DNA of 64,000 nucleotides from Seonamhaeicola sp. S2-3 (GTDB lineage Bacteria; Bacteroidota; Bacteroidia; Flavobacteriales; Flavobacteriaceae): assembly GCF_001971785.1 (NCBI RefSeq), contig NZ_CP019389.1:1871001-1935000 (forward strand), written 5' to 3'. The first letter of the stretch is position 1. The number at the start of each line of letters is the position of its first letter. The notes below the pieces were generated by a model. The model saw only the letters and a program-made list of their open reading frames with translations, was not told the DNA's origin and made no database searches. Shown here piece after piece: positions 1 through 64,000 of the stretch. The position numbers and the translations under genes are program-made.

Positions 1-888
1 ACTGGTACCGGAAAAACGTTAATGGCAAAAACTATTGCTAGAATGTTAAACGTACCTTTGGCTATTGTTGATGCTACAGTTTTAACTGAGGCTGGTTATG
101 TAGGTGAAGACGTAGAAAGCATTTTAACGCGTTTATTGCAGGCAGCAGATTATAATTTAGAAAAAGCAGAAAAGGGTATTGTTTTTATAGATGAAATAGA
201 TAAAATTGCTCGTAAAAGTGATAACCCATCTATAACAAGAGATGTTTCTGGTGAAGGTGTACAACAAGCACTGCTGAAACTTTTAGAAGGAACCGTGGTA
301 AATGTTCCGCCAAAAGGAGGAAGAAAGCACCCAGACCAAAAGTTTATTGAAGTAAATACAGAAAATATTTTATTTATTGCAGGAGGAGCTTTTGATGGAA
401 TTGATAGAGTTATTACCAAGCGTTTAAATATGCAAGCGGTTGGTTACAGTGCTTCAAAATCTGATGATATCATAGATCCTGATAATTTATTGCAATATAT
501 TATTCCAAAAGATTTAAAAGACTTTGGATTAATACCAGAAATTATTGGCCGTTTGCCTGTTTTAACACATATGGATCCATTAGATGCAAAAACACTTAGA
601 GCCATATTAACAGAGCCAAAAAATGCCATTATTAAGCAATATAAAAAGTTGTTTGCAATGGATGATATTGATTTTTCAATAACAACTGGAGCGTTAGACT
701 TTATTGTAGAAAAGGCTATTGAGTATAAATTAGGAGCAAGAGGATTACGTTCACTATGTGAAGAAATTTTAACAGATGCTATGTTTGAATTACCAAGTTC
801 TGATGAGAAGAGCCTAAACGTTACAAAAGCATATGCTGAAGATAAATTAACTAAAACTACATTAAAGAAGCTTAAAGCGGTTTCTTAA
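1..888 (+). CDS. clpX: ATP-dependent Clp protease ATP-binding subunit ClpX (5' truncated)
   Basis: ClpX is the AAA+ unfoldase that feeds substrates to the ClpP peptidase in the cytoplasm. The window opens inside the Walker A motif: the first codons read TGTGKT, in frame with everything downstream, so the zinc-binding N-domain and the start lie outside the window. Visible are Walker B ([10 protein letters not shown]), the pore-loop segment GYVGEDVES, the [24 protein letters not shown] stretch shortened here to its ends RKSDN and QALLKL, and the C-terminal small domain (KLGARGLRS, sensor 2). An internal ATG at 22 is not the true start. A hairpin terminator follows directly. Identification is very secure; only the 5' part is missing. 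Confidence 0.97.
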
Positions 889-908
889 TTCAATTTAAAT
901 ACAGTCAT

Positions 909-938
909 AAAAAAACCACGCTATTAGCGTGGTTTTTT
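909..938 (+). terminator. Rho-independent terminator of clpX
   Basis: Inverted repeat AAAAACCACGCT / AGCGTGGTTTTTT with a 3-nt loop, ending in a T-run about 20 nt after the clpX stop. The A-run upstream would also let it work from the other strand. The rest of 939-1122 shows no gene. Confidence 0.85.
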
Positions 939-1122
939 ATTTTTATGGATGTGTTAATTAATAATAAACATTATGGATACGTTCCAATATCTTATTTAAG
1001 ATACTTTAAAAGTATACTTATTTGTTAGTGCATCAAAACGAATTTTCGGCTTTTAGATGATTAGACAAAATACTCGTTTAAAACCTTTTTTTACTTGTAT
1101 TTAGTCGGATACGCCTTTTTAT

Positions 1123-2742
1123 CTATTCTAAAATAACAAACTCTACCCGTCTGTTAGTTTGGTGTTCATCATTAGAACATTTTTTAGATTTACAATCAAT
1201 TAATGGTTGAGATTCACCAAACCCTTTTGAAATTAACCTATCTTTTTCTATACCAAGGTTGGTTAAATAATTCAAAGCAGACCAAGCACGTTTATTAGAT
1301 AGTTTTAAATTGTAAGCCTCATTTCCTCTTATATCAGTGTGTGCGTTTATAGAGATTTTCATTTCAGGATTTTCTCTAAGAACTTTTACAATCTTATTTA
1401 ATGAAATGGTAGATTCTTCCTTAATACTGTGCTTAGCGTAATCAAAATATATATTCTCTAAAACAATATGCATTTTATCTTTAACTTTAGCAATAACAGG
1501 CTCTGTTGTGTTTAGTTTATATTTTTCATTGTAAGTCGTGTCATAACCTCTGTTAGCTAAAAATTTAAAAGTTCCATTTTTAAATCCATCCTTTTGTGTA
1601 GTTATAGTATATGTTTCAAAAGGTTTAATGTTATCAAACTTAAATTCACCAAATTCGTTAGTAGTTTGTCTAGCTATTTCAATATTGTCTTCATCTGTAA
1701 GAACAACTAGGGTATTTGGTAATTTAATGTTGGTCTCTAAATCTAAAATAGTTCCTTTTAAAGATTGTGATATGCCTTTGTTTTCTACTGTATAAATATC
1801 AAAACCACCTTTGCCATTAGGTTTATTAGATGATACATACCCTTTGTTTTTAGTAGCAAAAAAGAATGCTACTTCATCATAAGGGGTGTTAATAGTATTT
1901 CCTAAATTTCTAGGGGTTTTATATTGGTTGTTGTTTAGTATTTTGCTAACAAATAAATCATGACCACCAAGTCCTTCATGTCCTTTTGAAGAAAAATATA
2001 ACTCTTTCCCATCTACAGAAATTGATGGGTATTTTTCATCGGCTGCGGTATTAATTGTAGGGCCTAAATTTACAGGAGTATCTAAATTACCATCTTCAGT
2101 TATTTTAGAAACATAAATGTCATATCCTCCATAAGAGCCTTCCATATTAGATGAAAAATAAACTTTTGTTCCACTTGGGTTTAAGTATGGAGTTTCTATA
2201 GATATACCATCGGCGTTTATACTTAGTAATTGGTTGTCAACCCAATTGCCATGTGAGTTTTCTTCTAAAGTAGCTTTATAAAGCTTGTATTCCATAGAGT
2301 TTTCTTTACTGCTTCTAGTATAGTAAACCGTTTTTTCATTGCGCGAAAATGTAAGCTGTCCTTCGCTATTGCTAGTATTTAAAATTCTAGAAAACAATAG
2401 AGGATGACTTAACTGACCATTTTGTGAAACATCTAAACAAAATAAATCTTTAAAAGCTTCATTGGTGTTTGGATCTATTTTGGCTAATCCGCCAATTTTT
2501 TTTGAAGAAACCATAATAAATTTATTCATAAAAAAACCAGAACCAAATTCAGAAAATTTAGTGTTTATACCAGCATCTAAGACTTCAAAATTAAAACCAT
2601 TAGCACCTATTGTGGCTTCTGGTTTAGAGGAAATGCTAGCTAAAATGGAGCTGTTTTTAGTAGTGTTGTTGGCTACAATGGCACTTTGAGAGATTACAAA
2701 ATTTGTAACCAAGCATACAATAAGTAGTAGCTTAGTTTTCAT
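1123..2742 (-). CDS. OmpA-family protein with PD40 propeller and carboxypeptidase-like regulatory domain
   Basis: Secreted or outer-membrane-anchored protein of 539 residues. An N-terminal signal peptide (MKTKLLLIVCLVTNFVISQ) is followed by a region of WD40-like PD40 repeats (roughly 130-330; recurring PYLNPSGTKVYFSSN, YPSISVDGKELYFSS), a carboxypeptidase-regulatory-like beta domain (about 330-410; LKGTILDLETN...GEFKFDNIKP) and a C-terminal OmpA peptidoglycan-binding domain (about 425-539; IYFDYAKHSI, NAHTDIRG, SNKRAWSALNYL, NRRVEFVI). This resembles the propeller-CRD-OmpA part of the type IX secretion component PorE but lacks the N-terminal TPR repeats, so I call it only an OmpA-family protein. 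It is transcribed alone, convergent with clpX. Confidence 0.88.
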   Translation of the reverse strand: MKTKLLLIVCLVTNFVISQSAIVANNTTKNSSILASISSKPEATIGANGFNFEVLDAGINTKFSEFGSGFFMNKFIMVSSKKIGGLAKIDPNTNEAFKDLFCLDVSQNGQLSHPLLFSRILNTSNSEGQLTFSRNEKTVYYTRSSKENSMEYKLYKATLEENSHGNWVDNQLLSINADGISIETPYLNPSGTKVYFSSNMEGSYGGYDIYVSKITEDGNLDTPVNLGPTINTAADEKYPSISVDGKELYFSSKGHEGLGGHDLFVSKILNNNQYKTPRNLGNTINTPYDEVAFFFATKNKGYVSSNKPNGKGGFDIYTVENKGISQSLKGTILDLETNIKLPNTLVVLTDEDNIEIARQTTNEFGEFKFDNIKPFETYTITTQKDGFKNGTFKFLANRGYDTTYNEKYKLNTTEPVIAKVKDKMHIVLENIYFDYAKHSIKEESTISLNKIVKVLRENPEMKISINAHTDIRGNEAYNLKLSNKRAWSALNYLTNLGIEKDRLISKGFGESQPLIDCKSKKCSNDEHQTNRRVEFVILE

Positions 2743-2861
2743 TTTATGAGAGTATTTTGGATTAATTAGCGGTTTAAATATAAGTTAGAAATAGTATGTG
2801 AAAATAATTTCTTAGACGAAATGTAATATAAATCGTTAAGCAATTTCTTGAAATTTAACCA

Positions 2862-4376
2862 TTAGCCATTTAATTTTAATAACTCCTCTAAATAGTCTCT
2901 AGAATTAGAAAGTCTAGGTACTTTATGTTGACCACCTAATTTGTTATTTTGCTTTAACCAGTCATGAAATAATTGGGTGCGTGCAATGTTTATTTTAGGC
3001 TTGTTTAGTGTTATGTTATTGTAACGTTTTGCTTCGTAATCAGAATTTAATGCTTTTAGTGCATTGTCAAATAATTCGTTAAAATAGTTAATGTCTTTGG
3101 GTTGGGTTTTAAATTCAATTAGCCACTCATGAGCTCCTTTTTTATTGCCTTCCATAAAAATGGGAGCCGCTGTAAAGTCTACAATTTCAGATTTTGTACG
3201 TTTACATACTCTTTTTAGGGCTTCTTCGGCGTTTTCAATAATGAGTTCCTCTCCAAATACATTTATATGGTGTTTGGTTCTACCAGAGATTTTAATTCGG
3301 TATGGGTTTAATGAAGTAAACCTAACGGTGTCTCCAATTTTATAGCGCCATAGTCCAGCGTTGGTGGTAATAATAACCGCATAGTTTTTGTTAAGTTTAA
3401 CTTCGCTTAGTGGTATTGCTTTTTCTTCTGGAGTAGCATATATATCCATAGGAATAAACTCGTAGAAGATACCGTAATCTAACATGAGTAACAATTCACT
3501 AGAGTTGTTCTGGTCTTGAATCGCAAAAAAACCTTCGGAAGCATTATAAGTTTCGTAGTATCTAAAATTGTGTTTTGGTATTATTTTCTTGTACTGATCT
3601 ATATAAGGTGTGAAACTTACGCCTCCGTGAAAATAAACTTCTAAATTGGGCCAAACATCATTTAAATTACCTTTTCCTGTAGTTTCTAATACATTGTTAA
3701 GCAAAACTAACATCCATGATGGTACACCGGCTAAACTGGTTACATTTTCGTTAATAGTTTCATTAACAATGGCTTGCATTTTGTATTCCCAATCGCTCAT
3801 TAAAGATACCTTATTGCTAGGTGTACTACTAAATTCTGCCCAAAAAGGCATGTTATCAATTAAAATGGCAGATAAATCTCCAAAAATGGTTCCGTTTTCT
3901 TTGTATAATTCTTTGCTGCCACCCAAACGTAAGCTCTTGCCAGTAAATAGTTGAGAATCTTCATTGTTATTTAAGTACATACACAATAAATCTTTACTAG
4001 CTGCATAATGACAGTCCTCTAAAGACTCTGTGCTTACCGGAATAAATTTACTTTTGGATCTGGTTGTACCACTAGATTTTGCAAACCATTTAATAGGTGT
4101 AGGCCAAAAGATATTATTTTCACCACGTCTAGAGCGTTCAATAACATCTTGCCAACCGTCGTAGTTTTTTATTGGGATTCGTTCAGCAAAAGTTTTATAG
4201 TTTTTAATAGATGAAAAATCATATTGCTTGCCAATTTCGGTATCTTTTGCAATGTCTAAAAGGTCTAAAAGTAATTCGTTTTGGACTTCGTTGGGATATT
4301 TTAAAAACAATTCTATTTGATGAAAACGTTTTTTTAAAAACCAAGATGCAATAGAATTTACTAAAGGGAATGCCAT
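2862..4376 (-). CDS. GH3 auxin-responsive promoter family protein (acyl-adenylating amido synthetase fold)
   Basis: A 504-residue bacterial member of the GH3 family, which in plants joins amino acids to acyl substrates through an acyl-adenylate. Seen here are the ATP-binding signature FAKSSGTTRSKSKFIPVS (about residues 96-115), the YNASEGFFAIQD motif (about 277-288), and a C-terminal region with YKIGDTVRFTSLNPYRIKISGRTKHH shortened to the key TVRF and GRTKHH elements, as in ANL-type enzymes. Length fits the family. The substrate of the Bacteroidota proteins is not known. It is divergent from the DUF2797 gene with only 42 bp between the starts, so both promoters must share this gap. Confidence 0.88.
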   Translation of the reverse strand: MAFPLVNSIASWFLKKRFHQIELFLKYPNEVQNELLLDLLDIAKDTEIGKQYDFSSIKNYKTFAERIPIKNYDGWQDVIERSRRGENNIFWPTPIKWFAKSSGTTRSKSKFIPVSTESLEDCHYAASKDLLCMYLNNNEDSQLFTGKSLRLGGSKELYKENGTIFGDLSAILIDNMPFWAEFSSTPSNKVSLMSDWEYKMQAIVNETINENVTSLAGVPSWMLVLLNNVLETTGKGNLNDVWPNLEVYFHGGVSFTPYIDQYKKIIPKHNFRYYETYNASEGFFAIQDQNNSSELLLMLDYGIFYEFIPMDIYATPEEKAIPLSEVKLNKNYAVIITTNAGLWRYKIGDTVRFTSLNPYRIKISGRTKHHINVFGEELIIENAEEALKRVCKRTKSEIVDFTAAPIFMEGNKKGAHEWLIEFKTQPKDINYFNELFDNALKALNSDYEAKRYNNITLNKPKINIARTQLFHDWLKQNNKLGGQHKVPRLSNSRDYLEELLKLNG

Positions 4377-4418
4377 ATTTATTCTATCTTTAAGGTTTTA
4401 AAAATAATACTTTTTTTC

Positions 4419-5213
4419 ATGTTCTACCAAGGTGTTTTAACAAAAATGAAAACAGAATTTTCAAACCCTATTCAGTATTACTTAGAGTTTGAAAACGATT
4501 TTATTAATATGAATCAATTGCTAAGTAAAACTATTACTATGCAATTTGTTAAATATCAATGCTTAAATTGTAGCTTAGACAAGCCTATTTACAGACAAGG
4601 GTTTTGTAAAAGTTGTTTTTTTGATATTCCGCAGGCAGCAGATTGGGTAATGAGACCAGAACTTAGTAAGGCTCATTTAGGTATTGAAGACCGTGATTTG
4701 GAGTATGAAAAGAAAGCCCAATTACAGCCTCATATTGTGTATTTAGCAAATTCTAGTAATGTTAAAGTTGGGGTTACAAGAAAAAGTCAAGTACCTACAA
4801 GATGGATTGACCAAGGCGCCCATGAGGCCATTGAAATTGTTGAAGTGCCTAACAGATATTTAGCTGGAGTTACTGAGGTGGCTTTAAAAGAGCAAGTAGC
4901 CGATAAAACCAATTGGCGTAAAATGCTTAAAAATGATATTGAAGACGAAAACTTAGTAGAATGGAGAGACCGATTGAAAGATTTTATTCCAGATGAAGTA
5001 AGCGATTATTTTATAGAAAATAACACAGAAACCAATTTAGAGTTTCCTGTAATTGCATATCCTGAAAAACCAAAGAGCTTAAATATTGTAAAAGCTCAAT
5101 CTTATACTGGTAAATTAGTAGGTGTAAAAGGACAGTATTTAATTTTTGAAGATCAAACGGTTTTTAATGTTAGGGCCAATGAAGGTTTAGTTGTAAAAAT
5201 TACTATTGAATAA
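4419..5213 (+). CDS. DUF2797 domain-containing protein
   Basis: A 264-residue cytoplasmic protein of the DUF2797 family, common in Bacteroidota and of unknown function. The sequence shows a zinc-ribbon-like Cys set, CLNCSLDKPIYRQGFCKSC (about residues 48-66), followed by a region with YLANSSNVKVGVTRKSQVPTRW shortened here to KVGVTR, reminiscent of GIY-YIG-like folds; the latter is my reading and not established. No signal peptide. The start at 4419 is ATG; another in-frame ATG at 4446 (MKTEF) is equally possible since Shine-Dalgarno sequences are not informative here. A strong terminator lies directly after the stop. Confidence 0.8.
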   Translation: MFYQGVLTKMKTEFSNPIQYYLEFENDFINMNQLLSKTITMQFVKYQCLNCSLDKPIYRQGFCKSCFFDIPQAADWVMRPELSKAHLGIEDRDLEYEKKAQLQPHIVYLANSSNVKVGVTRKSQVPTRWIDQGAHEAIEIVEVPNRYLAGVTEVALKEQVADKTNWRKMLKNDIEDENLVEWRDRLKDFIPDEVSDYFIENNTETNLEFPVIAYPEKPKSLNIVKAQSYTGKLVGVKGQYLIFEDQTVFNVRANEGLVVKITIE

Positions 5214-5247
5214 AAAAAATCCACATTTTAATAAATGTGGATTTTTT
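5214..5247. terminator. Bidirectional terminator between DUF2797 gene and rpsU
   Basis: Near-perfect inverted repeat AAAAAATCCACATTT / AAATGTGGATTTTTT with a 4-nt loop. Two convergent genes end on either side, and the A-run and T-run allow it to serve both. Confidence 0.85.
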
Positions 5248-5267
5248 GTATGATATAAAGTAGAATT

Positions 5268-5462
5268 CTAAAATTCTTCTTGGTCTCTTAAGTTTTGTAT
5301 GTAAGCAGCCTTTTGAATTTCTCTGCGTCTTTTAACTGATGGTTTTGTGAAAAATTGATTTTCTCTTAAATTCTGCATCACCTGTACATTTCTGTGCTTT
5401 CTTTTGTAGCGTTTTAATGCACGTTCAATGTTTTCACCATCTTTTATAATAATTTTAAGCAT
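5268..5462 (-). CDS. rpsU: 30S ribosomal protein bS21
   Basis: A 64-residue basic protein, the normal length of bS21, with the family core MLKIIIKDGENIERALKRYK at the N-terminus followed by KHRNVQVMQNLREN and RRREIQKAAY. It binds the 30S platform near the 3' end of 16S rRNA. In Flavobacteriia bS21 together with bS6 and bS18 is known to help sequester the anti-Shine-Dalgarno sequence, which fits the lack of Shine-Dalgarno sites throughout this window. The leader holds a hairpin (5484-5510) and the segment just before the ATG reads ACTCCAT, so there is no Shine-Dalgarno sequence here either. Confidence 0.95.
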   Translation of the reverse strand: MLKIIIKDGENIERALKRYKRKHRNVQVMQNLRENQFFTKPSVKRRREIQKAAYIQNLRDQEEF

Positions 5463-5483
5463 ATGGAGTTTTTTGAGTTAATC

Positions 5484-5510
5484 CGCATTTTTAGGTTCGT
5501 CCTAAATGCG
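5484..5510 (-). promoter_or_regulatory. Hairpin in the rpsU 5' leader
   Basis: On the rpsU strand CGCATTTAGG and CCTAAAAATGCG pair across a small loop (ACGAA), with a two-base bulge, ending about 21 nt upstream of the start codon. Ribosomal protein genes often carry leader structures for feedback control, but a role here is only inferred; it could also be a terminator-like remnant. Confidence 0.45.
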
Positions 5511-5593
5511 AGTGCAAAAGTTAACCTTTTTATTAGAATAACCTAATAAATACCATGTTTTATTAAATAAATTCCTAAAAAAGCATATATTAA

Positions 5594-8218
5594 CTAATTA
5601 TTGGTGTCCTTTTTTTTCTTACTTAACAAGCCACCAAGCACATTTTTAATCTCATCTTTTATTGTTTTTGTAGAGTCTGTTTTTTCTGTGGCGGTTTCGT
5701 TAATAGAATCTGTGTTTTTTGTGTTTTGGTTACCTAAAATACCTCCAAGTAAATCTTTTACTTTGTCTTTTCCGGTGTTAACTAACTTTTGTTTTTCAAT
5801 CTCAACGAGTTGCTTGGTTAAGTTTGAAACAGCACTTTGTAAATCTGTTTTTACAGTAGGAGAGGTGTAACTACCTCCTATGTTTGCTGTAACAGGAATA
5901 GAAATATTGTTGGTTTCTTCAGAATTTATTTGTCCAATAAGGCGGTTTACTTCACTGCCTAAATATTTTGCAGGTACATTAAAAACAGCGTTGTAACTTA
6001 AAGTTTGGTCAAACTTATGGCTACCAGAAACAGTTATAGCAATATCTTCATATTTTAATTCAAAAGGTTTTACATTAACGCCTCCATTAGCAAATTCTAA
6101 TTGGGTTTTAACATCGTTTAAATCTAATTTGTCAAAATCAATAAAGTTTAATGAGCTTTCTAAGGCATTAAATAATTCTCCTTTATTAGCATTTACCTTT
6201 GTTGTTAATAATTCGGCAAGCGCCATACCAGATACTGTAGATAGTTCTGGCGAAAACTCATCATCTAAATTTCCAGAAATATTAATGGTAGAATTTAATT
6301 TTCCTTGAAACAGTTTTGCAACTGGTGCTAAATTTTGTAACAATTCCATATTGTTAAAAGACTGAGCAATATCAAACCCATCAATACCTAAATTTACATC
6401 AAAAGTTGGTACTTTGTTTTGGGTAGATACGTTACCAATTATAGCTAAAGAGCCATCAAATAGGCTAGAAGTTACATTTTTTAAAGTAGCCTTTTGGTCT
6501 TTAATAACAAGGGTTCCTGACACCTCTTTTAAGTTTAAATTATCATAAACAACAGTGTTGGCTTTGGCGTTTATAGTACAATCTAAAAAAGCAGGTATTT
6601 TTAGAGATTCTTCTTTTGTAGTTTCATTTTCTTTGGAAACCGATTCGTCTTCGGTCATAAAATCACTTACCTTAAATAAGTTTGAATTAATATCAAAGTT
6701 GCCTTTTAAAGTGTTATTGCTTAATAAAAATCCTAACAGGTTTGTTATTTTTCCAGTAGCATTAATATCGCTCTCACCTGTTTTGGCTTTAAAGTTATTT
6801 AGCGATACAGTTTCAGGGCTAAAACTCATGTTAGCTGTAGAAATATGTATAGGGTTTATGACATCTTCTGATGAAAAAATAAAATCAGAAATACTTACAG
6901 AGCCGTTGCTTTTTATGCGTTCGTAGGCATTGGTTTCAACAGCATTCATATCAAAAGAAGTGTTTATGTTTCCTTTTAAAATACCGCTTAAAGTTTTATC
7001 AAATTCTATAGGATAAACCTTACTGATATTAGCCAAATTTAAAGTGCCATCAATATGAGCGTTTACCAACATGTTTTTGGTTATATTTTTTAAAGTAGCG
7101 GATGATTTAAATACATCTTCATCAATTTTAAAGTTTAATTGTTTAATGTCAACATAAGTGTCATCAACATTTCCTGTGGTATTTTTTATTGAGGTGTTAA
7201 TTGAAATTTGCTCAACACGTTTTGGTAAATTAGGATATTTAAACGATGCGTTGTTTGATGTGATATTAATATCTAAATTAGGAATTGTTTCGTCAGAGCT
7301 AAGTCCTTTAACAATACCTTTTACATTAAAGTTTCCGGTAGTAACAATATCATCTAAATTTTCGGTGTATGCTTTAGGCATTACAGCAAGAAAATCTTTA
7401 AAAGAAGCCTGAGGGTTTTCAAAAGTAATATCAATTTGCTGACCATTTTCAAGCAGTTGCACAGAGCCATCAAACTCAATAGGTAATTTGTTTATAAAGC
7501 CAATATTATCTTTAAAAGTATAGATGTTTTTTTCTAAATCTAAACCAATAACGGCATCAAGTGTTACAGCATTGTTTTGTAGGTAATTAATGCTGTCCAT
7601 TGTAAAACTAATGTTGGTTTCACTTTTTGTATCTATTTCAGAAGTTTCAGCCGAAAATGTACCGTTTCCACTATGGTTAAATTCTGATAGGTGTATAAGC
7701 ATATTAGAGGCTTCATCTAAATAAGTTAAAGCACTATTTTTTATGCTGTAATCTTCAATGCTAAACGAAAAACTGGCACTTTCTTCAGTGCTAGTTTCGG
7801 TTTCGGAACTATCAGATTTTACAATATCGTAATTAGTGTTGCCAAATTTATCGGTTTTTAAAGTTAAAAGTGCTTCATCAATTTTAAAAGAACTTACCAC
7901 AATTGGTTCTTCATCTGCTTTTTTAAAAAGCTCTTTAATAGGCATTGTAAAAGCTATGTTTTTTGCTGTAGCAAGGGTTTCGTCTTTAAAGGGCTCAAAA
8001 TTGGTGATAGTTAAATCTGAAACACTAACTCTAGCCTGTGGGAAACTTTTAATAAAGCTAAGACCTACATCACTAAATTCAACTTTTGCATTAAGATTTT
8101 GATTGATGTAGCGTTTAACTATCTCTGTTATTTGAGATTGAAAAGCAAATGGAATAGCTATTAAAAGAGCTATTATAATGAGAATGATAATTCCGAAAAT
8201 TTTTAAAGCTTTCTTCAT
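5594..8218 (-). CDS. AsmA-like family protein
   Basis: An 874-residue envelope protein with one N-terminal membrane anchor (about residues 7-28, IIILIIIALLIAIPFAF) and a very long periplasmic region rich in beta strands, Ser, Thr and Asn. The opening VKRYINQNLNAKVEFSDVGLSF and the C-terminal DVKTQLEFANGGVNVKPFELKY are typical of the AsmA/TamB/YhdP group, proteins thought to form lipid-conducting grooves between inner and outer membranes. The tail (about 810-874) is charged and Lys-rich, with LGGILGNQNTK and LGGLLSKKKK repeats. Single gene; 131 bp separate it from rpsU. Exact function is unknown. Confidence 0.85.
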   Translation of the reverse strand: MKKALKIFGIIILIIIALLIAIPFAFQSQITEIVKRYINQNLNAKVEFSDVGLSFIKSFPQARVSVSDLTITNFEPFKDETLATAKNIAFTMPIKELFKKADEEPIVVSSFKIDEALLTLKTDKFGNTNYDIVKSDSSETETSTEESASFSFSIEDYSIKNSALTYLDEASNMLIHLSEFNHSGNGTFSAETSEIDTKSETNISFTMDSINYLQNNAVTLDAVIGLDLEKNIYTFKDNIGFINKLPIEFDGSVQLLENGQQIDITFENPQASFKDFLAVMPKAYTENLDDIVTTGNFNVKGIVKGLSSDETIPNLDINITSNNASFKYPNLPKRVEQISINTSIKNTTGNVDDTYVDIKQLNFKIDEDVFKSSATLKNITKNMLVNAHIDGTLNLANISKVYPIEFDKTLSGILKGNINTSFDMNAVETNAYERIKSNGSVSISDFIFSSEDVINPIHISTANMSFSPETVSLNNFKAKTGESDINATGKITNLLGFLLSNNTLKGNFDINSNLFKVSDFMTEDESVSKENETTKEESLKIPAFLDCTINAKANTVVYDNLNLKEVSGTLVIKDQKATLKNVTSSLFDGSLAIIGNVSTQNKVPTFDVNLGIDGFDIAQSFNNMELLQNLAPVAKLFQGKLNSTINISGNLDDEFSPELSTVSGMALAELLTTKVNANKGELFNALESSLNFIDFDKLDLNDVKTQLEFANGGVNVKPFELKYEDIAITVSGSHKFDQTLSYNAVFNVPAKYLGSEVNRLIGQINSEETNNISIPVTANIGGSYTSPTVKTDLQSAVSNLTKQLVEIEKQKLVNTGKDKVKDLLGGILGNQNTKNTDSINETATEKTDSTKTIKDEIKNVLGGLLSKKKKDTNN

Positions 8219-8299
8219 ATAAGTTCTTTTTAATAAATATACGTTAGTAGTAATGATTTAGTTGGAAAATATAAAAAATTAACCCAAATTTAATCCCAG

Positions 8300-9004
8300 T
8301 TATAGCAGATTAATTTCTTCGTTTACTTTTAATTTAAACCGTTTTCTAAATATATAAACTCCTAAATAAAGAAAAGGAGTATCAGAAACTGCTACCAATA
8401 CTTTAAAAAGAAATCCAGAGATTAAAAGTCCTAGAAATTTGTCCCAATGAATAATATCAAACAAACATAAAAGACCTACTACGGTAAAAGTATCTACAAA
8501 TTGAGAAAACCAAGTAGAAAAATTATTTCTAAGCCATAAGTGTTTTCCTTGGGTTAAGCGTTTCCAGAAGTGATAAATTTGAATATCTACAAATTGAGCA
8601 AATAGGTAAGCCATCATGCTAGCAAAAACAGCAAGTATTGTATTGCCAAAAACAGTGTTAAATATGTTGTTATTTACAGGAGACCACGGCGTTGCAGAAA
8701 CCAAACTAGCTACAGAAACAATTAATAATGAAAAAAACGAAGCAAAAATACCTGTAATTACAACTTGATTAGCACGTTTTTTACCATAAATTTCACTAAT
8801 TAAATCGGTAATTAAAAAAGTGAGCGGGTAAGGTAATATGCCTACTGAAATTTCAAAAAGTTTGCTTCCAAAAACTTCCACATCTACCGGATACCAATAA
8901 AAGAATTTTTGAAAAATTAAATTTGAAACCACCAACGACGTAATAAAAAGTGCTCCTAAAAGCATATAAATTCTTTGGGCGGCTAGTTTGTCTTTAAGTT
9001 CCAT
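8300..9004 (-). CDS. yhhQ: Queuosine precursor transporter (YhhQ/Vut family)
   Basis: Integral membrane protein of 234 residues with about six hydrophobic segments, matching the YhhQ family that imports preQ0/preQ1 for queuosine tRNA modification. The family signature LPYPLTFLITDLISEIYGKK is present at about residues 57-76, as are FAQFVDIQIYHFWKRL and TWFSQFVDTFTVV in the later helices. It overlaps nothing and is divergent from folK with about 70 bp between them. The family assignment is secure; which precursor it takes cannot be read from sequence. Confidence 0.9.
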   Translation of the reverse strand: MELKDKLAAQRIYMLLGALFITSLVVSNLIFQKFFYWYPVDVEVFGSKLFEISVGILPYPLTFLITDLISEIYGKKRANQVVITGIFASFFSLLIVSVASLVSATPWSPVNNNIFNTVFGNTILAVFASMMAYLFAQFVDIQIYHFWKRLTQGKHLWLRNNFSTWFSQFVDTFTVVGLLCLFDIIHWDKFLGLLISGFLFKVLVAVSDTPFLYLGVYIFRKRFKLKVNEEINLL

Positions 9005-9074
9005 GCTTATTGTGAATAAATACCTTTTGTAAATATAAAAGAAACCATTTACTTTTTATTATTTTGCTTTTTCT

Positions 9075-10202
9075 ATGATGCAACCAACTACTTTTTACAT
9101 TGCTTTGGGGAGCAATAAAGGCGATAAACTTAAAAACCTGCAAATGGCAGTAAATGCTATACATGCAAAAGTGGGTAATGTTAAGTTAATTTCTAAAGTT
9201 TATAAATCGCCTGCTTTAGGTTTTGAAAGTGATGATTTTTTAAATGCCTGTTTGGTGTTAGAAAGCTATTTAAAACCACAAAAAGTGTTAAAAACTTTGT
9301 TGAAAATAGAAAAAGAGTTGGGGCGTACCCGAAAAAAAGGAAGTGGTTATGAAGCTAGAACCATAGATTTAGATGTTGTTTTTGCAGGTAATGAAGTTAT
9401 TGAAACCAAAGCATTACAAGTGCCACATCCTGAAATGCATAAACGTAGGTTTGTATTACAGCCACTTAATGATATTGCTTCAAAATTAATACATCCAACA
9501 CTTAACAAATCTGTGTCTGTTTTGTTAGAAGCATGTGAAGACCAATCTGTTTTAGAGCCTATAAAAATATGGTTAAAAAACCCTAGGAAAGCTTACGATT
9601 TTTCTAAATTCAATTATATAGCTATTGAAGGCAATATTGGTGCAGGTAAAACTAGTTTAGCTACTATGATTTCTCAAGATTATAATGCGAAACTTATTTT
9701 AGAACGCTTTGCAGATAATCCGTTTTTGCCCAAATTTTATAAAGATGCAAGTAGGTATGCTTTTCCGTTAGAAATGTCTTTTTTAGCAGATAGATATCAA
9801 CAAATTTCTGATGATTTATCACAGTTAGATTTGTTTAAAGATTTTATTGTAAGTGATTATGATGTTTTTAAATCGCTTATATTTTCAAAAATAACTTTGC
9901 AAGAAGATGAATTTAAATTATACCGAAAGTTATTTTATTTAATGTACAAAGACATTTCAAAACCAGAGTTGTATGTGTATCTGTATCAAAATACTGAACG
10001 TCTACAAGAAAATATTAAAAAGCGCGGACGTAAATATGAACAGAATATTGAAAGTGAATACCTAGAAAAAATAAATGAGGGTTATTTAGACTTTTTAAAA
10101 ACGCAACCAGAATTTAACGTTAAAATAATTGATATATCAAACAGAGATTTTATTAAAAACAGAAGCGATTATTTATCTATTTTAAATGAGATATGTAACT
10201 AA
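9075..10202 (+). CDS. folK: Bifunctional 2-amino-4-hydroxy-6-hydroxymethyldihydropteridine pyrophosphokinase / deoxynucleoside kinase
   Basis: A fusion of 375 residues. Residues about 6-160 are HPPK (FolK), which pyrophosphorylates the pterin in folate synthesis: YIALGSNKGDKLKNL at the start and GYEARTIDLDVVF...VPHPEMHKRRFVLQPL carry the ATP- and Mg-binding residues. Residues about 178-375 are a deoxynucleoside kinase: P-loop GNIGAGKTS at 186-194, the ERFADNPFLPKFY segment, and a lid region RGRKYEQNIE. This domain would salvage deoxynucleosides. The joined form is known in Bacteroidota. Start taken at the first of two adjacent ATGs. The coupling of folate synthesis with deoxynucleoside salvage echoes DHFR, thyA and the nucleoside transporter elsewhere in the window. 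Confidence 0.93.
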   Translation: MMQPTTFYIALGSNKGDKLKNLQMAVNAIHAKVGNVKLISKVYKSPALGFESDDFLNACLVLESYLKPQKVLKTLLKIEKELGRTRKKGSGYEARTIDLDVVFAGNEVIETKALQVPHPEMHKRRFVLQPLNDIASKLIHPTLNKSVSVLLEACEDQSVLEPIKIWLKNPRKAYDFSKFNYIAIEGNIGAGKTSLATMISQDYNAKLILERFADNPFLPKFYKDASRYAFPLEMSFLADRYQQISDDLSQLDLFKDFIVSDYDVFKSLIFSKITLQEDEFKLYRKLFYLMYKDISKPELYVYLYQNTERLQENIKKRGRKYEQNIESEYLEKINEGYLDFLKTQPEFNVKIIDISNRDFIKNRSDYLSILNEICN

Positions 10203-10210
10203 AAATTTTT

Positions 10211-11044
10211 TTAATCTTCTTTTTTCTCGTCTTCATTATGAGTTTTTAACCATTCTTCGCCATCTTTATCTATAAAGAAATCCATCCAAACATAATACAT
10301 TTCTTTGTTGGCATCTACGCTAACAGAGTGGCTAGAACCTAAAGGAATATGGAGTAATGAATGTTCAGGAAAATCAACTTTAGCATCATCTGCATATACT
10401 ATAGTATGGTTGTCTGCAAGCCCTAAAAATAACTGTTCTAGCATAGCATGAACATGTGCGCCTACTGCATCTGGTCCAATTGTTCTTACTGTGCCCATAG
10501 CAACTCTTGGAATATATTTGTTAGGTAATATGGTTCTACTGGTGGTTTGCGGACTTTTAATAGGTTCTGTGTACGATTTACAATCTGTAAATTTCTTAAA
10601 ATAGATGGTTTCTGTATTTTTCTTAGGAAATGTTTTTATGTCTTTTTTATCTAATTCTGTTTGTAAAACGGCTATTTTAATATAATGAAGGGTATCATTT
10701 TCAACAGGTTTAAATGTAATATCTTCAACGGTATTTGGTAGCATAATAGTTTCTGGAACAATCTCATAAGTTTTACCTCCAGAAAAAAGCTCTCCATATC
10801 CTTTTATAAATAAATACACAAATTTATGAGTGTTATTAATATTTACTTTTTGAGTAACATTACTAGTAATAGTTACGTGTGTTGTGCTTACACCATTTAT
10901 TTCGTTCTGTAGTATATCTTTACTTCGCTGTTGTAAACCTGGTTTTAAATCCATTTCAAAATATTCAATAGGAATTTCTTGAGCAAAAATACCTGTTGAA
11001 AATAGAGCGGTAACAAAAAACGATAGAACAAATTTTAAAGACAT
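10211..11044 (-). CDS. Secreted cupin domain-containing protein
   Basis: A 277-residue protein with a signal peptide (MSLKFVLSFFVTALFSTGIFAQ) and two beta-rich halves. The C-terminal half has the spaced residues expected of a cupin metal site: GAHVHAMLEQLFLGL at about 195-209 and LLHIPLGSSHSVSVDA at about 232-247, with His and Glu where metal ligands would sit. The N-terminal half (about 40-140) also looks like a degenerate cupin (YLFIKGYGELFSGGKTYEI). Substrate unknown. The gene is convergent with folK with 8 bp between stops. Confidence 0.72.
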   Translation of the reverse strand: MSLKFVLSFFVTALFSTGIFAQEIPIEYFEMDLKPGLQQRSKDILQNEINGVSTTHVTITSNVTQKVNINNTHKFVYLFIKGYGELFSGGKTYEIVPETIMLPNTVEDITFKPVENDTLHYIKIAVLQTELDKKDIKTFPKKNTETIYFKKFTDCKSYTEPIKSPQTTSRTILPNKYIPRVAMGTVRTIGPDAVGAHVHAMLEQLFLGLADNHTIVYADDAKVDFPEHSLLHIPLGSSHSVSVDANKEMYYVWMDFFIDKDGEEWLKTHNEDEKKED

Positions 11045-11147
11045 GATAATTTTATTAATGAGGTATAAAAACCTACGTGTTAAATAGCGATAATAAATTT
11101 AATGTTTTTAAATAGGTTTTAGAAATAATTAGATGTTTAATTATTGG

Positions 11148-11807
11148 TTAAAACACTTTATATAATGTTGTTACAATTTGACTTTTCTTGTCTTCAAGAA
11201 TATAATTATTTATAATTCTTTCTTCTTTGAATTTAAAATTGAAGGGGGTTTTAGCTAAGTTAACACCGCTGTTAAATTTAGTTCTATTGCCTTGTCCAGA
11301 AATAATGTCTTTGTTTGGTGTAAATAAGCCTGTTGGTATGTGTTCTGTTAAAATAATGTACTTATAAGCGTAAAGTTTTTTAGTAATTTTTTCTATTTCT
11401 GTATTAGATAAATGTTGTAAAACTTGCCTTAAAATAACACAATCTCCCTCTGGCATATTATCTTTTGAAATATCTAAACAATGAAATTCTAAATGGTCAT
11501 GTTTAAATAATTGTTTGTTTCTTTTTATGAGAGGTTCTACAATATCAACAGCAATATATTTTTTAGCATGTTTAATAAAATGTTTACCAATATTAAAATC
11601 GCCGCAACCTAAATCACAAACAACCAATAGCGGATTAAAAGATGAGAGGAATTTTACAACTGCTACAATATAGGAATCTATAATTTTTGAATTATGAGAT
11701 CCGCTTCCAGAATAAAAGTCAAAATCTAAGCCACCCCATAGATGTTTTTCATAAATCTGGTTCATAACATCTTTAGTAGGCCAAGGCTTTTTTGCTTTTT
11801 TTACCAC
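11148..11807 (-). CDS. Class I SAM-dependent methyltransferase
   Basis: A 219-residue soluble protein with the Rossmann SAM-binding motif VVCDLGCGDFNIGKHF (about residues 59-74), acidic residue at the end of strand 2 (YIAVDIVEPL), and a post-motif segment DCVILRQVLQHLSN. The N-terminal KKPWPTKDVMNQIYEKHLWGG is typical of this uncharacterised group. The start is GTG at 11807; the next in-frame ATG (residue 15) would cut off this conserved part. It begins 3 nt after the stop of the antiporter gene, so the two are probably cotranscribed. Substrate unknown. Confidence 0.78.
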   Translation of the reverse strand: MVKKAKKPWPTKDVMNQIYEKHLWGGLDFDFYSGSGSHNSKIIDSYIVAVVKFLSSFNPLLVVCDLGCGDFNIGKHFIKHAKKYIAVDIVEPLIKRNKQLFKHDHLEFHCLDISKDNMPEGDCVILRQVLQHLSNTEIEKITKKLYAYKYIILTEHIPTGLFTPNKDIISGQGNRTKFNSGVNLAKTPFNFKFKEERIINNYILEDKKSQIVTTLYKVF

Positions 11808-11810
11808 TTT

Positions 11811-13274
11811 TTACGCAATAGCTTTGTTTAAACAATTGTTAACAAGCTCAAGACCTTCTTGGTTTTCAGAAAGAATTACTAAAACATCATGAGGTTCTAT
11901 TACCGTAGATCCGTTAGGGGTTAAATATTTATTGTTTCTTTTTATTAAGGCTATAATAGCATTTTTAGGAAAGCCTAAATCAACAATTTTTTTGTTTACT
12001 GCATAACAGTTAGAGGTAATCTCAAGTTCCTTCATGGCAGTTTTAGGAAAATCGGATAAAAATTTATCTCTTTCGGTTTGAATTTTTTCTGGCAACCCAA
12101 CATTTAGCCATTTAGCAAACACAGATAATGTGGTACCTTGAATTAAAATAGAAGTAACAGATATAAAAAAAACAATATTAAATATCATGTTTGCTTTTTC
12201 TACACCAGCAATTAAGGGGTAAGTAGCAAAAACAATAGGAACAGCACCACGTAAACCAACCCACGAAATGTAAAAACGACGCCTAAGTTTCATTTTAAAA
12301 AACATTAGGCTAATAAATACTCCAACAGGTCTAGCTATAATTATTAAGAATAATGAAATTAGTAGCCCTATGCCAGCAATGGGAATAATTTGAGAAGGAA
12401 ATACCAGTAATCCTAATGTTAAGAATAGTACAATTTGCATTAACCAAGCTAAACCATCATACATTTTTATGATGGTTTTTTTATGAATTAGGTCTTGGTT
12501 ACCTAGAAAAACAGCACATATATAAATAGCAAGGAAACCATTGCCCCCAATAAAATCGGTTGCAGAAAAGGTTATAAACATTAGAGCAATAGTTAAAACA
12601 GGATAAAGACCTTCAAAATCAAGTTTAATTTTGTTGATTATTAATTTGCTCAACTTACCAAATAAAAAACCAGCTAAACATCCAATAGTCATTTGTTGTA
12701 AAAACAAAGGGATTATAGAGTAAATACTTTGGTCTTGATTAATAACTAGCATTAAAAATGCCAAAGTTAAAACATAGGCCATGGGGTCGTTACTACCACT
12801 TTCAAGCTCTAAGGTGGGTCTTAAGTTGGTTTTTAAGGCTAAATTTTTAGATCGTAAAACAGAAAATACAGCCGCAGCATCTGTTGAGGATACAATAGAC
12901 CCTAATAGCATGCTTTCGTAAATAGTGAAATCTGTTATAAAATAAACAAAACTACCAATAGAAATAGCAGTTAAAAATACACCTAAGGTAGAGAGTGCAA
13001 TACCTTCTTTTAAAACGGGTTTTATGCTTTTCCAGTTGGTGTCTAGTCCACCAGAAAACAGTATAAAATTAAGAGAAACTATGCCAATAAATTGTGCTAT
13101 TTTAGGGTCATCAAACATAATGCCTCCTACACCTTCAGAACCCGCTAGCATACCAATAGATAAAAACAAAATTAGTGTAGGAACCCCAAATTTGTATGAT
13201 GTTTTACCAGCTATTATACTTGCAAATAGTAATAGGGAGCCAACTAATAAAATGTTTTCAATGGTTAAATTCAT
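11811..13274 (-). CDS. Potassium/proton antiporter, CPA1 family (NhaP2/CvrA type)
   Basis: Inner-membrane antiporter of 487 residues. About twelve hydrophobic segments fill residues 5-390, with the family motifs LFSGGLDTNWKSIKP and SIVSSTDAAAVFSVLRSKNL and the charged ELESGSNDPMAYVL helix expected in the ion-translocation core. A cytoplasmic TrkA-C/RCK-C regulatory domain occupies about 415-480 (VVDL-like GFPKNAIIALIKRN...VLVILSENQEGLE). It follows the TrmH gene by 4 nt on the same strand, so TrmH-antiporter-methyltransferase looks like one transcription unit. K+ or Na+ selectivity cannot be told from sequence. Confidence 0.88.
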   Translation of the reverse strand: MNLTIENILLVGSLLLFASIIAGKTSYKFGVPTLILFLSIGMLAGSEGVGGIMFDDPKIAQFIGIVSLNFILFSGGLDTNWKSIKPVLKEGIALSTLGVFLTAISIGSFVYFITDFTIYESMLLGSIVSSTDAAAVFSVLRSKNLALKTNLRPTLELESGSNDPMAYVLTLAFLMLVINQDQSIYSIIPLFLQQMTIGCLAGFLFGKLSKLIINKIKLDFEGLYPVLTIALMFITFSATDFIGGNGFLAIYICAVFLGNQDLIHKKTIIKMYDGLAWLMQIVLFLTLGLLVFPSQIIPIAGIGLLISLFLIIIARPVGVFISLMFFKMKLRRRFYISWVGLRGAVPIVFATYPLIAGVEKANMIFNIVFFISVTSILIQGTTLSVFAKWLNVGLPEKIQTERDKFLSDFPKTAMKELEITSNCYAVNKKIVDLGFPKNAIIALIKRNNKYLTPNGSTVIEPHDVLVILSENQEGLELVNNCLNKAIA

Positions 13275-13278
13275 AAGT

Positions 13279-13821
13279 TTATATTAGGTTAAATTTAGAT
13301 AATTTTGAAAACATATCCCAAATTACTACCCCACAACTCACAGAAATATTTAAAGAGTGTTTGGTGCCAAATTGCGGAATTTCAATAACCTCGTTGCTAG
13401 CATTAACAACTTCTTGAGAAACGCCTTTAACTTCATTACCAAAAATAAGTGCGTATTTGGTGTTAGCTTCAACTGTAAAATCATTTAGCATAGTCGCATT
13501 TTCAGCCTGCTCAATAGCGCATACTTTTATATTTTCAGCTTTAAGTTTTTTTACAATATCTAAGGTGTTTTCTGCGTATTCCCATGCCACAGTTTCTGTG
13601 CTACCAAGTGCTGTTTTGTGTATGTCTTTATGAGGTGGTTTTGCGGTAATGCCACAGAGGTAAATTTTTTCAATTAAAAAGGCATCGCTTGTTCTAAAAA
13701 CAGAGCCTATATTATTCAAACTTCTTATATTATCTAAAACAATAATAAGCGGTGTTTTTTTAGAATTTTTAAAATCTTCAATACTTAAACGGTCTAATTC
13801 ACTGTTTTTAAGTTTGCGCAT
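13279..13821 (-). CDS. TrmH/SpoU family RNA 2'-O-methyltransferase
   Basis: A 180-residue RNA methyltransferase of the SPOUT superfamily. The three SpoU motifs are seen: LDNIRSLNNIGSVFRTSDAF (motif 1), LIFGNEVKGVSQEVVN (motif 2) and IPQFGTKHSLNISVSCGVVIWD (motif 3, key residues HSLNVS-like). I place the start at the ATG at 13821 (MRKLKNSELDRLS), which is the usual beginning of this family in Flavobacteriaceae; an ATG 45 nt upstream would add a Lys/Thr-rich stretch without similarity. First gene of a likely operon with the antiporter and methyltransferase, and divergent from mutS. The RNA target is not known. Confidence 0.87.
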   Translation of the reverse strand: MRKLKNSELDRLSIEDFKNSKKTPLIIVLDNIRSLNNIGSVFRTSDAFLIEKIYLCGITAKPPHKDIHKTALGSTETVAWEYAENTLDIVKKLKAENIKVCAIEQAENATMLNDFTVEANTKYALIFGNEVKGVSQEVVNASNEVIEIPQFGTKHSLNISVSCGVVIWDMFSKLSKFNLI

Positions 13822-14034
13822 TTTATTTAATTTTTTAGTTTTTGTGTGGGTAAAAATTGTAATCATCTAAAATTTAAGATGTTTTACATCACACATAAAA
13901 ACCAAGTGATATTGTTGAAATCTCATTTGAATTGTAGATAACTTGTGTAATATCAACTTCAAAAAACATGAAATTAATAGTACATTGCATGCTACAATTT
14001 TTGTCAAAAATAACATTTAAAAACCACTTAACCA

Positions 14035-16647
14035 TTGGCTAAAAAAGCAAAAAAAGAAACCCCGTTAATGAAACAGTATAATGCTATTAAAGCAAAGTAT
14101 CCTGATGCGTTATTACTGTTTAGGGTGGGCGATTTTTATGAAACTTTTGGTGAAGATGCTGTAAAAACTGCGGGTATCTTAGGTATTATTTTAACCAAGC
14201 GTGGTGCCGGTAGCGAAAGTGAAACCGAATTAGCAGGGTTTCCGCACCATTCTTTAAACACCTACTTGCCTAAGTTGGTTAAGGCTGGAGAGCGTGTAGC
14301 TATTTGCGATCAGTTAGAAGATCCAAAACTTACCAAGAAAATTGTAAAACGAGGTGTTACAGAGTTAGTAACTCCTGGAGTTGCCTTAAATGATGAGGTG
14401 TTGGTTTCAAAATCTAACAACTTTTTGTGTTCGGTACATTTTGATAAAAAGTATATTGGCATTTCGTTTTTAGATGTATCTACTGGCGAGTTTTTAACCT
14501 CGCAAGGTAATGCAGAGTATATAGATAAGTTACTTCAAAATTTTAACCCTAGTGAAGTATTAGTTTCTAAACAAAAGCGCAGTGTGTTTAGTGAAACTTT
14601 TGGTGATGATTTTCATACCTTTTACCTAGAGGATTGGGTGTTTCAAACCGATTATGCTTATGAAACACTTACAAAACATTTTGAAACTAAAACCCTTAAA
14701 GGTTTTGGTATAGAAGATTTATATGAAGGTATTATAGCATCAGGTTCTATACTTCATTATTTAGGTGAAACACAACATCATAAACTGCAACATATTACAT
14801 CTATTTCTAGAATTGCAGAAGATGATTATGTGTGGATGGATAAATTCACCATCAGAAATTTAGAGCTTTATAATTCTACCAATAATAATGCGGTAACCTT
14901 ACTTCAGGTAATAGATAAAACTATTTCAGCTATGGGTGGGCGCATGCTAAAACGTTGGTTGGCGCTTCCTTTAAAAAGGTTAGATAAAATAAAGCAACGT
15001 CATGAAGTGGTTAGTTTTTTAACCAACAACAACGAGGTGCTTCAAAAAATACAGCATCATATAAAGCATATTGGCGATTTAGAACGGTTAATATCAAAAA
15101 TTGCCACAGGTAAGGTAAACCCGCGCGAGGTTATTCAACTTAAAAATTCGTTAGAAGCCATTGTACCTATAAAATCTTTGGCATCAAATTGTGATAATGA
15201 ATCGCTAAGAATTATTGGCGATAATCTTCAGAATTGTGATGTGCTTCGTGAAAAAATTAAAGAAACTCTAAATGAAGATGCTCCAGTAAATGTATTAAAA
15301 GGAAATACTATTGCAACGGGTTTTTCATCAGAATTAGATGAATTACGTAGTTTATCAAAATCTGGTAAAGATTATTTAGATGATATGCTTAAGCGCGAAA
15401 GTGAGCGTACAGGCATTCCATCTTTAAAAATTGCATCAAATAACGTGTTTGGGTATTATATTGAAGTTAGAAACACACATAAAGATAAGGTGCCAGAAGC
15501 ATGGATACGAAAGCAAACCTTAGTAAGTGCCGAACGTTACATTACCGAAGAGCTTAAAGAATACGAAGCCAAAATTTTAGGAGCCGAAGATAGAATACAA
15601 ACCCTAGAGCAAGAATTGTTTGCCAATTTGGTGGTGTGGATGAATCAATACATAAAAGCAGTACAACAAAATGCCTTCTTAATAGGGCAACTAGATTGTT
15701 TATGTAGTTTTGCACAATTAGCAAAAGATAACAATTATAGTTATCCTGATATTGATGAATCTTTCGATTTAGATATTAAAAACGGTAGACATCCCGTAAT
15801 AGAAAAACAATTACCGCTTGGTGAAGCTTATATAACCAATGATGTGTATTTAGATAGAAGCAGCCAACAAATTATTATGATTACGGGACCTAACATGTCT
15901 GGTAAATCTGCTATTTTACGGCAAACAGCTTTAATAGTGTTATTAGCTCAAATAGGAAGTTTTGTGCCTGCAGAATCTGCCAAAATAGGAATGGTTGATA
16001 AGATTTTTACTAGAGTAGGTGCTAGTGATAATATCTCTATGGGAGAATCTACCTTTATGGTTGAAATGAATGAAACAGCATCTATTTTAAATAACATATC
16101 AGACCGAAGTTTAGTATTGCTTGATGAAATAGGTAGAGGAACCAGTACCTATGATGGAATTTCAATTGCCTGGGCTATTAGTGAGTATTTACATGAACAT
16201 CCTGCAAAACCAAAAACGTTATTTGCAACACATTATCATGAGCTTAACGAAATGACCGAAACTTTTGAGCGTATTAAAAACTTCAATGTTTCAGTAAAAG
16301 AGTTAAAAGACAATGTATTGTTTTTAAGAAAACTGGTAGAAGGTGGTAGTGCCCATAGTTTTGGTATTCACGTAGCAAAAATGGCGGGAATGCCACAACA
16401 AGTATTGCATAAAGCAAATAAAATATTGAAGAAATTAGAGCAATCTCATTCTAGTGAAGAGCTAACCGATAAAGTAAAATCGTTAAATGACGAAATGCAA
16501 CTAAGTTTTTTCAATTTAGACGATCCGTTATTAGAAAATATAAAGGAAGAAATATTACACACTGATATTGATACACTTACCCCCGTTGAGGCGCTAATGA
16601 AACTCAATGAAATAAAACGAATGTTGGTGAAGAAAAAACAAGCTTAA
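14035..16647 (+). CDS. mutS: DNA mismatch repair protein MutS
   Basis: Mismatch recognition ATPase of 870 residues. The N-terminal mismatch-binding motif [15 protein letters not shown] (Phe-x-Glu) is at about residues 28-42; the core and clamp domains follow; the ATPase has Walker A GPNMSGKS at 618-625, [14 protein letters not shown], Walker [17 protein letters not shown] and the helix-turn-helix dimerisation region near [16 protein letters not shown]. The reading frame begins with TTG (TTG GCT AAA AAA), with no ATG nearby that would keep the N-terminal domain, so TTG is the probable start. Single gene ahead of the tRNA pair. Confidence 0.96.
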
Positions 16648-16677
16648 AATAATTTTCATTTATTTTAAGAAAAGGCT

Positions 16678-16706
16678 TTGCAATTCATAGAATTATTTTA
16701 AATTTG
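16678..16706 (+). promoter_or_regulatory. Bacteroidota-type promoter for the tRNA-Gly/tRNA-Leu unit
   Basis: TTG at 16678-16680, an 18-nt spacer, and TAAATTTG at 16699-16706, which matches the Bacteroidota consensus TTG-N17-23-TAnnTTTG exactly. The predicted transcript start lies about 35 nt before tRNA-Gly. Confidence 0.8.
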
Positions 16707-16746
16707 CATCCGCAATCGAGAGGTTGTACGTTCATAAACAAAGACT

Positions 16747-16818
16747 GCGAAAGTAGCTCAGGGGTAGAGCATCACCTTGCCAAGGTGAGGGTCGCGGGTT
16801 CAAATCCCGTCTTTCGCT
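16747..16818 (+). tRNA. tRNA-Gly (anticodon GCC)
   Basis: Cloverleaf with acceptor stem GCGAAAG / CTTTCGC, discriminator T, D-arm GCTCAGGGGTAGAGC, anticodon loop TTGCCAA giving GCC, and T-arm GCGGGTTCAAATCCCGT. CCA is not encoded. Confidence 0.96.
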
Positions 16819-16848
16819 CTGATACTTTCATAAAATATACCAAACGAT

Positions 16849-16868
16849 GTGCTGAGCATGTCGAAGCA
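16849..16868. repeat. Possible short dispersed repeat between the tRNAs
   Basis: The 20-nt stretch beginning GTGCTGAGC and ending GTCGAAGCA resembles a short sequence (CTTCGACAAGCTCAGCAC in the other orientation) that I know to be scattered between genes in many Flavobacteriia. Only this one clear copy is in the window, so the call is tentative. Confidence 0.35.
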
Positions 16869-16869
16869 T

Positions 16870-16954
16870 GCTGAAGTGGTGGAATTGGTAGACACGTTGG
16901 ACTTAAAATCCAATGGACATTTAGTCCGTGCGGGTTCAAGTCCCGCCTTCAGTA
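16870..16954 (+). tRNA. tRNA-Leu (anticodon TAA)
   Basis: Class II tRNA of 85 nt with acceptor stem GCTGAAG / CTTCAGT (G-U at the first pair), discriminator A, anticodon loop CTTAAAA giving TAA, a long variable arm (TGGACATTTAGTCC) and T-arm CGGGTTCAAGTCCCG. Its 3' end marks the left edge of an accessory island. Confidence 0.96.
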
Positions 16955-16956
16955 CT

Positions 16957-16996
16957 CAAAGCCTTGTTAATCTTTTGATTTTCAAGGCTTTTTTTG
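16957..16996 (+). terminator. Terminator after tRNA-Leu
   Basis: Inverted repeat AAAGCCTTG / CAAGGCTTT with a 16-nt loop and a T-run, immediately downstream of the tRNA. Confidence 0.8.
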
Positions 16997-17061
16997 TTTT
17001 TTACACCTTGTTTTGTACGTCATTTGTACGTAATAATATATTTAGCTTAATTACTACTAAT

Positions 17062-17097
17062 AAAAAAACCTGCTATAAATAAAATATAACAGGTTTT
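17062..17097 (-). terminator. Terminator at the end of the minus-strand island operon
   Basis: AAAACCTG / CAGGTTTT inverted repeat with a 17-nt loop and a T-run on the minus strand (TTTTTTTA), 35 nt beyond the stop of the 199-residue gene. Confidence 0.7.
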
Positions 17098-17131
17098 CTA
17101 AATAGAAAATAACTAAAAACAAGTTTGTAAA

Positions 17132-17731
17132 TTAGCGTATGTTAAGTATAGCCACTGTTTTTGGATAAAATCTCGACGGCTCTCTTGTACCTGTTCTGTT
17201 ACTTTTTGAACCGTAGCGTATATTTTCAAAATTATCGCATAATTTAGAGGGAGCACCTTTGATTAGTTCTTTATCTAACAAATCATTTAAGGTTTTACAT
17301 ACTTTGTTTGCGTTTTCAAAAGCTTGTATTTGCCTTTCATTTGTAGCATAGTAATAATGCTTTTTAATTGATTGTAGTTCATCTATGTTATTAATAATAA
17401 ATTTACCGTTGTTAAATTCAAGGTTTGTTAATGATGCAAATAATTTATTGTTGCTATCCCAAAAATCTTGAATAGGTTTCAAATCAATACCCAAAGCTTT
17501 TAAATTAAAATCTGTATCAGCATCAGGAAACTTAAATTTTGGTTTTACAGTATCCATCACAAATAACATTCCTTTTTCTTTAAGTTCTGTTTTTTGTTCA
17601 TCAGTAAGCTTTAACTTTAAAGTGTTTTCTGTAATGGTTACAAGTTCGTTAAGCAATTCAAGTTTTTCTAAAATTGCTTTTTTTGTGTTTTCAATTGAAA
17701 ATTCATCTGTTCTAATTAAAACTTTTGTCAT
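17132..17731 (-). CDS. Hypothetical protein (island)
   Basis: A 199-residue soluble protein that I do not recognise. It is mostly helical and charged in its first 60 residues (KKAILEKLELLNELVTITENTLKLKL shortened to its pattern of Leu and Lys/Glu, a likely coiled coil), then has a DFNLKALGIDLKPIQDFWDSN segment and a C-terminal tail with YGSKSNRTGTREPSRFYP that is basic. No signal peptide or membrane segment. It is the last gene of a five-gene minus-strand run from the island (starts at 20979), 27 nt after the preceding gene. By position it may be an accessory protein of a mobile element. Confidence 0.6.
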   Translation of the reverse strand: MTKVLIRTDEFSIENTKKAILEKLELLNELVTITENTLKLKLTDEQKTELKEKGMLFVMDTVKPKFKFPDADTDFNLKALGIDLKPIQDFWDSNNKLFASLTNLEFNNGKFIINNIDELQSIKKHYYYATNERQIQAFENANKVCKTLNDLLDKELIKGAPSKLCDNFENIRYGSKSNRTGTREPSRFYPKTVAILNIR

Positions 17732-17758
17732 ACTACTTATATTTATTAATTAAATTTA

Positions 17759-18043
17759 TTATTCGCTATCTCTTTTTACATTACTTAAAAATGGTGGGGG
17801 TATTGGTTCTGAAAGTCTTTCTAATACATCAGTATTATTTTTTACCCACTCAACAAAATTTCTTTTAGGTTTATCCTCGTCCTTTTCTTTTTTATCGCAC
17901 GTAAAAATTATTGGCGTAATCTTTTCGCCAGTATATGCCCTAATAATATTTACCATATCATCAAGGCTTAATTTGTCATAATACTTGTTAATGACGTTTA
18001 GTATTTCTTCAATGCTTTTTAATGTTAATTCTTTACTCATCAT
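17759..18043 (-). CDS. Hypothetical protein (island)
   Basis: A 94-residue protein, unrecognised. N-terminal half helical (LTLKSIEEILNVINKYYDKL), middle part IIFTCDKKEKDEDKPKR highly charged, C-terminus rich in Pro (SEPIPPPFLSNV). Two ATGs at the start, adjacent. The first 11 nt overlap the end of the preceding gene, which indicates translational coupling and supports both being real. Confidence 0.55.
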   Translation of the reverse strand: MMSKELTLKSIEEILNVINKYYDKLSLDDMVNIIRAYTGEKITPIIFTCDKKEKDEDKPKRNFVEWVKNNTDVLERLSEPIPPPFLSNVKRDSE

Positions 18044-18323
18044 CTTTAAAATTTAATGTTACATATCTTTCTAATTGTTCGCCTCCTGTGGTTACATCAA
18101 CCGCATTTAATTTAGGTAGTACAAAAGCCGATAAGCTTATAATAATCTTTAATCGGTCTTTAGGTTCAAGGCTGTTTAAATCATCCTGTAAACGCTCTAA
18201 ATTGTTTTCAATTAAGTTTTTAAAACACTCTCGGGTTTTAATAGTCATTTTGTCACTTATTCCTGCTCGGGTGGACTTTTGCCCTGCTCTTTTTGCTAAC
18301 TCTCTGTTTTGAAATCCTCTCAT
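18033..18323 (-). CDS. Hypothetical protein, possible phage-type small DNA-binding protein
   Basis: A 96-residue basic-to-acidic protein. The segment RELAKRAGQKSTRAGISDKM followed by FKNLIENNLERLQDDLNSLEPKDRLKIIISLSAFVLPKL shortened to LEPKDRLK and VLPKLNAVD resembles small proteins of Bacteroidota phages and islands of the DUF5681 or small-terminase-like kind. This resemblance is from memory and not tested. It lies 26 nt downstream of the 746-residue gene and overlaps the next gene by 11 nt. Confidence 0.55.
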   Translation of the reverse strand: MRGFQNRELAKRAGQKSTRAGISDKMTIKTRECFKNLIENNLERLQDDLNSLEPKDRLKIIISLSAFVLPKLNAVDVTTGGEQLERYVTLNFKDDE

Positions 18324-18349
18324 TGTTACTTTATGTTAGTTTAACTTTG

Positions 18350-20590
18350 TTATGCTGTTTTCTGTTTTTCGTGGAAACGTTTGTATTCATACCAAAACTG
18401 TTCCCCTTTATAATAAGCTTCCTCATCATCTATTTGATTAAATATTGAATTTGACATATCTGTACAAAAATCATTGACATTTGGTGTATATGGTTTCACC
18501 TCATCTTTATTTACCAGGTGTAACCTTTTTATTTCTTTTTCTCCCACTTGTTTTTTTAGCCAATTCAATTCCTGCTTACCTATCTGTTTATTTGGTTTTA
18601 TTTCGGGCACAATTTCAAGTTCAAAACGAACACTTAATAAATGTGTCCAAAATTTAACCCTTACAACTCTGTCTTTCAGTTGTTTACATTCTTTTTTTGA
18701 TAGTTTAGATGCACCCTCTTTATAAAGAACTCTATTAAAGAGGGTGCAGCTTAACTTGTTTTTTTGTCTTGGTTTTCGGCTATAACCAGTAATTAAATAA
18801 TTAAGTCTGCCTAATAACAAGCGTTCAAGTTTGTTGGTTGTTTCATGTTTCCCAATGAACTCACACACCAACCAACTCAATCTTTTATTTGTGTATGAAG
18901 TATGCAGAAGTTCTGCCAACTTATAAAGATTCCTATTTTGATTAATTTGCTTTTTTGCTTCATTGTAAGCGTTAAGAAATTCTATTTTAGTTTTAAAAGG
19001 CTTTAATTCTGTTAGAGCAAAATCACAACTCTTAATTTCTATATCTTGAACAGGCGCATTTAAGTATTTTACTAAAAACCTGCCTGTATGACGAACACTA
19101 AAACAAATATTACTGTTCCTTCTTATATGGTTTAATATTCGTGTTAATTCTTGTTTAGTTATTGACCTGTTATTAAGATATTTAAGAGTGCTTATGGTTG
19201 TTTTTAGGCGTTCTATAAACATATTGTATGTGTATGCCTTATTACAATCAAAATCAGCTGTTATATAGTCGTATTTGGATTTATAGAATTTAAAACCGTT
19301 TGCTTCTCCAATAGCATTTGGTTTATTCAAAACATATCTTTTTATTAACGGTTTTGTAAATTCACTTTGATTTGTAGGTAGTGCACTTACTCTTGCATAA
19401 GGCAAATGTTTAGATGAATACGCAAAGAAGGGCTTTATAACAGGTCTGTTTAATTCTTTATATCCAAAACTTATATCGTTATCAATTTTTAAATTAAAAG
19501 GCTTAATTCCTTTGTCTATGAATAAAACAGCATCATGTAAACGACCTGCACCAACCATATTATTTTCTCTTACAAAATCATTAATAGCAGCTTCTTCAAA
19601 TTCGGTCATGTGGTATAAGAATATCGTATTACTATCATGTGTTAATTTTGTTATTTGGTTTGCAACACGTTTACTATAACCACAACTAATTAAAAAATCT
19701 ATAATTTCAATTTTGCTTAGATACTTTCCACTATTAAGTTTTTTGTTAAACAATATTTTTGCATCACTTCTTTTAATACCATGCCAACGCATAAGATTAT
19801 TGTAAACCTCATCTTTTAAATTGCAGTTAAATAAATAATCTAAAAAAGTAGGAAATGCGCTCTTTATATCACACTCAACCACTTTAAAAGGCGTTAATGG
19901 TCTAAGTTGGCGTGGGCATTTGGTAAGTGGGTTATAATCCCTATATCCTTTATAAGTGCTTTTAAAATGTGTTTTAGGTAGTTCTAATTCACAAACCACT
20001 AAATATAAAATATAGTAATGCCATTGTTCAACCAATTTGAAACCATTAACCTTTGATTTATCATTATACTTTTTTTCCAAATATGCCTTATCATATCTGT
20101 ATAAATCAATAGGTAGTTTCTCGCCCGTTTCCTTGTAATAGTTTAAATAATCAATATATTGATGGTGTCCAAAATGCTCTGAATTAAAAAACCATGCAGT
20201 TTGAATTATAAGCCAACATTCATTAAACAAACTTGCATCATGCAAAGGAAACCATGCACCGCAAACTTCATGTATAGCAGTATAAGGTGATAGGTTATTA
20301 GCATCTAAAAAACCTTTAACAGCTTCTAACGTATAGTAACTATCTTTTATATGGTAATTTTCAGGAAAAACCTCGCTAAAAAAATATGCAAGAGCAACCT
20401 TTGTTAACTCTTTTATGTGTATGCCTTTAGTTCCGTACTTATCGCCTTGAATGTTATTAAGTGTTTTGTTAAAATTTTCCTTAATATCTGGCGTTATAAG
20501 ATTCTGTATAGTGTATTTTAAATTACACGTATTACTGTAATCAAACCTTATAGAATTTGAAATGTAAAGGCGTTTATTCGCCTTATACAT
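18350..20590 (-). CDS. Large island protein with family-A polymerase-like palm motifs (putative replication protein)
   Basis: A 746-residue protein with no family I can name. Three elements occur in the order and character of family-A nucleotidyltransferases: VECDIKSAFP (motif A-like, Asp241), KRSDAKILFNKKLNSG (motif B-like, Arg274 and Lys278; T7 polymerase has RDNAKTFIYGFLYG here) and GRLHDAVLF (motif C-like, His352-Asp353; compare HDE). Between B and C a helix with EEAAINDFVRENN fits the fold. The A-to-B and B-to-C distances (about 33 and 79 residues) are shorter than in known polymerases, so this would be a compact variant. The C-terminal 350 residues are very basic, with KPRQKNKLS and KKECKQLKDRVVRVKF. 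Start is ATG; an AT-rich palindrome lies just upstream. Possible replicase or primase of the island; inference only. Confidence 0.65.
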   Translation of the reverse strand: MYKANKRLYISNSIRFDYSNTCNLKYTIQNLITPDIKENFNKTLNNIQGDKYGTKGIHIKELTKVALAYFFSEVFPENYHIKDSYYTLEAVKGFLDANNLSPYTAIHEVCGAWFPLHDASLFNECWLIIQTAWFFNSEHFGHHQYIDYLNYYKETGEKLPIDLYRYDKAYLEKKYNDKSKVNGFKLVEQWHYYILYLVVCELELPKTHFKSTYKGYRDYNPLTKCPRQLRPLTPFKVVECDIKSAFPTFLDYLFNCNLKDEVYNNLMRWHGIKRSDAKILFNKKLNSGKYLSKIEIIDFLISCGYSKRVANQITKLTHDSNTIFLYHMTEFEEAAINDFVRENNMVGAGRLHDAVLFIDKGIKPFNLKIDNDISFGYKELNRPVIKPFFAYSSKHLPYARVSALPTNQSEFTKPLIKRYVLNKPNAIGEANGFKFYKSKYDYITADFDCNKAYTYNMFIERLKTTISTLKYLNNRSITKQELTRILNHIRRNSNICFSVRHTGRFLVKYLNAPVQDIEIKSCDFALTELKPFKTKIEFLNAYNEAKKQINQNRNLYKLAELLHTSYTNKRLSWLVCEFIGKHETTNKLERLLLGRLNYLITGYSRKPRQKNKLSCTLFNRVLYKEGASKLSKKECKQLKDRVVRVKFWTHLLSVRFELEIVPEIKPNKQIGKQELNWLKKQVGEKEIKRLHLVNKDEVKPYTPNVNDFCTDMSNSIFNQIDDEEAYYKGEQFWYEYKRFHEKQKTA

Positions 20591-20593
20591 AGG

Positions 20594-20608
20594 AAACTAA
20601 ATTAGTTT
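20594..20608. promoter_or_regulatory. Palindrome upstream of the polymerase-like gene (candidate operator)
   Basis: Perfect dyad AAACTA-AAT-TAGTTT, 3 nt upstream of the start codon of the 746-residue gene. The HTH protein encoded immediately upstream is an obvious candidate binder, but nothing proves this. Confidence 0.35.
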
Positions 20609-20682
20609 TTTAGGTTTAATTTTAGTAAATTTGCATACACCGCTAAAGCCTTTTGAAATTACTGTATTCATAGGGCTTTTTT

Positions 20683-20979
20683 TTATTTTTGAAGTTCAAC
20701 AATAGCGTTTTCGACCTCATCAAGCTTGTATAATACACGCCCTCCAATTTGATATTTTTTCAAAATACCTTTAACAGTCATATTGTGAACCGTTGCAAGG
20801 TTTACAGAAAGCATTTTACCAACTTCTTTACGTGTCAAATATTTGACTGGCGTTTGTTCTTGCGGTTGCTGTTTAAGTTCTTTTAACTGGTTTTGTAGTA
20901 GTTCCAGCTTTTCGTTAATAGGTTTGATAAAACTTTTTAGTTCATCAGGTGTTAAGAGTGTTAATTTGTTTTGAAACAT
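20683..20979 (-). CDS. Helix-turn-helix protein, excisionase/MerR-like (HTH_17)
   Basis: A 98-residue DNA-binding protein of the type found at the head of Bacteroidota integrative elements. The first half is a coiled-coil (about residues 20-40, NEKLELLQNQLKELKQQ); the second half is a winged HTH: YLTRKEVGKMLSVNLATVHNMTVKGILKKYQIGGRVLYKLDEVENAI shortened to its helices KEVGKMLSV and ATVHNMTVKG and wing GGRVLYK. It probably controls excision or expression of the island. No integrase lies beside it. Confidence 0.8.
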   Translation of the reverse strand: MFQNKLTLLTPDELKSFIKPINEKLELLQNQLKELKQQPQEQTPVKYLTRKEVGKMLSVNLATVHNMTVKGILKKYQIGGRVLYKLDEVENAIVELQK

Positions 20980-21261
20980 AATGAAAAAATTAAATTATAC
21001 ATTATGAACATCACCGAAAAACATTGCTCTTATAAACACCTTTAAAATGACCAGCAAACAATATTAACCGTATAAAAGTTTTCGTTATTGAAACATTTAA
21101 CATTTTTTTAACACTTTTAACGTATACTTTTAATACTTTTGTGGTGTTATTATGGCTTAAACTCCTACATAAAAGCCAAAAAAATTTAAAGGCATCTAAA
21201 AGAACATTGTTTTTTTTGTGGTGTCCTTTTTTATGTCAATGTCAAATATAAAGAGCTTTAT
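20980..21261. other. Intergenic region between the HTH gene and the insertion sequence
   Basis: No gene seen. It contains TACTTTTG on the plus strand at 21134-21141, a -7-like element without a convincing TTG box, and an 11-bp direct repeat TTTTGTGGTGT at 21137-21147 and 21214-21224. What the insertion sequence interrupted, if anything, cannot be told. Confidence 0.4.
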
Positions 21262-21282
21262 GGATCAAGTCCAAAATCTGGG
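21262..21282 (+). repeat. Left terminal inverted repeat of the insertion sequence
   Basis: Begins GGATCAAG and matches the right end at 15 or more of 21 positions; lies 11 nt beyond the transposase stop. Confidence 0.75.
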
Positions 21283-21293
21283 TTTTTACCATT

Positions 21294-22229
21294 TTAAGAA
21301 TATAATTTAATCAAGCGATATAAGAAGTATTCCGTATTCCTGACTCCCCTAAATTGAGATCTAAAAGCCTTTACTTTGGCATTAAAGGATTCAGCTGAAG
21401 CATTAGTACTTCTGTTTATAAAATAGTTGAGTACAGAGCGGTAATTTAAAGTAATACTATTGGCTACCGTTTGGAAGCTCTTAAATCCAGACTCCTCTAC
21501 ATCTTTGTACCAGTGGGCTAGTTTGGTGTAAGCTACTTTAATATCTATGGCTTGGTTAAAAATATTCCTCAAGCCTTGAACAAGTCCATAAGCTTTCTTT
21601 AATTCTGGGTATTCATTAAACAATATCTGTCCCCTCTCTTTCTGATTTGGAGTCCATTTATCTGGGGATTTATACAGTAGATATCTACTCCTGGCCAGGA
21701 GTTGTTTTGAGCTATCACCATTAGAAAAAGTTACAGGTTTAAATTCTTTGTCGGCAGCTCTAGATAGCTTTATCTGTTCATTTTCTTGATCCAAAGCTTC
21801 CCATCGGTATTTGATACGAAGATCTTGGAGCGCCTCTATTGCCAGCTTCTGTACATGGAACCTGTCTGTTACTTGGATGGCTTTCGGGAAACATTTAGTG
21901 GAGATTGTTTTCATAGAGTTAGCCATGTCTAAGGTAATCTCTTTCACTTTAGCACGCTTCTTTGCTGGGATCTTCAAGAGTTGTTCGATAATAGGCTCCA
22001 CTTTAGTTCCGTGGAATATCCCAACTAAAGCCCCTTTCTTTCCTTTGGCCTTCTTATTGGTAATGATGGTATAGAGCTCTCCCTTGGACAGCGCTGTCTC
22101 ATCAATGGATAAATAAGAACCTAAGTTTTCAGGGAAAACAAGCCACTGTTTAGCATGACTCTTATGCTCCCATTGCTTAAAATCACTTAAGTGATCCTTA
22201 TAATGTCTTTGAAGCCTTTTTCCGGACAT
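21294..22229 (-). CDS. Transposase, DDE_Tnp_ISL3 type (ISAon1 family)
   Basis: A 311-residue DDE transposase catalytic protein. First acidic residue in YLSIDETALSKGELYTI (about 40-56), second in EITLDMANSMK followed by the ISL3 hallmark VTDRFHVQKLA (about 115-125), and Glu in NASAESFNAKVKAFRSQFRG (about 282-301). Length and termini look intact. The start is an ATG at 22229 (MSGKRLQRHYKDH), but the frame stays open upstream (TALSSQQLGHQYG, an HTH-like stretch) back to an A-run in the end of the preceding ORF, so the protein may be made partly as a fusion. Confidence 0.88.
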   Translation of the reverse strand: MSGKRLQRHYKDHLSDFKQWEHKSHAKQWLVFPENLGSYLSIDETALSKGELYTIITNKKAKGKKGALVGIFHGTKVEPIIEQLLKIPAKKRAKVKEITLDMANSMKTISTKCFPKAIQVTDRFHVQKLAIEALQDLRIKYRWEALDQENEQIKLSRAADKEFKPVTFSNGDSSKQLLARSRYLLYKSPDKWTPNQKERGQILFNEYPELKKAYGLVQGLRNIFNQAIDIKVAYTKLAHWYKDVEESGFKSFQTVANSITLNYRSVLNYFINRSTNASAESFNAKVKAFRSQFRGVRNTEYFLYRLIKLYS

Positions 22230-22272
22230 ACCATACTGGTGCCCAAGTTGTTGGCTGCTCAGAGCAGTATTA

Positions 22273-22656
22273 TCAGTCGATTTCTTTTAAAAAAGCAGCA
22301 AACTCTTTTGATATTCGAGTTCCCTGTGCAATAAATTCATCCCATTCACGACTTACTTTAATCCTCTTTTTATCAAGTAGAACGTCCCAACGCCTTCGTT
22401 TAAGATTTAATGATAGTAGATTGTCTCGAACGGGATAATCCTCGATTATTCGAGGCTCCATGAAGCCACTGGCTTTATACTTGCAATCCTTGTACTTAGA
22501 TGGTATTTGTTTTTTCTCCTCCAAATATATCGTTAGACGGTTCTCATATAAAACATGCTTTATAGGCTTCTTATCGAATCCAACAATATCAAAATACTCT
22601 AATATTCCTTCTGGTAATATTAAACTTAACAAGGATAACTCAGTGTCTTTATTCAT
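22273..22656 (-). CDS. ISAon1-family transposase N-terminal region protein
   Basis: A 127-residue protein from the same insertion sequence, matching the separately encoded N-terminal part of ISAon1-like elements: ILPEGILEYFDIVGFDKKP, a region rich in Lys and Tyr with EPRIIEDYPVRDNLLSLNLKRRRW shortened to YPVRDN and KRRRW, and the end AAFLKEID. I use the ATG at 22656; the codon before it is TTG. Just before the stop is T6A4G on the coding strand, a run prone to slippage, after which the transposase frame opens. Confidence 0.8.
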   Translation of the reverse strand: MNKDTELSLLSLILPEGILEYFDIVGFDKKPIKHVLYENRLTIYLEEKKQIPSKYKDCKYKASGFMEPRIIEDYPVRDNLLSLNLKRRRWDVLLDKKRIKVSREWDEFIAQGTRISKEFAAFLKEID

Positions 22657-22699
22657 CAATATAATTTAAAGTACAAAGAAAATTATTTTTCTCTTTAGA

Positions 22700-22720
22700 C
22701 CCAACTTTTGAGATTGATCC
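22700..22720 (-). repeat. Right terminal inverted repeat of the insertion sequence
   Basis: CCCAACTTTTG-AGATTGATCC, the inverted partner of the left end, 44 nt upstream of the first IS gene. Confidence 0.75.
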
Positions 22721-23191
22721 AAAAAAAAATAGGGATTAAGACTAATAGTTGTGTTCTGTGTTAATTAGTGTTAGCCGAATAAGCGTGCTGTGTTTTTTGT
22801 AGCTTTAAATAGACTTATAAAAGCTTAGATTTAGACTCAAAATTTATATAATAATTAAGAACAGGCCTAATAAATAAATTATACCATTTTAGTTTAACGG
22901 TAGCTATTAATGCCTTTTTCTATAGATGTAACATACTTTTACTATAGGGTATATACGCTATACTTATAAAGTTGATCTGTCCTAAAATAGCTATACAGGT
23001 TAATAAATAAATCCTGATATAATTATACAACTCTTTTTCTTAATAAAAATGGAAGTCGAATAATTTTAAAGTTTTGCACCTATGCTTCCAATCTGTATGT
23101 TTTATGATTATTTTCTTTAAGATTGCTTTAATTCGGTCTGGATATAATTTGGTAATCTCTTGAGGTCTTTTTCATATTGTGCAAATAACAA
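22721..23191. other. Gene-free stretch at the right edge of the tRNA-Leu island
   Basis: About 470 bp of very AT-rich sequence with no convincing coding frame and no copy of the tRNA-Leu 3' end that I could find. Possibly decayed island sequence. Confidence 0.45.
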
Positions 23192-23194
23192 AAA

Positions 23195-23224
23195 AAAGAG
23201 GCTGCCTGAAATGGCAGCCTCTTT
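23195..23224 (-). terminator. Terminator of the Ala-rich lipoprotein gene
   Basis: Strong GC-rich hairpin AAAGAGGCTGCC / GGCAGCCTCTTT with a 6-nt loop; a T-run follows on the minus strand (TTTTTTTG). Confidence 0.88.
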
Positions 23225-23247
23225 AGGCTTTATGGTTAATTAGTTTC

Positions 23248-23592
23248 CTATAGCCCATTAACTTTTTCTTTAGCAGCATCTGCAGCTTTATCTACTGCGT
23301 CACCTGCAGCTTCTTTTGCGTTATCCACAGCTTCACCTGCAGCGTCAGCAGCATCTTCAGCTGCTTCCTTAACAGTTTCTGTAGCATCTTCAACAGCATC
23401 ACCTGCTGCATCAACCGCATCTTCAGCTGCATCTTTAGCAGATTCTGCAGCGTCTTTAGCAGCATCACCTGCCTCTTCTACTGCGTTTTCAACAGCATTA
23501 GCAGCGTCTTCGGCTTTTTTTGTGTCTCTACAAGAAGTGAAAGATAAACTTAATGCTAATAAAATAGCAGTACTAAAAATTAGTTTTTTCAT
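23248..23592 (-). CDS. Ala/Asp/Glu-rich repetitive lipoprotein
   Basis: A 114-residue lipoprotein precursor. The signal peptide ends in a lipobox (LSFTSC, Cys at residue 21), so it is probably anchored to a membrane on the periplasmic side. The mature part is almost entirely Ala, Asp, Glu, Lys and Val in short repeats of about 11 residues (DAAKDAAESAK, DAAEDAVDAAG, EAAGDAVDKAA), which predicts one long amphipathic helix like LEA proteins or apolipoproteins. Similar proteins are common in Flavobacteriia. Single gene with its own terminator. Function unknown; stress protection or envelope spacing are possibilities only. Confidence 0.8.
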   Translation of the reverse strand: MKKLIFSTAILLALSLSFTSCRDTKKAEDAANAVENAVEEAGDAAKDAAESAKDAAEDAVDAAGDAVEDATETVKEAAEDAADAAGEAVDNAKEAAGDAVDKAADAAKEKVNGL

Positions 23593-23710
23593 GATAATTG
23601 TTTTAGTGTTAATTTAAAAAGTTTTAAAAAACTGATTACTAAAGTAATAGATTTTAGTTTAGATTAAAATTAAAATGTTAAAAATTTTAACATTCTCCTT
23701 GAAATCTAAG

Positions 23711-24991
23711 TTATATACGTAAGAAATCTAAAATTTGGATGACGGCCCCCTTATTTTCTTTAATATATTCTGCGTTTTTAGACCCACTTTTTAAACGAAA
23801 GTCACTTTCTTTAACTAATCTGTTTAAAATAAGATTAAATTCTTTTTGGTTTTTTATAGAAAACATACCACCCTTATTAATCATAGCTTGGGCTTCTGGA
23901 AATTTTTCATGATTATTTCCAATAATAATAGGAACTCCAAAAACAGCGGGTTCTAAGGTGTTGTGCAATCCAGTATTACCAACAGCACCACCAACATAAG
24001 CTATATCGGCGTAGTTATATATTTTTGAAAGTATGCCAATAGTATCAATTATAAAAACCTGAGCTTTAGTAAGTGATTGGTTTTCTTTGTTTGAAAACAA
24101 AACCACATTTGCATTTAGTTTTTCTTTTAAACTGTTTATTTGGTTTGATTTAATATTATGGGGTGCAATAATAAATTTTATATTTTTATGCGTATTGGCA
24201 TTTATAAATTCTATGAATAAATTTTCTCCTTCGGGCCATGTGCTTCCTGCTACTATACATAGTTTATTGTCTTTAAATTCTTCAACAAAACTTAAAGTAT
24301 TGTCTTGTTTAAGTTGGCTGTAAACTCTATCAAAACGTGTGTCTCCAGAAATAGTTACGTTATTGTAATTAATAGATTTTAGTAATTTTTTAGAATGATT
24401 GTTTTGAACAAAAATGTGTTCAAATGCAAATAAGGCTTTTCTTAAATAGTTGCCATAAAACTTAAAATAAGATTGATTTTCTCTAAAATTTGCAGAAATT
24501 AAAATAGCTTTTAAATTTCTAGTTTTTAATTCATTTAAAAAGTTGGGCCAAATATCGTACTTTACAAATATGGTAAGCTCTGGGTTTAAAATGTTTAAAA
24601 ACTGTTTTGCGTTCTTTTTAAAATCTAAAGGAAGGTAAACTACTACATCTGCAATAGGAGTATTTTTTCTAATTTCATATCCAGACGGAGAAAAAAAACT
24701 TAATATAATTTTATGGTGTTTATAATGTTTTCTTAACTCTTTAAAAACAGGTAGGCCTTGTTCATATTCACCTAAAGAAGCACAATGAAACCACAGGGTT
24801 TTATCGCCACTACTTAAATTATTTTTTAAAATATTAAATGTTTGGGCACGCCCTTGTACACCAAGTTTAATTTTATGGTTAAAAAGCGCTAAGCATTTTA
24901 GTGTAAAATGCGTTAAATTAATACCAATGTTATAAAGAAAACTCAATATTGTTTGTTTGTTGCTAAAATACATTTCTTTGAATAAATTCAT
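23711..24991 (-). CDS. waaA: 3-deoxy-D-manno-octulosonic acid transferase
   Basis: KdtA/WaaA, the GT30 glycosyltransferase that adds Kdo to lipid A at the inner membrane. The protein of about 426 residues begins with a hydrophobic anchor (FLYNIGINLTHFTLKCLALF) and then VQGRAQTFNIL, the Glu-containing LWFHCASLGEYEQGLPV motif, an N-terminal GT-B half (VYLPLDF, PELTIFVKYDIWPNFL), and a C-terminal half with VAGSTWPEGE, APHNIK and VGGAVGNTGLHNTLEPAVFGVPII shortened to GLHNTLEPA. I use the ATG at 24991; the frame can be extended only with a TTG start at 25078 inside the divergent aminotransferase gene, which is unlikely. Confidence 0.92.
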   Translation of the reverse strand: MNLFKEMYFSNKQTILSFLYNIGINLTHFTLKCLALFNHKIKLGVQGRAQTFNILKNNLSSGDKTLWFHCASLGEYEQGLPVFKELRKHYKHHKIILSFFSPSGYEIRKNTPIADVVVYLPLDFKKNAKQFLNILNPELTIFVKYDIWPNFLNELKTRNLKAILISANFRENQSYFKFYGNYLRKALFAFEHIFVQNNHSKKLLKSINYNNVTISGDTRFDRVYSQLKQDNTLSFVEEFKDNKLCIVAGSTWPEGENLFIEFINANTHKNIKFIIAPHNIKSNQINSLKEKLNANVVLFSNKENQSLTKAQVFIIDTIGILSKIYNYADIAYVGGAVGNTGLHNTLEPAVFGVPIIIGNNHEKFPEAQAMINKGGMFSIKNQKEFNLILNRLVKESDFRLKSGSKNAEYIKENKGAVIQILDFLRI

Positions 24992-25063
24992 TGGTTTAGC
25001 TAGGTGATTTTTTGTAATTTCGTAGTGTATTAACTCAAAAAATATGAGTTGTAATCTTTTCAA

Positions 25064-26197
25064 ATGAAGAAAATTCAAATGGTTGACCTAAAAGGTCAAT
25101 ATAGTGGTATAAAAGACGTTGTAAATCCTTCTATTCAAGAAGTAATTGAAACTACATCATTTATTAACGGACCCAAAGTTCATGAATTTCAAAAGAATTT
25201 AGAAAATTATCTTGGTGTAAAGCACGTAATACCATGTGCTAATGGTACAGATGCATTACAAATAGCCATGATGGGCTTAGGTTTAAAACCAGGCGATGAG
25301 GTAATAACTGCCGATTTTACATTTGCTGCAACGGTTGAGGTGATAGCACTGCTTAAGTTAACTCCGGTTTTAGTAGATGTAAATGAAGATGATTTTAACA
25401 TTAATATTGAAGCTGTAAAAAAAGCTATAACTCCCAAAACAAAAGCCATTGTACCGGTACATTTATTTGGTCAGTGTGCAAACATGGAAGCTGTTATGGA
25501 GTTGGCTAAAGCGCATAATTTATTTGTAATTGAAGATACTGCACAGGCCATAGGAGCTAATTACACTTATGCAAATGGTGAAAAAGTAAAGGTTGGTACT
25601 ATTGGAGATGTTGGAGCCACGTCATTTTTCCCTTCTAAAAATTTAGGATGTTATGGTGATGGAGGCGCCATTTTTACAAATAACGATGCCCTGGCACACA
25701 CCATTAGAGGTATTGTAAACCACGGTATGTATGAACGCTATCACCACGATGTTGTTGGTGTTAACTCAAGGTTAGATAGTATACAAGCAGCTGTTTTAGA
25801 TGCTAAATTACCGCTTTTAGATAGTTATAACCAAAGCAGAAGAGCGGCCGCAAATAAATATGATAAAGCTTTTGAGAATATTGAAAATATTGAAACACCG
25901 TATAGATACGGAGCAGAAGATAATCATGTGTTTCATCAATATACTTTAAAAGTAAAAGGGGTTGATAGAGATGCTTTGGCTAAACATTTAAACGAAAAAG
26001 GCATACCTTGTGGCGTGTATTACCCAATTCCGTTACATAAACAAAAGGCTTATGCAGATGATAGGTATAATGAAAACGACTTTAAAGTAACCAATACGTT
26101 GGTAAAACAAGTTATTTCGTTACCCATGCATACGGAATTAGATGATGAACAAATAGAATATATTACTTCAACTGTTATAAAATTTGTAAATGGATAA
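25064..26197 (+). CDS. DegT/DnrJ/EryC1/StrS family aminotransferase
   Basis: PLP-dependent sugar aminotransferase of 377 residues. Seen are the opening IQMVDLKGQYSGIK, the cofactor-binding GTDALQIAMMGLGL (about 66-79), EDTAQAIGA (about 157-165) and the PLP lysine K192 in FFPSKNLGCYGDGGA. The family makes amino sugars for LPS O-antigen, capsule or protein glycans. It overlaps galE by 8 nt and lies back-to-back with waaA, so a role in surface polysaccharide synthesis fits. Exact substrate not determinable. Confidence 0.9.
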   Translation: MKKIQMVDLKGQYSGIKDVVNPSIQEVIETTSFINGPKVHEFQKNLENYLGVKHVIPCANGTDALQIAMMGLGLKPGDEVITADFTFAATVEVIALLKLTPVLVDVNEDDFNINIEAVKKAITPKTKAIVPVHLFGQCANMEAVMELAKAHNLFVIEDTAQAIGANYTYANGEKVKVGTIGDVGATSFFPSKNLGCYGDGGAIFTNNDALAHTIRGIVNHGMYERYHHDVVGVNSRLDSIQAAVLDAKLPLLDSYNQSRRAAANKYDKAFENIENIETPYRYGAEDNHVFHQYTLKVKGVDRDALAKHLNEKGIPCGVYYPIPLHKQKAYADDRYNENDFKVTNTLVKQVISLPMHTELDDEQIEYITSTVIKFVNG

Positions 26198-27212
26198 AAT
26201 ATTAGTTACAGGGGGTTTAGGCTTTATAGGGTCACATACCGTAGTAGAGTTGCAAGAAGCTGGTTACGATGTTGTTATTATTGATGACTTATCAAATTCA
26301 TCAGAGAAAGTACTAGATGGTATTACAGCTATTACTGGTAAAACACCAGTTTTTGAAAAAATAGACTTAAAAGAAAAATCATTAGTTGAAGCTTTTTTTA
26401 AAAAACATAATGATATAAAAGGCGTTATTCATTTTGCGGCTAGTAAAGCAGTAGGAGAGAGTGTTCAGGAACCCTTATTGTATTATGAAAATAACATAAG
26501 TACGTTAGTTTATTTATTAAAAGAGTTAAAGCAATTACCCGAAGCTAGTTTTATTTTTAGTTCATCTTGTACTGTTTACGGACAAGCCGATGAATTACCA
26601 ATTACAGAAAATGCTCCTGTTAAACAAGCAGAATCTCCATATGGAAACACAAAGCAAATAGGAGAAGAAATTATAAGAGATACCTGTAAAGTAGTACCAA
26701 CTTTAAAAGCTATTGCATTACGTTATTTCAATCCAGTTGGCGCACATGCTTCTACAGAAATTGGAGAACTACCTATTGGCGTACCGCAAAATTTAGTGCC
26801 ATTTATTACGCAAACTGCTATTGGTTTAAGAGAGCAACTATCGGTTTTTGGTGATGATTACCCAACACCAGACGGAACATGTATAAGAGATTATATTCAT
26901 GTGGTAGATTTAGCAAAAGCACATGTTGTGGCTTTAGAACGATTGCTTAAAAATAAGAATAAAGACAATTATGAAACTTTTAATTTAGGAACTGGTAAAG
27001 GAAGTTCTGTATTAGAAGTAGTAGAAGCTTTTGAGCGTGTTTCTGGTAAAAAACTTAATTATAAAATAGTAGGAAGAAGAGAAGGTGATATCATTTCTGC
27101 CTATGCAGATACTACTAAAGCTAATAATGAATTAGGTTGGAAAACAGAATTAACTTTAGATGATGCTATGCTTTCTGCTTGGAAATGGGAACAGAAAGTT
27201 AGAAGTAAATAA
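26190..27212 (+). CDS. galE: UDP-glucose 4-epimerase
   Basis: NAD-dependent short-chain dehydrogenase-type epimerase of 340 residues interconverting UDP-glucose and UDP-galactose. The Rossmann motif GGLGFIGSHT is at residues 8-17, the catalytic Ser in SSSCTVYG, and the Tyr-Lys pair is Y151 and K155 in SPYGNTK. ALRYFNPVGAH and the C-terminal GRREGDIISAYAD complete the GalE pattern. Its start overlaps the end of the aminotransferase gene by 8 nt, so the two are translated together. A terminator shared with lspA follows. Confidence 0.95.
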   Translation: MDKILVTGGLGFIGSHTVVELQEAGYDVVIIDDLSNSSEKVLDGITAITGKTPVFEKIDLKEKSLVEAFFKKHNDIKGVIHFAASKAVGESVQEPLLYYENNISTLVYLLKELKQLPEASFIFSSSCTVYGQADELPITENAPVKQAESPYGNTKQIGEEIIRDTCKVVPTLKAIALRYFNPVGAHASTEIGELPIGVPQNLVPFITQTAIGLREQLSVFGDDYPTPDGTCIRDYIHVVDLAKAHVVALERLLKNKNKDNYETFNLGTGKGSSVLEVVEAFERVSGKKLNYKIVGRREGDIISAYADTTKANNELGWKTELTLDDAMLSAWKWEQKVRSK

Positions 27213-27232
27213 TAAAATAATTTAAATTTTAT

Positions 27233-27268
27233 TAAAAGCTGATTAAATTTCTTTAATCAGCTTTTTTT
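27233..27268. terminator. Bidirectional terminator between galE and lspA
   Basis: AAAAGCTGATTAAA / TTTAATCAGCTTTT with a 4-nt loop followed by T-run. It overlaps the last codons of lspA on the other strand, so the two convergent genes share it. Confidence 0.85.
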
Positions 27269-27750
27269 GTTTTCTTAAAAAAAGTAAAAAATACCAGTAT
27301 TATCATGCCCGTGCTAACAAATACATCGGCAACATTAAAAATACCAGTTCTAAAAACGCCGCCTAAATCAATATGCCAAAAATCGGTAACACTTCCATAC
27401 ACAAACCGGTCGTAAACATTAGCAATGCCGCCACCAATAATACTAGCAAAAGCAAAAAGCGACCAATTACCTAAACTTTTATCCTTAAAAACATATCTAA
27501 GCACAAAACCTAACACTACAACAGGAAGAATAAGTAGTAAAATAATTCTAAGCGTTTCATTTAAATCACTTCCCATACCTAAAAAGGCACCTGTGTTTTC
27601 TACGTTATGTAGCGTAAAGTATTTACCAATAATTTCTGATGAAGTTCCAGGTGTTACATTAGCTCTAATCCAAACCTTAGAAATTTGATCAATAGCAATA
27701 CTAGCAATAATAGTTATGATAATAAATGCTGAACGACGTGATAGTTTCAT
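27253..27750 (-). CDS. lspA: Lipoprotein signal peptidase
   Basis: Inner-membrane aspartyl protease of 165 residues that cleaves prolipoprotein signal peptides. Four hydrophobic segments are visible, with the family motifs VENTGAFLGMG, GGGIANVYDRFVYGSVTDF (catalytic D114) and FNVADVFVSTG (catalytic D142). Its start codon shares one base with the fabD stop (TAATG), so it is translated with fabD. Confidence 0.95.
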   Translation of the reverse strand: MKLSRRSAFIIITIIASIAIDQISKVWIRANVTPGTSSEIIGKYFTLHNVENTGAFLGMGSDLNETLRIILLLILPVVVLGFVLRYVFKDKSLGNWSLFAFASIIGGGIANVYDRFVYGSVTDFWHIDLGGVFRTGIFNVADVFVSTGMIILVFFTFFKKTKKAD

Positions 27751-28643
27751 TATAAGTTACCTTCAAAAGTTGCAGAAGCTGTCTCAGAAGCTCTGTTAAT
27801 TTTTTTAACTAGCCCTTGTAACACTTTGCCTGGACCTACTTCAGTAAACAACGTAGCACCATCGCTAATCATTTGTTGTACAGACTGTGTCCAGCGTACA
27901 GGAGCTGTTAATTGCGATATTAAATTGGTTTTAATAGCATTTTCATCTGTAACGGCATTAGCTGTTACATTTTGATAAATAGGACAGTTTGGTTTGCTAA
28001 AGGTTGTATTTTCAATAGCAGCAGCTAATTCTTCGCGTGCGGGTTCCATTAATGGCGAATGAAATGCACCACCAACAGGTAATACTAGAGCTCTTCTAGC
28101 ACCTTCTTCTTTTAAGGTTTCGCAAGCTTTATTAACCGCCTCTACTTCGCCAGAAATTACTAATTGACCTGGACAATTGTAGTTGGCAGCAACCACAACA
28201 CCATCAGTAATAGCGCAAACCTTTTCAACTACATCATCATCTAATCCTAAAACCGCAGCCATAGTACTGGGTTGTAATTCGCAAGCTTTTTGCATAGCCA
28301 TAGCACGTTGCGAAACTAGTTTTAAACCATCTTCAAAATTTAAAGTGCCGTTAGCAACTAAGGCAGAAAATTCACCAAGCGAGTGTCCTGCAACCATATC
28401 TGGTTTAAAGCTATCGCCTAAAGTTTTGGCTAAAATTACTGAGTGTAAAAATATAGCAGGTTGTGTTACATTGGTTTGCTTTAAATCTTCAGCAGAACCT
28501 TCAAACATAATGTCTGTTATGGCAAAACCTAAAATATCATTAGCTTGTTCAAATAACTCTTGTGCTGTAGCAGAGTTTTCATAAAGGTCTAAGCCCATTC
28601 CAGAAAATTGTGCGCCTTGACCAGGAAATATATATGCATTCAT
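27750..28643 (-). CDS. fabD: Malonyl-CoA:ACP transacylase
   Basis: FabD moves malonyl from CoA to acyl carrier protein at the start of fatty acid elongation. The 297-residue protein has the opening FPGQGAQ, the catalytic Ser88 in GHSLGEFSA and His195 in GAFHSPLM, and GPGKVLQGLVKKI near the end. Length is normal. First gene of a two-gene unit with lspA; it is divergent from nothing, since the Kelch gene upstream runs the same way with a 39-bp gap. Confidence 0.96.
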   Translation of the reverse strand: MNAYIFPGQGAQFSGMGLDLYENSATAQELFEQANDILGFAITDIMFEGSAEDLKQTNVTQPAIFLHSVILAKTLGDSFKPDMVAGHSLGEFSALVANGTLNFEDGLKLVSQRAMAMQKACELQPSTMAAVLGLDDDVVEKVCAITDGVVVAANYNCPGQLVISGEVEAVNKACETLKEEGARRALVLPVGGAFHSPLMEPAREELAAAIENTTFSKPNCPIYQNVTANAVTDENAIKTNLISQLTAPVRWTQSVQQMISDGATLFTEVGPGKVLQGLVKKINRASETASATFEGNL

Positions 28644-28682
28644 TGTAATTCGTTTTTTGGTGTGGCAAAAATACCTAAATTT

Positions 28683-29969
28683 TTAGTTACTTACTAGATT
28701 AATAATTTTTTTGCTATCACCATTATAAGTAATTTCTAAACTTGCGGTTTCACCAAGTGTATTAGTTAGATGCTTTATTTTTATGAAGAAACTACTGTTT
28801 GCATCAATTAAAGTAAAATTTACATTAGAATCTACTTTAAAGGCATGCGCATCTTTTCCAATCAATTTAATTGAAGTTATAAAACTACCAGTATTACCAC
28901 CTTTGTTTTTTATTTTAATTGAAGTTGAGCCCCCCTTAGCAATCTTAACTTTTTTAGGACCTGTTAAATGAGACGCTATTAATTTAGTACCGCTAGGTTT
29001 ATCTTCATTGTAAACTTCCATATTTAGTTGTCTGCCACCACCTCTTTTAGGAGAACCTGCAGCAATATAAATACCTTTTCCAGAACGGATGGCTTGGGTA
29101 CCATGTCTGGGATAATGCATAGTTGCTTTTTTAGACCATTTTCCTGTTATAGGGTTGTAAGCTTCAACAATGTTATAAGCGGGTCCTTTTTGCGTGCCTT
29201 CGCCACCCATTACTAGTAATTCATTATTAAAAACAGCAATTCCTGGAGCAGCTCGGGGAGTTGGTATGTTTTCTTTTAAAACAGACCATGTTTTGGTGTT
29301 AAAATCATAAACATCTACTACGTTTACTAAAGGGGCAAACACACCGCCTTCACCACCAGAATGTCTGCCAGCAACAGCATAAAGCTTATTGTTAATAACA
29401 GCAGCACTAAAGTGGTCTCTGGCTTGTGATGCGTTTTCTAAAACTGTCCATGTGTTGGTTTTTGGGTTGTATTCATCAAACCAGTTTACATAACCTCCAT
29501 CGTGGCCAATAGTATTACCTCCAATTAAATAAAACTTATTATTATAAACCACAAGACCTGCACCGCCACGTCTTCTGTTTTTAGGAATTTCGGGACCTTT
29601 TATCCAGCTATCAGTTGGTGGGAAATACAACCATACGTTTTCTTCAGGAATTTCTCTGGGAAAGGTATTGGTTTTAAAAGCGCCAATTATCCAAACAAAA
29701 CCTTTGTAAAACGTAGCTTGAAAATGGTTAAATTCTTTTGGAGCTAAGTTTTTAGCTTGTGTCCAAGTATTGGTTTTAAAATCGTAGATATCAAGTTTTT
29801 GAGCCGATTCTCTACCACCAAACATAATAAACTTATCACCAGCTTGCACAAAAGAACATTCATGACGTGCGGTATAGTTTTCGTCTTCGTTTTTATCAAT
29901 CCACCAGTCTTTAATTTGAGCGTTTAAAATACAAGAAAAGAAGATAAAACAAAGGCAGAAATATTTCAT
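28683..29969 (-). CDS. Secreted Kelch-repeat protein
   Basis: A 428-residue exported protein: signal peptide (MKYFCLCFIFFSCILNAQ), then about six Kelch blades (recurring IMFGGRES, YLIGGNTIG, YAVAGRHSGG, LVMGGEG, and blade ends such as YDFKTNTWTQ and YNPKTNTWTV) forming a beta-propeller up to about residue 320, and a C-terminal Ig-like region (about 330-428) similar to choice-of-anchor or DUF1573-type domains (STSIKIKNKGGNTGSF). Kelch propellers bind glycans or proteins; no catalytic residues of galactose oxidase are obvious. Ligand unknown. It starts 4 nt after the stop of the DHFR gene, same strand. Confidence 0.82.
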   Translation of the reverse strand: MKYFCLCFIFFSCILNAQIKDWWIDKNEDENYTARHECSFVQAGDKFIMFGGRESAQKLDIYDFKTNTWTQAKNLAPKEFNHFQATFYKGFVWIIGAFKTNTFPREIPEENVWLYFPPTDSWIKGPEIPKNRRRGGAGLVVYNNKFYLIGGNTIGHDGGYVNWFDEYNPKTNTWTVLENASQARDHFSAAVINNKLYAVAGRHSGGEGGVFAPLVNVVDVYDFNTKTWSVLKENIPTPRAAPGIAVFNNELLVMGGEGTQKGPAYNIVEAYNPITGKWSKKATMHYPRHGTQAIRSGKGIYIAAGSPKRGGGRQLNMEVYNEDKPSGTKLIASHLTGPKKVKIAKGGSTSIKIKNKGGNTGSFITSIKLIGKDAHAFKVDSNVNFTLIDANSSFFIKIKHLTNTLGETASLEITYNGDSKKIINLVSN

Positions 29970-29973
29970 AACA

Positions 29974-30888
29974 CTATTTTCTTACATACGTTAAAAAAGA
30001 AAATTCATGCTCATGTTTTGCATCTTTAGTATGGAAAATGTTACTGGTTTCTTCCCAAATATTGGGGTCTATTTCTGGGAAAAAGGCATCGGCTTCAAAA
30101 GACTCATGCACTCTAGTAAGTTCAATTTTATCGGCAATACCTATAGCTTGTTTGTAAATTTGGCCACCACCAATAATAAAAGGTTGAGGGTCTGCCTTAG
30201 AGGCTTCAATAGCTGCCTCTAAGCTATTAACTACAATAACCCCTTCGGGGGCTTTATAATTTGGTTGTCTGGTAATTACAACATGTGTTCTGTTAGGCAA
30301 TGGCTTAGGGAAACTTTCAAACGTTTTTCTACCCATAATAATATGGTGTCCGTTTGTTAGTGTTTTAAAACGTTTTAGGTCATCACTTAAATGCCAAATA
30401 AGTTTATTGTCTTTGCCAATAGCGTCATTTTCGGCAGCAGCAACAATAATGGTAATTTCAGAAGTCTTATTTTTAATAGCTAGTTCTTCATTATAAACCT
30501 CGGTTTCGGCAATAATAGGCGCTTCTTTTTTTAATTCATTTTTTAGTTTTTCAATTCTAATTTTTTGTTGTGCTACTAATTTTTCTAATTGTTTTTGTTC
30601 CCAAGCTTTTCCTAAAAATTTATTGGTTACAAACACATTAAAAGTATGGTATAACAAAAAGAAAAGCCAAATAAAAATGGCAAACACAAACCAGTCTATT
30701 TGAAAAAATTGCACACCTTTACCAATACCCAAAACGGTGTTGGCAATAATTAAAAAAATAGCACCTAATAAAAACAGTACAAAGTGCATATATAAACGCT
30801 TTTTTTGCTTTATACGTTTTTGTGCATTTTCAATTAATTCTAACTGATCTTTATCTATTTGAGGTATATTTTTCTTTTTTCCAAACAT
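29974..30888 (-). CDS. folA: Dihydrofolate reductase with N-terminal 2TM membrane domain
   Basis: A 304-residue fusion. Residues about 20-100 form a 2TM domain (two hydrophobic helices, YMHFVLFLLGAIFLIIA and WFVFAIFIWLFFLLYHT), then a coiled-coil linker rich in Lys and Glu (about 100-135). Residues about 142-304 are DHFR: IIVAAAENDAIGKDNKLIWHL (substrate loop, Trp and the catalytic acidic residue in LSDDLKRFK), HHIIMGRKTFESFPKPLPNR (NADPH site) and FIIGGGQIY. It makes tetrahydrofolate needed after thymidylate synthase. The membrane anchor is unusual for DHFR, which is normally soluble. thyA lies on the same strand 7.5 kb upstream. Confidence 0.9.
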   Translation of the reverse strand: MFGKKKNIPQIDKDQLELIENAQKRIKQKKRLYMHFVLFLLGAIFLIIANTVLGIGKGVQFFQIDWFVFAIFIWLFFLLYHTFNVFVTNKFLGKAWEQKQLEKLVAQQKIRIEKLKNELKKEAPIIAETEVYNEELAIKNKTSEITIIVAAAENDAIGKDNKLIWHLSDDLKRFKTLTNGHHIIMGRKTFESFPKPLPNRTHVVITRQPNYKAPEGVIVVNSLEAAIEASKADPQPFIIGGGQIYKQAIGIADKIELTRVHESFEADAFFPEIDPNIWEETSNIFHTKDAKHEHEFSFLTYVRK

Positions 30889-31148
30889 GCATTTATATTA
30901 AGTTTTGTAAAGTTAAAGATTTTTAACGGATGTTTATATATCACGATTTTTAAGTAGCAATTTCCCGAAAACGATTTAGCTTAAAACCCTCTGATAATCA
31001 GTAAAAAAGCCTATTTTAAAGGTTGTTAAAATCATATTTTTTTATTTGTTTTTTTTCTATTCATTAAAATATTGTTAATATATATTACCAAATTGATAAT
31101 TCTTGGTGTTTTGTACATGTAGATACAAACATGTAGGAATTTGTTTTA
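30889..31148. other. Intergenic region between the DHFR gene and the CBM48 gene
   Basis: About 260 bp without a gene, divergent promoters expected. A dyad TACATGTAGATACAAACATGTAG (two ACATGTAG-like halves around 31114-31135) is visible, otherwise nothing marked. Confidence 0.4.
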
Positions 31149-31156
31149 TAAATTTG
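31149..31156 (+). promoter_or_regulatory. Bacteroidota -7 element for the CBM48 gene
   Basis: TAAATTTG, an exact match to TAnnTTTG, 32 nt before the start codon. No TTG at the usual distance, so the upstream box is weak or replaced by an activator site. Confidence 0.5.
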
Positions 31157-31188
31157 TGTCATAAAACAACACACAAAAAATTAAATTT

Positions 31189-31485
31189 ATGGCTATTAAA
31201 AAACAATTCTTAAAAAGTAAGCCAGTATGTAAGGTTACTTTTTCTATTGAAGCGGAAGATGCAAAAAAAGTTTCTGTTATAGGAAGCTTTAACGATTGGA
31301 ATGCTAAAAAGGCACCTCTTAAAAAATTAAAAAACGGCACCTTTAAAGGTACGGTTGATTTAGATGTAGATAACTCTTATGAGTTTAAATATTTAGTAGA
31401 TGGCGAGTATGTAAACGACTCAGAAGCAGATTCTTATGTTTGGAATGACTTTGCAGGATCAGAAAACAGTGTTGTAACAGTATAA
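31189..31485 (+). CDS. Isoamylase early-set / CBM48 domain protein
   Basis: A 98-residue protein consisting of one glycogen-binding-like beta-sandwich (early-set, CBM48): VTFSIEAEDAKKVSVIGSFNDWN, then KGTVDLDVDNSYEFKYLVDGEYVNDSEAD shortened to YEFKYLVDG, and SENSVVTV. The GSFNDWN and FKYLVDG motifs are diagnostic. Free-standing versions occur in Flavobacteriaceae and may bind glycogen or other alpha-glucans, or act as a scaffold. No signal peptide. A strong terminator follows. Confidence 0.85.
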   Translation: MAIKKQFLKSKPVCKVTFSIEAEDAKKVSVIGSFNDWNAKKAPLKKLKNGTFKGTVDLDVDNSYEFKYLVDGEYVNDSEADSYVWNDFAGSENSVVTV

Positions 31486-31504
31486 GTAAACATATATAAA
31501 AAAC

Positions 31505-31538
31505 TAAAGCGCTTTCATGTTTTGAGAGCGCTTTTTTT
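31505..31538 (+). terminator. Terminator of the CBM48 gene
   Basis: AAAGCGCT / AGCGCTTT inverted repeat followed by a T-run, 20 nt after the stop. Confidence 0.8.
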
Positions 31539-31565
31539 ATGCCTTATTTTTAGTAAAAAATTAAT

Positions 31566-31653
31566 TGGGGCGTTCCCCAGTAGGGTCGGGCTTTCGGCAG
31601 TCGCTCCCTCCTTAGGTCGGGGAGCTTCAACAAATGCCTCAATCCCTAACGCC
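31566..31653. repeat. GC-rich intergenic repeat-like block
   Basis: Much more GC-rich than its surroundings, with palindromes GGGGCGTTCCCC and stretches such as GTCGGGCTTTCGGC and TAGGTCGGGGAGCTTC. I recognise sequences of this kind as dispersed intergenic repeats in Flavobacteriia. It reads through a short open frame on the minus strand that I do not accept as a gene. Confidence 0.45.
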
Positions 31654-31673
31654 TTAAAAGTATTATCCAAATT

Positions 31674-31768
31674 ATGACACGTATTGACTGCTTTTGACAT
31701 CTATTGACATGTTTTGACATCTATTGACATCAATTGACTACTATTGACACCAATTGACTACTATTGAC
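31674..31768 (+). repeat. Array of ten 10-bp units ending in TTGAC (helically phased)
   Basis: TTGAC occurs nine times in a row at exactly 10-bp spacing, starting at 31684, 31694, 31704, 31714, 31724, 31734, 31744, 31754 and 31764, and a tenth copy with one change (ATGAC) begins at 31674. The five bases between vary among ATCTA, ATCAA, TACTA, ACCAA and ATGTT. Ten base pairs is one helical turn, so all copies face the same side of the DNA. It is in a non-coding gap of an accessory region. A binding array or iteron is possible; a simple satellite is the alternative. Confidence 0.8.
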
Positions 31769-31891
31769 CTATTTTTAGCAAATTTTAGGGGTTTTGCTCG
31801 AGTTTTGTTCGAGGATTGTTCGTCTCAGCTAGGGGTTTATTTTTTTAAAATCGATTTTTGAGGGAGAAAGATGGGAGAAAACTACTCCCTA

Positions 31892-32002
31892 GTCATTGCG
31901 AACCTTTCGACGGGGCTCAAGACAAGCTGTAGTGAAGCAATCTCTAAGTCATTTAGGCTATGTATTAATGAGACTGCTTCGTCGTACCTCCTCGCAGTGA
32001 CG
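31892..32002. repeat. REP-like imperfect inverted repeat, copy 1
   Basis: Begins GTCATTGCG and ends CGCAGTGACG, with internal GAAGCAATCTCT and GAGACTGCTTCGTCG facing each other, so the whole unit can fold into a long stem. This is the type of dispersed palindromic element often seen between genes in Bacteroidota. Confidence 0.65.
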
Positions 32003-32012
32003 GAAAGGTATT

Positions 32013-32090
32013 CGTCATTACAAGCGCAGTGAAGCAATCTCTCGGCTAATGAATGAAGAGACTGCTTCGTCGTGCCTCCTCGTAATATCG
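32013..32090. repeat. REP-like imperfect inverted repeat, copy 2
   Basis: Second, shorter copy 10 bp after the first: CGTCATTACAAG at the left, GCAGTGAAGCAATCTCT and AGAGACTGCTTCGTCGTGCC inside, CTCGTAATATCG at the right. The two copies share the GAAGCAATCTCT and GACTGCTTCGTCG cores. Confidence 0.65.
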
Positions 32091-32194
32091 GTATGGGTTT
32101 ATTTCCTTATTCACATGTCGTTATTGCTAGTATCTCCACAATTTAAAAGTTTTATAAAAATTTATTACCTTAATGCATCAAAAAAAATAAGGTT

Positions 32195-32905
32195 ATGAAA
32201 GTAGATTTAAAACAACAATTACTAAAACACCGAAACAAACACCTTACCGAAGCCCATATTTTAAACCAAGTGCAAGCTATTTTAAACCAAGATGCACAAC
32301 ACGAAGCCAAAATAAACAAAGCCCTAGCAAACGGAACTACAGGAAATAATAACCAGTTTAATGTAGATTTGTTAGAAACCGACCGGATATTTCATATCAG
32401 CCATATTCAATTTATTTGTATTACCTACCGTTTACGGTTTTTAAATAGTAATTTGTTTAAAGCCAACATTCCGCAAGAAGCTATAAACCAAATAAAACAA
32501 TTAGAAAAAGCACATAAAACCACACTTTCTGGTTTTAAAATAATGGCCCCTAGTAAACTATTTAAACTAGAAAATTATGACGACCCATTACTGTTTGCGC
32601 CCATAGGTAACGGTTATTATTACCTGATACACAAATGGGGGAATGATTTAAGCGTATGGCGCAAATGGCTCATGTACCCCTTTAGAAACCTTGATACCAT
32701 TATTGTTAGTGCTGTAGTAGCAGCTATTTTAATAGCGCTTAGTTTTCCAGAAAGCTACTACCACCCTAAATACAAAACCACTCAGTTTATATTTTTATGC
32801 TTTTTTATGTTTAAAACTATAGGCTTTTGCCTCATCTTTTTTGGTGTAAGCAAAGGCAAAAACTTTAACTCAGCTATTTGGAATAGCGGGTTTAGGGAGG
32901 GGTAG
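32195..32905 (+). CDS. Hypothetical membrane protein
   Basis: A 236-residue protein that I do not recognise. The first 160 residues are soluble and hydrophilic (LKQQLLKHRNKHLTEAHIL, then ISHIQFICITYRLRFLNSNLF and a hydrophobic-aromatic FAPIGNGYYYLIHKWGNDLSVW shortened to GNGYYYLIHKWG). The last third has two membrane segments (about 170-190, IIVSAVVAAILIALSF, and 200-222, FIFLCFFMFKTIGFCLIFFGV). No signal peptide, so the soluble part should be cytoplasmic. It stands alone between the repeats and the Mks/Wadjet-like operon, which points the opposite way. Confidence 0.65.
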   Translation: MKVDLKQQLLKHRNKHLTEAHILNQVQAILNQDAQHEAKINKALANGTTGNNNQFNVDLLETDRIFHISHIQFICITYRLRFLNSNLFKANIPQEAINQIKQLEKAHKTTLSGFKIMAPSKLFKLENYDDPLLFAPIGNGYYYLIHKWGNDLSVWRKWLMYPFRNLDTIIVSAVVAAILIALSFPESYYHPKYKTTQFIFLCFFMFKTIGFCLIFFGVSKGKNFNSAIWNSGFREG

Positions 32906-33007
32906 GTTAGTCTGGATTAGATTTATTTTTAATATTTGGAGGTAAGTATTGAGTTGGTTTAGCCAGAAGTAAGATTACTATTATAGTTGAAGAATAATAG
33001 TATAACT

Positions 33008-33523
33008 TTAATTAATATGTGTTTTAATTAAGTCACGTGCAAAGTCAATAAATAGTTTATAAGCCTTCGTAAATGAATATTTATCATCAGAATGTTTTAT
33101 TGCTATGTTTCTTTTTACCATAGTCGAACCAACTAATCTTTTGATGCTTTCTCCATCATTTAATTGTTTGTTCGCTTTTACTACATCTGTCCAAGTACTG
33201 TTTTTTATGTATTCTACTATCTCGTCAATATGGAAGTCTGAAAAGCCTAGTTCATCCATAAAGTTTTTCCCATCCTTGTCTAATTCGTAGCATAGAATCG
33301 AGAAGAAGATGCTGATATCTCGAGAAGTGTTCTCGTTTGTTTCATCTGAAATCAGATAATAAAACTCTTGCGTGTTTTTAAGTTCAAATCCAAATGATTT
33401 GTCAAAAAACTCAACATAGAAATTTTGATTTTCCTTTAGAATATCAAAATATGGCTCATCAATTGTGATAAATCTGCCATCCATTAAAGATGTCACTATT
33501 TGCTTATGTTTATTCGGATACAT
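33008..33523 (-). CDS. KITE-like condensin subunit (MksE/JetB-like)
   Basis: A 171-residue protein that fits the small winged-helix (KITE) subunit of bacterial condensins of the MukE/MksE type. The N-terminal MDGRFITIDEPYFDILKENQNFYVEFFDKSFGFEL shortened to its GRFIT and YFDILKEN parts, the YYLISDETNENTSRDISIFFSIL core and the C-terminal wHTH with LVGSTMVKRNIAIKHSDDKYSFT shortened to MVKRNIA are the features I used. In Mks and Wadjet systems this protein binds the kleisin. Last gene of the four-gene operon, overlapping the kleisin gene by 14 nt. Family assignment rests on context as much as on sequence. Confidence 0.75.
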   Translation of the reverse strand: MYPNKHKQIVTSLMDGRFITIDEPYFDILKENQNFYVEFFDKSFGFELKNTQEFYYLISDETNENTSRDISIFFSILCYELDKDGKNFMDELGFSDFHIDEIVEYIKNSTWTDVVKANKQLNDGESIKRLVGSTMVKRNIAIKHSDDKYSFTKAYKLFIDFARDLIKTHIN

Positions 33524-34721
33524 TCTCTTTTTTGCTGATTTTTAGTTTGGGCATAATAAATTCTCCTTGTTTTGTTTTCAAAGAAATATTCTCCCCTTCC
33601 TTATCTTGTTCAATATCGTATTCTTCTTCAAATATTAGACTTGTTACCATAAAGTAGTCGTCAATATTAAAATCTTTCTTTTCATTTTCAATTGCGTTTT
33701 TACACCAAGAGAAGAAGTCAGTTATAGGAAGCTTTGAGTTTAGTTGAGATTTGTACTCATTTTTATTGAATATCCATTGCTCAATATCGTTGGCTTCTTC
33801 TTCAACAAAAACATCTTCTTCATTTTTAAATTGCTCAAAATACTCTTTTGTGTTTTCGTAGATATACGGATTGTATAGATTATCTCTGGAAGTACTGAAT
33901 ATTTTTGGCGGCTTTATTCCTTTGTAACAATTCATATTTGTCAGATACAAATGAAACCCAAGTAAATATTCACTTTCTGTTCTAATTCTGTCCAATAATG
34001 GCAAAAGTTCGTTGCTTAAGATTGTCGATTGTTGACTGATGTCCTTAACGACTTGTCGTAAAAGATTGTAGAGTTTTTCAAATTGTCTTCTGATACTTTC
34101 GTCTGAATAATCAAATCGTTTGTTGTTAGAAAATTGAGAAATTGCAAGTAATTCGTTATAAATCGATTGCGAGTGATTGATATCCAAAATTGTATTCAAG
34201 GGAATAATATAGTAATCAATTAAATATCTGGCAGTTTGTACTTTTTCTTGATATTCAATTTTTCGAGTATTGGCTTTTAACTCTCTTGATTCATTTAGAA
34301 GGCTAATTGTATTGTTAGTTACGGCAGTTCTGAACTTTTTGATTTCATTGGATAACGCTTCAATTCTGTCCAACAAAATGTTTTTGTCTTGATTGATACC
34401 TTCTTTAATATTCAAAAACAAGGTTCTTATAGATTGACCAAATTTTTCAATTTCTTCAGGAAGCAAAGGTTTAAATTGTTGCAGAACAAACTCAAATAGA
34501 ACAAAATAGGGTTCGTTAATCACAAAGTCATCATTCTGTTCAACGAGTATTTTGTGCTCAAAAAGTTGGGATTCTATATCGCTTCCAAATTCATCAAGTG
34601 TTTCAGCCACTTGGCTTTTCAAGATGATTTCATTCTTAACTTGAATGTCGAAGAGTTGTCGTAGCAAGTCAAAATGAGTTGCCAAAAATTGTACTATGCT
34701 CTTTGGTTCTGATTTAAACAT
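33510..34721 (-). CDS. Kleisin-like condensin subunit (MksF/JetA-like)
   Basis: A 403-residue, mainly helical protein. The first 70 residues look like a winged helix (IVQFLATHFDLLRQLFDIQVKNE), followed by FVLFEFVLQQFKPLLPEEI, long helices with heptad pattern (about 90-260; ILLDRIEALSNEIKKF, QQSTILSNELLPLLDRI) and an acidic C-terminal part ending in a second small domain (FFSWCKNAIENEKKDFN, about 345-375). This is the layout of MukF/MksF kleisins that close the SMC ring. It overlaps the TOPRIM gene by 8 nt and the KITE gene by 14 nt. Supported by its place between the other Mks/Jet subunits. Confidence 0.75.
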   Translation of the reverse strand: MFKSEPKSIVQFLATHFDLLRQLFDIQVKNEIILKSQVAETLDEFGSDIESQLFEHKILVEQNDDFVINEPYFVLFEFVLQQFKPLLPEEIEKFGQSIRTLFLNIKEGINQDKNILLDRIEALSNEIKKFRTAVTNNTISLLNESRELKANTRKIEYQEKVQTARYLIDYYIIPLNTILDINHSQSIYNELLAISQFSNNKRFDYSDESIRRQFEKLYNLLRQVVKDISQQSTILSNELLPLLDRIRTESEYLLGFHLYLTNMNCYKGIKPPKIFSTSRDNLYNPYIYENTKEYFEQFKNEEDVFVEEEANDIEQWIFNKNEYKSQLNSKLPITDFFSWCKNAIENEKKDFNIDDYFMVTSLIFEEEYDIEQDKEGENISLKTKQGEFIMPKLKISKKENVSE

Positions 34722-35508
34722 TGATGAGCGTTTCTTGTTCTAAAAATCTATTAGTTCGGGCGACTTGTTCCCTAATTTTTACGACTGTTGAATCATTTGA
34801 TGTCTTAACAGCCTTACTCATTTTTGCTTTGTTTCCTTTTAAAGATGCCGAATGCTTTTTAAAGAGTTCACTGTAATTATTTGGCAAATACAATTCTGCA
34901 TTTCCAAACACTTCTTTGATTCTTAAATATTCGTCAAGTCCATTAAAGTCATAGTCAACAAAAACCAAAACTTCCTTTGCTTTAATCATTGAAATAGATT
35001 CTTTGCCTATTCGTCCGTATCTGTGTATAAATAGAAATTCGTTGCCCAATAATTTTTCCGCATTCAAAAAGGTTTCCAAATTCTCGACAAAACATATTTT
35101 ATCAGCTATGACGGAAATAGGAATTACAGAGAACAATCCAAAATCACGAGTTTGCTTTTCTAAATCAATTATCTGCTCATTGATTTGATAAGTAGAAAAT
35201 CCCCTAAACAAAAATATTGGACTGCTATCAACCTTTGTCGCCTTTGAATTTCTGTATTTTTTGATGTTTCCTGATTTGCTTTTAGAAACGTCTTGCTCCG
35301 GAAATGTTGAGTTGAAAAATTTTTCAAATTCGATCTCCTTGGAAACATCAATTTTAAATCCTCTCCCAAATTTTGAAGATTTAAGAATTTCGGCTTGTAA
35401 CAAATTTTGAAACATATTGGATTGCAAAACACTTTTCGGAATGGCCGATTTTGCAACACTTTTGTTTTGAAGCAATAATTGATATGTTTTGAAATCTACT
35501 TCTTTCAT
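34714..35508 (-). CDS. Compact TOPRIM nuclease subunit (MksG/JetD-like)
   Basis: A 264-residue protein whose C-terminal half carries the TOPRIM pattern: Glu142 in CFVENLETF and the DxD pair Asp185/Asp187 in VLVFVDYDFNGLDEYLR. In Wadjet JetD and MksG this domain cuts plasmid DNA. The N-terminal 120 residues are basic, with KSVLQSNMFQNLLQAEIL and SSKFGRGFKIDV, and could form a wHTH for DNA binding. JetD of type I is clearly longer as I recall, so this is a short form. I use the ATG at 35508, sharing one base with the SMC stop (TGATG); a GTG one codon upstream is also possible. Confidence 0.75.
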   Translation of the reverse strand: MKEVDFKTYQLLLQNKSVAKSAIPKSVLQSNMFQNLLQAEILKSSKFGRGFKIDVSKEIEFEKFFNSTFPEQDVSKSKSGNIKKYRNSKATKVDSSPIFLFRGFSTYQINEQIIDLEKQTRDFGLFSVIPISVIADKICFVENLETFLNAEKLLGNEFLFIHRYGRIGKESISMIKAKEVLVFVDYDFNGLDEYLRIKEVFGNAELYLPNNYSELFKKHSASLKGNKAKMSKAVKTSNDSTVVKIREQVARTNRFLEQETLINV

Positions 35509-38168
35509 CACGCTTCAACGGGTTTTCTGAAGATAACATTTCCATTTTTCTCACTCACCACTATTTTTCCTTGGCTTCTCCTCACCAAATAGTATTTGTC
35601 AAAACCGTCATAAGGATGCAATGGTGCGGCTGAAATCGGTATGAAGTTATGTTCTTTACAGAAGTTCAAAATTTCAATTCTATTTGCCTCGTCAATGGTT
35701 CCGATTTCATCCACAAATATCACAATCTTGTTTTCATCATCTTTCACAACGATTTGATTGATGATTGACATAATCAGAACCAAACGTATCATTTTGTCTG
35801 TACCGTCCGATTCGATTTGGTTTTTTAGGTCCACGACTTTATGTTGCCCTTTTTTATGCAGATGAAGTTTAATATCAAACAAATCATTGAATGAAATTGT
35901 GGTTTGACTATCCAAATATTTGTTGAGCGTATTTAGGTTTTCAGATTGGTCTTCAAAAATCAGTTCAGATGTTAAATCCCTGATTTGGATGATTTTGTTT
36001 AAATCCTTGATGAGTTTTTCATTCTCAATGATTTCTATTTTCAACGTATCGATATCCGAAATTTTTATCTTCCGAATTTTTGAATTGAACTGATTGGTTA
36101 TATAAGAGTTGAACTCTTCAAATCTTGAATATAGCGTGCGACAAGGATTTGCAAATTGGGTGGAAATATTTTTTAACAAGCCATCAATAGCTTTTTGTTT
36201 ATCGTCTAATGTGACCAATTCCAAATCAACGTGTTTTATAAAATCGGTTTCACTAGCAAAAGAAGTTTCTGTTTTGGATTTTAGCTTTTCAAAGAGACTA
36301 TCTTTTTTATATTTGATGTCTTTTCTTTCCTCAAAGTTTCGTTTAAGATTTTTATAGATATTATCTAAAGAATCGGTGGTCTGATATTCTTTGGGTATTA
36401 TACCGAGTTGCTCAAGTTCAACTTTCCAATCTTGAATTTCTTTTATTCTATTCTCTTTATTTATAATCTCTTTATCCGCTTGCCTTATCGCTTCTTCTAA
36501 CTTTCTTATTTCTTCTTCGAGCAGTTTTATTTCTTTAGTTGATTGCTCTTTTTGTTTGAGTAAATTTTCAAATTCCAACTTTATGGATTCAAGTTCCTTC
36601 TCAAAGTTTGGAAGCTGTTTTAGCTTTTCAATTTTATCGGTTACACCCTTGATTTTCTTCTTTATTTCTTCTAAATCCTTTTGATGTTTCTCTAAATCCT
36701 TGGCTATAGGAAGTAGTTTTTCATTAAGGCTTTTTTCCTTTTCAAATTCCTTAATTTGTTGCTTTAAATCTTCAATGGATTCTATTGGCTTTCCTTTCAA
36801 ACCATTCGGCAGCTTTATAACACCATCAAAGAGTTTCATCAAGTTTTCCGTTTTTGAAATTTTATCGGAAATGTGGTCGGACGATAGACTTGAAATATCA
36901 GTAGACAAAATTCTATTTAAAAGTTCCTTGTTGTCTTGATTATCTGAAATTTGATGAATCAATTGACTAGAATAGCTTTCTACTTGATATGTGATTTTTT
37001 GAATTTGAGTTTTGGCTTTCTCAATTTTGCTCTCAATGTCTTTACTGCTTAAATTTTGGTTCTCGATTTGGGTTAGTTGACTTTCTATATCCTTTCTTTC
37101 TTTATCCAAGTTTTGAAAGGATTGCTCCAAAAACTGTAAACTCTCAAACGACTTGATTTCTTTTACCAATTTATCTTTTTGGTCAATATCCTTCTGCTTT
37201 TGTTTCAATTGGGTTTCAATTTTACCCAATTCTTGGTTTAGTCGGTCTTTTTTCGGGTTGAGCGTTTCATTTAAATGGGTTCTATCTTTGTCTCTTTTAA
37301 TTTTCATTTTTGAAACAGAAGTTGCCAATTCTGAATAAAGTGATGAATATTGATGGTCAAAAGCAAATATCAACTCTGAAAGTATCGTACTTTTTCCTGC
37401 ATACTGATTTACCAATTCTTTGAAGTCATTAAAGCTACGTTGGATACTTTTGATAACTTTTATATCCCGATTGTGCTTTAATAAGGTTTGTATGTCCTTT
37501 TGGTTTTTCTTTGAAAATGAAACGCTTTCGTTTTCCTTATTATCTGCAATTATCAATGACTCTTTTAGCGAGTTGTTGTTTATAAGCTTTGAATTTATCA
37601 GGTACTTATAGATTTTGGAAAAATTGTTGCTAATTCCTCGTCCGTCTTGGTTTATATTTTGGTTTAACCAAACTACCGCATTGTTTCGTTTGCCTTTCTG
37701 ATAGATAAAGTTGAAAACTTCTCTACGGTTTGGAAATTTGTTGTGCTCAATTCCATTAGTGGCAAATTCGGAAAGTAATGAGTCAAACTTTTTTAGTTTT
37801 TGGCCGTTTGCAGTGTCGGTAAAATAGAGTTTTTCTTTATATTCACTATCAATTTTATAATAGTCGAGATTACCTTCGGCATTTCTTTTGACCAAAATAG
37901 AGTAGTAGCGATTTTTGAAAATCTCAAAGACAATATAACTTGAATTTATAGAAGGAAAATAATGGTTGAATGTGGTTTTGTCTCCTGTTCGATTTCCGCT
38001 AAAAGTCATTTCTCTTCCATCAATTATAAATAGAAAGTTTAGAGCGTAAATCAATGTGCTTTTTCCGATGTTGTTTGGTCCTACAATTTGAAGAGAATTA
38101 CAATTGTCAAGTTCTATATCTGCTTTTGAGTATATATCAGAATTCAGTATTATGAGTCTTTTTAACAT
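35508..38168 (-). CDS. SMC-like ATPase of an Mks/Wadjet-type condensin (MksB/JetC-like)
   Basis: An 886-residue SMC ATPase. Walker A GPNNIGKST is at residues 30-38; a very long coiled coil (about 250-640, with many KELEEIKKKI-like heptads) is interrupted near the middle by a short hinge-like segment (about 420-460, SSLSSDHISDKISKTENL); the ABC signature-like ESDGT is at 786-790 and Walker B KIVIFVDE with catalytic Glu821 at 814-821. The signature departs from LSGGQ, as in MukB-type proteins. First gene of the operon, downstream of thyA on the same strand. In such systems the SMC ring extrudes loops and presents small circular DNA to the TOPRIM nuclease. Confidence 0.83.
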   Translation of the reverse strand: MLKRLIILNSDIYSKADIELDNCNSLQIVGPNNIGKSTLIYALNFLFIIDGREMTFSGNRTGDKTTFNHYFPSINSSYIVFEIFKNRYYSILVKRNAEGNLDYYKIDSEYKEKLYFTDTANGQKLKKFDSLLSEFATNGIEHNKFPNRREVFNFIYQKGKRNNAVVWLNQNINQDGRGISNNFSKIYKYLINSKLINNNSLKESLIIADNKENESVSFSKKNQKDIQTLLKHNRDIKVIKSIQRSFNDFKELVNQYAGKSTILSELIFAFDHQYSSLYSELATSVSKMKIKRDKDRTHLNETLNPKKDRLNQELGKIETQLKQKQKDIDQKDKLVKEIKSFESLQFLEQSFQNLDKERKDIESQLTQIENQNLSSKDIESKIEKAKTQIQKITYQVESYSSQLIHQISDNQDNKELLNRILSTDISSLSSDHISDKISKTENLMKLFDGVIKLPNGLKGKPIESIEDLKQQIKEFEKEKSLNEKLLPIAKDLEKHQKDLEEIKKKIKGVTDKIEKLKQLPNFEKELESIKLEFENLLKQKEQSTKEIKLLEEEIRKLEEAIRQADKEIINKENRIKEIQDWKVELEQLGIIPKEYQTTDSLDNIYKNLKRNFEERKDIKYKKDSLFEKLKSKTETSFASETDFIKHVDLELVTLDDKQKAIDGLLKNISTQFANPCRTLYSRFEEFNSYITNQFNSKIRKIKISDIDTLKIEIIENEKLIKDLNKIIQIRDLTSELIFEDQSENLNTLNKYLDSQTTISFNDLFDIKLHLHKKGQHKVVDLKNQIESDGTDKMIRLVLIMSIINQIVVKDDENKIVIFVDEIGTIDEANRIEILNFCKEHNFIPISAAPLHPYDGFDKYYLVRRSQGKIVVSEKNGNVIFRKPVEA

Positions 38169-38353
38169 TGGATTTTTAAAATAGTTCTCAGTGATAAATG
38201 GAAAATTATATTATTTTACAACCATTTGCATTTTTAAGGGTTGTTAATATTTTAACATCAATGATGTATAACCAATTTTATACCCTAAATCAAGCGAATT
38301 TATATAGTTTTTCCGACAAAATCAAGAAGAAGCACTATTTTAAACCCTCAAAC

Positions 38354-39178
38354 CTAAACCGCCACAACCCCTTTAATATGCGGATGTGGGTTGTAGTCTA
38401 CTAAGGTGAAATCTTCAAATTTAAAATCGAAAATATCTTTAATTTCTGGGTTTAAAATCATTTTTGGTAGTGGTCTTGGGTCGCGCGAGAGTTGTAACTC
38501 TAACTGTTCAAAGTGGTTGCTGTAAATATGCGCATCGCCAAAGGTGTGTATAAATTCTCCAGCTTCGTAACCACATACCTGTGCCATCATCATGGTGAAT
38601 AGGGCATAAGAAGCAATATTAAAGGGGACACCTAAAAAGATATCGGCACTACGTTGGTATAGCTGACAAGACAGTTTACCATTAGCTACATAAAACTGGA
38701 AAAACGCATGACAAGGAGGTAAGGCGGCTTTACCGTTGGCTACATTTTCGGCAAAACTTTTGCTAGTATCTGGTAACACCGAAGGGTTCCACGCCGAAAC
38801 TAACATTCTGCGGCTATTGGGGTTGTTTTTTAGGGTGTCTATCACCTCTTTTATTTGGTCTATTTCATCACTGTTCCAGTTGCGCCACTGGTGTCCGTAA
38901 ACAGGACCAAGATCGCCATTGTCATCGGCCCATTCATTCCAGATTCTAACACCGTTTTCGGTTAGATAATTAATGTTGGTATCGCCTTTTAAAAACCAAA
39001 GCAACTCATAAATAATAGATTTTAAATGCAGTTTTTTGGTGGTTACCATAGGGAAACCTTCGCTTAAATCAAATCGCATTTGATACCCAAATACACTTTT
39101 TGTTCCTGTTCCTGTGCGGTCTCCTTTTTCATTGCCATTCTCTAAAACGTGCTTTACTAAGTCGTGGTATTGTTTCAT
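38354..39178 (-). CDS. thyA: Thymidylate synthase
   Basis: ThyA methylates dUMP to dTMP using methylene-tetrahydrofolate and leaves dihydrofolate, which DHFR recycles. The 274-residue protein has [18 protein letters not shown], the catalytic Cys156 in [12 protein letters not shown], the dUMP-binding [19 protein letters not shown] and [13 protein letters not shown]. Length is typical. It is the first of a run of core genes on the minus strand, separated from the Mks/Wadjet-like operon downstream by 185 bp that I can assign to nothing. Confidence 0.97.
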
Positions 39179-39311
39179 TTCGATTTAATTTTTTGCGGAA
39201 TTAAAAATATAAAAAAGCCTAAAAAATTATGCTTAAACACAAAGATGTTATAAGAAAGTTATTAACTAAAAACAGAGGAATTGATTAATGGGTAATGTGT
39301 TGTGTTGTTTT

Positions 39312-40832
39312 TTAACCAATAATCATACCTGCAATAGTAGCAGAAAGTAAAGAGGCTATGGTGCCACCAATTAAGGCTTTTAAACCAAACTCTGATAAGG
39401 TTTTACGTTGCCCTGGAGCTAATGAACCAATACCACCAATTTGAATACCTATTGAAGCAAAATTAGCAAATCCGCAAAGCATATAAGTAGCCATAATAAC
39501 CGATTTTTCGTTGGCAAGATGTAGTACATTACCAATATCTTTTAGTTCTGCTAGTTGTATATAGCCTATAAATTCACTGGCAACCAGTTTAACACCTAAT
39601 AATTGCCCCATAAGTGCTATGTCTTCAGAGGCAACACCTATAAGCCACATTAAAGGCGCAAATAAATAGCCTAATAAAAACTCTAACGAAAAGCTTTCAT
39701 AAACGGTATTGCTTGCTATCCAAGAGTTCAGCGTTGTTACTTCGCCAACCCAACCTAAAATACCATTAAACATGGCTATAAATGCTAAAAATACTAATAA
39801 CATGGCACCTACATTTACGGCTAGTTTTAAACCTTCGGTAGTTCCGTTGGCAATGGCATCAAGTATGTTAGAGCCAATATTATCTTGGGTTACTTTTATT
39901 TCAGAATCTATTGTTTCGGTTTGCGGATAAAGCATTTTAGAAATTACTACAGCGCCTGGGGCAGCCATTACAGATGCTGCTAGTAAATGTTTTGCGTAAA
40001 AAATTTCCATAACAGGGTCTCCGGCTCCAAGAAACTTAATATAAGCAGCAAGTACGCCACCAGCTACGGTTGCCATACCTCCAATCATTACTAAAAGAAT
40101 CTCAGAACGATTCATTTTTTCTAAATAGGCTTTTATCATTAATGGCGATTCGGTTTGTCCTAAAAAGATATTACCAGCAACACTTAAGCTTTCTGCACCA
40201 GATATTTGTAATAGTTTGGTTAATAACCAAGCAAGTCCTTTAACTATTTTTTGAATGATTCCTAAGTAAAATAATACCGACGTTAAGGCAGAAAAGAATA
40301 TTATGGTTGGTAGAATGGTTACCGCAAAATTAACCAATGCATTTTCAAGTTGATTAGTGACGAATGAGTTAAAAAGAAACTCGGTTCCAGCCATTGTAAA
40401 GTTTAAAATGCTTACAAAAATGCCACCTACCCACTCAAATATAGCTTGAATAAAAGGTACTTTTAACACACCTATGGCTAAAAATAATTGTGCTGCTAGC
40501 CCCAACCCAACGGTTCTCCAGTTTATAGATTTTCTGCTTTTACTAAGTAAAAACGAGATAATGAGTAAGACTAACATTCCTAGAACACCACGCCATAAGC
40601 TATTAAAAGAAAATCCTTTACTTGGATTTATTGGGGGGTTTGTTACTTGAGCGTCTGTTGTTGTCTCAACAGAGTGGTCTGTTAAGGTAGTATTAGATGT
40701 AGTGTCAACGTTAATTTTCTGAGCATCAATAGTAGTTTCTTGGGGCGGCGTTTTTTCTGTTTCTTGAGCAAATATTGGAGTTGTAAAAACTAATGAGATA
40801 GCTAAAAAAATCAGAAAAAGTTGATGCTTCAT
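39312..40832 (-). CDS. Concentrative nucleoside transporter, NupC family
   Basis: A 506-residue CNT-family importer of nucleosides driven by Na+ or H+. A signal peptide (LFLIFLAISLVFTTPIFAQ) and a Thr/Gln/Asp-rich periplasmic stretch (about 22-75) precede the membrane part. CNT motifs include FNSLWRGVLGML, GNIFLGQTESPLMIKAYL (nucleoside and ion site), GGVLAAYIKFL and the late LCGFANFASIGIQIGGIGSLAP shortened to NFASIGIQIGG. The N-terminal extension is usual for Flavobacteriia. It starts 9 nt after the stop of the bifunctional nuclease gene and should be cotranscribed. Confidence 0.92.
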   Translation of the reverse strand: MKHQLFLIFLAISLVFTTPIFAQETEKTPPQETTIDAQKINVDTTSNTTLTDHSVETTTDAQVTNPPINPSKGFSFNSLWRGVLGMLVLLIISFLLSKSRKSINWRTVGLGLAAQLFLAIGVLKVPFIQAIFEWVGGIFVSILNFTMAGTEFLFNSFVTNQLENALVNFAVTILPTIIFFSALTSVLFYLGIIQKIVKGLAWLLTKLLQISGAESLSVAGNIFLGQTESPLMIKAYLEKMNRSEILLVMIGGMATVAGGVLAAYIKFLGAGDPVMEIFYAKHLLAASVMAAPGAVVISKMLYPQTETIDSEIKVTQDNIGSNILDAIANGTTEGLKLAVNVGAMLLVFLAFIAMFNGILGWVGEVTTLNSWIASNTVYESFSLEFLLGYLFAPLMWLIGVASEDIALMGQLLGVKLVASEFIGYIQLAELKDIGNVLHLANEKSVIMATYMLCGFANFASIGIQIGGIGSLAPGQRKTLSEFGLKALIGGTIASLLSATIAGMIIG

Positions 40833-40841
40833 AATGGGTGT

Positions 40842-41465
40842 TTATTGTCGTTTGGAAATTTCATCTCTAATGTGTGCCGCCTTTTCGTAGTCTTCATTTG
40901 CTACAGCTTCATCAAGCATGTTTTGAAGTTCTTGTATGGTTTTACCCTGATAGTTTTCGCGTTGTGCACTAGGTTCCATTTCGTTTGCTAGTAAATCATC
41001 AACTAAAATACTATCTTCTTTAGGCTTGTCTTCTTCATCTTTAGCAGGATTTACTTTTAGGTAAATACCGGCTTTATCAAGTATGTTTTTATAGGTGAAA
41101 ATAGGCGCATCAAAGCGAAGCGCTAAGGCAATAGCATCACTAGTTCTGGCATCAATTATTTCTTCAATTTTATCGCGTTCGCAAATTAAACTAGAATAAA
41201 AAACACCATCTACCAATTTATGGATGATGACTTGTTTAACTACAATGTCAAATCTATCGGCAAAATTTTTAAATAAATCGTGAGTTAAGGGTCTTGGAGG
41301 TCTAATTTCCTTTTCTAAAGCAATGGCTATAGATTGTGCTTCAAAAGCGCCAATAACTATAGGGAGTTTTCTATCTCCTTCTACTTCGTTTAATATCAAT
41401 GCATAAGCGCCATTTTGGGTTTGGCTATATGAAATCCCCTTAATATTTAATCTAACTAAACTCAT
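40842..41465 (-). CDS. Bifunctional nuclease family protein (DUF151) with UvrB/C motif
   Basis: A 207-residue protein. Residues about 1-130 are the DUF151 BFN domain (ALILNEVEGDRKLPIVIGAFEAQSIAIALE, DARTSDAIALALRFDAPIF shortened in place), known for nuclease activity in plants and fungi relatives. The C-terminal 35 residues form a UVR-type motif (TIQELQNMLDEAVANEDYEKAAHIRDEI), which mediates protein contacts in nucleotide excision repair. A charged linker with EEDKPKEDS joins them. Cotranscribed with nupC. Role in the cell not known. Confidence 0.88.
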   Translation of the reverse strand: MSLVRLNIKGISYSQTQNGAYALILNEVEGDRKLPIVIGAFEAQSIAIALEKEIRPPRPLTHDLFKNFADRFDIVVKQVIIHKLVDGVFYSSLICERDKIEEIIDARTSDAIALALRFDAPIFTYKNILDKAGIYLKVNPAKDEEDKPKEDSILVDDLLANEMEPSAQRENYQGKTIQELQNMLDEAVANEDYEKAAHIRDEISKRQ

Positions 41466-41581
41466 AATTTATGAAAAGACAAAGAACTGTTTAAATTCGG
41501 AATTTACCAACTGCCTAAGGCAGATTTAATATAATTGTGCCAAATTAACCAGTTCTTTGAAAATACAAGTTATAAAAAAAA

Positions 41582-42541
41582 TTATTGATTTGCTTTAAAA
41601 GCTTTTAATTTTTCTATGAGTTCTGGAACCACAGTAAAAGCATCACCCACTACACCGTAATCTGCTGCTTTAAAGAAAGGAGCTTCGGGGTCGGTATTAA
41701 TTACTAATTTTACTTTAGAGGCATTTACACCTGCCAAATGTTGTATAGCACCAGATATACCAATAGCAATGTAAAGGTTAGAGGCTACGGGTTTACCAGT
41801 TTGCCCTACGTGCTCTCCATGAGGTCTCCAGCCTAAATCTGATACGGGTTTAGAGCATGCTGTTGCAGCTCCAAGTACATCGGCTAATTCTTCAATCATG
41901 CCCCAATTTTCTGGTCCTTTTAAACCGCGCCCGCCAGATACAACAATATCGGCATCGGCAATGGTTACTTTATCGGTTACTTTATCAACCGATTGTACTT
42001 TTACATCAGATTCTAGAATTGAAGGCGAAAAATCTTCCGCAGAAGCCTCGCCACTAGTTTCTACCAACCCAAAAGCATTGCTAGAAACGCCAATAATTTT
42101 TACTTCGGTATTAATTTGCGATACTTCAAAAGCTTTGTTGGTAAAAGCATTTCGTTTTACTGTAAATGGCGATGTGCTGCTAGGAGCTTCAATAACATTG
42201 GAAGCATAACCCGCATTAAGGTTCACTGCTAAAAGCGGTGCTATGTATTTACTGTCTGCACTTGAGCTTAAAATAACCACTTGCGAACTTTCTTTTTCTG
42301 CTGCTTGTTTTATAACATCGGCATATATTTTGGCGTTAAACGCTTGTAAGGCCTCGTTTGAAATGTTTAAAACTTTATCAACACCATATTTTGCAAGTTC
42401 TGATGTGTTATTGGTATTTATAGTTACCGCTGTAACTGATGTTCCTAGTTTATCGGCAACTGCTTTGGCATAAGATGCTACTTCTAAAGCGCCTTTTTTT
42501 AATGTGCCTTGATCTGATTCTGTATATACTAAAACTGACAT
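41582..42541 (-). CDS. etfA: Electron transfer flavoprotein subunit alpha
   Basis: A 319-residue FAD-binding subunit of ETF, which carries electrons from acyl-CoA dehydrogenases to the quinone pool. The C-terminal FAD motif VSGGRGLKGPENWGMIEELADVLGAATACSKPVSDLGW shortened to GGRGL and ACSKPVSD, followed by GQTGKPVASNLYIAIGISGAIQHLAG, is complete. It follows etfB by 20 nt and the two form one unit. Confidence 0.95.
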   Translation of the reverse strand: MSVLVYTESDQGTLKKGALEVASYAKAVADKLGTSVTAVTINTNNTSELAKYGVDKVLNISNEALQAFNAKIYADVIKQAAEKESSQVVILSSSADSKYIAPLLAVNLNAGYASNVIEAPSSTSPFTVKRNAFTNKAFEVSQINTEVKIIGVSSNAFGLVETSGEASAEDFSPSILESDVKVQSVDKVTDKVTIADADIVVSGGRGLKGPENWGMIEELADVLGAATACSKPVSDLGWRPHGEHVGQTGKPVASNLYIAIGISGAIQHLAGVNASKVKLVINTDPEAPFFKAADYGVVGDAFTVVPELIEKLKAFKANQ

Positions 42542-42561
42542 GTCTTTCTTTTAAAAATTGA

Positions 42562-43308
42562 TTAAATCACCTTAGCTTCGTTATGAAGTAAGTTAATTAA
42601 CTCATCTAAGTTATCTTCTGAAACTAATTTAACCGCACCTTTAGGGGCTGGTTTTTCAAACTTAACCGATGTGGTTTCGGGGTTAGACTCAACAGGTTCT
42701 GCCACTGTTAAAGGTTTTTTACGCGCCATCATAATGCCACGCATATTGGGGATGCGTAAATCACTTTCTTCTACCAAACCTTTTTGACCGCCAATAACAA
42801 GCGGTAATGTGGCAGAAATGGTTTCTTTACCACCATCTATTTCTCTGGTAGCAGTAGTTGTAGTACCTTCAACTTCTAAACCAATGCAATTGTTTACAAA
42901 ATTGGCGTTAATTAATCCAGCAATCATGCCAGGAACCATACCTCCGTTATAATCAATAGATTCTCTTCCGGCAATAATTAAATCAAAGTTACCATCAGTA
43001 GCTACTTTAGCTAATTGTTTTGCTACTGTAAAGCCGTCTGTTGCTTCTGTATTTACACGTATGGCAGCATCAGCACCAATAGCTAATGCTTTTCGTAATG
43101 TAGGTTCAGTTTCAGGGCCTCCAACGTTTACAACGGTAATGTTGGCGCCTTGTTTTTCTTTAAACCACATGGCTCGGGTTAAACCAAATTCATCATTTGG
43201 ATTGATAACAAATTGTACGCCGTTAGTGTCAAATTTGGTGTCACCATCAGTAAAATTTATCTTCGAGGTGGTATCTGGAACATGGCTAATACACACTAAT
43301 ATCTTCAT
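42562..43308 (-). CDS. etfB: Electron transfer flavoprotein subunit beta
   Basis: A 248-residue ETF beta subunit binding AMP. Seen are VCISHVPDTTSKINF, FVINPNDEFGLTRA, the ETF beta motif VAKQLAKVATDGNFDLIIAGRESIDYNGGMVPGMIA shortened to LIIAGRESIDYNGG, and the C-terminal MRGIMMARKKPL. Upstream gene of the etfBA pair and divergent from pdhB with a 153-bp gap. Confidence 0.95.
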   Translation of the reverse strand: MKILVCISHVPDTTSKINFTDGDTKFDTNGVQFVINPNDEFGLTRAMWFKEKQGANITVVNVGGPETEPTLRKALAIGADAAIRVNTEATDGFTVAKQLAKVATDGNFDLIIAGRESIDYNGGMVPGMIAGLINANFVNNCIGLEVEGTTTTATREIDGGKETISATLPLVIGGQKGLVEESDLRIPNMRGIMMARKKPLTVAEPVESNPETTSVKFEKPAPKGAVKLVSEDNLDELINLLHNEAKVI

Positions 43309-43461
43309 AATCTCTAGGTTTAGATGGAAAATTTTTAACGGCTACGAAGGTAATTATTTTATTTTGAAAAAGTACTATGCATGCATAATAAATTTTAAAC
43401 AATTCTTATTTCAGCTTAACGCTTTTATTGTTATTTTTGCTTTCTCAATAAAATAATTTTA

Positions 43462-44439
43462 ATGAAGACAATTCAATTTAGAGAGGCTGTTTGTGAAGCT
43501 ATGAGCGAAGAAATGCGCAGAGACGAAAGTGTGTATTTAATGGGTGAAGAAGTAGCAGAATATAACGGTGCCTACAAAGCATCAAAAGGGATGTTAGATG
43601 AATTTGGGCCAAAGCGTGTTATTGATACACCAATTGCAGAACTTGGTTTTGCAGGTATAGCAGTGGGGTCTACTATGACAGGGAATAGACCAATTGTTGA
43701 ATACATGACCTTTAATTTCTCGTTGGTTGGAATTGATCAAATTATAAACAACGCAGCAAAAATAAGACAAATGTCTGGAGGACAGTTTAAATGTCCTATT
43801 GTGTTCCGTGGTCCAACTGCTTCTGCGGGTCAGTTAGGTGCTACGCACTCGCAAGCTTTTGAAAATTGGTTTGCTAACACACCAGGTCTAAAAGTGGTGG
43901 TGCCATCAAATCCAGCCGATGCGAAAGGATTATTAAAATCTGCTATCCGTGATGACGATCCTGTTATTTTTATGGAAAGTGAGCAAATGTATGGTGATAA
44001 AGGTGAAGTGCCAGAAGGTGAGTACTTAATACCAATTGGTGTAGCCGATATTAAAAGAAAGGGAGATGATGTAACCATTGTATCTTTTGGTAAAATTATT
44101 AAAGAAGCTTATAAAGCTGCTGATGAATTACAGAAAGAAGGTATTTCTTGTGAGATTATCGATTTACGTACAGTGCGCCCAATGGACAGAAAAACTATTA
44201 TAGAGTCTGTTAAAAAAACAAACCGATTAGTAGTTTTAGAAGAAGCATGGCCTTTTGGTAGTGTTGCTACAGAAATTACATATTCTGTTCAAGCAGAAGC
44301 ATTTGATTATTTAGATGCACCAATTGTTAAGTTAAATACCGCAGATACGCCAGCTCCGTATTCTCCAGTATTGTTAAAAGAATGGTTACCAAATCATGAA
44401 GATGTTATTAAAGCAGTAAAGAAAGTATTATACCAATAA
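43462..44439 (+). CDS. pdhB: Pyruvate dehydrogenase complex E1 component, beta subunit
   Basis: A 325-residue E1 beta subunit of a 2-oxo acid dehydrogenase that decarboxylates pyruvate using thiamine pyrophosphate. Diagnostic parts are LMGEEVAEYNGAYKASKGMLDEFGPKRVIDTPIAELGFAGIAVG (shortened to EEVAEYNGAYK and RVIDTPIAE), FRGPTASAGQLGATHSQ (metal site) and IDLRTVRPMDRKTI. The E1 alpha gene is not adjacent. The next gene starts 63 bp later after a terminator. Confidence 0.92.
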   Translation: MKTIQFREAVCEAMSEEMRRDESVYLMGEEVAEYNGAYKASKGMLDEFGPKRVIDTPIAELGFAGIAVGSTMTGNRPIVEYMTFNFSLVGIDQIINNAAKIRQMSGGQFKCPIVFRGPTASAGQLGATHSQAFENWFANTPGLKVVVPSNPADAKGLLKSAIRDDDPVIFMESEQMYGDKGEVPEGEYLIPIGVADIKRKGDDVTIVSFGKIIKEAYKAADELQKEGISCEIIDLRTVRPMDRKTIIESVKKTNRLVVLEEAWPFGSVATEITYSVQAEAFDYLDAPIVKLNTADTPAPYSPVLLKEWLPNHEDVIKAVKKVLYQ

Positions 44440-44461
44440 AATAATTCTTTTTACGTTATAT

Positions 44462-44497
44462 AAACTTCATTAGTAATTATTGCTGATGAAGTTTTTT
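44462..44497 (+). terminator. Terminator after pdhB
   Basis: AAACTTCAT / ATGAAGTTT inverted repeat with a 15-nt loop and T-run, ending just before the next start codon. Confidence 0.7.
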
Positions 44498-44502
44498 GTA
44501 TT

Positions 44503-47010
44503 ATGAATATAAGATTACTCAGTTTACTATTTTTTTTCGTTTCCTTCACAGCACTTTCTCAAACAAAAGTTAGTGGCTATGTGTTTGATGAATATAATGA
44601 GCCTGTTTCTTTTGCTAATGTAATTTTTCAAGGGTCTACTATTGGTACAACTACCAATGAAAATGGGAAATTCTATTTAGAATCTGATGAAACTTGGGAG
44701 GCACTTACCATTTCTTTTATAGGTTATGAAACCCTTATTATTCCTCTTGAAAAAAAAGTAAATTACAATTTAAAATTTATTCTAAAAGAAGAAGCAGCCC
44801 AATTAGATGCGGTTGTTTTAATGACTGGGAAACAACCTAAAAAAAACAATCCTGCAATTGATATACTTAGAAAAATTTGGGAGCACAAACGTGATAACGG
44901 ATTAAATCGTTTTAATCAATACCAATACGATAAATACGAAAAAGTAGAGTTCGATATTAATACCATAGATAGTGCTTTAATAAAAAGTAAGCTCTTTAAA
45001 GGGATGGAGTTTGTGTTTAATGAAGTAGATACCTCACGCGTTACTGGTAAAACCTACCTCCCAATGTTTATTAATGAGGCGGTTTCTAGCGTTTATGGCG
45101 ATAATACTTTAAACAAAGAAAAAGAAGTACTCAAAGGAAATAAAAACTCTGGATTTAGCGATAACCAAGTAATTATAGACTTTGTAGATGATTTGTACTC
45201 AGATTTCAATGTGTACGATAATTATTTAAAGTTTTTTGATAAAAGCTTTGTGAGCCCCTTATCCAGAACCGGAATTAACACCTATAATTACGTGTTAACC
45301 GATAGTGCTTACATTGATAATAAATGGTGTTTCAATATTGTGTATTATCCGCGTCGTAAAAATGAATTGACTTTTAAAGGCGATTTTTGGGTAGCAGATA
45401 CCACTTATGCGGTTAAAGAAATTAATCTACAAGCTTCTAAAAGTGCTAATATAAACTGGGTAAAAGAAATTTATATAGAACAAGAGTTTGAAGTACTAAA
45501 TGATTCCATTTTCTTGGTAAAACGAGATTATATGCTAAGTGATTTTGCCTTTAATAAAAAGGAACAATCAAGAGGTATCTATGGAAAGCGAACCACTCTG
45601 TACGATAATTACAAATTTGATATTCCAAAGGATAAAAAATTCTACGACAAAGAAGTCTATAATTATAGTGAAGATGTTTTTGATAGAGACGATGAATTTT
45701 GGGAAAAGAATAGATTAGAAGCCTTAAATAAAGACGAAAAAGGGGTGTATAAAATGTTAGACACCTTAAAAACCGTTAAAAAATTTAAACGCTTGTATAA
45801 TCTGGGAAGTATTTTGGCATCGGGCTACATTGAGTTTAATACATTGCCTTTAGACTATGGACCTATTTTTTCAACCTTTGGGTTTAATGATGTTGAAGGT
45901 TTACGTTTAAGAACTGGTGGTAGAACTTATTTTGGAAGAAATGACTTATGGCGATTGGAAGGCTTTTTAGCTTACGGTTTTAGAGATGACAAATTTAAAT
46001 ACGGTATTTCAGGAAAATGGTTGTTAGATAAAAAGAGCCGACTGATAATTTCTGGAGGAAACCGTAGAGATGTAGAACAAATAGGCGCTAGTTTAACCAC
46101 TTCTACCGATGTTTTAGGTAGAAGTTTAGCCTCATCGGCAGTTATAGGAACGGGGTCTAATGACAAATTAACAACCATTAATCTTAGTAGTTTTGCTATT
46201 GAAGCAGAACCTTTTAGGAATTTGGTGCTACGTTTAGGAGGAAATTACCGTACACTAGAGTCGGCGTCGCCAACTTTTAGTTTAGACTACAATACTCCAG
46301 ATGGGGTAGAATCTGAAATAAAGCAGTATGAAACCACGTTTTCAGTAGCTTATTTTCCAGGTAGAAAAATGACAGGGTTTGGAGTTGAACGCAGGCCTGC
46401 TAACGATGATTTTGCACGTTTATTTGCTCAAATTAGTCGTGGCGATAAAGGTATGTTTAATAGCGATTTTAATTATACTAAAGTACAATTGTCATATTTA
46501 CAACCGTGGCAATTGGGTGGTTTTGGTAGGTTAACGTCATCTATAGAAGTTGGTAAAACTTATGGCGAAGTGCCTTTAGGGTTATTAAATGTTATTCCAG
46601 GTAACCAAACGTATTTTTCTATTTATAATACCTTTTCGCAATTAGATTTCTATGAGTTTGTATCAGATCAGTACGCTTCTTTTCATTTAGAGCATAATTT
46701 TAACGGACGCCTACTCTCTCGTATTCCGTTTTTAAGAAAGCTTAATTTGCGTGAAATTATTAGCGTTAGAGGGGTTATGGGAAGCATATCAGATGAAAAT
46801 ATAGCACTAAGTAATGTTCCTAGTAATCCTGCTAATTTAGAATTAGAAGCACCTCATAACGAACCGTATTACGAATACAGTTTGGGTATAGGAAACATTT
46901 TTAAAGTGTTTAGAATAGACTTTAATTTCCGTGGAAATTATAAAGACCAAACCTTATATCCTAACGCCAGAAAATTTGGGGTAACAGGAAGTTTTGGGTT
47001 TTATTTTTAA
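44503..47010 (+). CDS. DUF5686 and carboxypeptidase-like regulatory domain-containing protein
   Basis: An 835-residue outer-membrane protein. A signal peptide (LLFFFVSFTALSQ) is followed by a carboxypeptidase-regulatory-like domain (about 22-105; TKVSGYVFDEYNEPVSFANVIFQGSTIGT, GKFYLESDE), and then a large beta-rich DUF5686 region to the end, where alternating strands and aromatic ends (FGFYF) suggest an outer-membrane barrel. The N-terminal domain is shared with SusC-like proteins but no plug domain is present. Function unknown. Confidence 0.85.
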   Translation: MNIRLLSLLFFFVSFTALSQTKVSGYVFDEYNEPVSFANVIFQGSTIGTTTNENGKFYLESDETWEALTISFIGYETLIIPLEKKVNYNLKFILKEEAAQLDAVVLMTGKQPKKNNPAIDILRKIWEHKRDNGLNRFNQYQYDKYEKVEFDINTIDSALIKSKLFKGMEFVFNEVDTSRVTGKTYLPMFINEAVSSVYGDNTLNKEKEVLKGNKNSGFSDNQVIIDFVDDLYSDFNVYDNYLKFFDKSFVSPLSRTGINTYNYVLTDSAYIDNKWCFNIVYYPRRKNELTFKGDFWVADTTYAVKEINLQASKSANINWVKEIYIEQEFEVLNDSIFLVKRDYMLSDFAFNKKEQSRGIYGKRTTLYDNYKFDIPKDKKFYDKEVYNYSEDVFDRDDEFWEKNRLEALNKDEKGVYKMLDTLKTVKKFKRLYNLGSILASGYIEFNTLPLDYGPIFSTFGFNDVEGLRLRTGGRTYFGRNDLWRLEGFLAYGFRDDKFKYGISGKWLLDKKSRLIISGGNRRDVEQIGASLTTSTDVLGRSLASSAVIGTGSNDKLTTINLSSFAIEAEPFRNLVLRLGGNYRTLESASPTFSLDYNTPDGVESEIKQYETTFSVAYFPGRKMTGFGVERRPANDDFARLFAQISRGDKGMFNSDFNYTKVQLSYLQPWQLGGFGRLTSSIEVGKTYGEVPLGLLNVIPGNQTYFSIYNTFSQLDFYEFVSDQYASFHLEHNFNGRLLSRIPFLRKLNLREIISVRGVMGSISDENIALSNVPSNPANLELEAPHNEPYYEYSLGIGNIFKVFRIDFNFRGNYKDQTLYPNARKFGVTGSFGFYF

Positions 47011-47014
47011 GGAA

Positions 47015-48109
47015 TTATTTTATGAATCGAATTTGTAAGTTTAATTTAAAATATAATTGTCTGTTTTCTTTGTAGATTTCTCCAAAACCGTGACGGGAAG
47101 AACTAGCAGTGTCTAGTTTTGTATTATTTAGTAAGTAATCTTCAAATTCATTTCTGTTGTAAATGTGATAACATAACACGTCTCCATTTTCTTTTACAAT
47201 TAAATATCCGCCTGTAGCGTCATATTTTCCTGTCCAAACTTTAGAAGGCATCATTCCAAGTGCAACGTCTGTAAGGAAACGTTTTATTTTGTACTCGTAG
47301 AACTTGTGTTCGTTTTGAATATCAAAATTTAATGGATTCTTTTCTGTAGTCAGGTTGACTAAATCTGTTAAATGTGAAAATTCTGTTGAATAGAAATCAA
47401 AAACGATTTTTGACAAAATTTGAGGAAGTAAACTGTCAATTAGAATTAGGTTATTTGAAAATATAGGTTTTTGAGCTTTGTAAAAATCTAAAGAGCAATT
47501 GTTTTGTAAAATGGCTTTAACTCGACCTTTTACGTCTGAGGATTCTTTGTTTCCTCTTCTTACAATTAAGGAATTTATCCTACTGATTTCTTGCGGTTTT
47601 AATGAACCATTTATTTTATAAATAAAGTTTGTTGTTCTACCAGCATTTAGTAGAGTGGAAGGACTGCCAAGTTGAGATTTTATGCTAAAACCTAAAGTTG
47701 GTTGTTGATTAGTTCTTTGGTCGTGAACAACAATTGTGATATCCGTTTTTGCAGAAGAGCTTGCTTTTAATGAAAAGCAGTTTATAGATTGCATAAAATC
47801 CTCAATTTCTGGAATAGAAAAAGTTCTTTCTTTGTTTTTCTTGATTGCATTTAAGAGAAAAAGAGCTTTGTCTTTAAATTCTGAAATTGGGATTTTCAAA
47901 ATTTCCTCATTACCTGAAATTAAAATAATCTCATCTTGTATAGAGTACTCAAAATTACCATTGTTTTCGCTACGAAGTATTTTTATGATTGGATAAACTA
48001 AACCTTCTAACTTTTCAATGTCTTTGTTACCAAGAAATAATTGTTTGTCGCCTAATAATTTGAAAAGCGCATAAATTTCGCTCCATTCTCCTTTGTTACC
48101 AGTAATCAT
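47015..48109 (-). CDS. HpaII-family type II restriction endonuclease
   Basis: A 364-residue protein at the restriction position of a type II pair. The opening GNKGEWSEIYALFKLL, the region TDITIVVHDQRTNQQPTLGFSIKSQLGSPSTLLNAGRTTNF shortened to FSIKSQLGSPSTLLNA, which holds a nuclease-like acidic and Lys pattern, and the C-terminal GFGEIYKENRQLYFKLNLQIRF shortened to FGEIYKENRQLYFKL match what I know of the HpaII family (PF09561), which cuts CCGG. It overlaps the methyltransferase stop by 4 nt. Specificity is inferred from the family, not measured. Confidence 0.82.
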   Translation of the reverse strand: MITGNKGEWSEIYALFKLLGDKQLFLGNKDIEKLEGLVYPIIKILRSENNGNFEYSIQDEIILISGNEEILKIPISEFKDKALFLLNAIKKNKERTFSIPEIEDFMQSINCFSLKASSSAKTDITIVVHDQRTNQQPTLGFSIKSQLGSPSTLLNAGRTTNFIYKINGSLKPQEISRINSLIVRRGNKESSDVKGRVKAILQNNCSLDFYKAQKPIFSNNLILIDSLLPQILSKIVFDFYSTEFSHLTDLVNLTTEKNPLNFDIQNEHKFYEYKIKRFLTDVALGMMPSKVWTGKYDATGGYLIVKENGDVLCYHIYNRNEFEDYLLNNTKLDTASSSRHGFGEIYKENRQLYFKLNLQIRFIK

Positions 48110-49368
48110 TTGCAGTTTAGTTTTTCTATAATTTTTTCTGCTGTAGCTTGAATTGCAGGGACTGCAACAGAATTTCCAAATTGTTTATATGCTTGGGCAT
48201 CTGAAACTACTATTTTAAAATTATCAGGAAAACCTTGTAATCTTGCCCATTCACGTGGTGTCATTTTTCTAATTCCTTCACGATTTACTTCTCCAGAAAT
48301 GTTAGTTACAGGTTTGAAGTTAGTTAACCTGTAATCTTTAACTAAATTTCTTTCTCTTCCCATTCCTCCACAAACAACAGCATTGGCAGTTCCGTCATTT
48401 GGTATGATTTCATAGCCAAATCCATTTCCTTTACTCTCGTGTCTTGCTTTATGTTTTCTTAAAGTGTCTATGTAAGTTGTGGAAAGATAATACTTAACTG
48501 AAACTTCATTTTCTTCTAAAATATCTTCTAAAACTGCTTTTTTGTTAACAGGTTTAGGGTATTTAAAGTCGGTAATTCCAGTATCTTTATGAAAACCAAC
48601 AATAAAAATTCGCTCACGATTTTGTGGTACACCAAACTCTTTGGCGTTTATAATTTGTGGTTCAGGTACATAGTAACCCAAATCTTCACGAAGTACATTT
48701 AAAATTGTCGCTAATGTTTTTCCTTTGTCGTGATTTCTTAATCCTTTTACATTTTCTAGAAAAATTGCTTTTGGTTGTTTTTTCTTTATGATTTCTGCCA
48801 CGTCAAAAAATAGCGTTCCTCTTGTATCTTCAAAGCCTCCACGTTTTCCAGCTATAGAAAATGCTTGGCAAGGGAAGCCTGCACAAAGAATATCAAAATT
48901 ATCAGGTATATAACTCTTAGTTAGTGGTTTGGTAATATCACCAAACGGAATTTCACCAAAATTGGCTCGATATGTTTTTTTAGAATATTTATCCCATTCA
49001 CTCGTGAAAACACATTTTCCTCCTAAATTTTGAAGAGCTAATCTAAACCCACCAATTCCTGCAAAAAGGTCAATAAATTTGAATGTTGGATTTTCTGGTG
49101 CTTGAAATGGAACGGAGTTTTTGTGATTAAAAATTAAATATTGTAAAGCTTCTTCTGCAACTTTTGAAGATATTTTTTTATTTGTTTTTTGATATAAGAC
49201 TTCTTTTACAAAGTTAATTGCATCCTTTCTGAAGAATTGAGAAACACCATTTTTATAATTGTGTAAGTAATGAGAATAAGATGCTTGTTTGGAATTTTCA
49301 GGTTCAATAATATTTATCTCAAACAATTGTCCGTCTATGTTTTCTATTACTGTTTTCTCGTTTAGCAT
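48106..49368 (-). CDS. DNA (cytosine-5) methyltransferase
   Basis: A C5-cytosine DNA methyltransferase of about 420 residues protecting sites from the partner nuclease. Motifs I FIDLFAGIGGFRLAL, IV GFPCQAFS (catalytic Cys about 167), VI ENVKGL, VIII QNRERIFIVGF, IX RKMTPREWARLQGFP and X QFGNSVAVPAI are all present in order. The target-recognition region lies between VIII and IX. I take the ATG at 49368 (MLNEKTV); extension to a TTG at 49431 is possible but unsupported. First gene of the pair, nuclease downstream. Confidence 0.94.
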   Translation of the reverse strand: MLNEKTVIENIDGQLFEINIIEPENSKQASYSHYLHNYKNGVSQFFRKDAINFVKEVLYQKTNKKISSKVAEEALQYLIFNHKNSVPFQAPENPTFKFIDLFAGIGGFRLALQNLGGKCVFTSEWDKYSKKTYRANFGEIPFGDITKPLTKSYIPDNFDILCAGFPCQAFSIAGKRGGFEDTRGTLFFDVAEIIKKKQPKAIFLENVKGLRNHDKGKTLATILNVLREDLGYYVPEPQIINAKEFGVPQNRERIFIVGFHKDTGITDFKYPKPVNKKAVLEDILEENEVSVKYYLSTTYIDTLRKHKARHESKGNGFGYEIIPNDGTANAVVCGGMGRERNLVKDYRLTNFKPVTNISGEVNREGIRKMTPREWARLQGFPDNFKIVVSDAQAYKQFGNSVAVPAIQATAEKIIEKLNCK

Positions 49369-49471
49369 TTTTAATTCCAATTCAGTTTTTAGATTTGCAA
49401 GATAAGAAGTATTAGATTGTTTTTTAAACAACTATTTAAAATTAATCTTTACTGTAGAATGAATATAACAT

Positions 49472-50353
49472 TCACAATATCAACTCTAAAAATTTCTGTA
49501 AAATAGGATTTCTGCTACTTTTATTCCAAACCACCGACAGTGTAGTTTTCTGCTTTATTCTTTTTAATTCAATAAACTTTATGCTTTTATTATCTGTTGT
49601 TGTTAATGATTCTGGTACAATAGAAATACCAAAACCATTTTCAACTAATTTGTAAATAGAACCTGCATGAATGGTATTGTGTGATACGTTTGGTGTAAAA
49701 CTACTATCATCAAATATTTGCATTACTTTTTCAAAATATGAGGCGCTGTATTTGGGGTCGAAAAGAATAAATGATTCATCTTTAAGTTGCGCCATTGATT
49801 TAAAAGTATCACTCGTAACGGGATGATGTTTTGGTAGCACCAAACAAAACGACTCCTTTAAAATAGGTTTAAAAGCTAAGCCTTTTGGTACGCGTTCTAG
49901 TCGTACAAAGCCTAGGTCTAAATCAAATGCTAATAATTCCTGTATTTGGGTGTCATTATCTAATTCCTTTAGTGTAAAAACTACATTAGGTTGTTTTTCC
50001 TCAAAGTCTAAAAGTAAATTAGGAATAATATTCTGCATGGCAGAACCTACGTAGCCTAGTTTTAAATCGCCTTTTTTACCATCATGTAGTAATTTGGCAT
50101 ACTTTAATGTTTGGTCTAAATTTTTTAACGTAAGAGAAAGCTCTTTTTTTAAATATGTTCCAGCTTTGGTAAGTTGTACTTTGCGGTTATGACGTTCAAA
50201 AAGTGTAACTCCTAAATCATCTTCCATTTGTTTTATTTGTCGGCTCAATCCTGGTTGCGAAATAAACAAGCGTTCAGCAGCACGTCTAAAGTGTAATTCT
50301 TCGGCTACAGCCAAAAAATATTTTAGATGTCTTAACTCTAATTGATTACTCAT
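49472..50353 (-). CDS. LysR-family transcriptional regulator
   Basis: A 293-residue LysR-type regulator. The winged HTH is at the N-terminus (LELRHLKYFLAVAEELHFRRAAERLFISQPGLSRQIKQME shortened to RRAAERLFISQPGLSRQI), followed by a linker helix and a periplasmic-binding-protein-like effector domain with LGYVGSAMQNIIP and VENGFGISIVPES. The ATG at 50353 (MSNQLELRHL) is preferred over a TTG nine bases upstream. It lies divergent from hutH with about 80 bp between them, so it probably controls the hut genes in response to histidine or urocanate. Confidence 0.9.
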   Translation of the reverse strand: MSNQLELRHLKYFLAVAEELHFRRAAERLFISQPGLSRQIKQMEDDLGVTLFERHNRKVQLTKAGTYLKKELSLTLKNLDQTLKYAKLLHDGKKGDLKLGYVGSAMQNIIPNLLLDFEEKQPNVVFTLKELDNDTQIQELLAFDLDLGFVRLERVPKGLAFKPILKESFCLVLPKHHPVTSDTFKSMAQLKDESFILFDPKYSASYFEKVMQIFDDSSFTPNVSHNTIHAGSIYKLVENGFGISIVPESLTTTDNKSIKFIELKRIKQKTTLSVVWNKSSRNPILQKFLELIL

Positions 50354-50403
50354 GGTTATCAAATAATGACTAAGATAGTCTTTTTAAGCATTAAAAATAA
50401 AAA

Positions 50404-50411
50404 TAACTTTG
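50404..50411 (+). promoter_or_regulatory. -7 element of the hut operon
   Basis: TAACTTTG matches TAnnTTTG. The start of transcription would be near 50417, which leaves a 17-nt leader for the ATG at 50435 but only about 5 nt for the ATG at 50423; this favours the later start of hutH. No good TTG box upstream, as expected for an activator-dependent promoter. Confidence 0.55.
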
Positions 50412-50434
50412 GTTAAGTAAAAATGCGAATAGAA

Positions 50435-51931
50435 ATGAGTTTTAAATACGGAATAGATACACTTACAGTTAAAAAGGTTATGAACATTGCCAATGGTAAA
50501 TTACAGGCTGAAATTACTCCAGAAGCAAAAGAAAAAGTAGTGGATAGCAGACGAAATGTTGATACTATTGCCAATGCCAAAAAACCAGTTTATGGAATAA
50601 ATACTGGCTTTGGACCTTTATGTGATGTACAAATCACCCCCGAACAAACCAATAAATTACAAGAAAATTTACTGTTAACCCACGCTGTTGGTGTGGGTAA
50701 ACCTATTGATAAGCAATTGTCAAAAATTATGATGATTTGTAAAGTGCATGCCCTATGTCAAGGGTACTCTGGTGTACGATTAAAACTTATTGAACGTATT
50801 GTGTATTTTATTGAGAATGATTTGTTACCTGTGGTGCCAGAGCAAGGTTCTGTAGGGGCTTCGGGCGATTTAGCTCCTTTGTCGCACTTGTTTTTGCCGC
50901 TAATTGGTAAAGGTGAATTTTGGGTTGGTAAGGAAACCAAACCAGCTCATGAGGTTTTAAAAACACATCAACTAAAACCTCTAGAATTAAAAGCAAAAGA
51001 AGGGCTTGGTTTAATAAACGGTACACAATTTATTTTGGCACATACCATTGTGGGTTTACATAAAATGGAATATTTATTAGACTTAGCCGATGTTGCTGGC
51101 GCCATGAGTATTGAAGGTTATCAGGGTAGCTTTTCGCCATTTAAAGATGAATTGCATAATATTAGACCCTATAAAGGCACCATAGAAGTTGCAGAACGTA
51201 TGTTTATGTTGTTGTACAAATCGCAAAATGTAGATGCGCATCAAAATTGCGGACGTGTGCAAGATCCTTATTCTATGCGCTGTATTCCTCAAGTGCATGG
51301 AGCCTCTAGAAATGCCTACTATCATTTAAAAGAATTAGCCGAAATTGAAATGAATTCGGTAACCGATAATCCAATTGTTTTAAGTGAAACTGAAGCCATT
51401 TCTGGAGGAAATTTTCATGGACAACCACTTGCTATGGCTTTAGATTATAATGCAATTGCTGCTGCGGAATTAGGTAATATTTCCGATAGAAGATGCTATT
51501 TGTTGTTAGAAGGTAAGTTTGGCTTACCTAGATTATTAACCACAGGCGGAGGCGGATTAAATTCCGGATTTATGATTCCGCAGTACACTACTGCAGCTTT
51601 GGTAACCGAAAATAAATCCTTGTGTTTTCCCCCCTCGGCAGATAGTATTCCTACATCATTAGGACAAGAAGACCATGTGTCTATGGGAAGTATTTCGGGT
51701 AGAAAATTCAATCAAATTCTTGATAATCTTGAGAAAATTTTAGCCATAGAGCTAATGTATGGTGCACAAGCTTTAGAATTTAGAAGGCCCAATACCTTTT
51801 CTGATATTATTGAAGATAATTTTAAAATCATTAGAAACGAAGTCCCAAAATTAGAAGACGATAGAGCCTTAAAAGACGATATTGATAAAATGATTGGCTT
51901 GGTAAAAAGACGAGTATTCAACTTAAGATAA
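50435..51931 (+). CDS. hutH: Histidine ammonia-lyase
   Basis: HutH converts L-histidine to urocanate and ammonia, the first step of histidine use. The 498-residue protein has the Ala-Ser-Gly triad (about 142-144) in GSVGASGDLAPLSHL that forms the MIO cofactor, YGINTGFGPLCDV near the N-terminus, and SVTDNPIV and SMGSISGRK in the active site. Two in-frame ATGs exist; I use the second (MSFKYGID) because of the promoter position. First gene of hutH-hutU-hutI, 6 nt before hutU. Confidence 0.95.
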   Translation: MSFKYGIDTLTVKKVMNIANGKLQAEITPEAKEKVVDSRRNVDTIANAKKPVYGINTGFGPLCDVQITPEQTNKLQENLLLTHAVGVGKPIDKQLSKIMMICKVHALCQGYSGVRLKLIERIVYFIENDLLPVVPEQGSVGASGDLAPLSHLFLPLIGKGEFWVGKETKPAHEVLKTHQLKPLELKAKEGLGLINGTQFILAHTIVGLHKMEYLLDLADVAGAMSIEGYQGSFSPFKDELHNIRPYKGTIEVAERMFMLLYKSQNVDAHQNCGRVQDPYSMRCIPQVHGASRNAYYHLKELAEIEMNSVTDNPIVLSETEAISGGNFHGQPLAMALDYNAIAAAELGNISDRRCYLLLEGKFGLPRLLTTGGGGLNSGFMIPQYTTAALVTENKSLCFPPSADSIPTSLGQEDHVSMGSISGRKFNQILDNLEKILAIELMYGAQALEFRRPNTFSDIIEDNFKIIRNEVPKLEDDRALKDDIDKMIGLVKRRVFNLR

Positions 51932-51937
51932 TTAAAA

Positions 51938-53935
51938 ATGACATTTAAAGACCAAATATTACAAGGGATTCCAAGTGCTTTACCACCTAAACAAGATTAT
52001 CCAAAAGATGCAAACAGAGCACCTAAACGGAAAGATATTTTATCGGTAAAAGAAAAGCAACTTGCTATCAGGAATGCGTTGCGATATTTTCCTAAAGATT
52101 GGCATCAAGAATTGGCCCAAGAATTTGCTAATGAGCTAAATGCTTTTGGTAGAATTTACATGTATAGGTTTAAACCTAAATATAAAATGTATGCGCGACC
52201 CATTGCAGAATATCCTGCAAAAACGGTTCAGACAGCAGCTATTATGCTTATGATTCAAAATAATTTAGATCCTGCCGTAGCACAACATCCTGAAGAATTA
52301 ATTACCTATGGCGGAAACGGTGCGGTATTTCAAAATTGGGCACAGTATCTATTAACCATGAAATATTTAGCTACCATGACCAATGAGCAAACTTTGCATA
52401 TGTATTCTGGTCATCCTATGGGATTATTTCCTTCTTCCAAAAATGCACCACGAGTGGTGGTAACCAATGGCATGATGATTCCTAATTATTCAAAACCCGA
52501 TGATTGGGAAAAATATAATGCGTTGGGCGTTACACAATACGGGCAAATGACTGCGGGATCGTTTATGTATATTGGTCCGCAAGGTATTGTACACGGTACA
52601 ACCATTACGGTGATGAATGCCTTCAGAAAAATTTTAAAACCAAACGAAACTTCCAACGGGAAAATATTTTTAACGGCTGGATTGGGGGGGATGAGTGGGG
52701 CACAACCCAAAGCCGGAAATATTGCAGGATGTATTACGGTTTGTGCCGAAGTAAACCCAAAAGCGGCTACAAAACGCTATGAACAAGGTTGGGTAGATGT
52801 GCTTGTTCATAATCTTGATGATTTGGTAAATCGCGTTAAGCAAGCACAAACAGATAATGAAGTGGTGTCTATTGCTTTTATAGGTAATGTGGTTGAGGTT
52901 TGGGAGCGGTTTTATGAAGAGGATATATTTATTCATGTAGGCTCCGATCAAACCTCGCTTCATATTCCATGGACAGGAGGTTATTATCCTGTTGGTGTGT
53001 CTTACGAAGCATCTAATAGAATGATTAGAGAAGAACCTGAGCTCTTCAAACAAAAGGTGCAAGAATCCTTAAGAAGACATGCAGCAGCCATAAATAAGCA
53101 CGCCAAAAAAGGCACGTATTTTTTTGACTATGGTAACGCCTTTTTGTTAGAAGCTTCGCGTGCTGGTGCAGATGTTATGGCGGAAAATGGCATCGATTTT
53201 AAATACCCATCTTATGTGCAAGATATTTTAGGACCTATGTGTTTTGATTATGGTTTTGGACCGTTTCGTTGGGTGTGTACTTCGGGAAAAGCAGAAGATT
53301 TAGATAAAACAGATGCCATTGCTGCCGAGGTTTTACAGGGTATTATGAAGCATTCGCCAGCAGAAATTCAACAGCAAATGCAAGATAATATTACCTGGAT
53401 AAAAGATGCTAAGAAAAACAAGATGGTAGTGGGCTCGCAAGCACGTATTTTATATGCAGATGCCGAAGGTAGAATGAAAATTGCAAAAGCGTTTAATAAT
53501 GCAATAGCTAAAGGTGATATTGGACCTGTAGTTTTAGGTAGAGATCATCACGATGTAAGCGGTACCGATTCTCCGTTTAGGGAAACCTCTAATATTTACG
53601 ATGGCAGTAAATTTACAGCAGATATGGCTATTCAAAATGTAATTGGCGATAGTTTTAGAGGTGCCACTTGGGTGTCTATTCACAATGGTGGTGGTGTTGG
53701 TTGGGGTGAAGTAATTAATGGTGGTTTTGGAATGGTGTTAGATGGTACACAAGAGGCCGAAGCACGTTTAAAAAGCATGTTGTTTTATGATGTAAATAAC
53801 GGTATAGCAAGACGAAGTTGGGCAAGAAATAATGAGGCTATGTTTGCCATTAAGCGTGAAATGGAACGTACACCAAATTTAAAAATAACTTTACCTAACT
53901 TAGTAGACGATAACATTATAAATAAATTGTTTTAA
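51938..53935 (+). CDS. hutU: Urocanate hydratase
   Basis: HutU hydrates urocanate to imidazolonepropionate using NAD+ as catalyst. The 665-residue protein is longer than the 550-residue enzymes of Proteobacteria, as usual in Bacteroidota. Motifs: TYGGNGAVFQNW, MYSGHPMGLFPS, TAGLGGMSGAQPKA (NAD site), DYGNAFLLEA, DILGPMCFDYGFGPFRWVCTSG shortened to FDYGFGPFRWVCTSG with the active-site Cys, and HNGGGVGWGEV. Its stop shares a base with the hutI start (TAATG). Confidence 0.95.
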   Translation: MTFKDQILQGIPSALPPKQDYPKDANRAPKRKDILSVKEKQLAIRNALRYFPKDWHQELAQEFANELNAFGRIYMYRFKPKYKMYARPIAEYPAKTVQTAAIMLMIQNNLDPAVAQHPEELITYGGNGAVFQNWAQYLLTMKYLATMTNEQTLHMYSGHPMGLFPSSKNAPRVVVTNGMMIPNYSKPDDWEKYNALGVTQYGQMTAGSFMYIGPQGIVHGTTITVMNAFRKILKPNETSNGKIFLTAGLGGMSGAQPKAGNIAGCITVCAEVNPKAATKRYEQGWVDVLVHNLDDLVNRVKQAQTDNEVVSIAFIGNVVEVWERFYEEDIFIHVGSDQTSLHIPWTGGYYPVGVSYEASNRMIREEPELFKQKVQESLRRHAAAINKHAKKGTYFFDYGNAFLLEASRAGADVMAENGIDFKYPSYVQDILGPMCFDYGFGPFRWVCTSGKAEDLDKTDAIAAEVLQGIMKHSPAEIQQQMQDNITWIKDAKKNKMVVGSQARILYADAEGRMKIAKAFNNAIAKGDIGPVVLGRDHHDVSGTDSPFRETSNIYDGSKFTADMAIQNVIGDSFRGATWVSIHNGGGVGWGEVINGGFGMVLDGTQEAEARLKSMLFYDVNNGIARRSWARNNEAMFAIKREMERTPNLKITLPNLVDDNIINKLF

Positions 53936-55185
53936 TGGCAATATTATTCAAAAATATAAAAGAATTACTTCAGGTTAGAAACGAACCTGTTCAGTTTGTT
54001 TCTGGAAAAGAGATGGCTATTTTACCTACTATAAAAAATGCATTTTTATTAGTTGAAAACGGACTCATTGCAGATTTTGGAAGTATGAATTCTTGTCCTA
54101 AAGGTGCATTTAAAGAGGTTATTGATTGCACAGGAAAAATGCTTATGCCCACTTGGTGCGATTCTCATACGCATTTGGTGTACGCAGGCAACAGAGAAAG
54201 CGAGTTTGTAGATAGAATTAAAGGGTTAACCTACGAAGAGATTGCTACAAAAGGGGGAGGTATTTTAAATTCAGCAAAAACTTTACAAAACACTTCTGAA
54301 GATGAGTTATACAATCAAAGTAAAGTAAGGTTAGAAGAAATTATTAGTTTAGGTACGGGGGCTGTTGAAATAAAATCGGGCTACGGATTAACAAAAGAAT
54401 CCGAATTAAAAATGCTTCGGGTTATCAAAAAGCTAAATGAAAATTATCCTATTGAAATTAAAGCCACGTTTTTAGGGGCGCATGCTTTACCAAAGTCATA
54501 TCAAAATACAACAAGCTATATCGATTATGTTATCAATGAAATTTTGCCAATCGTTTCACAAGAAAATCTAGCTCAATTTATAGATGTGTTTTGTGAAACA
54601 GGTTATTTTTCGATTAATGATACTGAGCGTTTACTAAAAGCTGGAAAGCAATACGGTTTAATTCCTAAAATCCATGTGAATCAATTCACTGCTATTGGCG
54701 GCGTGCAAGTGGGGGTTAAATATAATGCGTTATCGGTAGATCATTTAGAAGAAATGCGAGTTGAAGATATTAATGCTTTAAAAAACACTAAAACCATGCC
54801 TGTAGCATTACCGGGTTGTTCTTTCTTTTTAAGCATTCCTTATACACCCGCTAGAACAATGATAGATGAAGGGTTGCCTTTGGCTTTGGCAACCGATTAT
54901 AATCCAGGATCCTCACCTTCGGGGAATATGAATTTTGCAGTGTCTTCGGCTTGTGTAAAAATGAAAATAACACCAGAAGAAGCTATAAATGCGGCTACAA
55001 TAAATGGTGCTTATGCTATGGGGCTTCAAAATAAAGTAGGTTCTATAACCAAAGGGAAAATGGCTAACTTAATAGTTACTAAACCAATTAATTCGTACGG
55101 ATTTATACCATATGCTTTTGGAGAAAATAAAGTTGAAAAGGTGTATTTAAAGGGAGTAGAAGTTTCTAATGAAGGCTTTTTATAA
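53935..55185 (+). CDS. hutI: Imidazolonepropionase
   Basis: HutI opens imidazolonepropionate to formiminoglutamate. The 416-residue amidohydrolase has the metal motif WCDSHTHLVYAGNRESEF, EIKSGYGLTKESELKML, HVNQFTAIGG, and ALATDYNPGSSPSGNM with the metal-binding Asp. It completes three of the four steps; the gene for the last step (hutG or a formiminotransferase) is not in the window. Last gene of the operon; the 195 bp to ppa show nothing else. Confidence 0.95.
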   Translation: MAILFKNIKELLQVRNEPVQFVSGKEMAILPTIKNAFLLVENGLIADFGSMNSCPKGAFKEVIDCTGKMLMPTWCDSHTHLVYAGNRESEFVDRIKGLTYEEIATKGGGILNSAKTLQNTSEDELYNQSKVRLEEIISLGTGAVEIKSGYGLTKESELKMLRVIKKLNENYPIEIKATFLGAHALPKSYQNTTSYIDYVINEILPIVSQENLAQFIDVFCETGYFSINDTERLLKAGKQYGLIPKIHVNQFTAIGGVQVGVKYNALSVDHLEEMRVEDINALKNTKTMPVALPGCSFFLSIPYTPARTMIDEGLPLALATDYNPGSSPSGNMNFAVSSACVKMKITPEEAINAATINGAYAMGLQNKVGSITKGKMANLIVTKPINSYGFIPYAFGENKVEKVYLKGVEVSNEGFL

Positions 55186-55327
55186 AAAAAAAACATGTAA
55201 ATATTTTGGTGAGAATTGAGAATATCAGAATAAGAAGTAAAATATAGATACGCTTTTTGTAAAAGCATGTTTTATTTTATGTTTTAGTTAAGCTTTTGTA
55301 AAAAGATAAAAATGTACGAATTTATTG

Positions 55328-55358
55328 TTGTTAAAAGCATATCTCTTCAGTACATTTG
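55328..55358 (+). promoter_or_regulatory. Bacteroidota-type promoter of ppa
   Basis: TTG at 55328-55330, 20-nt spacer, TACATTTG at 55351-55358, matching TTG-N17-23-TAnnTTTG. Start codon of ppa is 22 nt downstream. Confidence 0.75.
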
Positions 55359-55380
55359 TATCCCAAATATATAATATATT

Positions 55381-55908
55381 ATGAGTAAGAAAAAAGACTT
55401 AACATTTGATGTTTTAATTGAAATACCTAAAGGAAGTAGAAATAAATATGAATACGATTTTACGTTGAATAAAATTCGTTTTGATCGTACATTATTTTCT
55501 TCTATGATGTATCCTGGTGACTATGGTTTTATTCCAGAAACATTGGCTTTAGATCATGACCCATTAGATGTTTTAGTTTTATCAACAGAGCCATCTTACC
55601 CAATGGTGGTAATGGAAGTAAGACCAGTAGGTGTGTTTCATATGACTGATGAAAAAGGACCAGATGAAAAAATAATTTGTGTGCCAGTTTCAGATCCTGT
55701 TTGGAGTCAACGAAGTGATATAGCAGATTTAAACCCTCATAGATTAAAAGAAATTGAACATTTCTTTCAGGTTTACAAAGATTTAGAGAAAAAGAAAGTA
55801 GATGTTGGTGGATGGGGAAATGCTGCAGAAGCTATAAAAATTTACAAAGAATGTGTAGATCGTTATGATAATAGCGAACACAAGAAAAAACGCACTTTCG
55901 TAATCTAA
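55381..55908 (+). CDS. ppa: Inorganic pyrophosphatase
   Basis: Soluble family I pyrophosphatase of 175 residues that hydrolyses PPi in the cytoplasm. IEIPKGSRNKYEYD, MMYPGDYGFIPET and DHDPLDVLVLS carry the Mg2+ and PPi residues (DxDPLD), and VGGWGNAAEAIK lies near the end. A terminator follows. A membrane-bound, ion-pumping pyrophosphatase is the next gene, which is unusual to see side by side. Confidence 0.95.
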   Translation: MSKKKDLTFDVLIEIPKGSRNKYEYDFTLNKIRFDRTLFSSMMYPGDYGFIPETLALDHDPLDVLVLSTEPSYPMVVMEVRPVGVFHMTDEKGPDEKIICVPVSDPVWSQRSDIADLNPHRLKEIEHFFQVYKDLEKKKVDVGGWGNAAEAIKIYKECVDRYDNSEHKKKRTFVI

Positions 55909-55934
55909 ATTGTTAGGTAAAAAATAATTATCAT

Positions 55935-55978
55935 AAAACAAAAGCCATCTTAAAATTTTAAGGTGGCTTTTGTTTTTT
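55935..55978 (+). terminator. Terminator of ppa
   Basis: Long hairpin: AAAACAAAAGCCATCTTAAAA pairs with TTTTAAGGTGGCTTTTGTTTT (first half 55935-55955, second 55956-55976) with no loop bases spare, then T-run. Confidence 0.85.
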
Positions 55979-56195
55979 AAAAAGGTTACTGCACCAACAA
56001 TATCTAATTTTCCACATGTAATTTTTATTAAAAAAACAAATAAAACCTAACATAAATCATAGTATTATTGATATTATAATTTATATACTATTTAAATGTT
56101 TAATCTTTAATTTATAAGGGCTTTTTTTATCACTTTTATTTTCCTATTTTTAGCTTCTCTTAGAAGAACAGACTAATCATAATAACTAATTACAT

Positions 56196-58532
56196 ATGGA
56201 AATAATAGTAGACTTTTTACCGCTTTTTGGTGTTGTTGCCTTGGCATTTGTTTTTATTAAAAGCGCTTGGGTATCTAAACAAGATCAGGGAACTGATACA
56301 ATGAAAGTAATAGCTAAAAACATAGCTGATGGAGCTATGTCTTTTCTTAAAGCGGAGTATAAAATATTATCAATTTTTGTTATAGCTGTAGCCGTCTTAT
56401 TATATTTTAAAGGAACAAATGAAGCAGGCTCTAACGGCATGGTGGCTGTATCATTTATTGTAGGTGCTATATGTTCTGCTTTAGCTGGATTTATAGGAAT
56501 GAAAGTAGCTACCAAAGCTAATGTTAGAACTACAAGTGCTGCTAGAACATCTCTTGGAAAAGCGTTAGAAGTAGCTTTTGCAGGAGGTGCTGTAATGGGT
56601 CTTGGTGTTGTAGGTTTAGGTGTTTTAGGGCTTAGTGGACTATTTATGATTTATAGCGAAATGGGTTGGGGCATCAATGAAGTACTTAATGTGCTTTCAG
56701 GGTTTTCGCTAGGAGCGTCATCTATTGCCCTATTTGCGCGTGTTGGTGGTGGTATTTATACTAAGGCTGCCGATGTTGGTGCCGATTTAGTAGGTAAGGT
56801 AGAAGCTGGTATTCCTGAGGATCACCCATTAAATCCTGCAACAATTGCAGATAACGTAGGTGATAATGTTGGTGATGTTGCTGGTATGGGAGCTGATTTA
56901 TTTGAATCTTATGTAGGTTCTATCATCGGTACCATGGTTTTAGGAGCGTTAATTACTACCGGAAATTTTGATGGTTTAGGCGCTGTATATTTACCATTGG
57001 TTTTAGCTGCGGTGGGTATTATTATGTCCATTATAGGAACGTTTTTTGTAAAGGTTAAAGATGGTGGTTCTCCTCATAAAGCTTTAAATCTTGGTGAATT
57101 TGGTTCTGCTATTCTAATGGTAATAGCTTCTTATTTTATTATCGATATTATGCTTGAAGGCACTACGGGTTTACCAAATGGTTCTACAGGTGTTTTTATT
57201 GCTGTAATAGCTGGTTTAATAGCTGGTTTAGCGGTTGGTAAAATAACAGAATATTATACAGGAACTGGTAAAAAACCTGTAAATTCTATTGTTAGACAAT
57301 CTGAAACTGGTGCTGCAACCAATATCATAGCAGGATTAGGAACCGGAATGATGTCTACCATGATTCCTATTATTTTAATTGCTGCAGCTATTTTGGTATC
57401 ACACCATTTTGCTGGTTTATATGGTATTGCTATTGCTGCCGTTGGTATGCTTGCTAATACAGGAATTCAATTGGCTGTAGATGCTTACGGACCTATTTCT
57501 GATAATGCCGGTGGAATTGCTGAAATGGCAGAATTACCTAGTGAAGTAAGAGAACGTACTGATAAGTTGGATGCTGTAGGAAATACTACAGCAGCTATTG
57601 GTAAAGGATTTGCCATTGCATCAGCAGCTTTAACAGCTTTGGCTCTTTTTGCAGCTTTTATGGAAACGGCAGGAGTAAAATCTATTGATGTATCTCAACC
57701 AGATATTATGGCAGGATTATTAGTAGGAGGGATGTTGCCATTTGTGTTTTCAGCATTATCGATGAATGCCGTTGGTAGAGCAGCTATGGCTATGATAGAA
57801 GAGGTGCGTCGTCAGTTTAGAGATATTCCTAAACTAAAAGCAGCTCTTGAAGTTATGCGTAAATATGATTCTGATATGAGTAAAGCAACCGATGCTGATA
57901 GAAAAATATTTGATGAAGCTAATGGTGTTGCAGAATATGATAAATGTGTGGCTATTTCAACACAAGCTTCTATAAAAGAAATGGTACTACCAGGTTTGTT
58001 AGCTATTGCGGTTCCTGTTGCTGTTGGATTTATTGGTGGCGCCGAAATGTTAGGAGGCTTACTAGCTGGGGTTACTACATGTGGAGTGTTAATGGCTATT
58101 TTTCAATCTAACGCTGGTGGTGCTTGGGATAATGCTAAAAAAACTATAGAGGAACAAGGTAGAAAAGGAACTGATGCTCATAAAGCAGCTGTTGTAGGTG
58201 ATACTGTTGGAGATCCGTTTAAAGATACTTCGGGGCCTTCATTAAATATCTTATTAAAATTAATGAGTGTGGTTGCTTTGGTAATTGCGCCTAGTTTAAT
58301 TTCAGGTGAAGCAGTTCAAGCTTACAATGATAATAGTAATGATACTGTTGAAATGGTTGAGGTTTCAAAAGAAATTAAGGTGAATATGACTAATAATGAC
58401 GATGGAACTGTAAAAGCAGTTGTTACTATGGTTACTACTGAAAACGGTGAGCAATCTACTAGTTATCAAACTTTTGAAGGTGATGAAAATAAAGTGCAAG
58501 CAAGTATTGATGCTTTGAAAAATAATGGTTAA
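56196..58532 (+). CDS. hppA: Membrane-bound ion-translocating pyrophosphatase
   Basis: A 778-residue integral membrane pyrophosphatase that couples PPi hydrolysis to H+ or Na+ pumping. About 16 hydrophobic segments are present; the catalytic [21 protein letters not shown] is shortened here to DNVGDNVGD (about 222-230), with [14 protein letters not shown] and [22 protein letters not shown] later. Residues 462-467 read GNTTAA: Ala rather than Lys here marks the K+-dependent subfamily in established work, most members of which pump Na+. The C-terminal 60 residues after the last helix are acidic and soluble ([20 protein letters not shown]), which is not part of the core enzyme. Confidence 0.93.
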
Positions 58533-58569
58533 AACCATCAACTAAACTAAATAAGACTAACTAAATTAA

Positions 58570-58617
58570 GAAAACCACATCGGTTCTTGTGTTAAAACAA
58601 GAAAGATGTGGTTTTTT
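58570..58617. terminator. Bidirectional terminator between hppA and the aminotransferase
   Basis: AAAACCACATC / GATGTGGTTTT with an inner stem TTCTTGT / ACAAGAA; A- and T-runs on both sides. Confidence 0.85.
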
Positions 58618-58631
58618 ATTTATTATTAGAT

Positions 58632-60143
58632 TTATAAATTAAACCAACTTTTTGTAATATCTTTTTCAATAATCAGGTTAGCTTTATGAACAAACTCATT
58701 TTTTAAAGCGTAGTATTGATAGTCTTTACTCCATTCAGAGTGATTTTCTGCAACTTGTTTTATAGCATCACAAATAAAGTTAATTTCTTCATTAGTCATA
58801 GTAGGGTGAATAGACAAACGTATCCAACCTGGGCGTTCTATTAAACAGCCTTCAAGTATCTTTTTTTCTATTGATTTTGATGTATGTTGGTCAACATTAA
58901 GCAGATAATGTCCGTAAGTACCAGCACAACTACAACCGCCACGAGTTTGTACTCCAAACCTATCGTTTAAAAGTTTTACTACTAAATTATAGTGTACATC
59001 ATCAATATAAAATGAGAATACCCCTAAGCGGTCTTTGTGGTTAGGAGCTAATATTTTAAGGTTGGGTATTTCTGTGAGTTTTTCAAAAATAATGCTATTT
59101 AATTCGTGCTCTCTTTCTAAAATATTTTGTACACCCATTGTTTCTTTTAGTTGAATAGAAAGCGCAATTTTAATAGCTTGTAAAAAACCGGGAGTACCTC
59201 CATCTTCTCGGGTTTCAATATCATCAATATAATCATGGTCGCCCCAGGGGTTTGTGTAAGATACAGTACCACCACCAGGGTTATCTGGTACCAAATTTTT
59301 ATATAATTTTTTATTGAATATTAAGACTCCTGAAGCTCCTGGTCCACCTAAAAACTTATGCGGAGAAAAGGTGACAGCATCTAAATACTCATCTTTATTC
59401 TCTGGATGCATATCAATATTAACATAAGGAGCAGAACATGCAAAATCTACAAAACAAAGTCCATTGTTTTCATGCATTATTCTAGAAATATCGTAGTAAT
59501 TAGTTCTTATACCAGTTACATTAGAGCATCCCGTGATTGCTGCTATTTTTATGGGACATTCTTTATATTTTTCAATGAGTTGCTTTAAGTTTTCTGTACA
59601 GGGTAAGCCTGCTTTGTTTGAGGCTATAACTTCTACTTTAGCAATGGTTTCTAACCACGAAGTTTGGTTAGAGTGGTGTTCCATATGAGATACAAAAATG
59701 ACGGGTCTTTTTTCTTCAGGAATAACCGTGTGATCTTTTAAATTCTCATTGAGTTTAATGCCTAAAATGCGCTGAAATTTATTGATAGCACCCGTCATGC
59801 CTGTGCCTACCGTGATAAGTACATCATCTTTTGAGGCGTTTACGTGTTTTTTTATGATGTTTCTTGCCTTGTGGTAGGCTAGTGTCATAGCAGATCCTGT
59901 AATGGAGGTTTCTGTGTGTGTGTTAGCTACAAAGGGACCAATTTCATTAAGGATTTTTTCTTCTATAGGGCGATACAATCTGCCACTTGCTGTCCAATCG
60001 GCATATATAATTTTTTTTCTGCCGTAAGGCGATTCAAAAAATTGATTGTTGCCAATGGTGTTTTCTCTAAAGGGTGCAAAATAAGCTTCTAAATTGGTGT
60101 TTTTTTGAAGTTTAGAATCAAATCCTTTTGCTGTAACATTCAT
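58632..60143 (-). CDS. Class V aminotransferase (cysteine desulfurase-like)
   Basis: A 503-residue PLP enzyme. The PLP lysine is in AVTFSPHKFLGGPGASGV; other features are VFVSHMEHHSNQTSWLE (His for PLP), ITGCSNVTGIRT, DFACSAPYVNIDMHP and RGGCSCAGTYGHYLL near the end, where the Cys lies in the position that carries the persulfide in cysteine desulfurases. It is longer than IscS or SufS (about 400 residues), with an N-terminal 40-residue extension. No suf or isc genes are near it. Substrate uncertain: a desulfurase, a selenocysteine lyase or a kynureninase-like enzyme are all possible. Confidence 0.85.
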   Translation of the reverse strand: MNVTAKGFDSKLQKNTNLEAYFAPFRENTIGNNQFFESPYGRKKIIYADWTASGRLYRPIEEKILNEIGPFVANTHTETSITGSAMTLAYHKARNIIKKHVNASKDDVLITVGTGMTGAINKFQRILGIKLNENLKDHTVIPEEKRPVIFVSHMEHHSNQTSWLETIAKVEVIASNKAGLPCTENLKQLIEKYKECPIKIAAITGCSNVTGIRTNYYDISRIMHENNGLCFVDFACSAPYVNIDMHPENKDEYLDAVTFSPHKFLGGPGASGVLIFNKKLYKNLVPDNPGGGTVSYTNPWGDHDYIDDIETREDGGTPGFLQAIKIALSIQLKETMGVQNILEREHELNSIIFEKLTEIPNLKILAPNHKDRLGVFSFYIDDVHYNLVVKLLNDRFGVQTRGGCSCAGTYGHYLLNVDQHTSKSIEKKILEGCLIERPGWIRLSIHPTMTNEEINFICDAIKQVAENHSEWSKDYQYYALKNEFVHKANLIIEKDITKSWFNL

Positions 60144-60213
60144 AATTAGATTTATTTTTATGAAAAAATCACTTTAGTTATTTAATTGATGCTTATACAA
60201 CAATTAAGGTAGT

Positions 60214-62184
60214 TTATTTACCTTCTGGTTTAAAATTAGAGATTCCTTTTTCTAACCAAGAGTTGTATTCATCTACATCTGGTGTATAGGCTACAGGCTC
60301 TACAAGATTATCTTCGTTATGATTCATTAATACATACATGGGTTGTGTATTGGCTTTGTATTTAATGGTTTGCAATTCACTCCATTTTTGCCCAATATAT
60401 TTAAGCTTTTTTCCAGGTCTTAATTTAGAGTCTACAATTTCATTGTCTTTTAATTTACGTTTATCATCTACATACAAAGAAATAAGAACAACATCATTTT
60501 TAAGTTTTTCTAATACTTGAGGTTTTACCCAAACATTCTGTTCCATTTTTCTGCAATTTACGCAGGCGTGTCCTGTAAAATCAATCATAACTGGTTTTCC
60601 TACCTTTTTAGCATAGGCTAAACCTTTATCATAATCATTAAAAGCTAATATATCGTGAGGTGGCATTAAATGAGCACCATCTGGTAAATTTTCATGATTA
60701 TTAGATGCTGTATTTCCTGAACCTAGTTGGGTAAAACCAACACCATAAGGCGACTCACTATAATGTTGTGGTGGCGGAAAAGCACTTATTAAATTTAGTG
60801 GTGCTCCCCATAAGCCTGGAATCATATATATGGTAAAGGCTAGTACTAGTAAACCTAAACTAAGTCTTCCTACCGAAATATGGGATAATGGCGAATCATG
60901 AGGGAGTTGTATTTTTCCAAATAAATACAATGCTAAGGCGCCAAAAATGGCAATCCATATAGCAATAAATACTTCTCTTTCTAACCAGTGTAATTGCAAT
61001 ACTAAATCTGCATTAGATAAAAATTTGAATGCTAAAGCAAGTTCTAAAAAGCCAAGAACTACTTTAACAGTATTTAACCAACCACCAGATTTTGGTAAAG
61101 AATTTAACCACCCAGGGAAAGCTGCAAATAAAGCAAATGGTAACGCAATAGCTAATGAAAACCCTAGCATACCCACTATTGGTCCGGATTGACTACCGCC
61201 TGAGGCAGCTTCAACCAGTAAAGTACCAACAATAGGACCTGTACAAGAAAATGATACTATAGCTAAGGCTAAGGCCATAAAGAAAATACCTATTAGTCCG
61301 CCTTTATCTGCTTGTGAATCTACTTTGTTTGCCCAAGAATTTGGTAGCATAATTTCAAAAGCTCCTAAAAAGGAAGTTGCAAATATTATTAACAAAATAA
61401 AGAAAGCTATATTAAACCAAACATTGGTAGATAAGGCATTTAAAGCATCGGCACCAAAAATTAAACTTACTAAGATCCCTAAAAGGACATAGATAACAAT
61501 AATAGATATGCCATAAATAATGGCGTTTCTTAATCCTGCTGCTTTATTTTTGCTTTGTTTAGTGAAAAAGCTCACTGTCATTGGAATCATTGGGAACACA
61601 CAAGGTGTTAAAAGGGCTGCAAAGCCAGAGAAAAAAGCTATAAAGAATATACCCCATAAACTTTTTGATTCTTTTACTGGAGGCGTTGACTCTGTGTTAC
61701 TTTGTACTGTTGTATTAGTTTTTTCTAAACTGCTGCTTGAGTTAATGTTGAATGTTAGGTCTACTTCTGTAGGAGGTAAACATCTAGTATCATCACAAAC
61801 CATAAATTCAACAAAGGTTTGTATGTTTTCTACAGGTTCTGATACTTTTATTTTTTGTTTAAATACCGCTTCGTTTTCAAAAAACTTAATAACCATATTA
61901 AAAACAGGATCATTAACAGAGTGCCCTTCTTCTTCTAAGGTGTTTCCTATTAAAGTAATTTTGCCATTAGCATCATCAAAAGTAAAGCTGGTTGCTATAG
62001 GCCCACCTTCTGGCACGTCTTGTGAGTATAAATGCCACCCAGATTCTATTTGTGCTTTAGCAACTAACATATATTCTGTGTCTGTTAGTTTTTCTACGGA
62101 TGTATCCCATTTTACGGGGTCTACTATTTGTGCGTTACCAAATATTGAAAAGCACAAAGCGAGTATAAAAACGAATTTTTTCAT
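60214..62184 (-). CDS. dsbD: Thiol:disulfide interchange protein DsbD
   Basis: DsbD passes electrons from cytoplasmic thioredoxin across the inner membrane to the periplasm. The 656-residue protein starts at the ATG at 62184 ([11 protein letters not shown], signal peptide ending FGNAQ); the longer upstream frame lies within the next gene and is not used. Order: N-terminal domain (about 20-160; [29 protein letters not shown]), eight-helix core with [16 protein letters not shown] and [11 protein letters not shown], and a C-terminal thioredoxin domain with the CVNC motif in [15 protein letters not shown] (about 560). It shares its N-terminal domain with the next gene. Confidence 0.92.
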
Positions 62185-62209
62185 GTAAAATAATTTAGAG
62201 CTAAGGAAA

Positions 62210-62656
62210 TTATTTAATAGCAAAGGTGAGTTCTTTTTCAGTTGGAGGTAAACAACGGGCATCGTCACAAACCATAAATTCAACACTAGCATTAATATTA
62301 AAAGGTGTTTTTCCTTTTAGTTTAATACGCTGTTTAAAAGCTGCTTGTGTTTTAAAAAATTTGATTTCCATATCGAAAATTTTATCATGAACGGTATGAC
62401 CTTTTTCCTCTTTGGTATTACCTTTTTTTAAGTAATTACCGTTACTTTCAAAAGTAAAACTAGTAGCTATAGGGCCTCCCTCTGGCACGGTTTGAGAGTA
62501 TAAATGCCAATTTTCTTCAATAGTTGCAGTTGCAATTAATTCGTATTCTGTATCTGAAATTTTTTCAACGGAAGTTGACCATTTTATTGGATCTAAAATT
62601 TGAGCGAAACCATTAGCGAAACACACTAATGCTAATAATATTAGTAATTTTTTCAT
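62210..62656 (-). CDS. DsbD N-terminal-like periplasmic thiol protein
   Basis: A 148-residue secreted protein with a signal peptide ([19 protein letters not shown]) and a single domain closely matching the N-terminal domain of the adjacent Dsb[42 protein letters not shown] and the redox pair in [17 protein letters not shown]. It ends soon after that domain, with no membrane or thioredoxin part. It lies 25 nt upstream of dsbD on the same strand, so it is probably cotranscribed and may take electrons from DsbD or hand them to other proteins. Confidence 0.88.
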
Positions 62657-62672
62657 AATTGTTTAATTGTTT

Positions 62673-62706
62673 TAAAAAGGGTTATGTTTTACGATAACCC
62701 TTTTGT
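62673..62706 (-). terminator. Terminator of the M16 peptidase gene
   Basis: AAAAGGGTTAT / ATAACCCTTTT with an 8-nt loop, between the peptidase stop and the start of the DsbD-N gene. Confidence 0.78.
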
Positions 62707-62783
62707 CATCTTTCTTAATTAAAAATAAATTTATTGACTGACTAACTCAAAAAATCACACTAAAACAAATGTATAAAGAAAGA

Positions 62784-64000
62784 TTATAAATTGTTGTTGG
62801 GTTTAAATACTATTTCATAAGATTTCCCGTTACTTTGAAGTTTTTTAGCTAAAGCCTGAATATCTTGTGTGGTTATATTATTTACAATATCTTCAAAGTT
62901 TTTAGGGTTGTTCATGTTATATCCGTCTCTATAAAACGTTGTTAATAAAGCCATATCATAATTGTTATTACTTTTAGATTGTTCTCTAGATTTTTTATAA
63001 CTGGTTAGGGTTTTATTTAAATCTTCTTGTTTAATATTTCCTGCTGTTATTTTAGATAATTCGTTATGAACAATACTTATAAGTTTTTCTGCTAAATCTG
63101 GATTACAATCAAAATTAACGGATAGATAAGATAAAACTTTAGGTTCTTTGGTTAAGAAAGCTCGAGCTCTTGGGCTGTAAACACCACCTTCTTCTTCACG
63201 CAATGTTTCTGTTAACCTTAATTGCATAATAGCACCTAATGCTCTGGTTACATAGCTGTTTTTAACAGTGTAATCATTAGTTATTTTAAATGCCATGTTA
63301 ACATTGGTTTTAGGGTCTTCCATAGGAAGGTATATGTCTTCATCTACGTTGTTGCTTGCCCATGGTTGCGATACATCTTTAAATGATTCTGTATCTTTTG
63401 TAGTTTGTAAACTAGCTATATATTTTGACAGTAAAGGCTCTAGTTGATCTGCTTTTACATCACCTACAATAAAGAATTCAAAATCTGCTGGATTAGCAAA
63501 TCTGTCTAAATACACAGATTTTATTTTGTTAAAATCAATATCTTTTGCAAAATCTTGATTAAAAATTCTTTTTCTAGGATTATTATTGCCATATAAGGTT
63601 GTTGTTATACTGTCTTTTATTTGCTCACCAATATCTTTGCTTCTTTTAATTAAGAAATTATTAATGCCACCTTGCAATACTTGAAATGCTTGTTCATCAA
63701 AACGAGGTTTAACAAAGTATAAGTGTGCTAACTGCAACATGGTTTCTACATCTTTAGTAGTTGAAGATCCTTTAAGGTTTTCTGTTGTTTCACTTATACT
63801 TGGCGACATTGAAGCTGACTTTCCTGCTAAAACTTTAGATAGTTCTGTTGCTGAAAATTCTCCTAATCCAGACATTGATATTAAATTGCCCACTAGGTTA
63901 GCAGATGGTAAATCTTCATCTTTTATTAATGAATATCCTCCATGACTTATAGCGTTAAAAGCAACTGTGTTTTTTTGCTTGTTGGCAAATTTATAATGTA
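62784..64000 (-). CDS. M16 family metallopeptidase, C-terminal part (5' truncated by window edge)
   Basis: The frame stays open to the right end of the window, so the start and the zinc motif HxxEH lie outside. Visible parts belong to the C-terminal half of a long M16 (pitrilysin-like) peptidase: GYSLIKDEDLPSAN, NLISMSGLGEFSATELSKVLAGK, the non-catalytic M16 domain beginning near VETMLQLAHLYFVKPRFD, NPADFEFFIVGDVKADQLEPLLSKYIASL, and RLTETLREEEGGVYSPR (RxxxxR substrate tunnel arginine region). Secreted or periplasmic by family; signal peptide not seen. An internal GTG at 63893 is not the start. Confidence 0.9.
   Translation of the reverse strand, partial: HYKFANKQKNTVAFNAISHGGYSLIKDEDLPSANLVGNLISMSGLGEFSATELSKVLAGKSASMSPSISETTENLKGSSTTKDVETMLQLAHLYFVKPRFDEQAFQVLQGGINNFLIKRSKDIGEQIKDSITTTLYGNNNPRKRIFNQDFAKDIDFNKIKSVYLDRFANPADFEFFIVGDVKADQLEPLLSKYIASLQTTKDTESFKDVSQPWASNNVDEDIYLPMEDPKTNVNMAFKITNDYTVKNSYVTRALGAIMQLRLTETLREEEGGVYSPRARAFLTKEPKVLSYLSVNFDCNPDLAEKLISIVHNELSKITAGNIKQEDLNKTLTSYKKSREQSKSNNNYDMALLTTFYRDGYNMNNPKNFEDIVNNITTQDIQALAKKLQSNGKSYEIVFKPNNNL

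Follow-up and report, generated by a model that had tools for sequence, protein, structure and literature searches.

A four-gene SMC operon in Seonamhaeicola sp. S2-3

The window analyzed here is the whole stretch of 64,000 nucleotides from position 1,871,001 to 1,935,000 of contig NZ_CP019389.1 (assembly GCF_001971785.1). It carries four minus-strand ORFs in the order SMC, TOPRIM, kleisin-like and KITE, which corresponds to B-G-F-E in MksBEFG terms and C-D-A-B in JetABCD terms. The features discussed below are the following:

31541..38353, no strand: accessory block between thyA and a CBM48 gene (synteny break relative to congeners)
31860..32100, no strand: repeat within the spacer, with 6 more partial copies dispersed through the genome
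33008..33523, minus: KITE, MksE/JetB-like, 171 aa (Pfam MksE)
33510..34721, minus: kleisin-like, MksF/JetA-like, 403 aa, the weakest assignment (fold matches, likeness to compact operons)
34714..35508, minus: predicted TOPRIM nuclease, MksG/JetD-like, 264 aa from ATG (model fold, JetD profile alignment)
34735..34749, minus: C-terminal RFLEQ motif of TOPRIM, residues 254-258 (15/15 rows)
34948..35085, minus: TOPRIM catalytic stretch, E142, D185, D187 (conservation, JetD alignment)
35508..38168, minus: SMC ATPase, MksB/JetC-like, 886 aa (DUF3584 match, 12-row alignment)
35706..35720, minus: Walker B IFVDE, SMC residues 817-821 (translation, JetC alignment)
35799..35810, minus: signature-like SDGT, SMC residues 787-790 (aligns with the SGG region of canonical JetC)
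38055..38081, minus: Walker A GPNNIGKST, SMC residues 30-38 (translation, alignment)

The initial annotation had described an SMC/TOPRIM/kleisin/KITE operon with gene overlaps of 1, 8 and 14 nt; the overlaps were confirmed from the ORF coordinates, and the positions that it gave for Walker A (30-38), Walker B (E821) and the TOPRIM residues E142, D185 and D187 were recovered in the translations. The program-made ORF list opens TOPRIM one codon earlier, at a GTG. The ORFs are real and the same four-gene order is kept in 13 of 15 homologous loci, that is, in all those showing four genes, and the operon is therefore not a chance arrangement. One of these 13 (L013) has broken TOPRIM and KITE frames, and the two remaining loci end at contig ends, in the kleisin gene (L014) and inside the SMC gene (L018). 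The distant relatives L036 and L074 also have the B-G-F-E order. The latter, a later find, is in none of the four alignments, which were built without L010 (same stretch as L035), L013 (broken frames) and L018 (cut) for A1; L007, L008, L010, L014 and L018 for A2; L007, L008, L010, L013, L014, L015, L018 and L019 for A3; and L007, L010, L013, L017, L018 and L019 for A4.

Assignment of the four subunits

The Pfam DUF3584 profile scores the SMC protein at 63.4 bits (cut-off 31, E 1.1e-17), and N32, N33, G35, K36 and S37 of Walker A, S787, G789 and T790 of the signature-like motif and V819, D820 and E821 of Walker B are invariant in 12/12 rows. The profile match and the conserved Walker A, SxGT and DE motifs identify an SMC ATPase of the MukB/JetC kind. 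The canonical JetC profile aligned with the SMC head only (probability 38%). Neither sequence nor profile queries against PDB sequences brought up a relevant protein, the SMC profile matching only unrelated ones such as centrin. The KITE was scored by Pfam MksE (PF21980) at 82.6 bits, above the cut-off of 27, and was matched by the canonical JetB profile (E 1.5e-4, probability 51%), both of which place it in the MksE/JetB family.

The structure model of the TOPRIM protein (pLDDT 82.8) matched, as the first four molecules in the PDB, the Corynebacterium glutamicum nuclease 8b7f (MksG), JetD (7til), Topo VI-A and Spo11, with modest TM-scores of 0.38-0.44 by query length for the five best matches. 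The JetD profile matched it with a probability of 54%, and E142, D185 and D187 align with E247, D290 and D292 of canonical JetD. These three residues and E257 are invariant in 15/15 rows. Fold, motif alignment and conservation thus point to a TOPRIM of the JetD/MksG/Topo VI-A fold with an acidic metal site. In MksG, the E236A and D279A substitutions are described as drastically impairing nuclease activity (PMC10123090). The C-terminal RFLEQ aligns with the RLEQ present in 10/10 canonical JetD rows; the first glutamate proposed as nucleophile (E257 here) is kept in all 15 rows, and the second one proposed for JetD/MksG, present in 10/10 canonical rows, is replaced by Q in 6/15. Pfam JetD_C scored the window TOPRIM at 15.3 bits, below a cut-off of 22 that is the threshold of one profile and not a biological feature; it matched 12/15 rows at E 0.1, and the TOPRIM of the same operon in the distant relative L036 passes it (24.2).

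The assignment of the 403-aa protein is weak. Pfam searches gave no sensible match for it or for its homologs in the other loci, and its structure model is of low confidence (pLDDT 58). The top four PDB matches of this model were chains of JetABCD, MukBEF, MukE-MukF and JetABC, the subunit of each chain being unnamed, at TM 0.11-0.16 and with none reaching E 0.001. The canonical JetA profile gave a non-significant E of 0.088 (0.69 for an unrelated control), and the search of its own profile against PDB sequences returned just one autotransporter fragment (E 0.93). The first gene of the compact F-E-B-G operons described below resembles it, and we consider that it might be a kleisin of the JetA/MksF kind.

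The expected match of all four proteins to family profiles hence held for KITE (MksE) and SMC (DUF3584), both above cut-off, and failed for TOPRIM, under the JetD_C cut-off, and for the kleisin-like protein, which has no family match. The broader proposal of an Mks-type, Wadjet-like system is nevertheless supported by these two profiles, by the TOPRIM fold matching MksG and JetD first, and by the alignment of the catalytic and C-terminal TOPRIM motifs with canonical JetD.

Relation to type I Wadjet and other SMC systems

The operon shares with C. glutamicum MksBEFG and type I JetABCD an SMC, an MksE-family KITE, a TOPRIM with the E, DxD and LEQ motifs and, probably, a kleisin. It is MksBEFG/Wadjet-like and lies outside type I, which was rejected as a classification on gene order, subunit sizes and the SMC tree. 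Type I operons are ordered A-B-C-D (F-E-B-G), in contrast to the rotated B-G-F-E of the window. The window SMC has 886 aa, compared with 1111 aa for C. glutamicum MksB, and the 8 type I SMCs of our tree measure 1122-1137 aa. Similarly, the 264-aa TOPRIM compares with 380-403 aa for JetD in 10 canonical Bacteroidota loci (L070 has an additional copy of 412 aa), and two further loci have 382-384 aa, the window nuclease being shorter by about 105-120 N-terminal residues. In the SMC tree (21 rows, without canonical L068 and L070-L073 and several near-copies of the window operon), the window SMC heads do not group with type I JetC of Bacteroidota, whose 8 rows stand apart on a branch of 100/99. PADLOC Jet profiles matched weakly (JetD1 2.9e-4 and JetC1 1.4e-4 at best), with no match of JetA or JetB to the operon proteins at E 1; Wadjet types II and III were compared through the PADLOC profiles only. 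The rotated order, the short subunits and the position outside type I had been absent from the initial annotation.

An MksE match was found in 60 genomes, and stretches were taken from 20 of them besides the genome of S2-3. The match lay inside 17 of these 20 stretches, with a JetD-type gene instead in 3 (L068, L069 and L070); the stretch of a genome under the MksE cut-off (G512, L113) held no such operon. Two other Bacteroidota genomes (L107 and L108) have compact F-E-B-G operons with short subunits like those of the window, the SMC ORFs having 939 and 962 aa. Homologs of all four window proteins are detectable together in L107 (TOPRIM 288, kleisin 420, KITE 191 aa), and the L108 KITE matches MksE at 84.3 bits. 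These operons differ from that of the window by their canonical gene order and by belonging to another taxonomic family. A KITE tree of 18 rows placed L107 with L105, L106 and L109 and not with the rotated operons, but it carried a long-branch warning and was not relied on. MksBEF condensins also have an MksE-family KITE, and in the tree their SMC heads fall on the side of the window operon; L105 (F-E-B) differs in that no TOPRIM gene was seen in its stretch. Topo VI-A and Spo11 have in common with the window TOPRIM a TOPRIM domain with a winged-helix fold, whereas the latter is shorter and encoded alongside an SMC complex.

Genomic setting and host SMC background

Synteny with 6/6 congeners breaks near the ends of 31541..38353, one congener having a nearly empty site, and the operon is present in 1/7 genus genomes and 3/199 family genomes (own genome included). 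This agrees with the accessory block proposed initially; the site beside thyA is an insertion hotspot, and the operon has recently been exchanged with other flavobacterial lineages. The intergenic repeats said to flank the block were found on one side only: the spacer at 31860-32100 has its partial copies elsewhere in the genome, but no second copy of the other flank (38169-38353) was found within the window. Comparison of 120 bases around each end of the block showed no shared direct repeat of more than 6 bases. No relative was found in plasmid records (TOPRIM query only), in phage records (SMC query only) or in viral contigs (SMC and TOPRIM profiles). Among chosen proteins, looked at outside any systematic survey, AbiE or restriction-type genes adjoin some relatives.

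None of the 7 genus genomes gave an ScpA match, the genome of S2-3 has no SMC_prok_B match over the cut-off, and in the other 6 no SMC_N match reaches a score typical of a full Smc. As neither ScpA nor a full-length Smc was seen, the operon SMC may be the only SMC loop extruder of its host.

Function of the operon

The analysis shows the four genes with their motifs and conserved order, a family assignment for three of the proteins, and recent transfer. The operon is probably an MksBEFG/Wadjet-like plasmid-defense system of a compact subfamily, its most likely role being anti-plasmid by analogy with characterized relatives. Loop extrusion, size sensing, nuclease activation and plasmid targeting are modeled on type I Wadjet. 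The SMC dimer, kleisin and KITE would load onto DNA and extrude loops driven by ATP. Extrusion would reach completion on a small circular molecule and the complex would stall, activating the TOPRIM homodimer, which would then make a metal-dependent double-strand cut. The chromosome would be spared by its size, which would keep it from being reeled in fully.

A chromosome-organizing condensin of the MksBEF kind, in which TOPRIM would be a regulator or decatenase and not a plasmid nuclease, is unlikely. The SMC heads do side with those of L105 (F-E-B, no G) and not with type I JetC, at 92/97, on a branch that is not starred and with L105 itself on a long branch; in addition, with no SMC_prok_B match over the cut-off and no ScpA match in the genome of S2-3, the motor niche may be open. 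However, the operon is absent from 6/7 genus genomes, themselves lacking ScpA or full-Smc-like SMC_N matches, its distribution is patchy and its transfer recent, and the TOPRIM catalytic residues are invariant in 15/15 rows. A housekeeping condensin was rejected on the absence from these 6 genomes.

Slightly less probable still is that the same parts serve a defense with another main target, such as conjugative elements or phage genomes that circularize, and that the short SMC arms and nuclease N-terminus perhaps give it a different size threshold. The difference in SMC length (886 versus 1122-1137 aa in type I) and in TOPRIM length (264 versus 380-403 aa) would fit this, as would the AbiE and restriction-type neighbors of some relatives, but the characterized relatives are described as acting on plasmids (PMC10586767, PMC10123090, PMC12287153). 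A Lamassu-type SMC defense operon is very improbable although LmuB is the best PADLOC match of the SMC (E 4.9e-9), as this match spans residues 2-517, read as largely coiled coil, and DUF3584 is the stronger match (1.1e-17). No PADLOC match to LmuA or LmuC was found among the operon proteins, and Lamassu was rejected because its partner proteins do not fit, those present being an MksE-family KITE and a JetD-like TOPRIM.

Implications

Work up to 2023 is presented as having dealt mostly with type I Wadjet (PMC10586767). Our literature search, with subscription journals mostly outside its scope, found nothing on Wadjet/SMC gene order in Bacteroidota, on MksB, MksE or MksF in Bacteroidetes, on DUF7281 or on the absence of Smc-ScpAB or MukBEF in flavobacteria; with that scope, we do not claim that the variant is new in print. 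We tentatively suggest, at somewhat less than even chances, that the operon represents a mobile subtype of its own within SMC plasmid defense, a compact MksBEFG whose gene order is rotated to B-G-F-E and whose nuclease is shortened. In a genus seemingly devoid of Smc-ScpAB, it would be its host's only SMC loop extruder. If this were true, effects on plasmids could be told apart from those on the chromosome with no other condensin acting in the background. With its short SMC and shortened nuclease, such a small system would reveal the parts needed for sensing and cutting, and the TOPRIM rows, with E257 in 15/15 and Q at the second position in 6/15, may bear on which glutamate serves as nucleophile. 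As PADLOC Jet profiles match none of the four proteins strongly, such operons would probably be missed by annotation of this sort and could contribute to the poor transformability of some Bacteroidota.

Identification of the four-gene operon

Reading of the ORFs showed four overlapping genes on the minus strand of the window, running from 38168 to 33008 with successive overlaps of 1, 8 and 14 nt:

first gene, minus strand, SMC ATPase, 886 aa
second gene, minus strand, TOPRIM protein, 264 aa
third gene, minus strand, helical (kleisin-like) protein, 403 aa
fourth gene, minus strand, KITE protein, 171 aa

The SMC has a Walker A motif from residue 30 and E821 right after the Walker B aspartate, and the acidic residues of the TOPRIM protein are E142, D185 and D187. 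These genes, overlaps and motif positions are all as given in the initial annotation, whose identification of an MksBEFG/Wadjet-like system was correct in kind, the function being putative.

Profile searches bore out two of its four protein assignments. The 171 aa protein matched Pfam MksE at 82.6 bits (cut-off 27), making it an MksE-type KITE, and the SMC matched DUF3584 at 63.4 bits (cut-off 31). The TOPRIM protein reached 15.3 bits against JetD_C, below the cut-off of 22 that the TOPRIM protein of a like but distant operon (L036) passed with 24.2 bits, and neither the kleisin-like protein nor its relatives matched any family. Among the Jet proteins in PADLOC, no model gave a strong match to the operon proteins.

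The TOPRIM and kleisin-like proteins were also modeled singly. The AlphaFold2 model of the TOPRIM protein (mean pLDDT 82.8) favored the proposed nuclease, ranking PDB entry 8b7f first (titled ‘Nuclease from C. glutamicum’, which we take to be MksG), then Pseudomonas aeruginosa JetD, Topo VI-A, a second Topo VI-A entry and Spo11; E was ≤ 0.001 in only 3 of 770 matches, and the best five had TM-scores of 0.38-0.44 by query length. In a profile comparison (E 1.3e-4, hhalign probability 54%) with ten canonical JetD proteins from Bacteroidota, its E142-N143, D185, D187 and LEQ motif aligned with residues invariant in those proteins. The kleisin is the least secure of the four assignments. Its profile gave a non-significant E of 0.088 against JetA (0.69 for an unrelated pair), and its model was poor (pLDDT 58), the top four PDB matches being chains, of unstated subunit, from JetABCD, MukBEF, MukE-MukF and JetABC entries (E 3.3e-3 to 2.2e-2, TM 0.11-0.16).

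Conservation and neighborhood

One scan of bacterial genomes yielded 15 loci with 65-94% identity over the matched SMC part. The gene order of the window is complete in 13 of them, the other two stopping in the kleisin (L014) or inside the SMC (L018); in L013, from a metagenome genome, the TOPRIM and KITE frames are broken. Genome G076 is of the host's family; its stretch, L010, is an Ulvibacter record (Flavobacteriaceae). The catalytic E, D, D of the TOPRIM protein are invariant (15/15 rows), and the identical gene order is retained in the more distant L036 and L074, the SMC of L036 being ~30% identical to that of the window.

Eleven flanking proteins of related operons, picked by eye rather than surveyed systematically, included an AbiEi/AbiEii pair directly downstream (L009, 5355-7078), a cytosine methylase piece with an HNH enzyme directly upstream (L011, 6938-7986), an HNH protein after the operon (L008) and a nearby ParE toxin (L005); PADLOC matches of the remainder were weak or absent.

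Comparison with type I Wadjet and compact operons

Our type I-like comparison set comprised 13 Bacteroidota stretches (L064-L073 and L110-L112), nine of which have the order kleisin, KITE, SMC, JetD (F-E-B-G, with F named by position). The L068 stretch starts at the edge of a contig, SMC and JetD form a pair in L069 and L070 with no F and E alongside, and L111 has F-E-B with G missing. The order in the window, B-G-F-E, is a circular rotation of F-E-B-G, and all its subunits are shorter than those of the nine operons (kleisin 482-506, KITE 191-248, SMC 1124-1171 and JetD 380-403 aa, counted from the first start codon). Since the aligned TOPRIM region starts at residue 132 in the window versus 237 (profile column 251) in canonical JetD, the protein lacks some 105-120 residues at its N-terminal end. 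The N-terminus of the model is winged-helix-like, with helices and strands within residues 3-55, and we infer that it is a shortened CAP arm.

Canonically ordered compact homologues occur in two genomes, L107 and L108, that belong to a different family of Bacteroidota. Profile searches of the ORFs of nine stretches, with E-values valid for that small set, gave 3e-46 and 4e-46 for the SMC, 2e-16 and 1e-11 for the TOPRIM protein, 1e-9 and 2e-10 for the kleisin, and 1e-4 for the KITE in L107; the L108 KITE was a Pfam MksE match in a separate genome search. In the SMC-head tree, eight type I rows were set apart (support 100/99), while eight rotated-order rows grouped together (84/97) and also with L107, L108 and the long-branched SMC of L105, an F-E-B operon (92/97), both groupings below the firm-support mark of the tool. 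The KITE tree did not join L107 to the rotated operons. By these sequence comparisons the operon appears to lie outside Wadjet types I to III, types II and III having been compared through PADLOC profiles alone.

L106 (3735-9826) and L109 (5501-11623) have an operon of yet another F-E-B-G-like type, whose KITE is of the MksE family; its SMC has 1056-1080 aa and its last gene encodes 305-317 aa with at most weak JetD_C similarity. It is perhaps another subtype.

Insertion site and mobility

Own genome included, the SMC query found the operon in 1 of the 7 genus genomes, the TOPRIM query in 3 of 199 from a family sample and the TOPRIM profile in 2 of 395 from a phylum sample. In 6/6 congeners the thyA, CBM48 and dihydrofolate reductase genes are syntenic without it. 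CBM48 is the sole neighbor whose identity was confirmed by profile; the thyA, dihydrofolate reductase and etfA names are our assumption from reading the sequences. The thyA-CBM48 site is an insertion hotspot, as five congeners have unrelated genes there and in one the gap is <100 bases. The congeners' counterparts of 31541-38353 hold a 923-929 aa protein (3/6), a 288 or 150 aa protein (2/6) or nearly nothing (1/6).

At fourfold-degenerate sites, the SMC gene differs by 25-33% from those of Mesonia, Nonlabens, Arenibacter, Flavobacteriaceae 14752 and Hyunsoonleella, versus 49-72% for etfA in the same genomes (51-60% within the genus). The difference argues for recent exchange among these five lineages at least, with one housekeeping gene as reference. 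SMC and etfA divergences show no gap for Ulvibacter (60 vs 62%) or Algoriphagus (74 vs 72%). Searches of plasmid records with the TOPRIM query, of phage records with the SMC query and of viral contigs found no relative.

The inserted block (31541-38353) also encodes a 236 aa protein (32195-32905) with a hydrophobic C-terminal part, which matched nothing in Pfam, NCBIfam or PADLOC, nor, by tblastn, at the loci of related operons or in the hotspot of the congeners. A dispersed repeat lies at 31860-32100. The genome has six more partial copies of it, four located around 3.13-3.14 Mb (G000:C1).

Other SMC machinery and proposed role

SMC_prok_B found nothing over cut-off in the own genome, and the ScpA profile matched none of the 7 genomes of the genus. 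Since this profile was also silent in 5/14 control genomes (Bacteroides ihuae, Thermus and Deinobacterium among them), it may overlook a divergent ScpA. The best SMC_N matches lay in frames roughly 360-380 and 550-565 aa long, presumably RecF and RecN from their sizes, with one weak match in a 1135 aa frame of genome G204. In the own genome, MksE and the operon's SMC matched once each, and JetD_C gave nothing at E 0.001. This strain may possess no SMC loop extruder other than the Mks-like operon.

MksBEFG and JetABCD suggest by analogy a plasmid-defence-like function, in which the SMC complex would extrude DNA and the nuclease would be activated once a small circle has been consumed. For MksG, cutting is reported to be impaired by E236A and D279A, and two C-terminal glutamates are described as alternative nucleophiles (PMC10123090). 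The first of these, E257 in the window, is kept in 15/15 TOPRIM rows; at the second position, 9 rows have E and 6 have Q, whereas canonical JetD has both glutamates in 10/10 rows. If the alignment holds, the second glutamate is not an absolute requirement in this subfamily. What is new here is a compact, order-rotated and mobile subfamily of MksBEFG/Wadjet-like systems.
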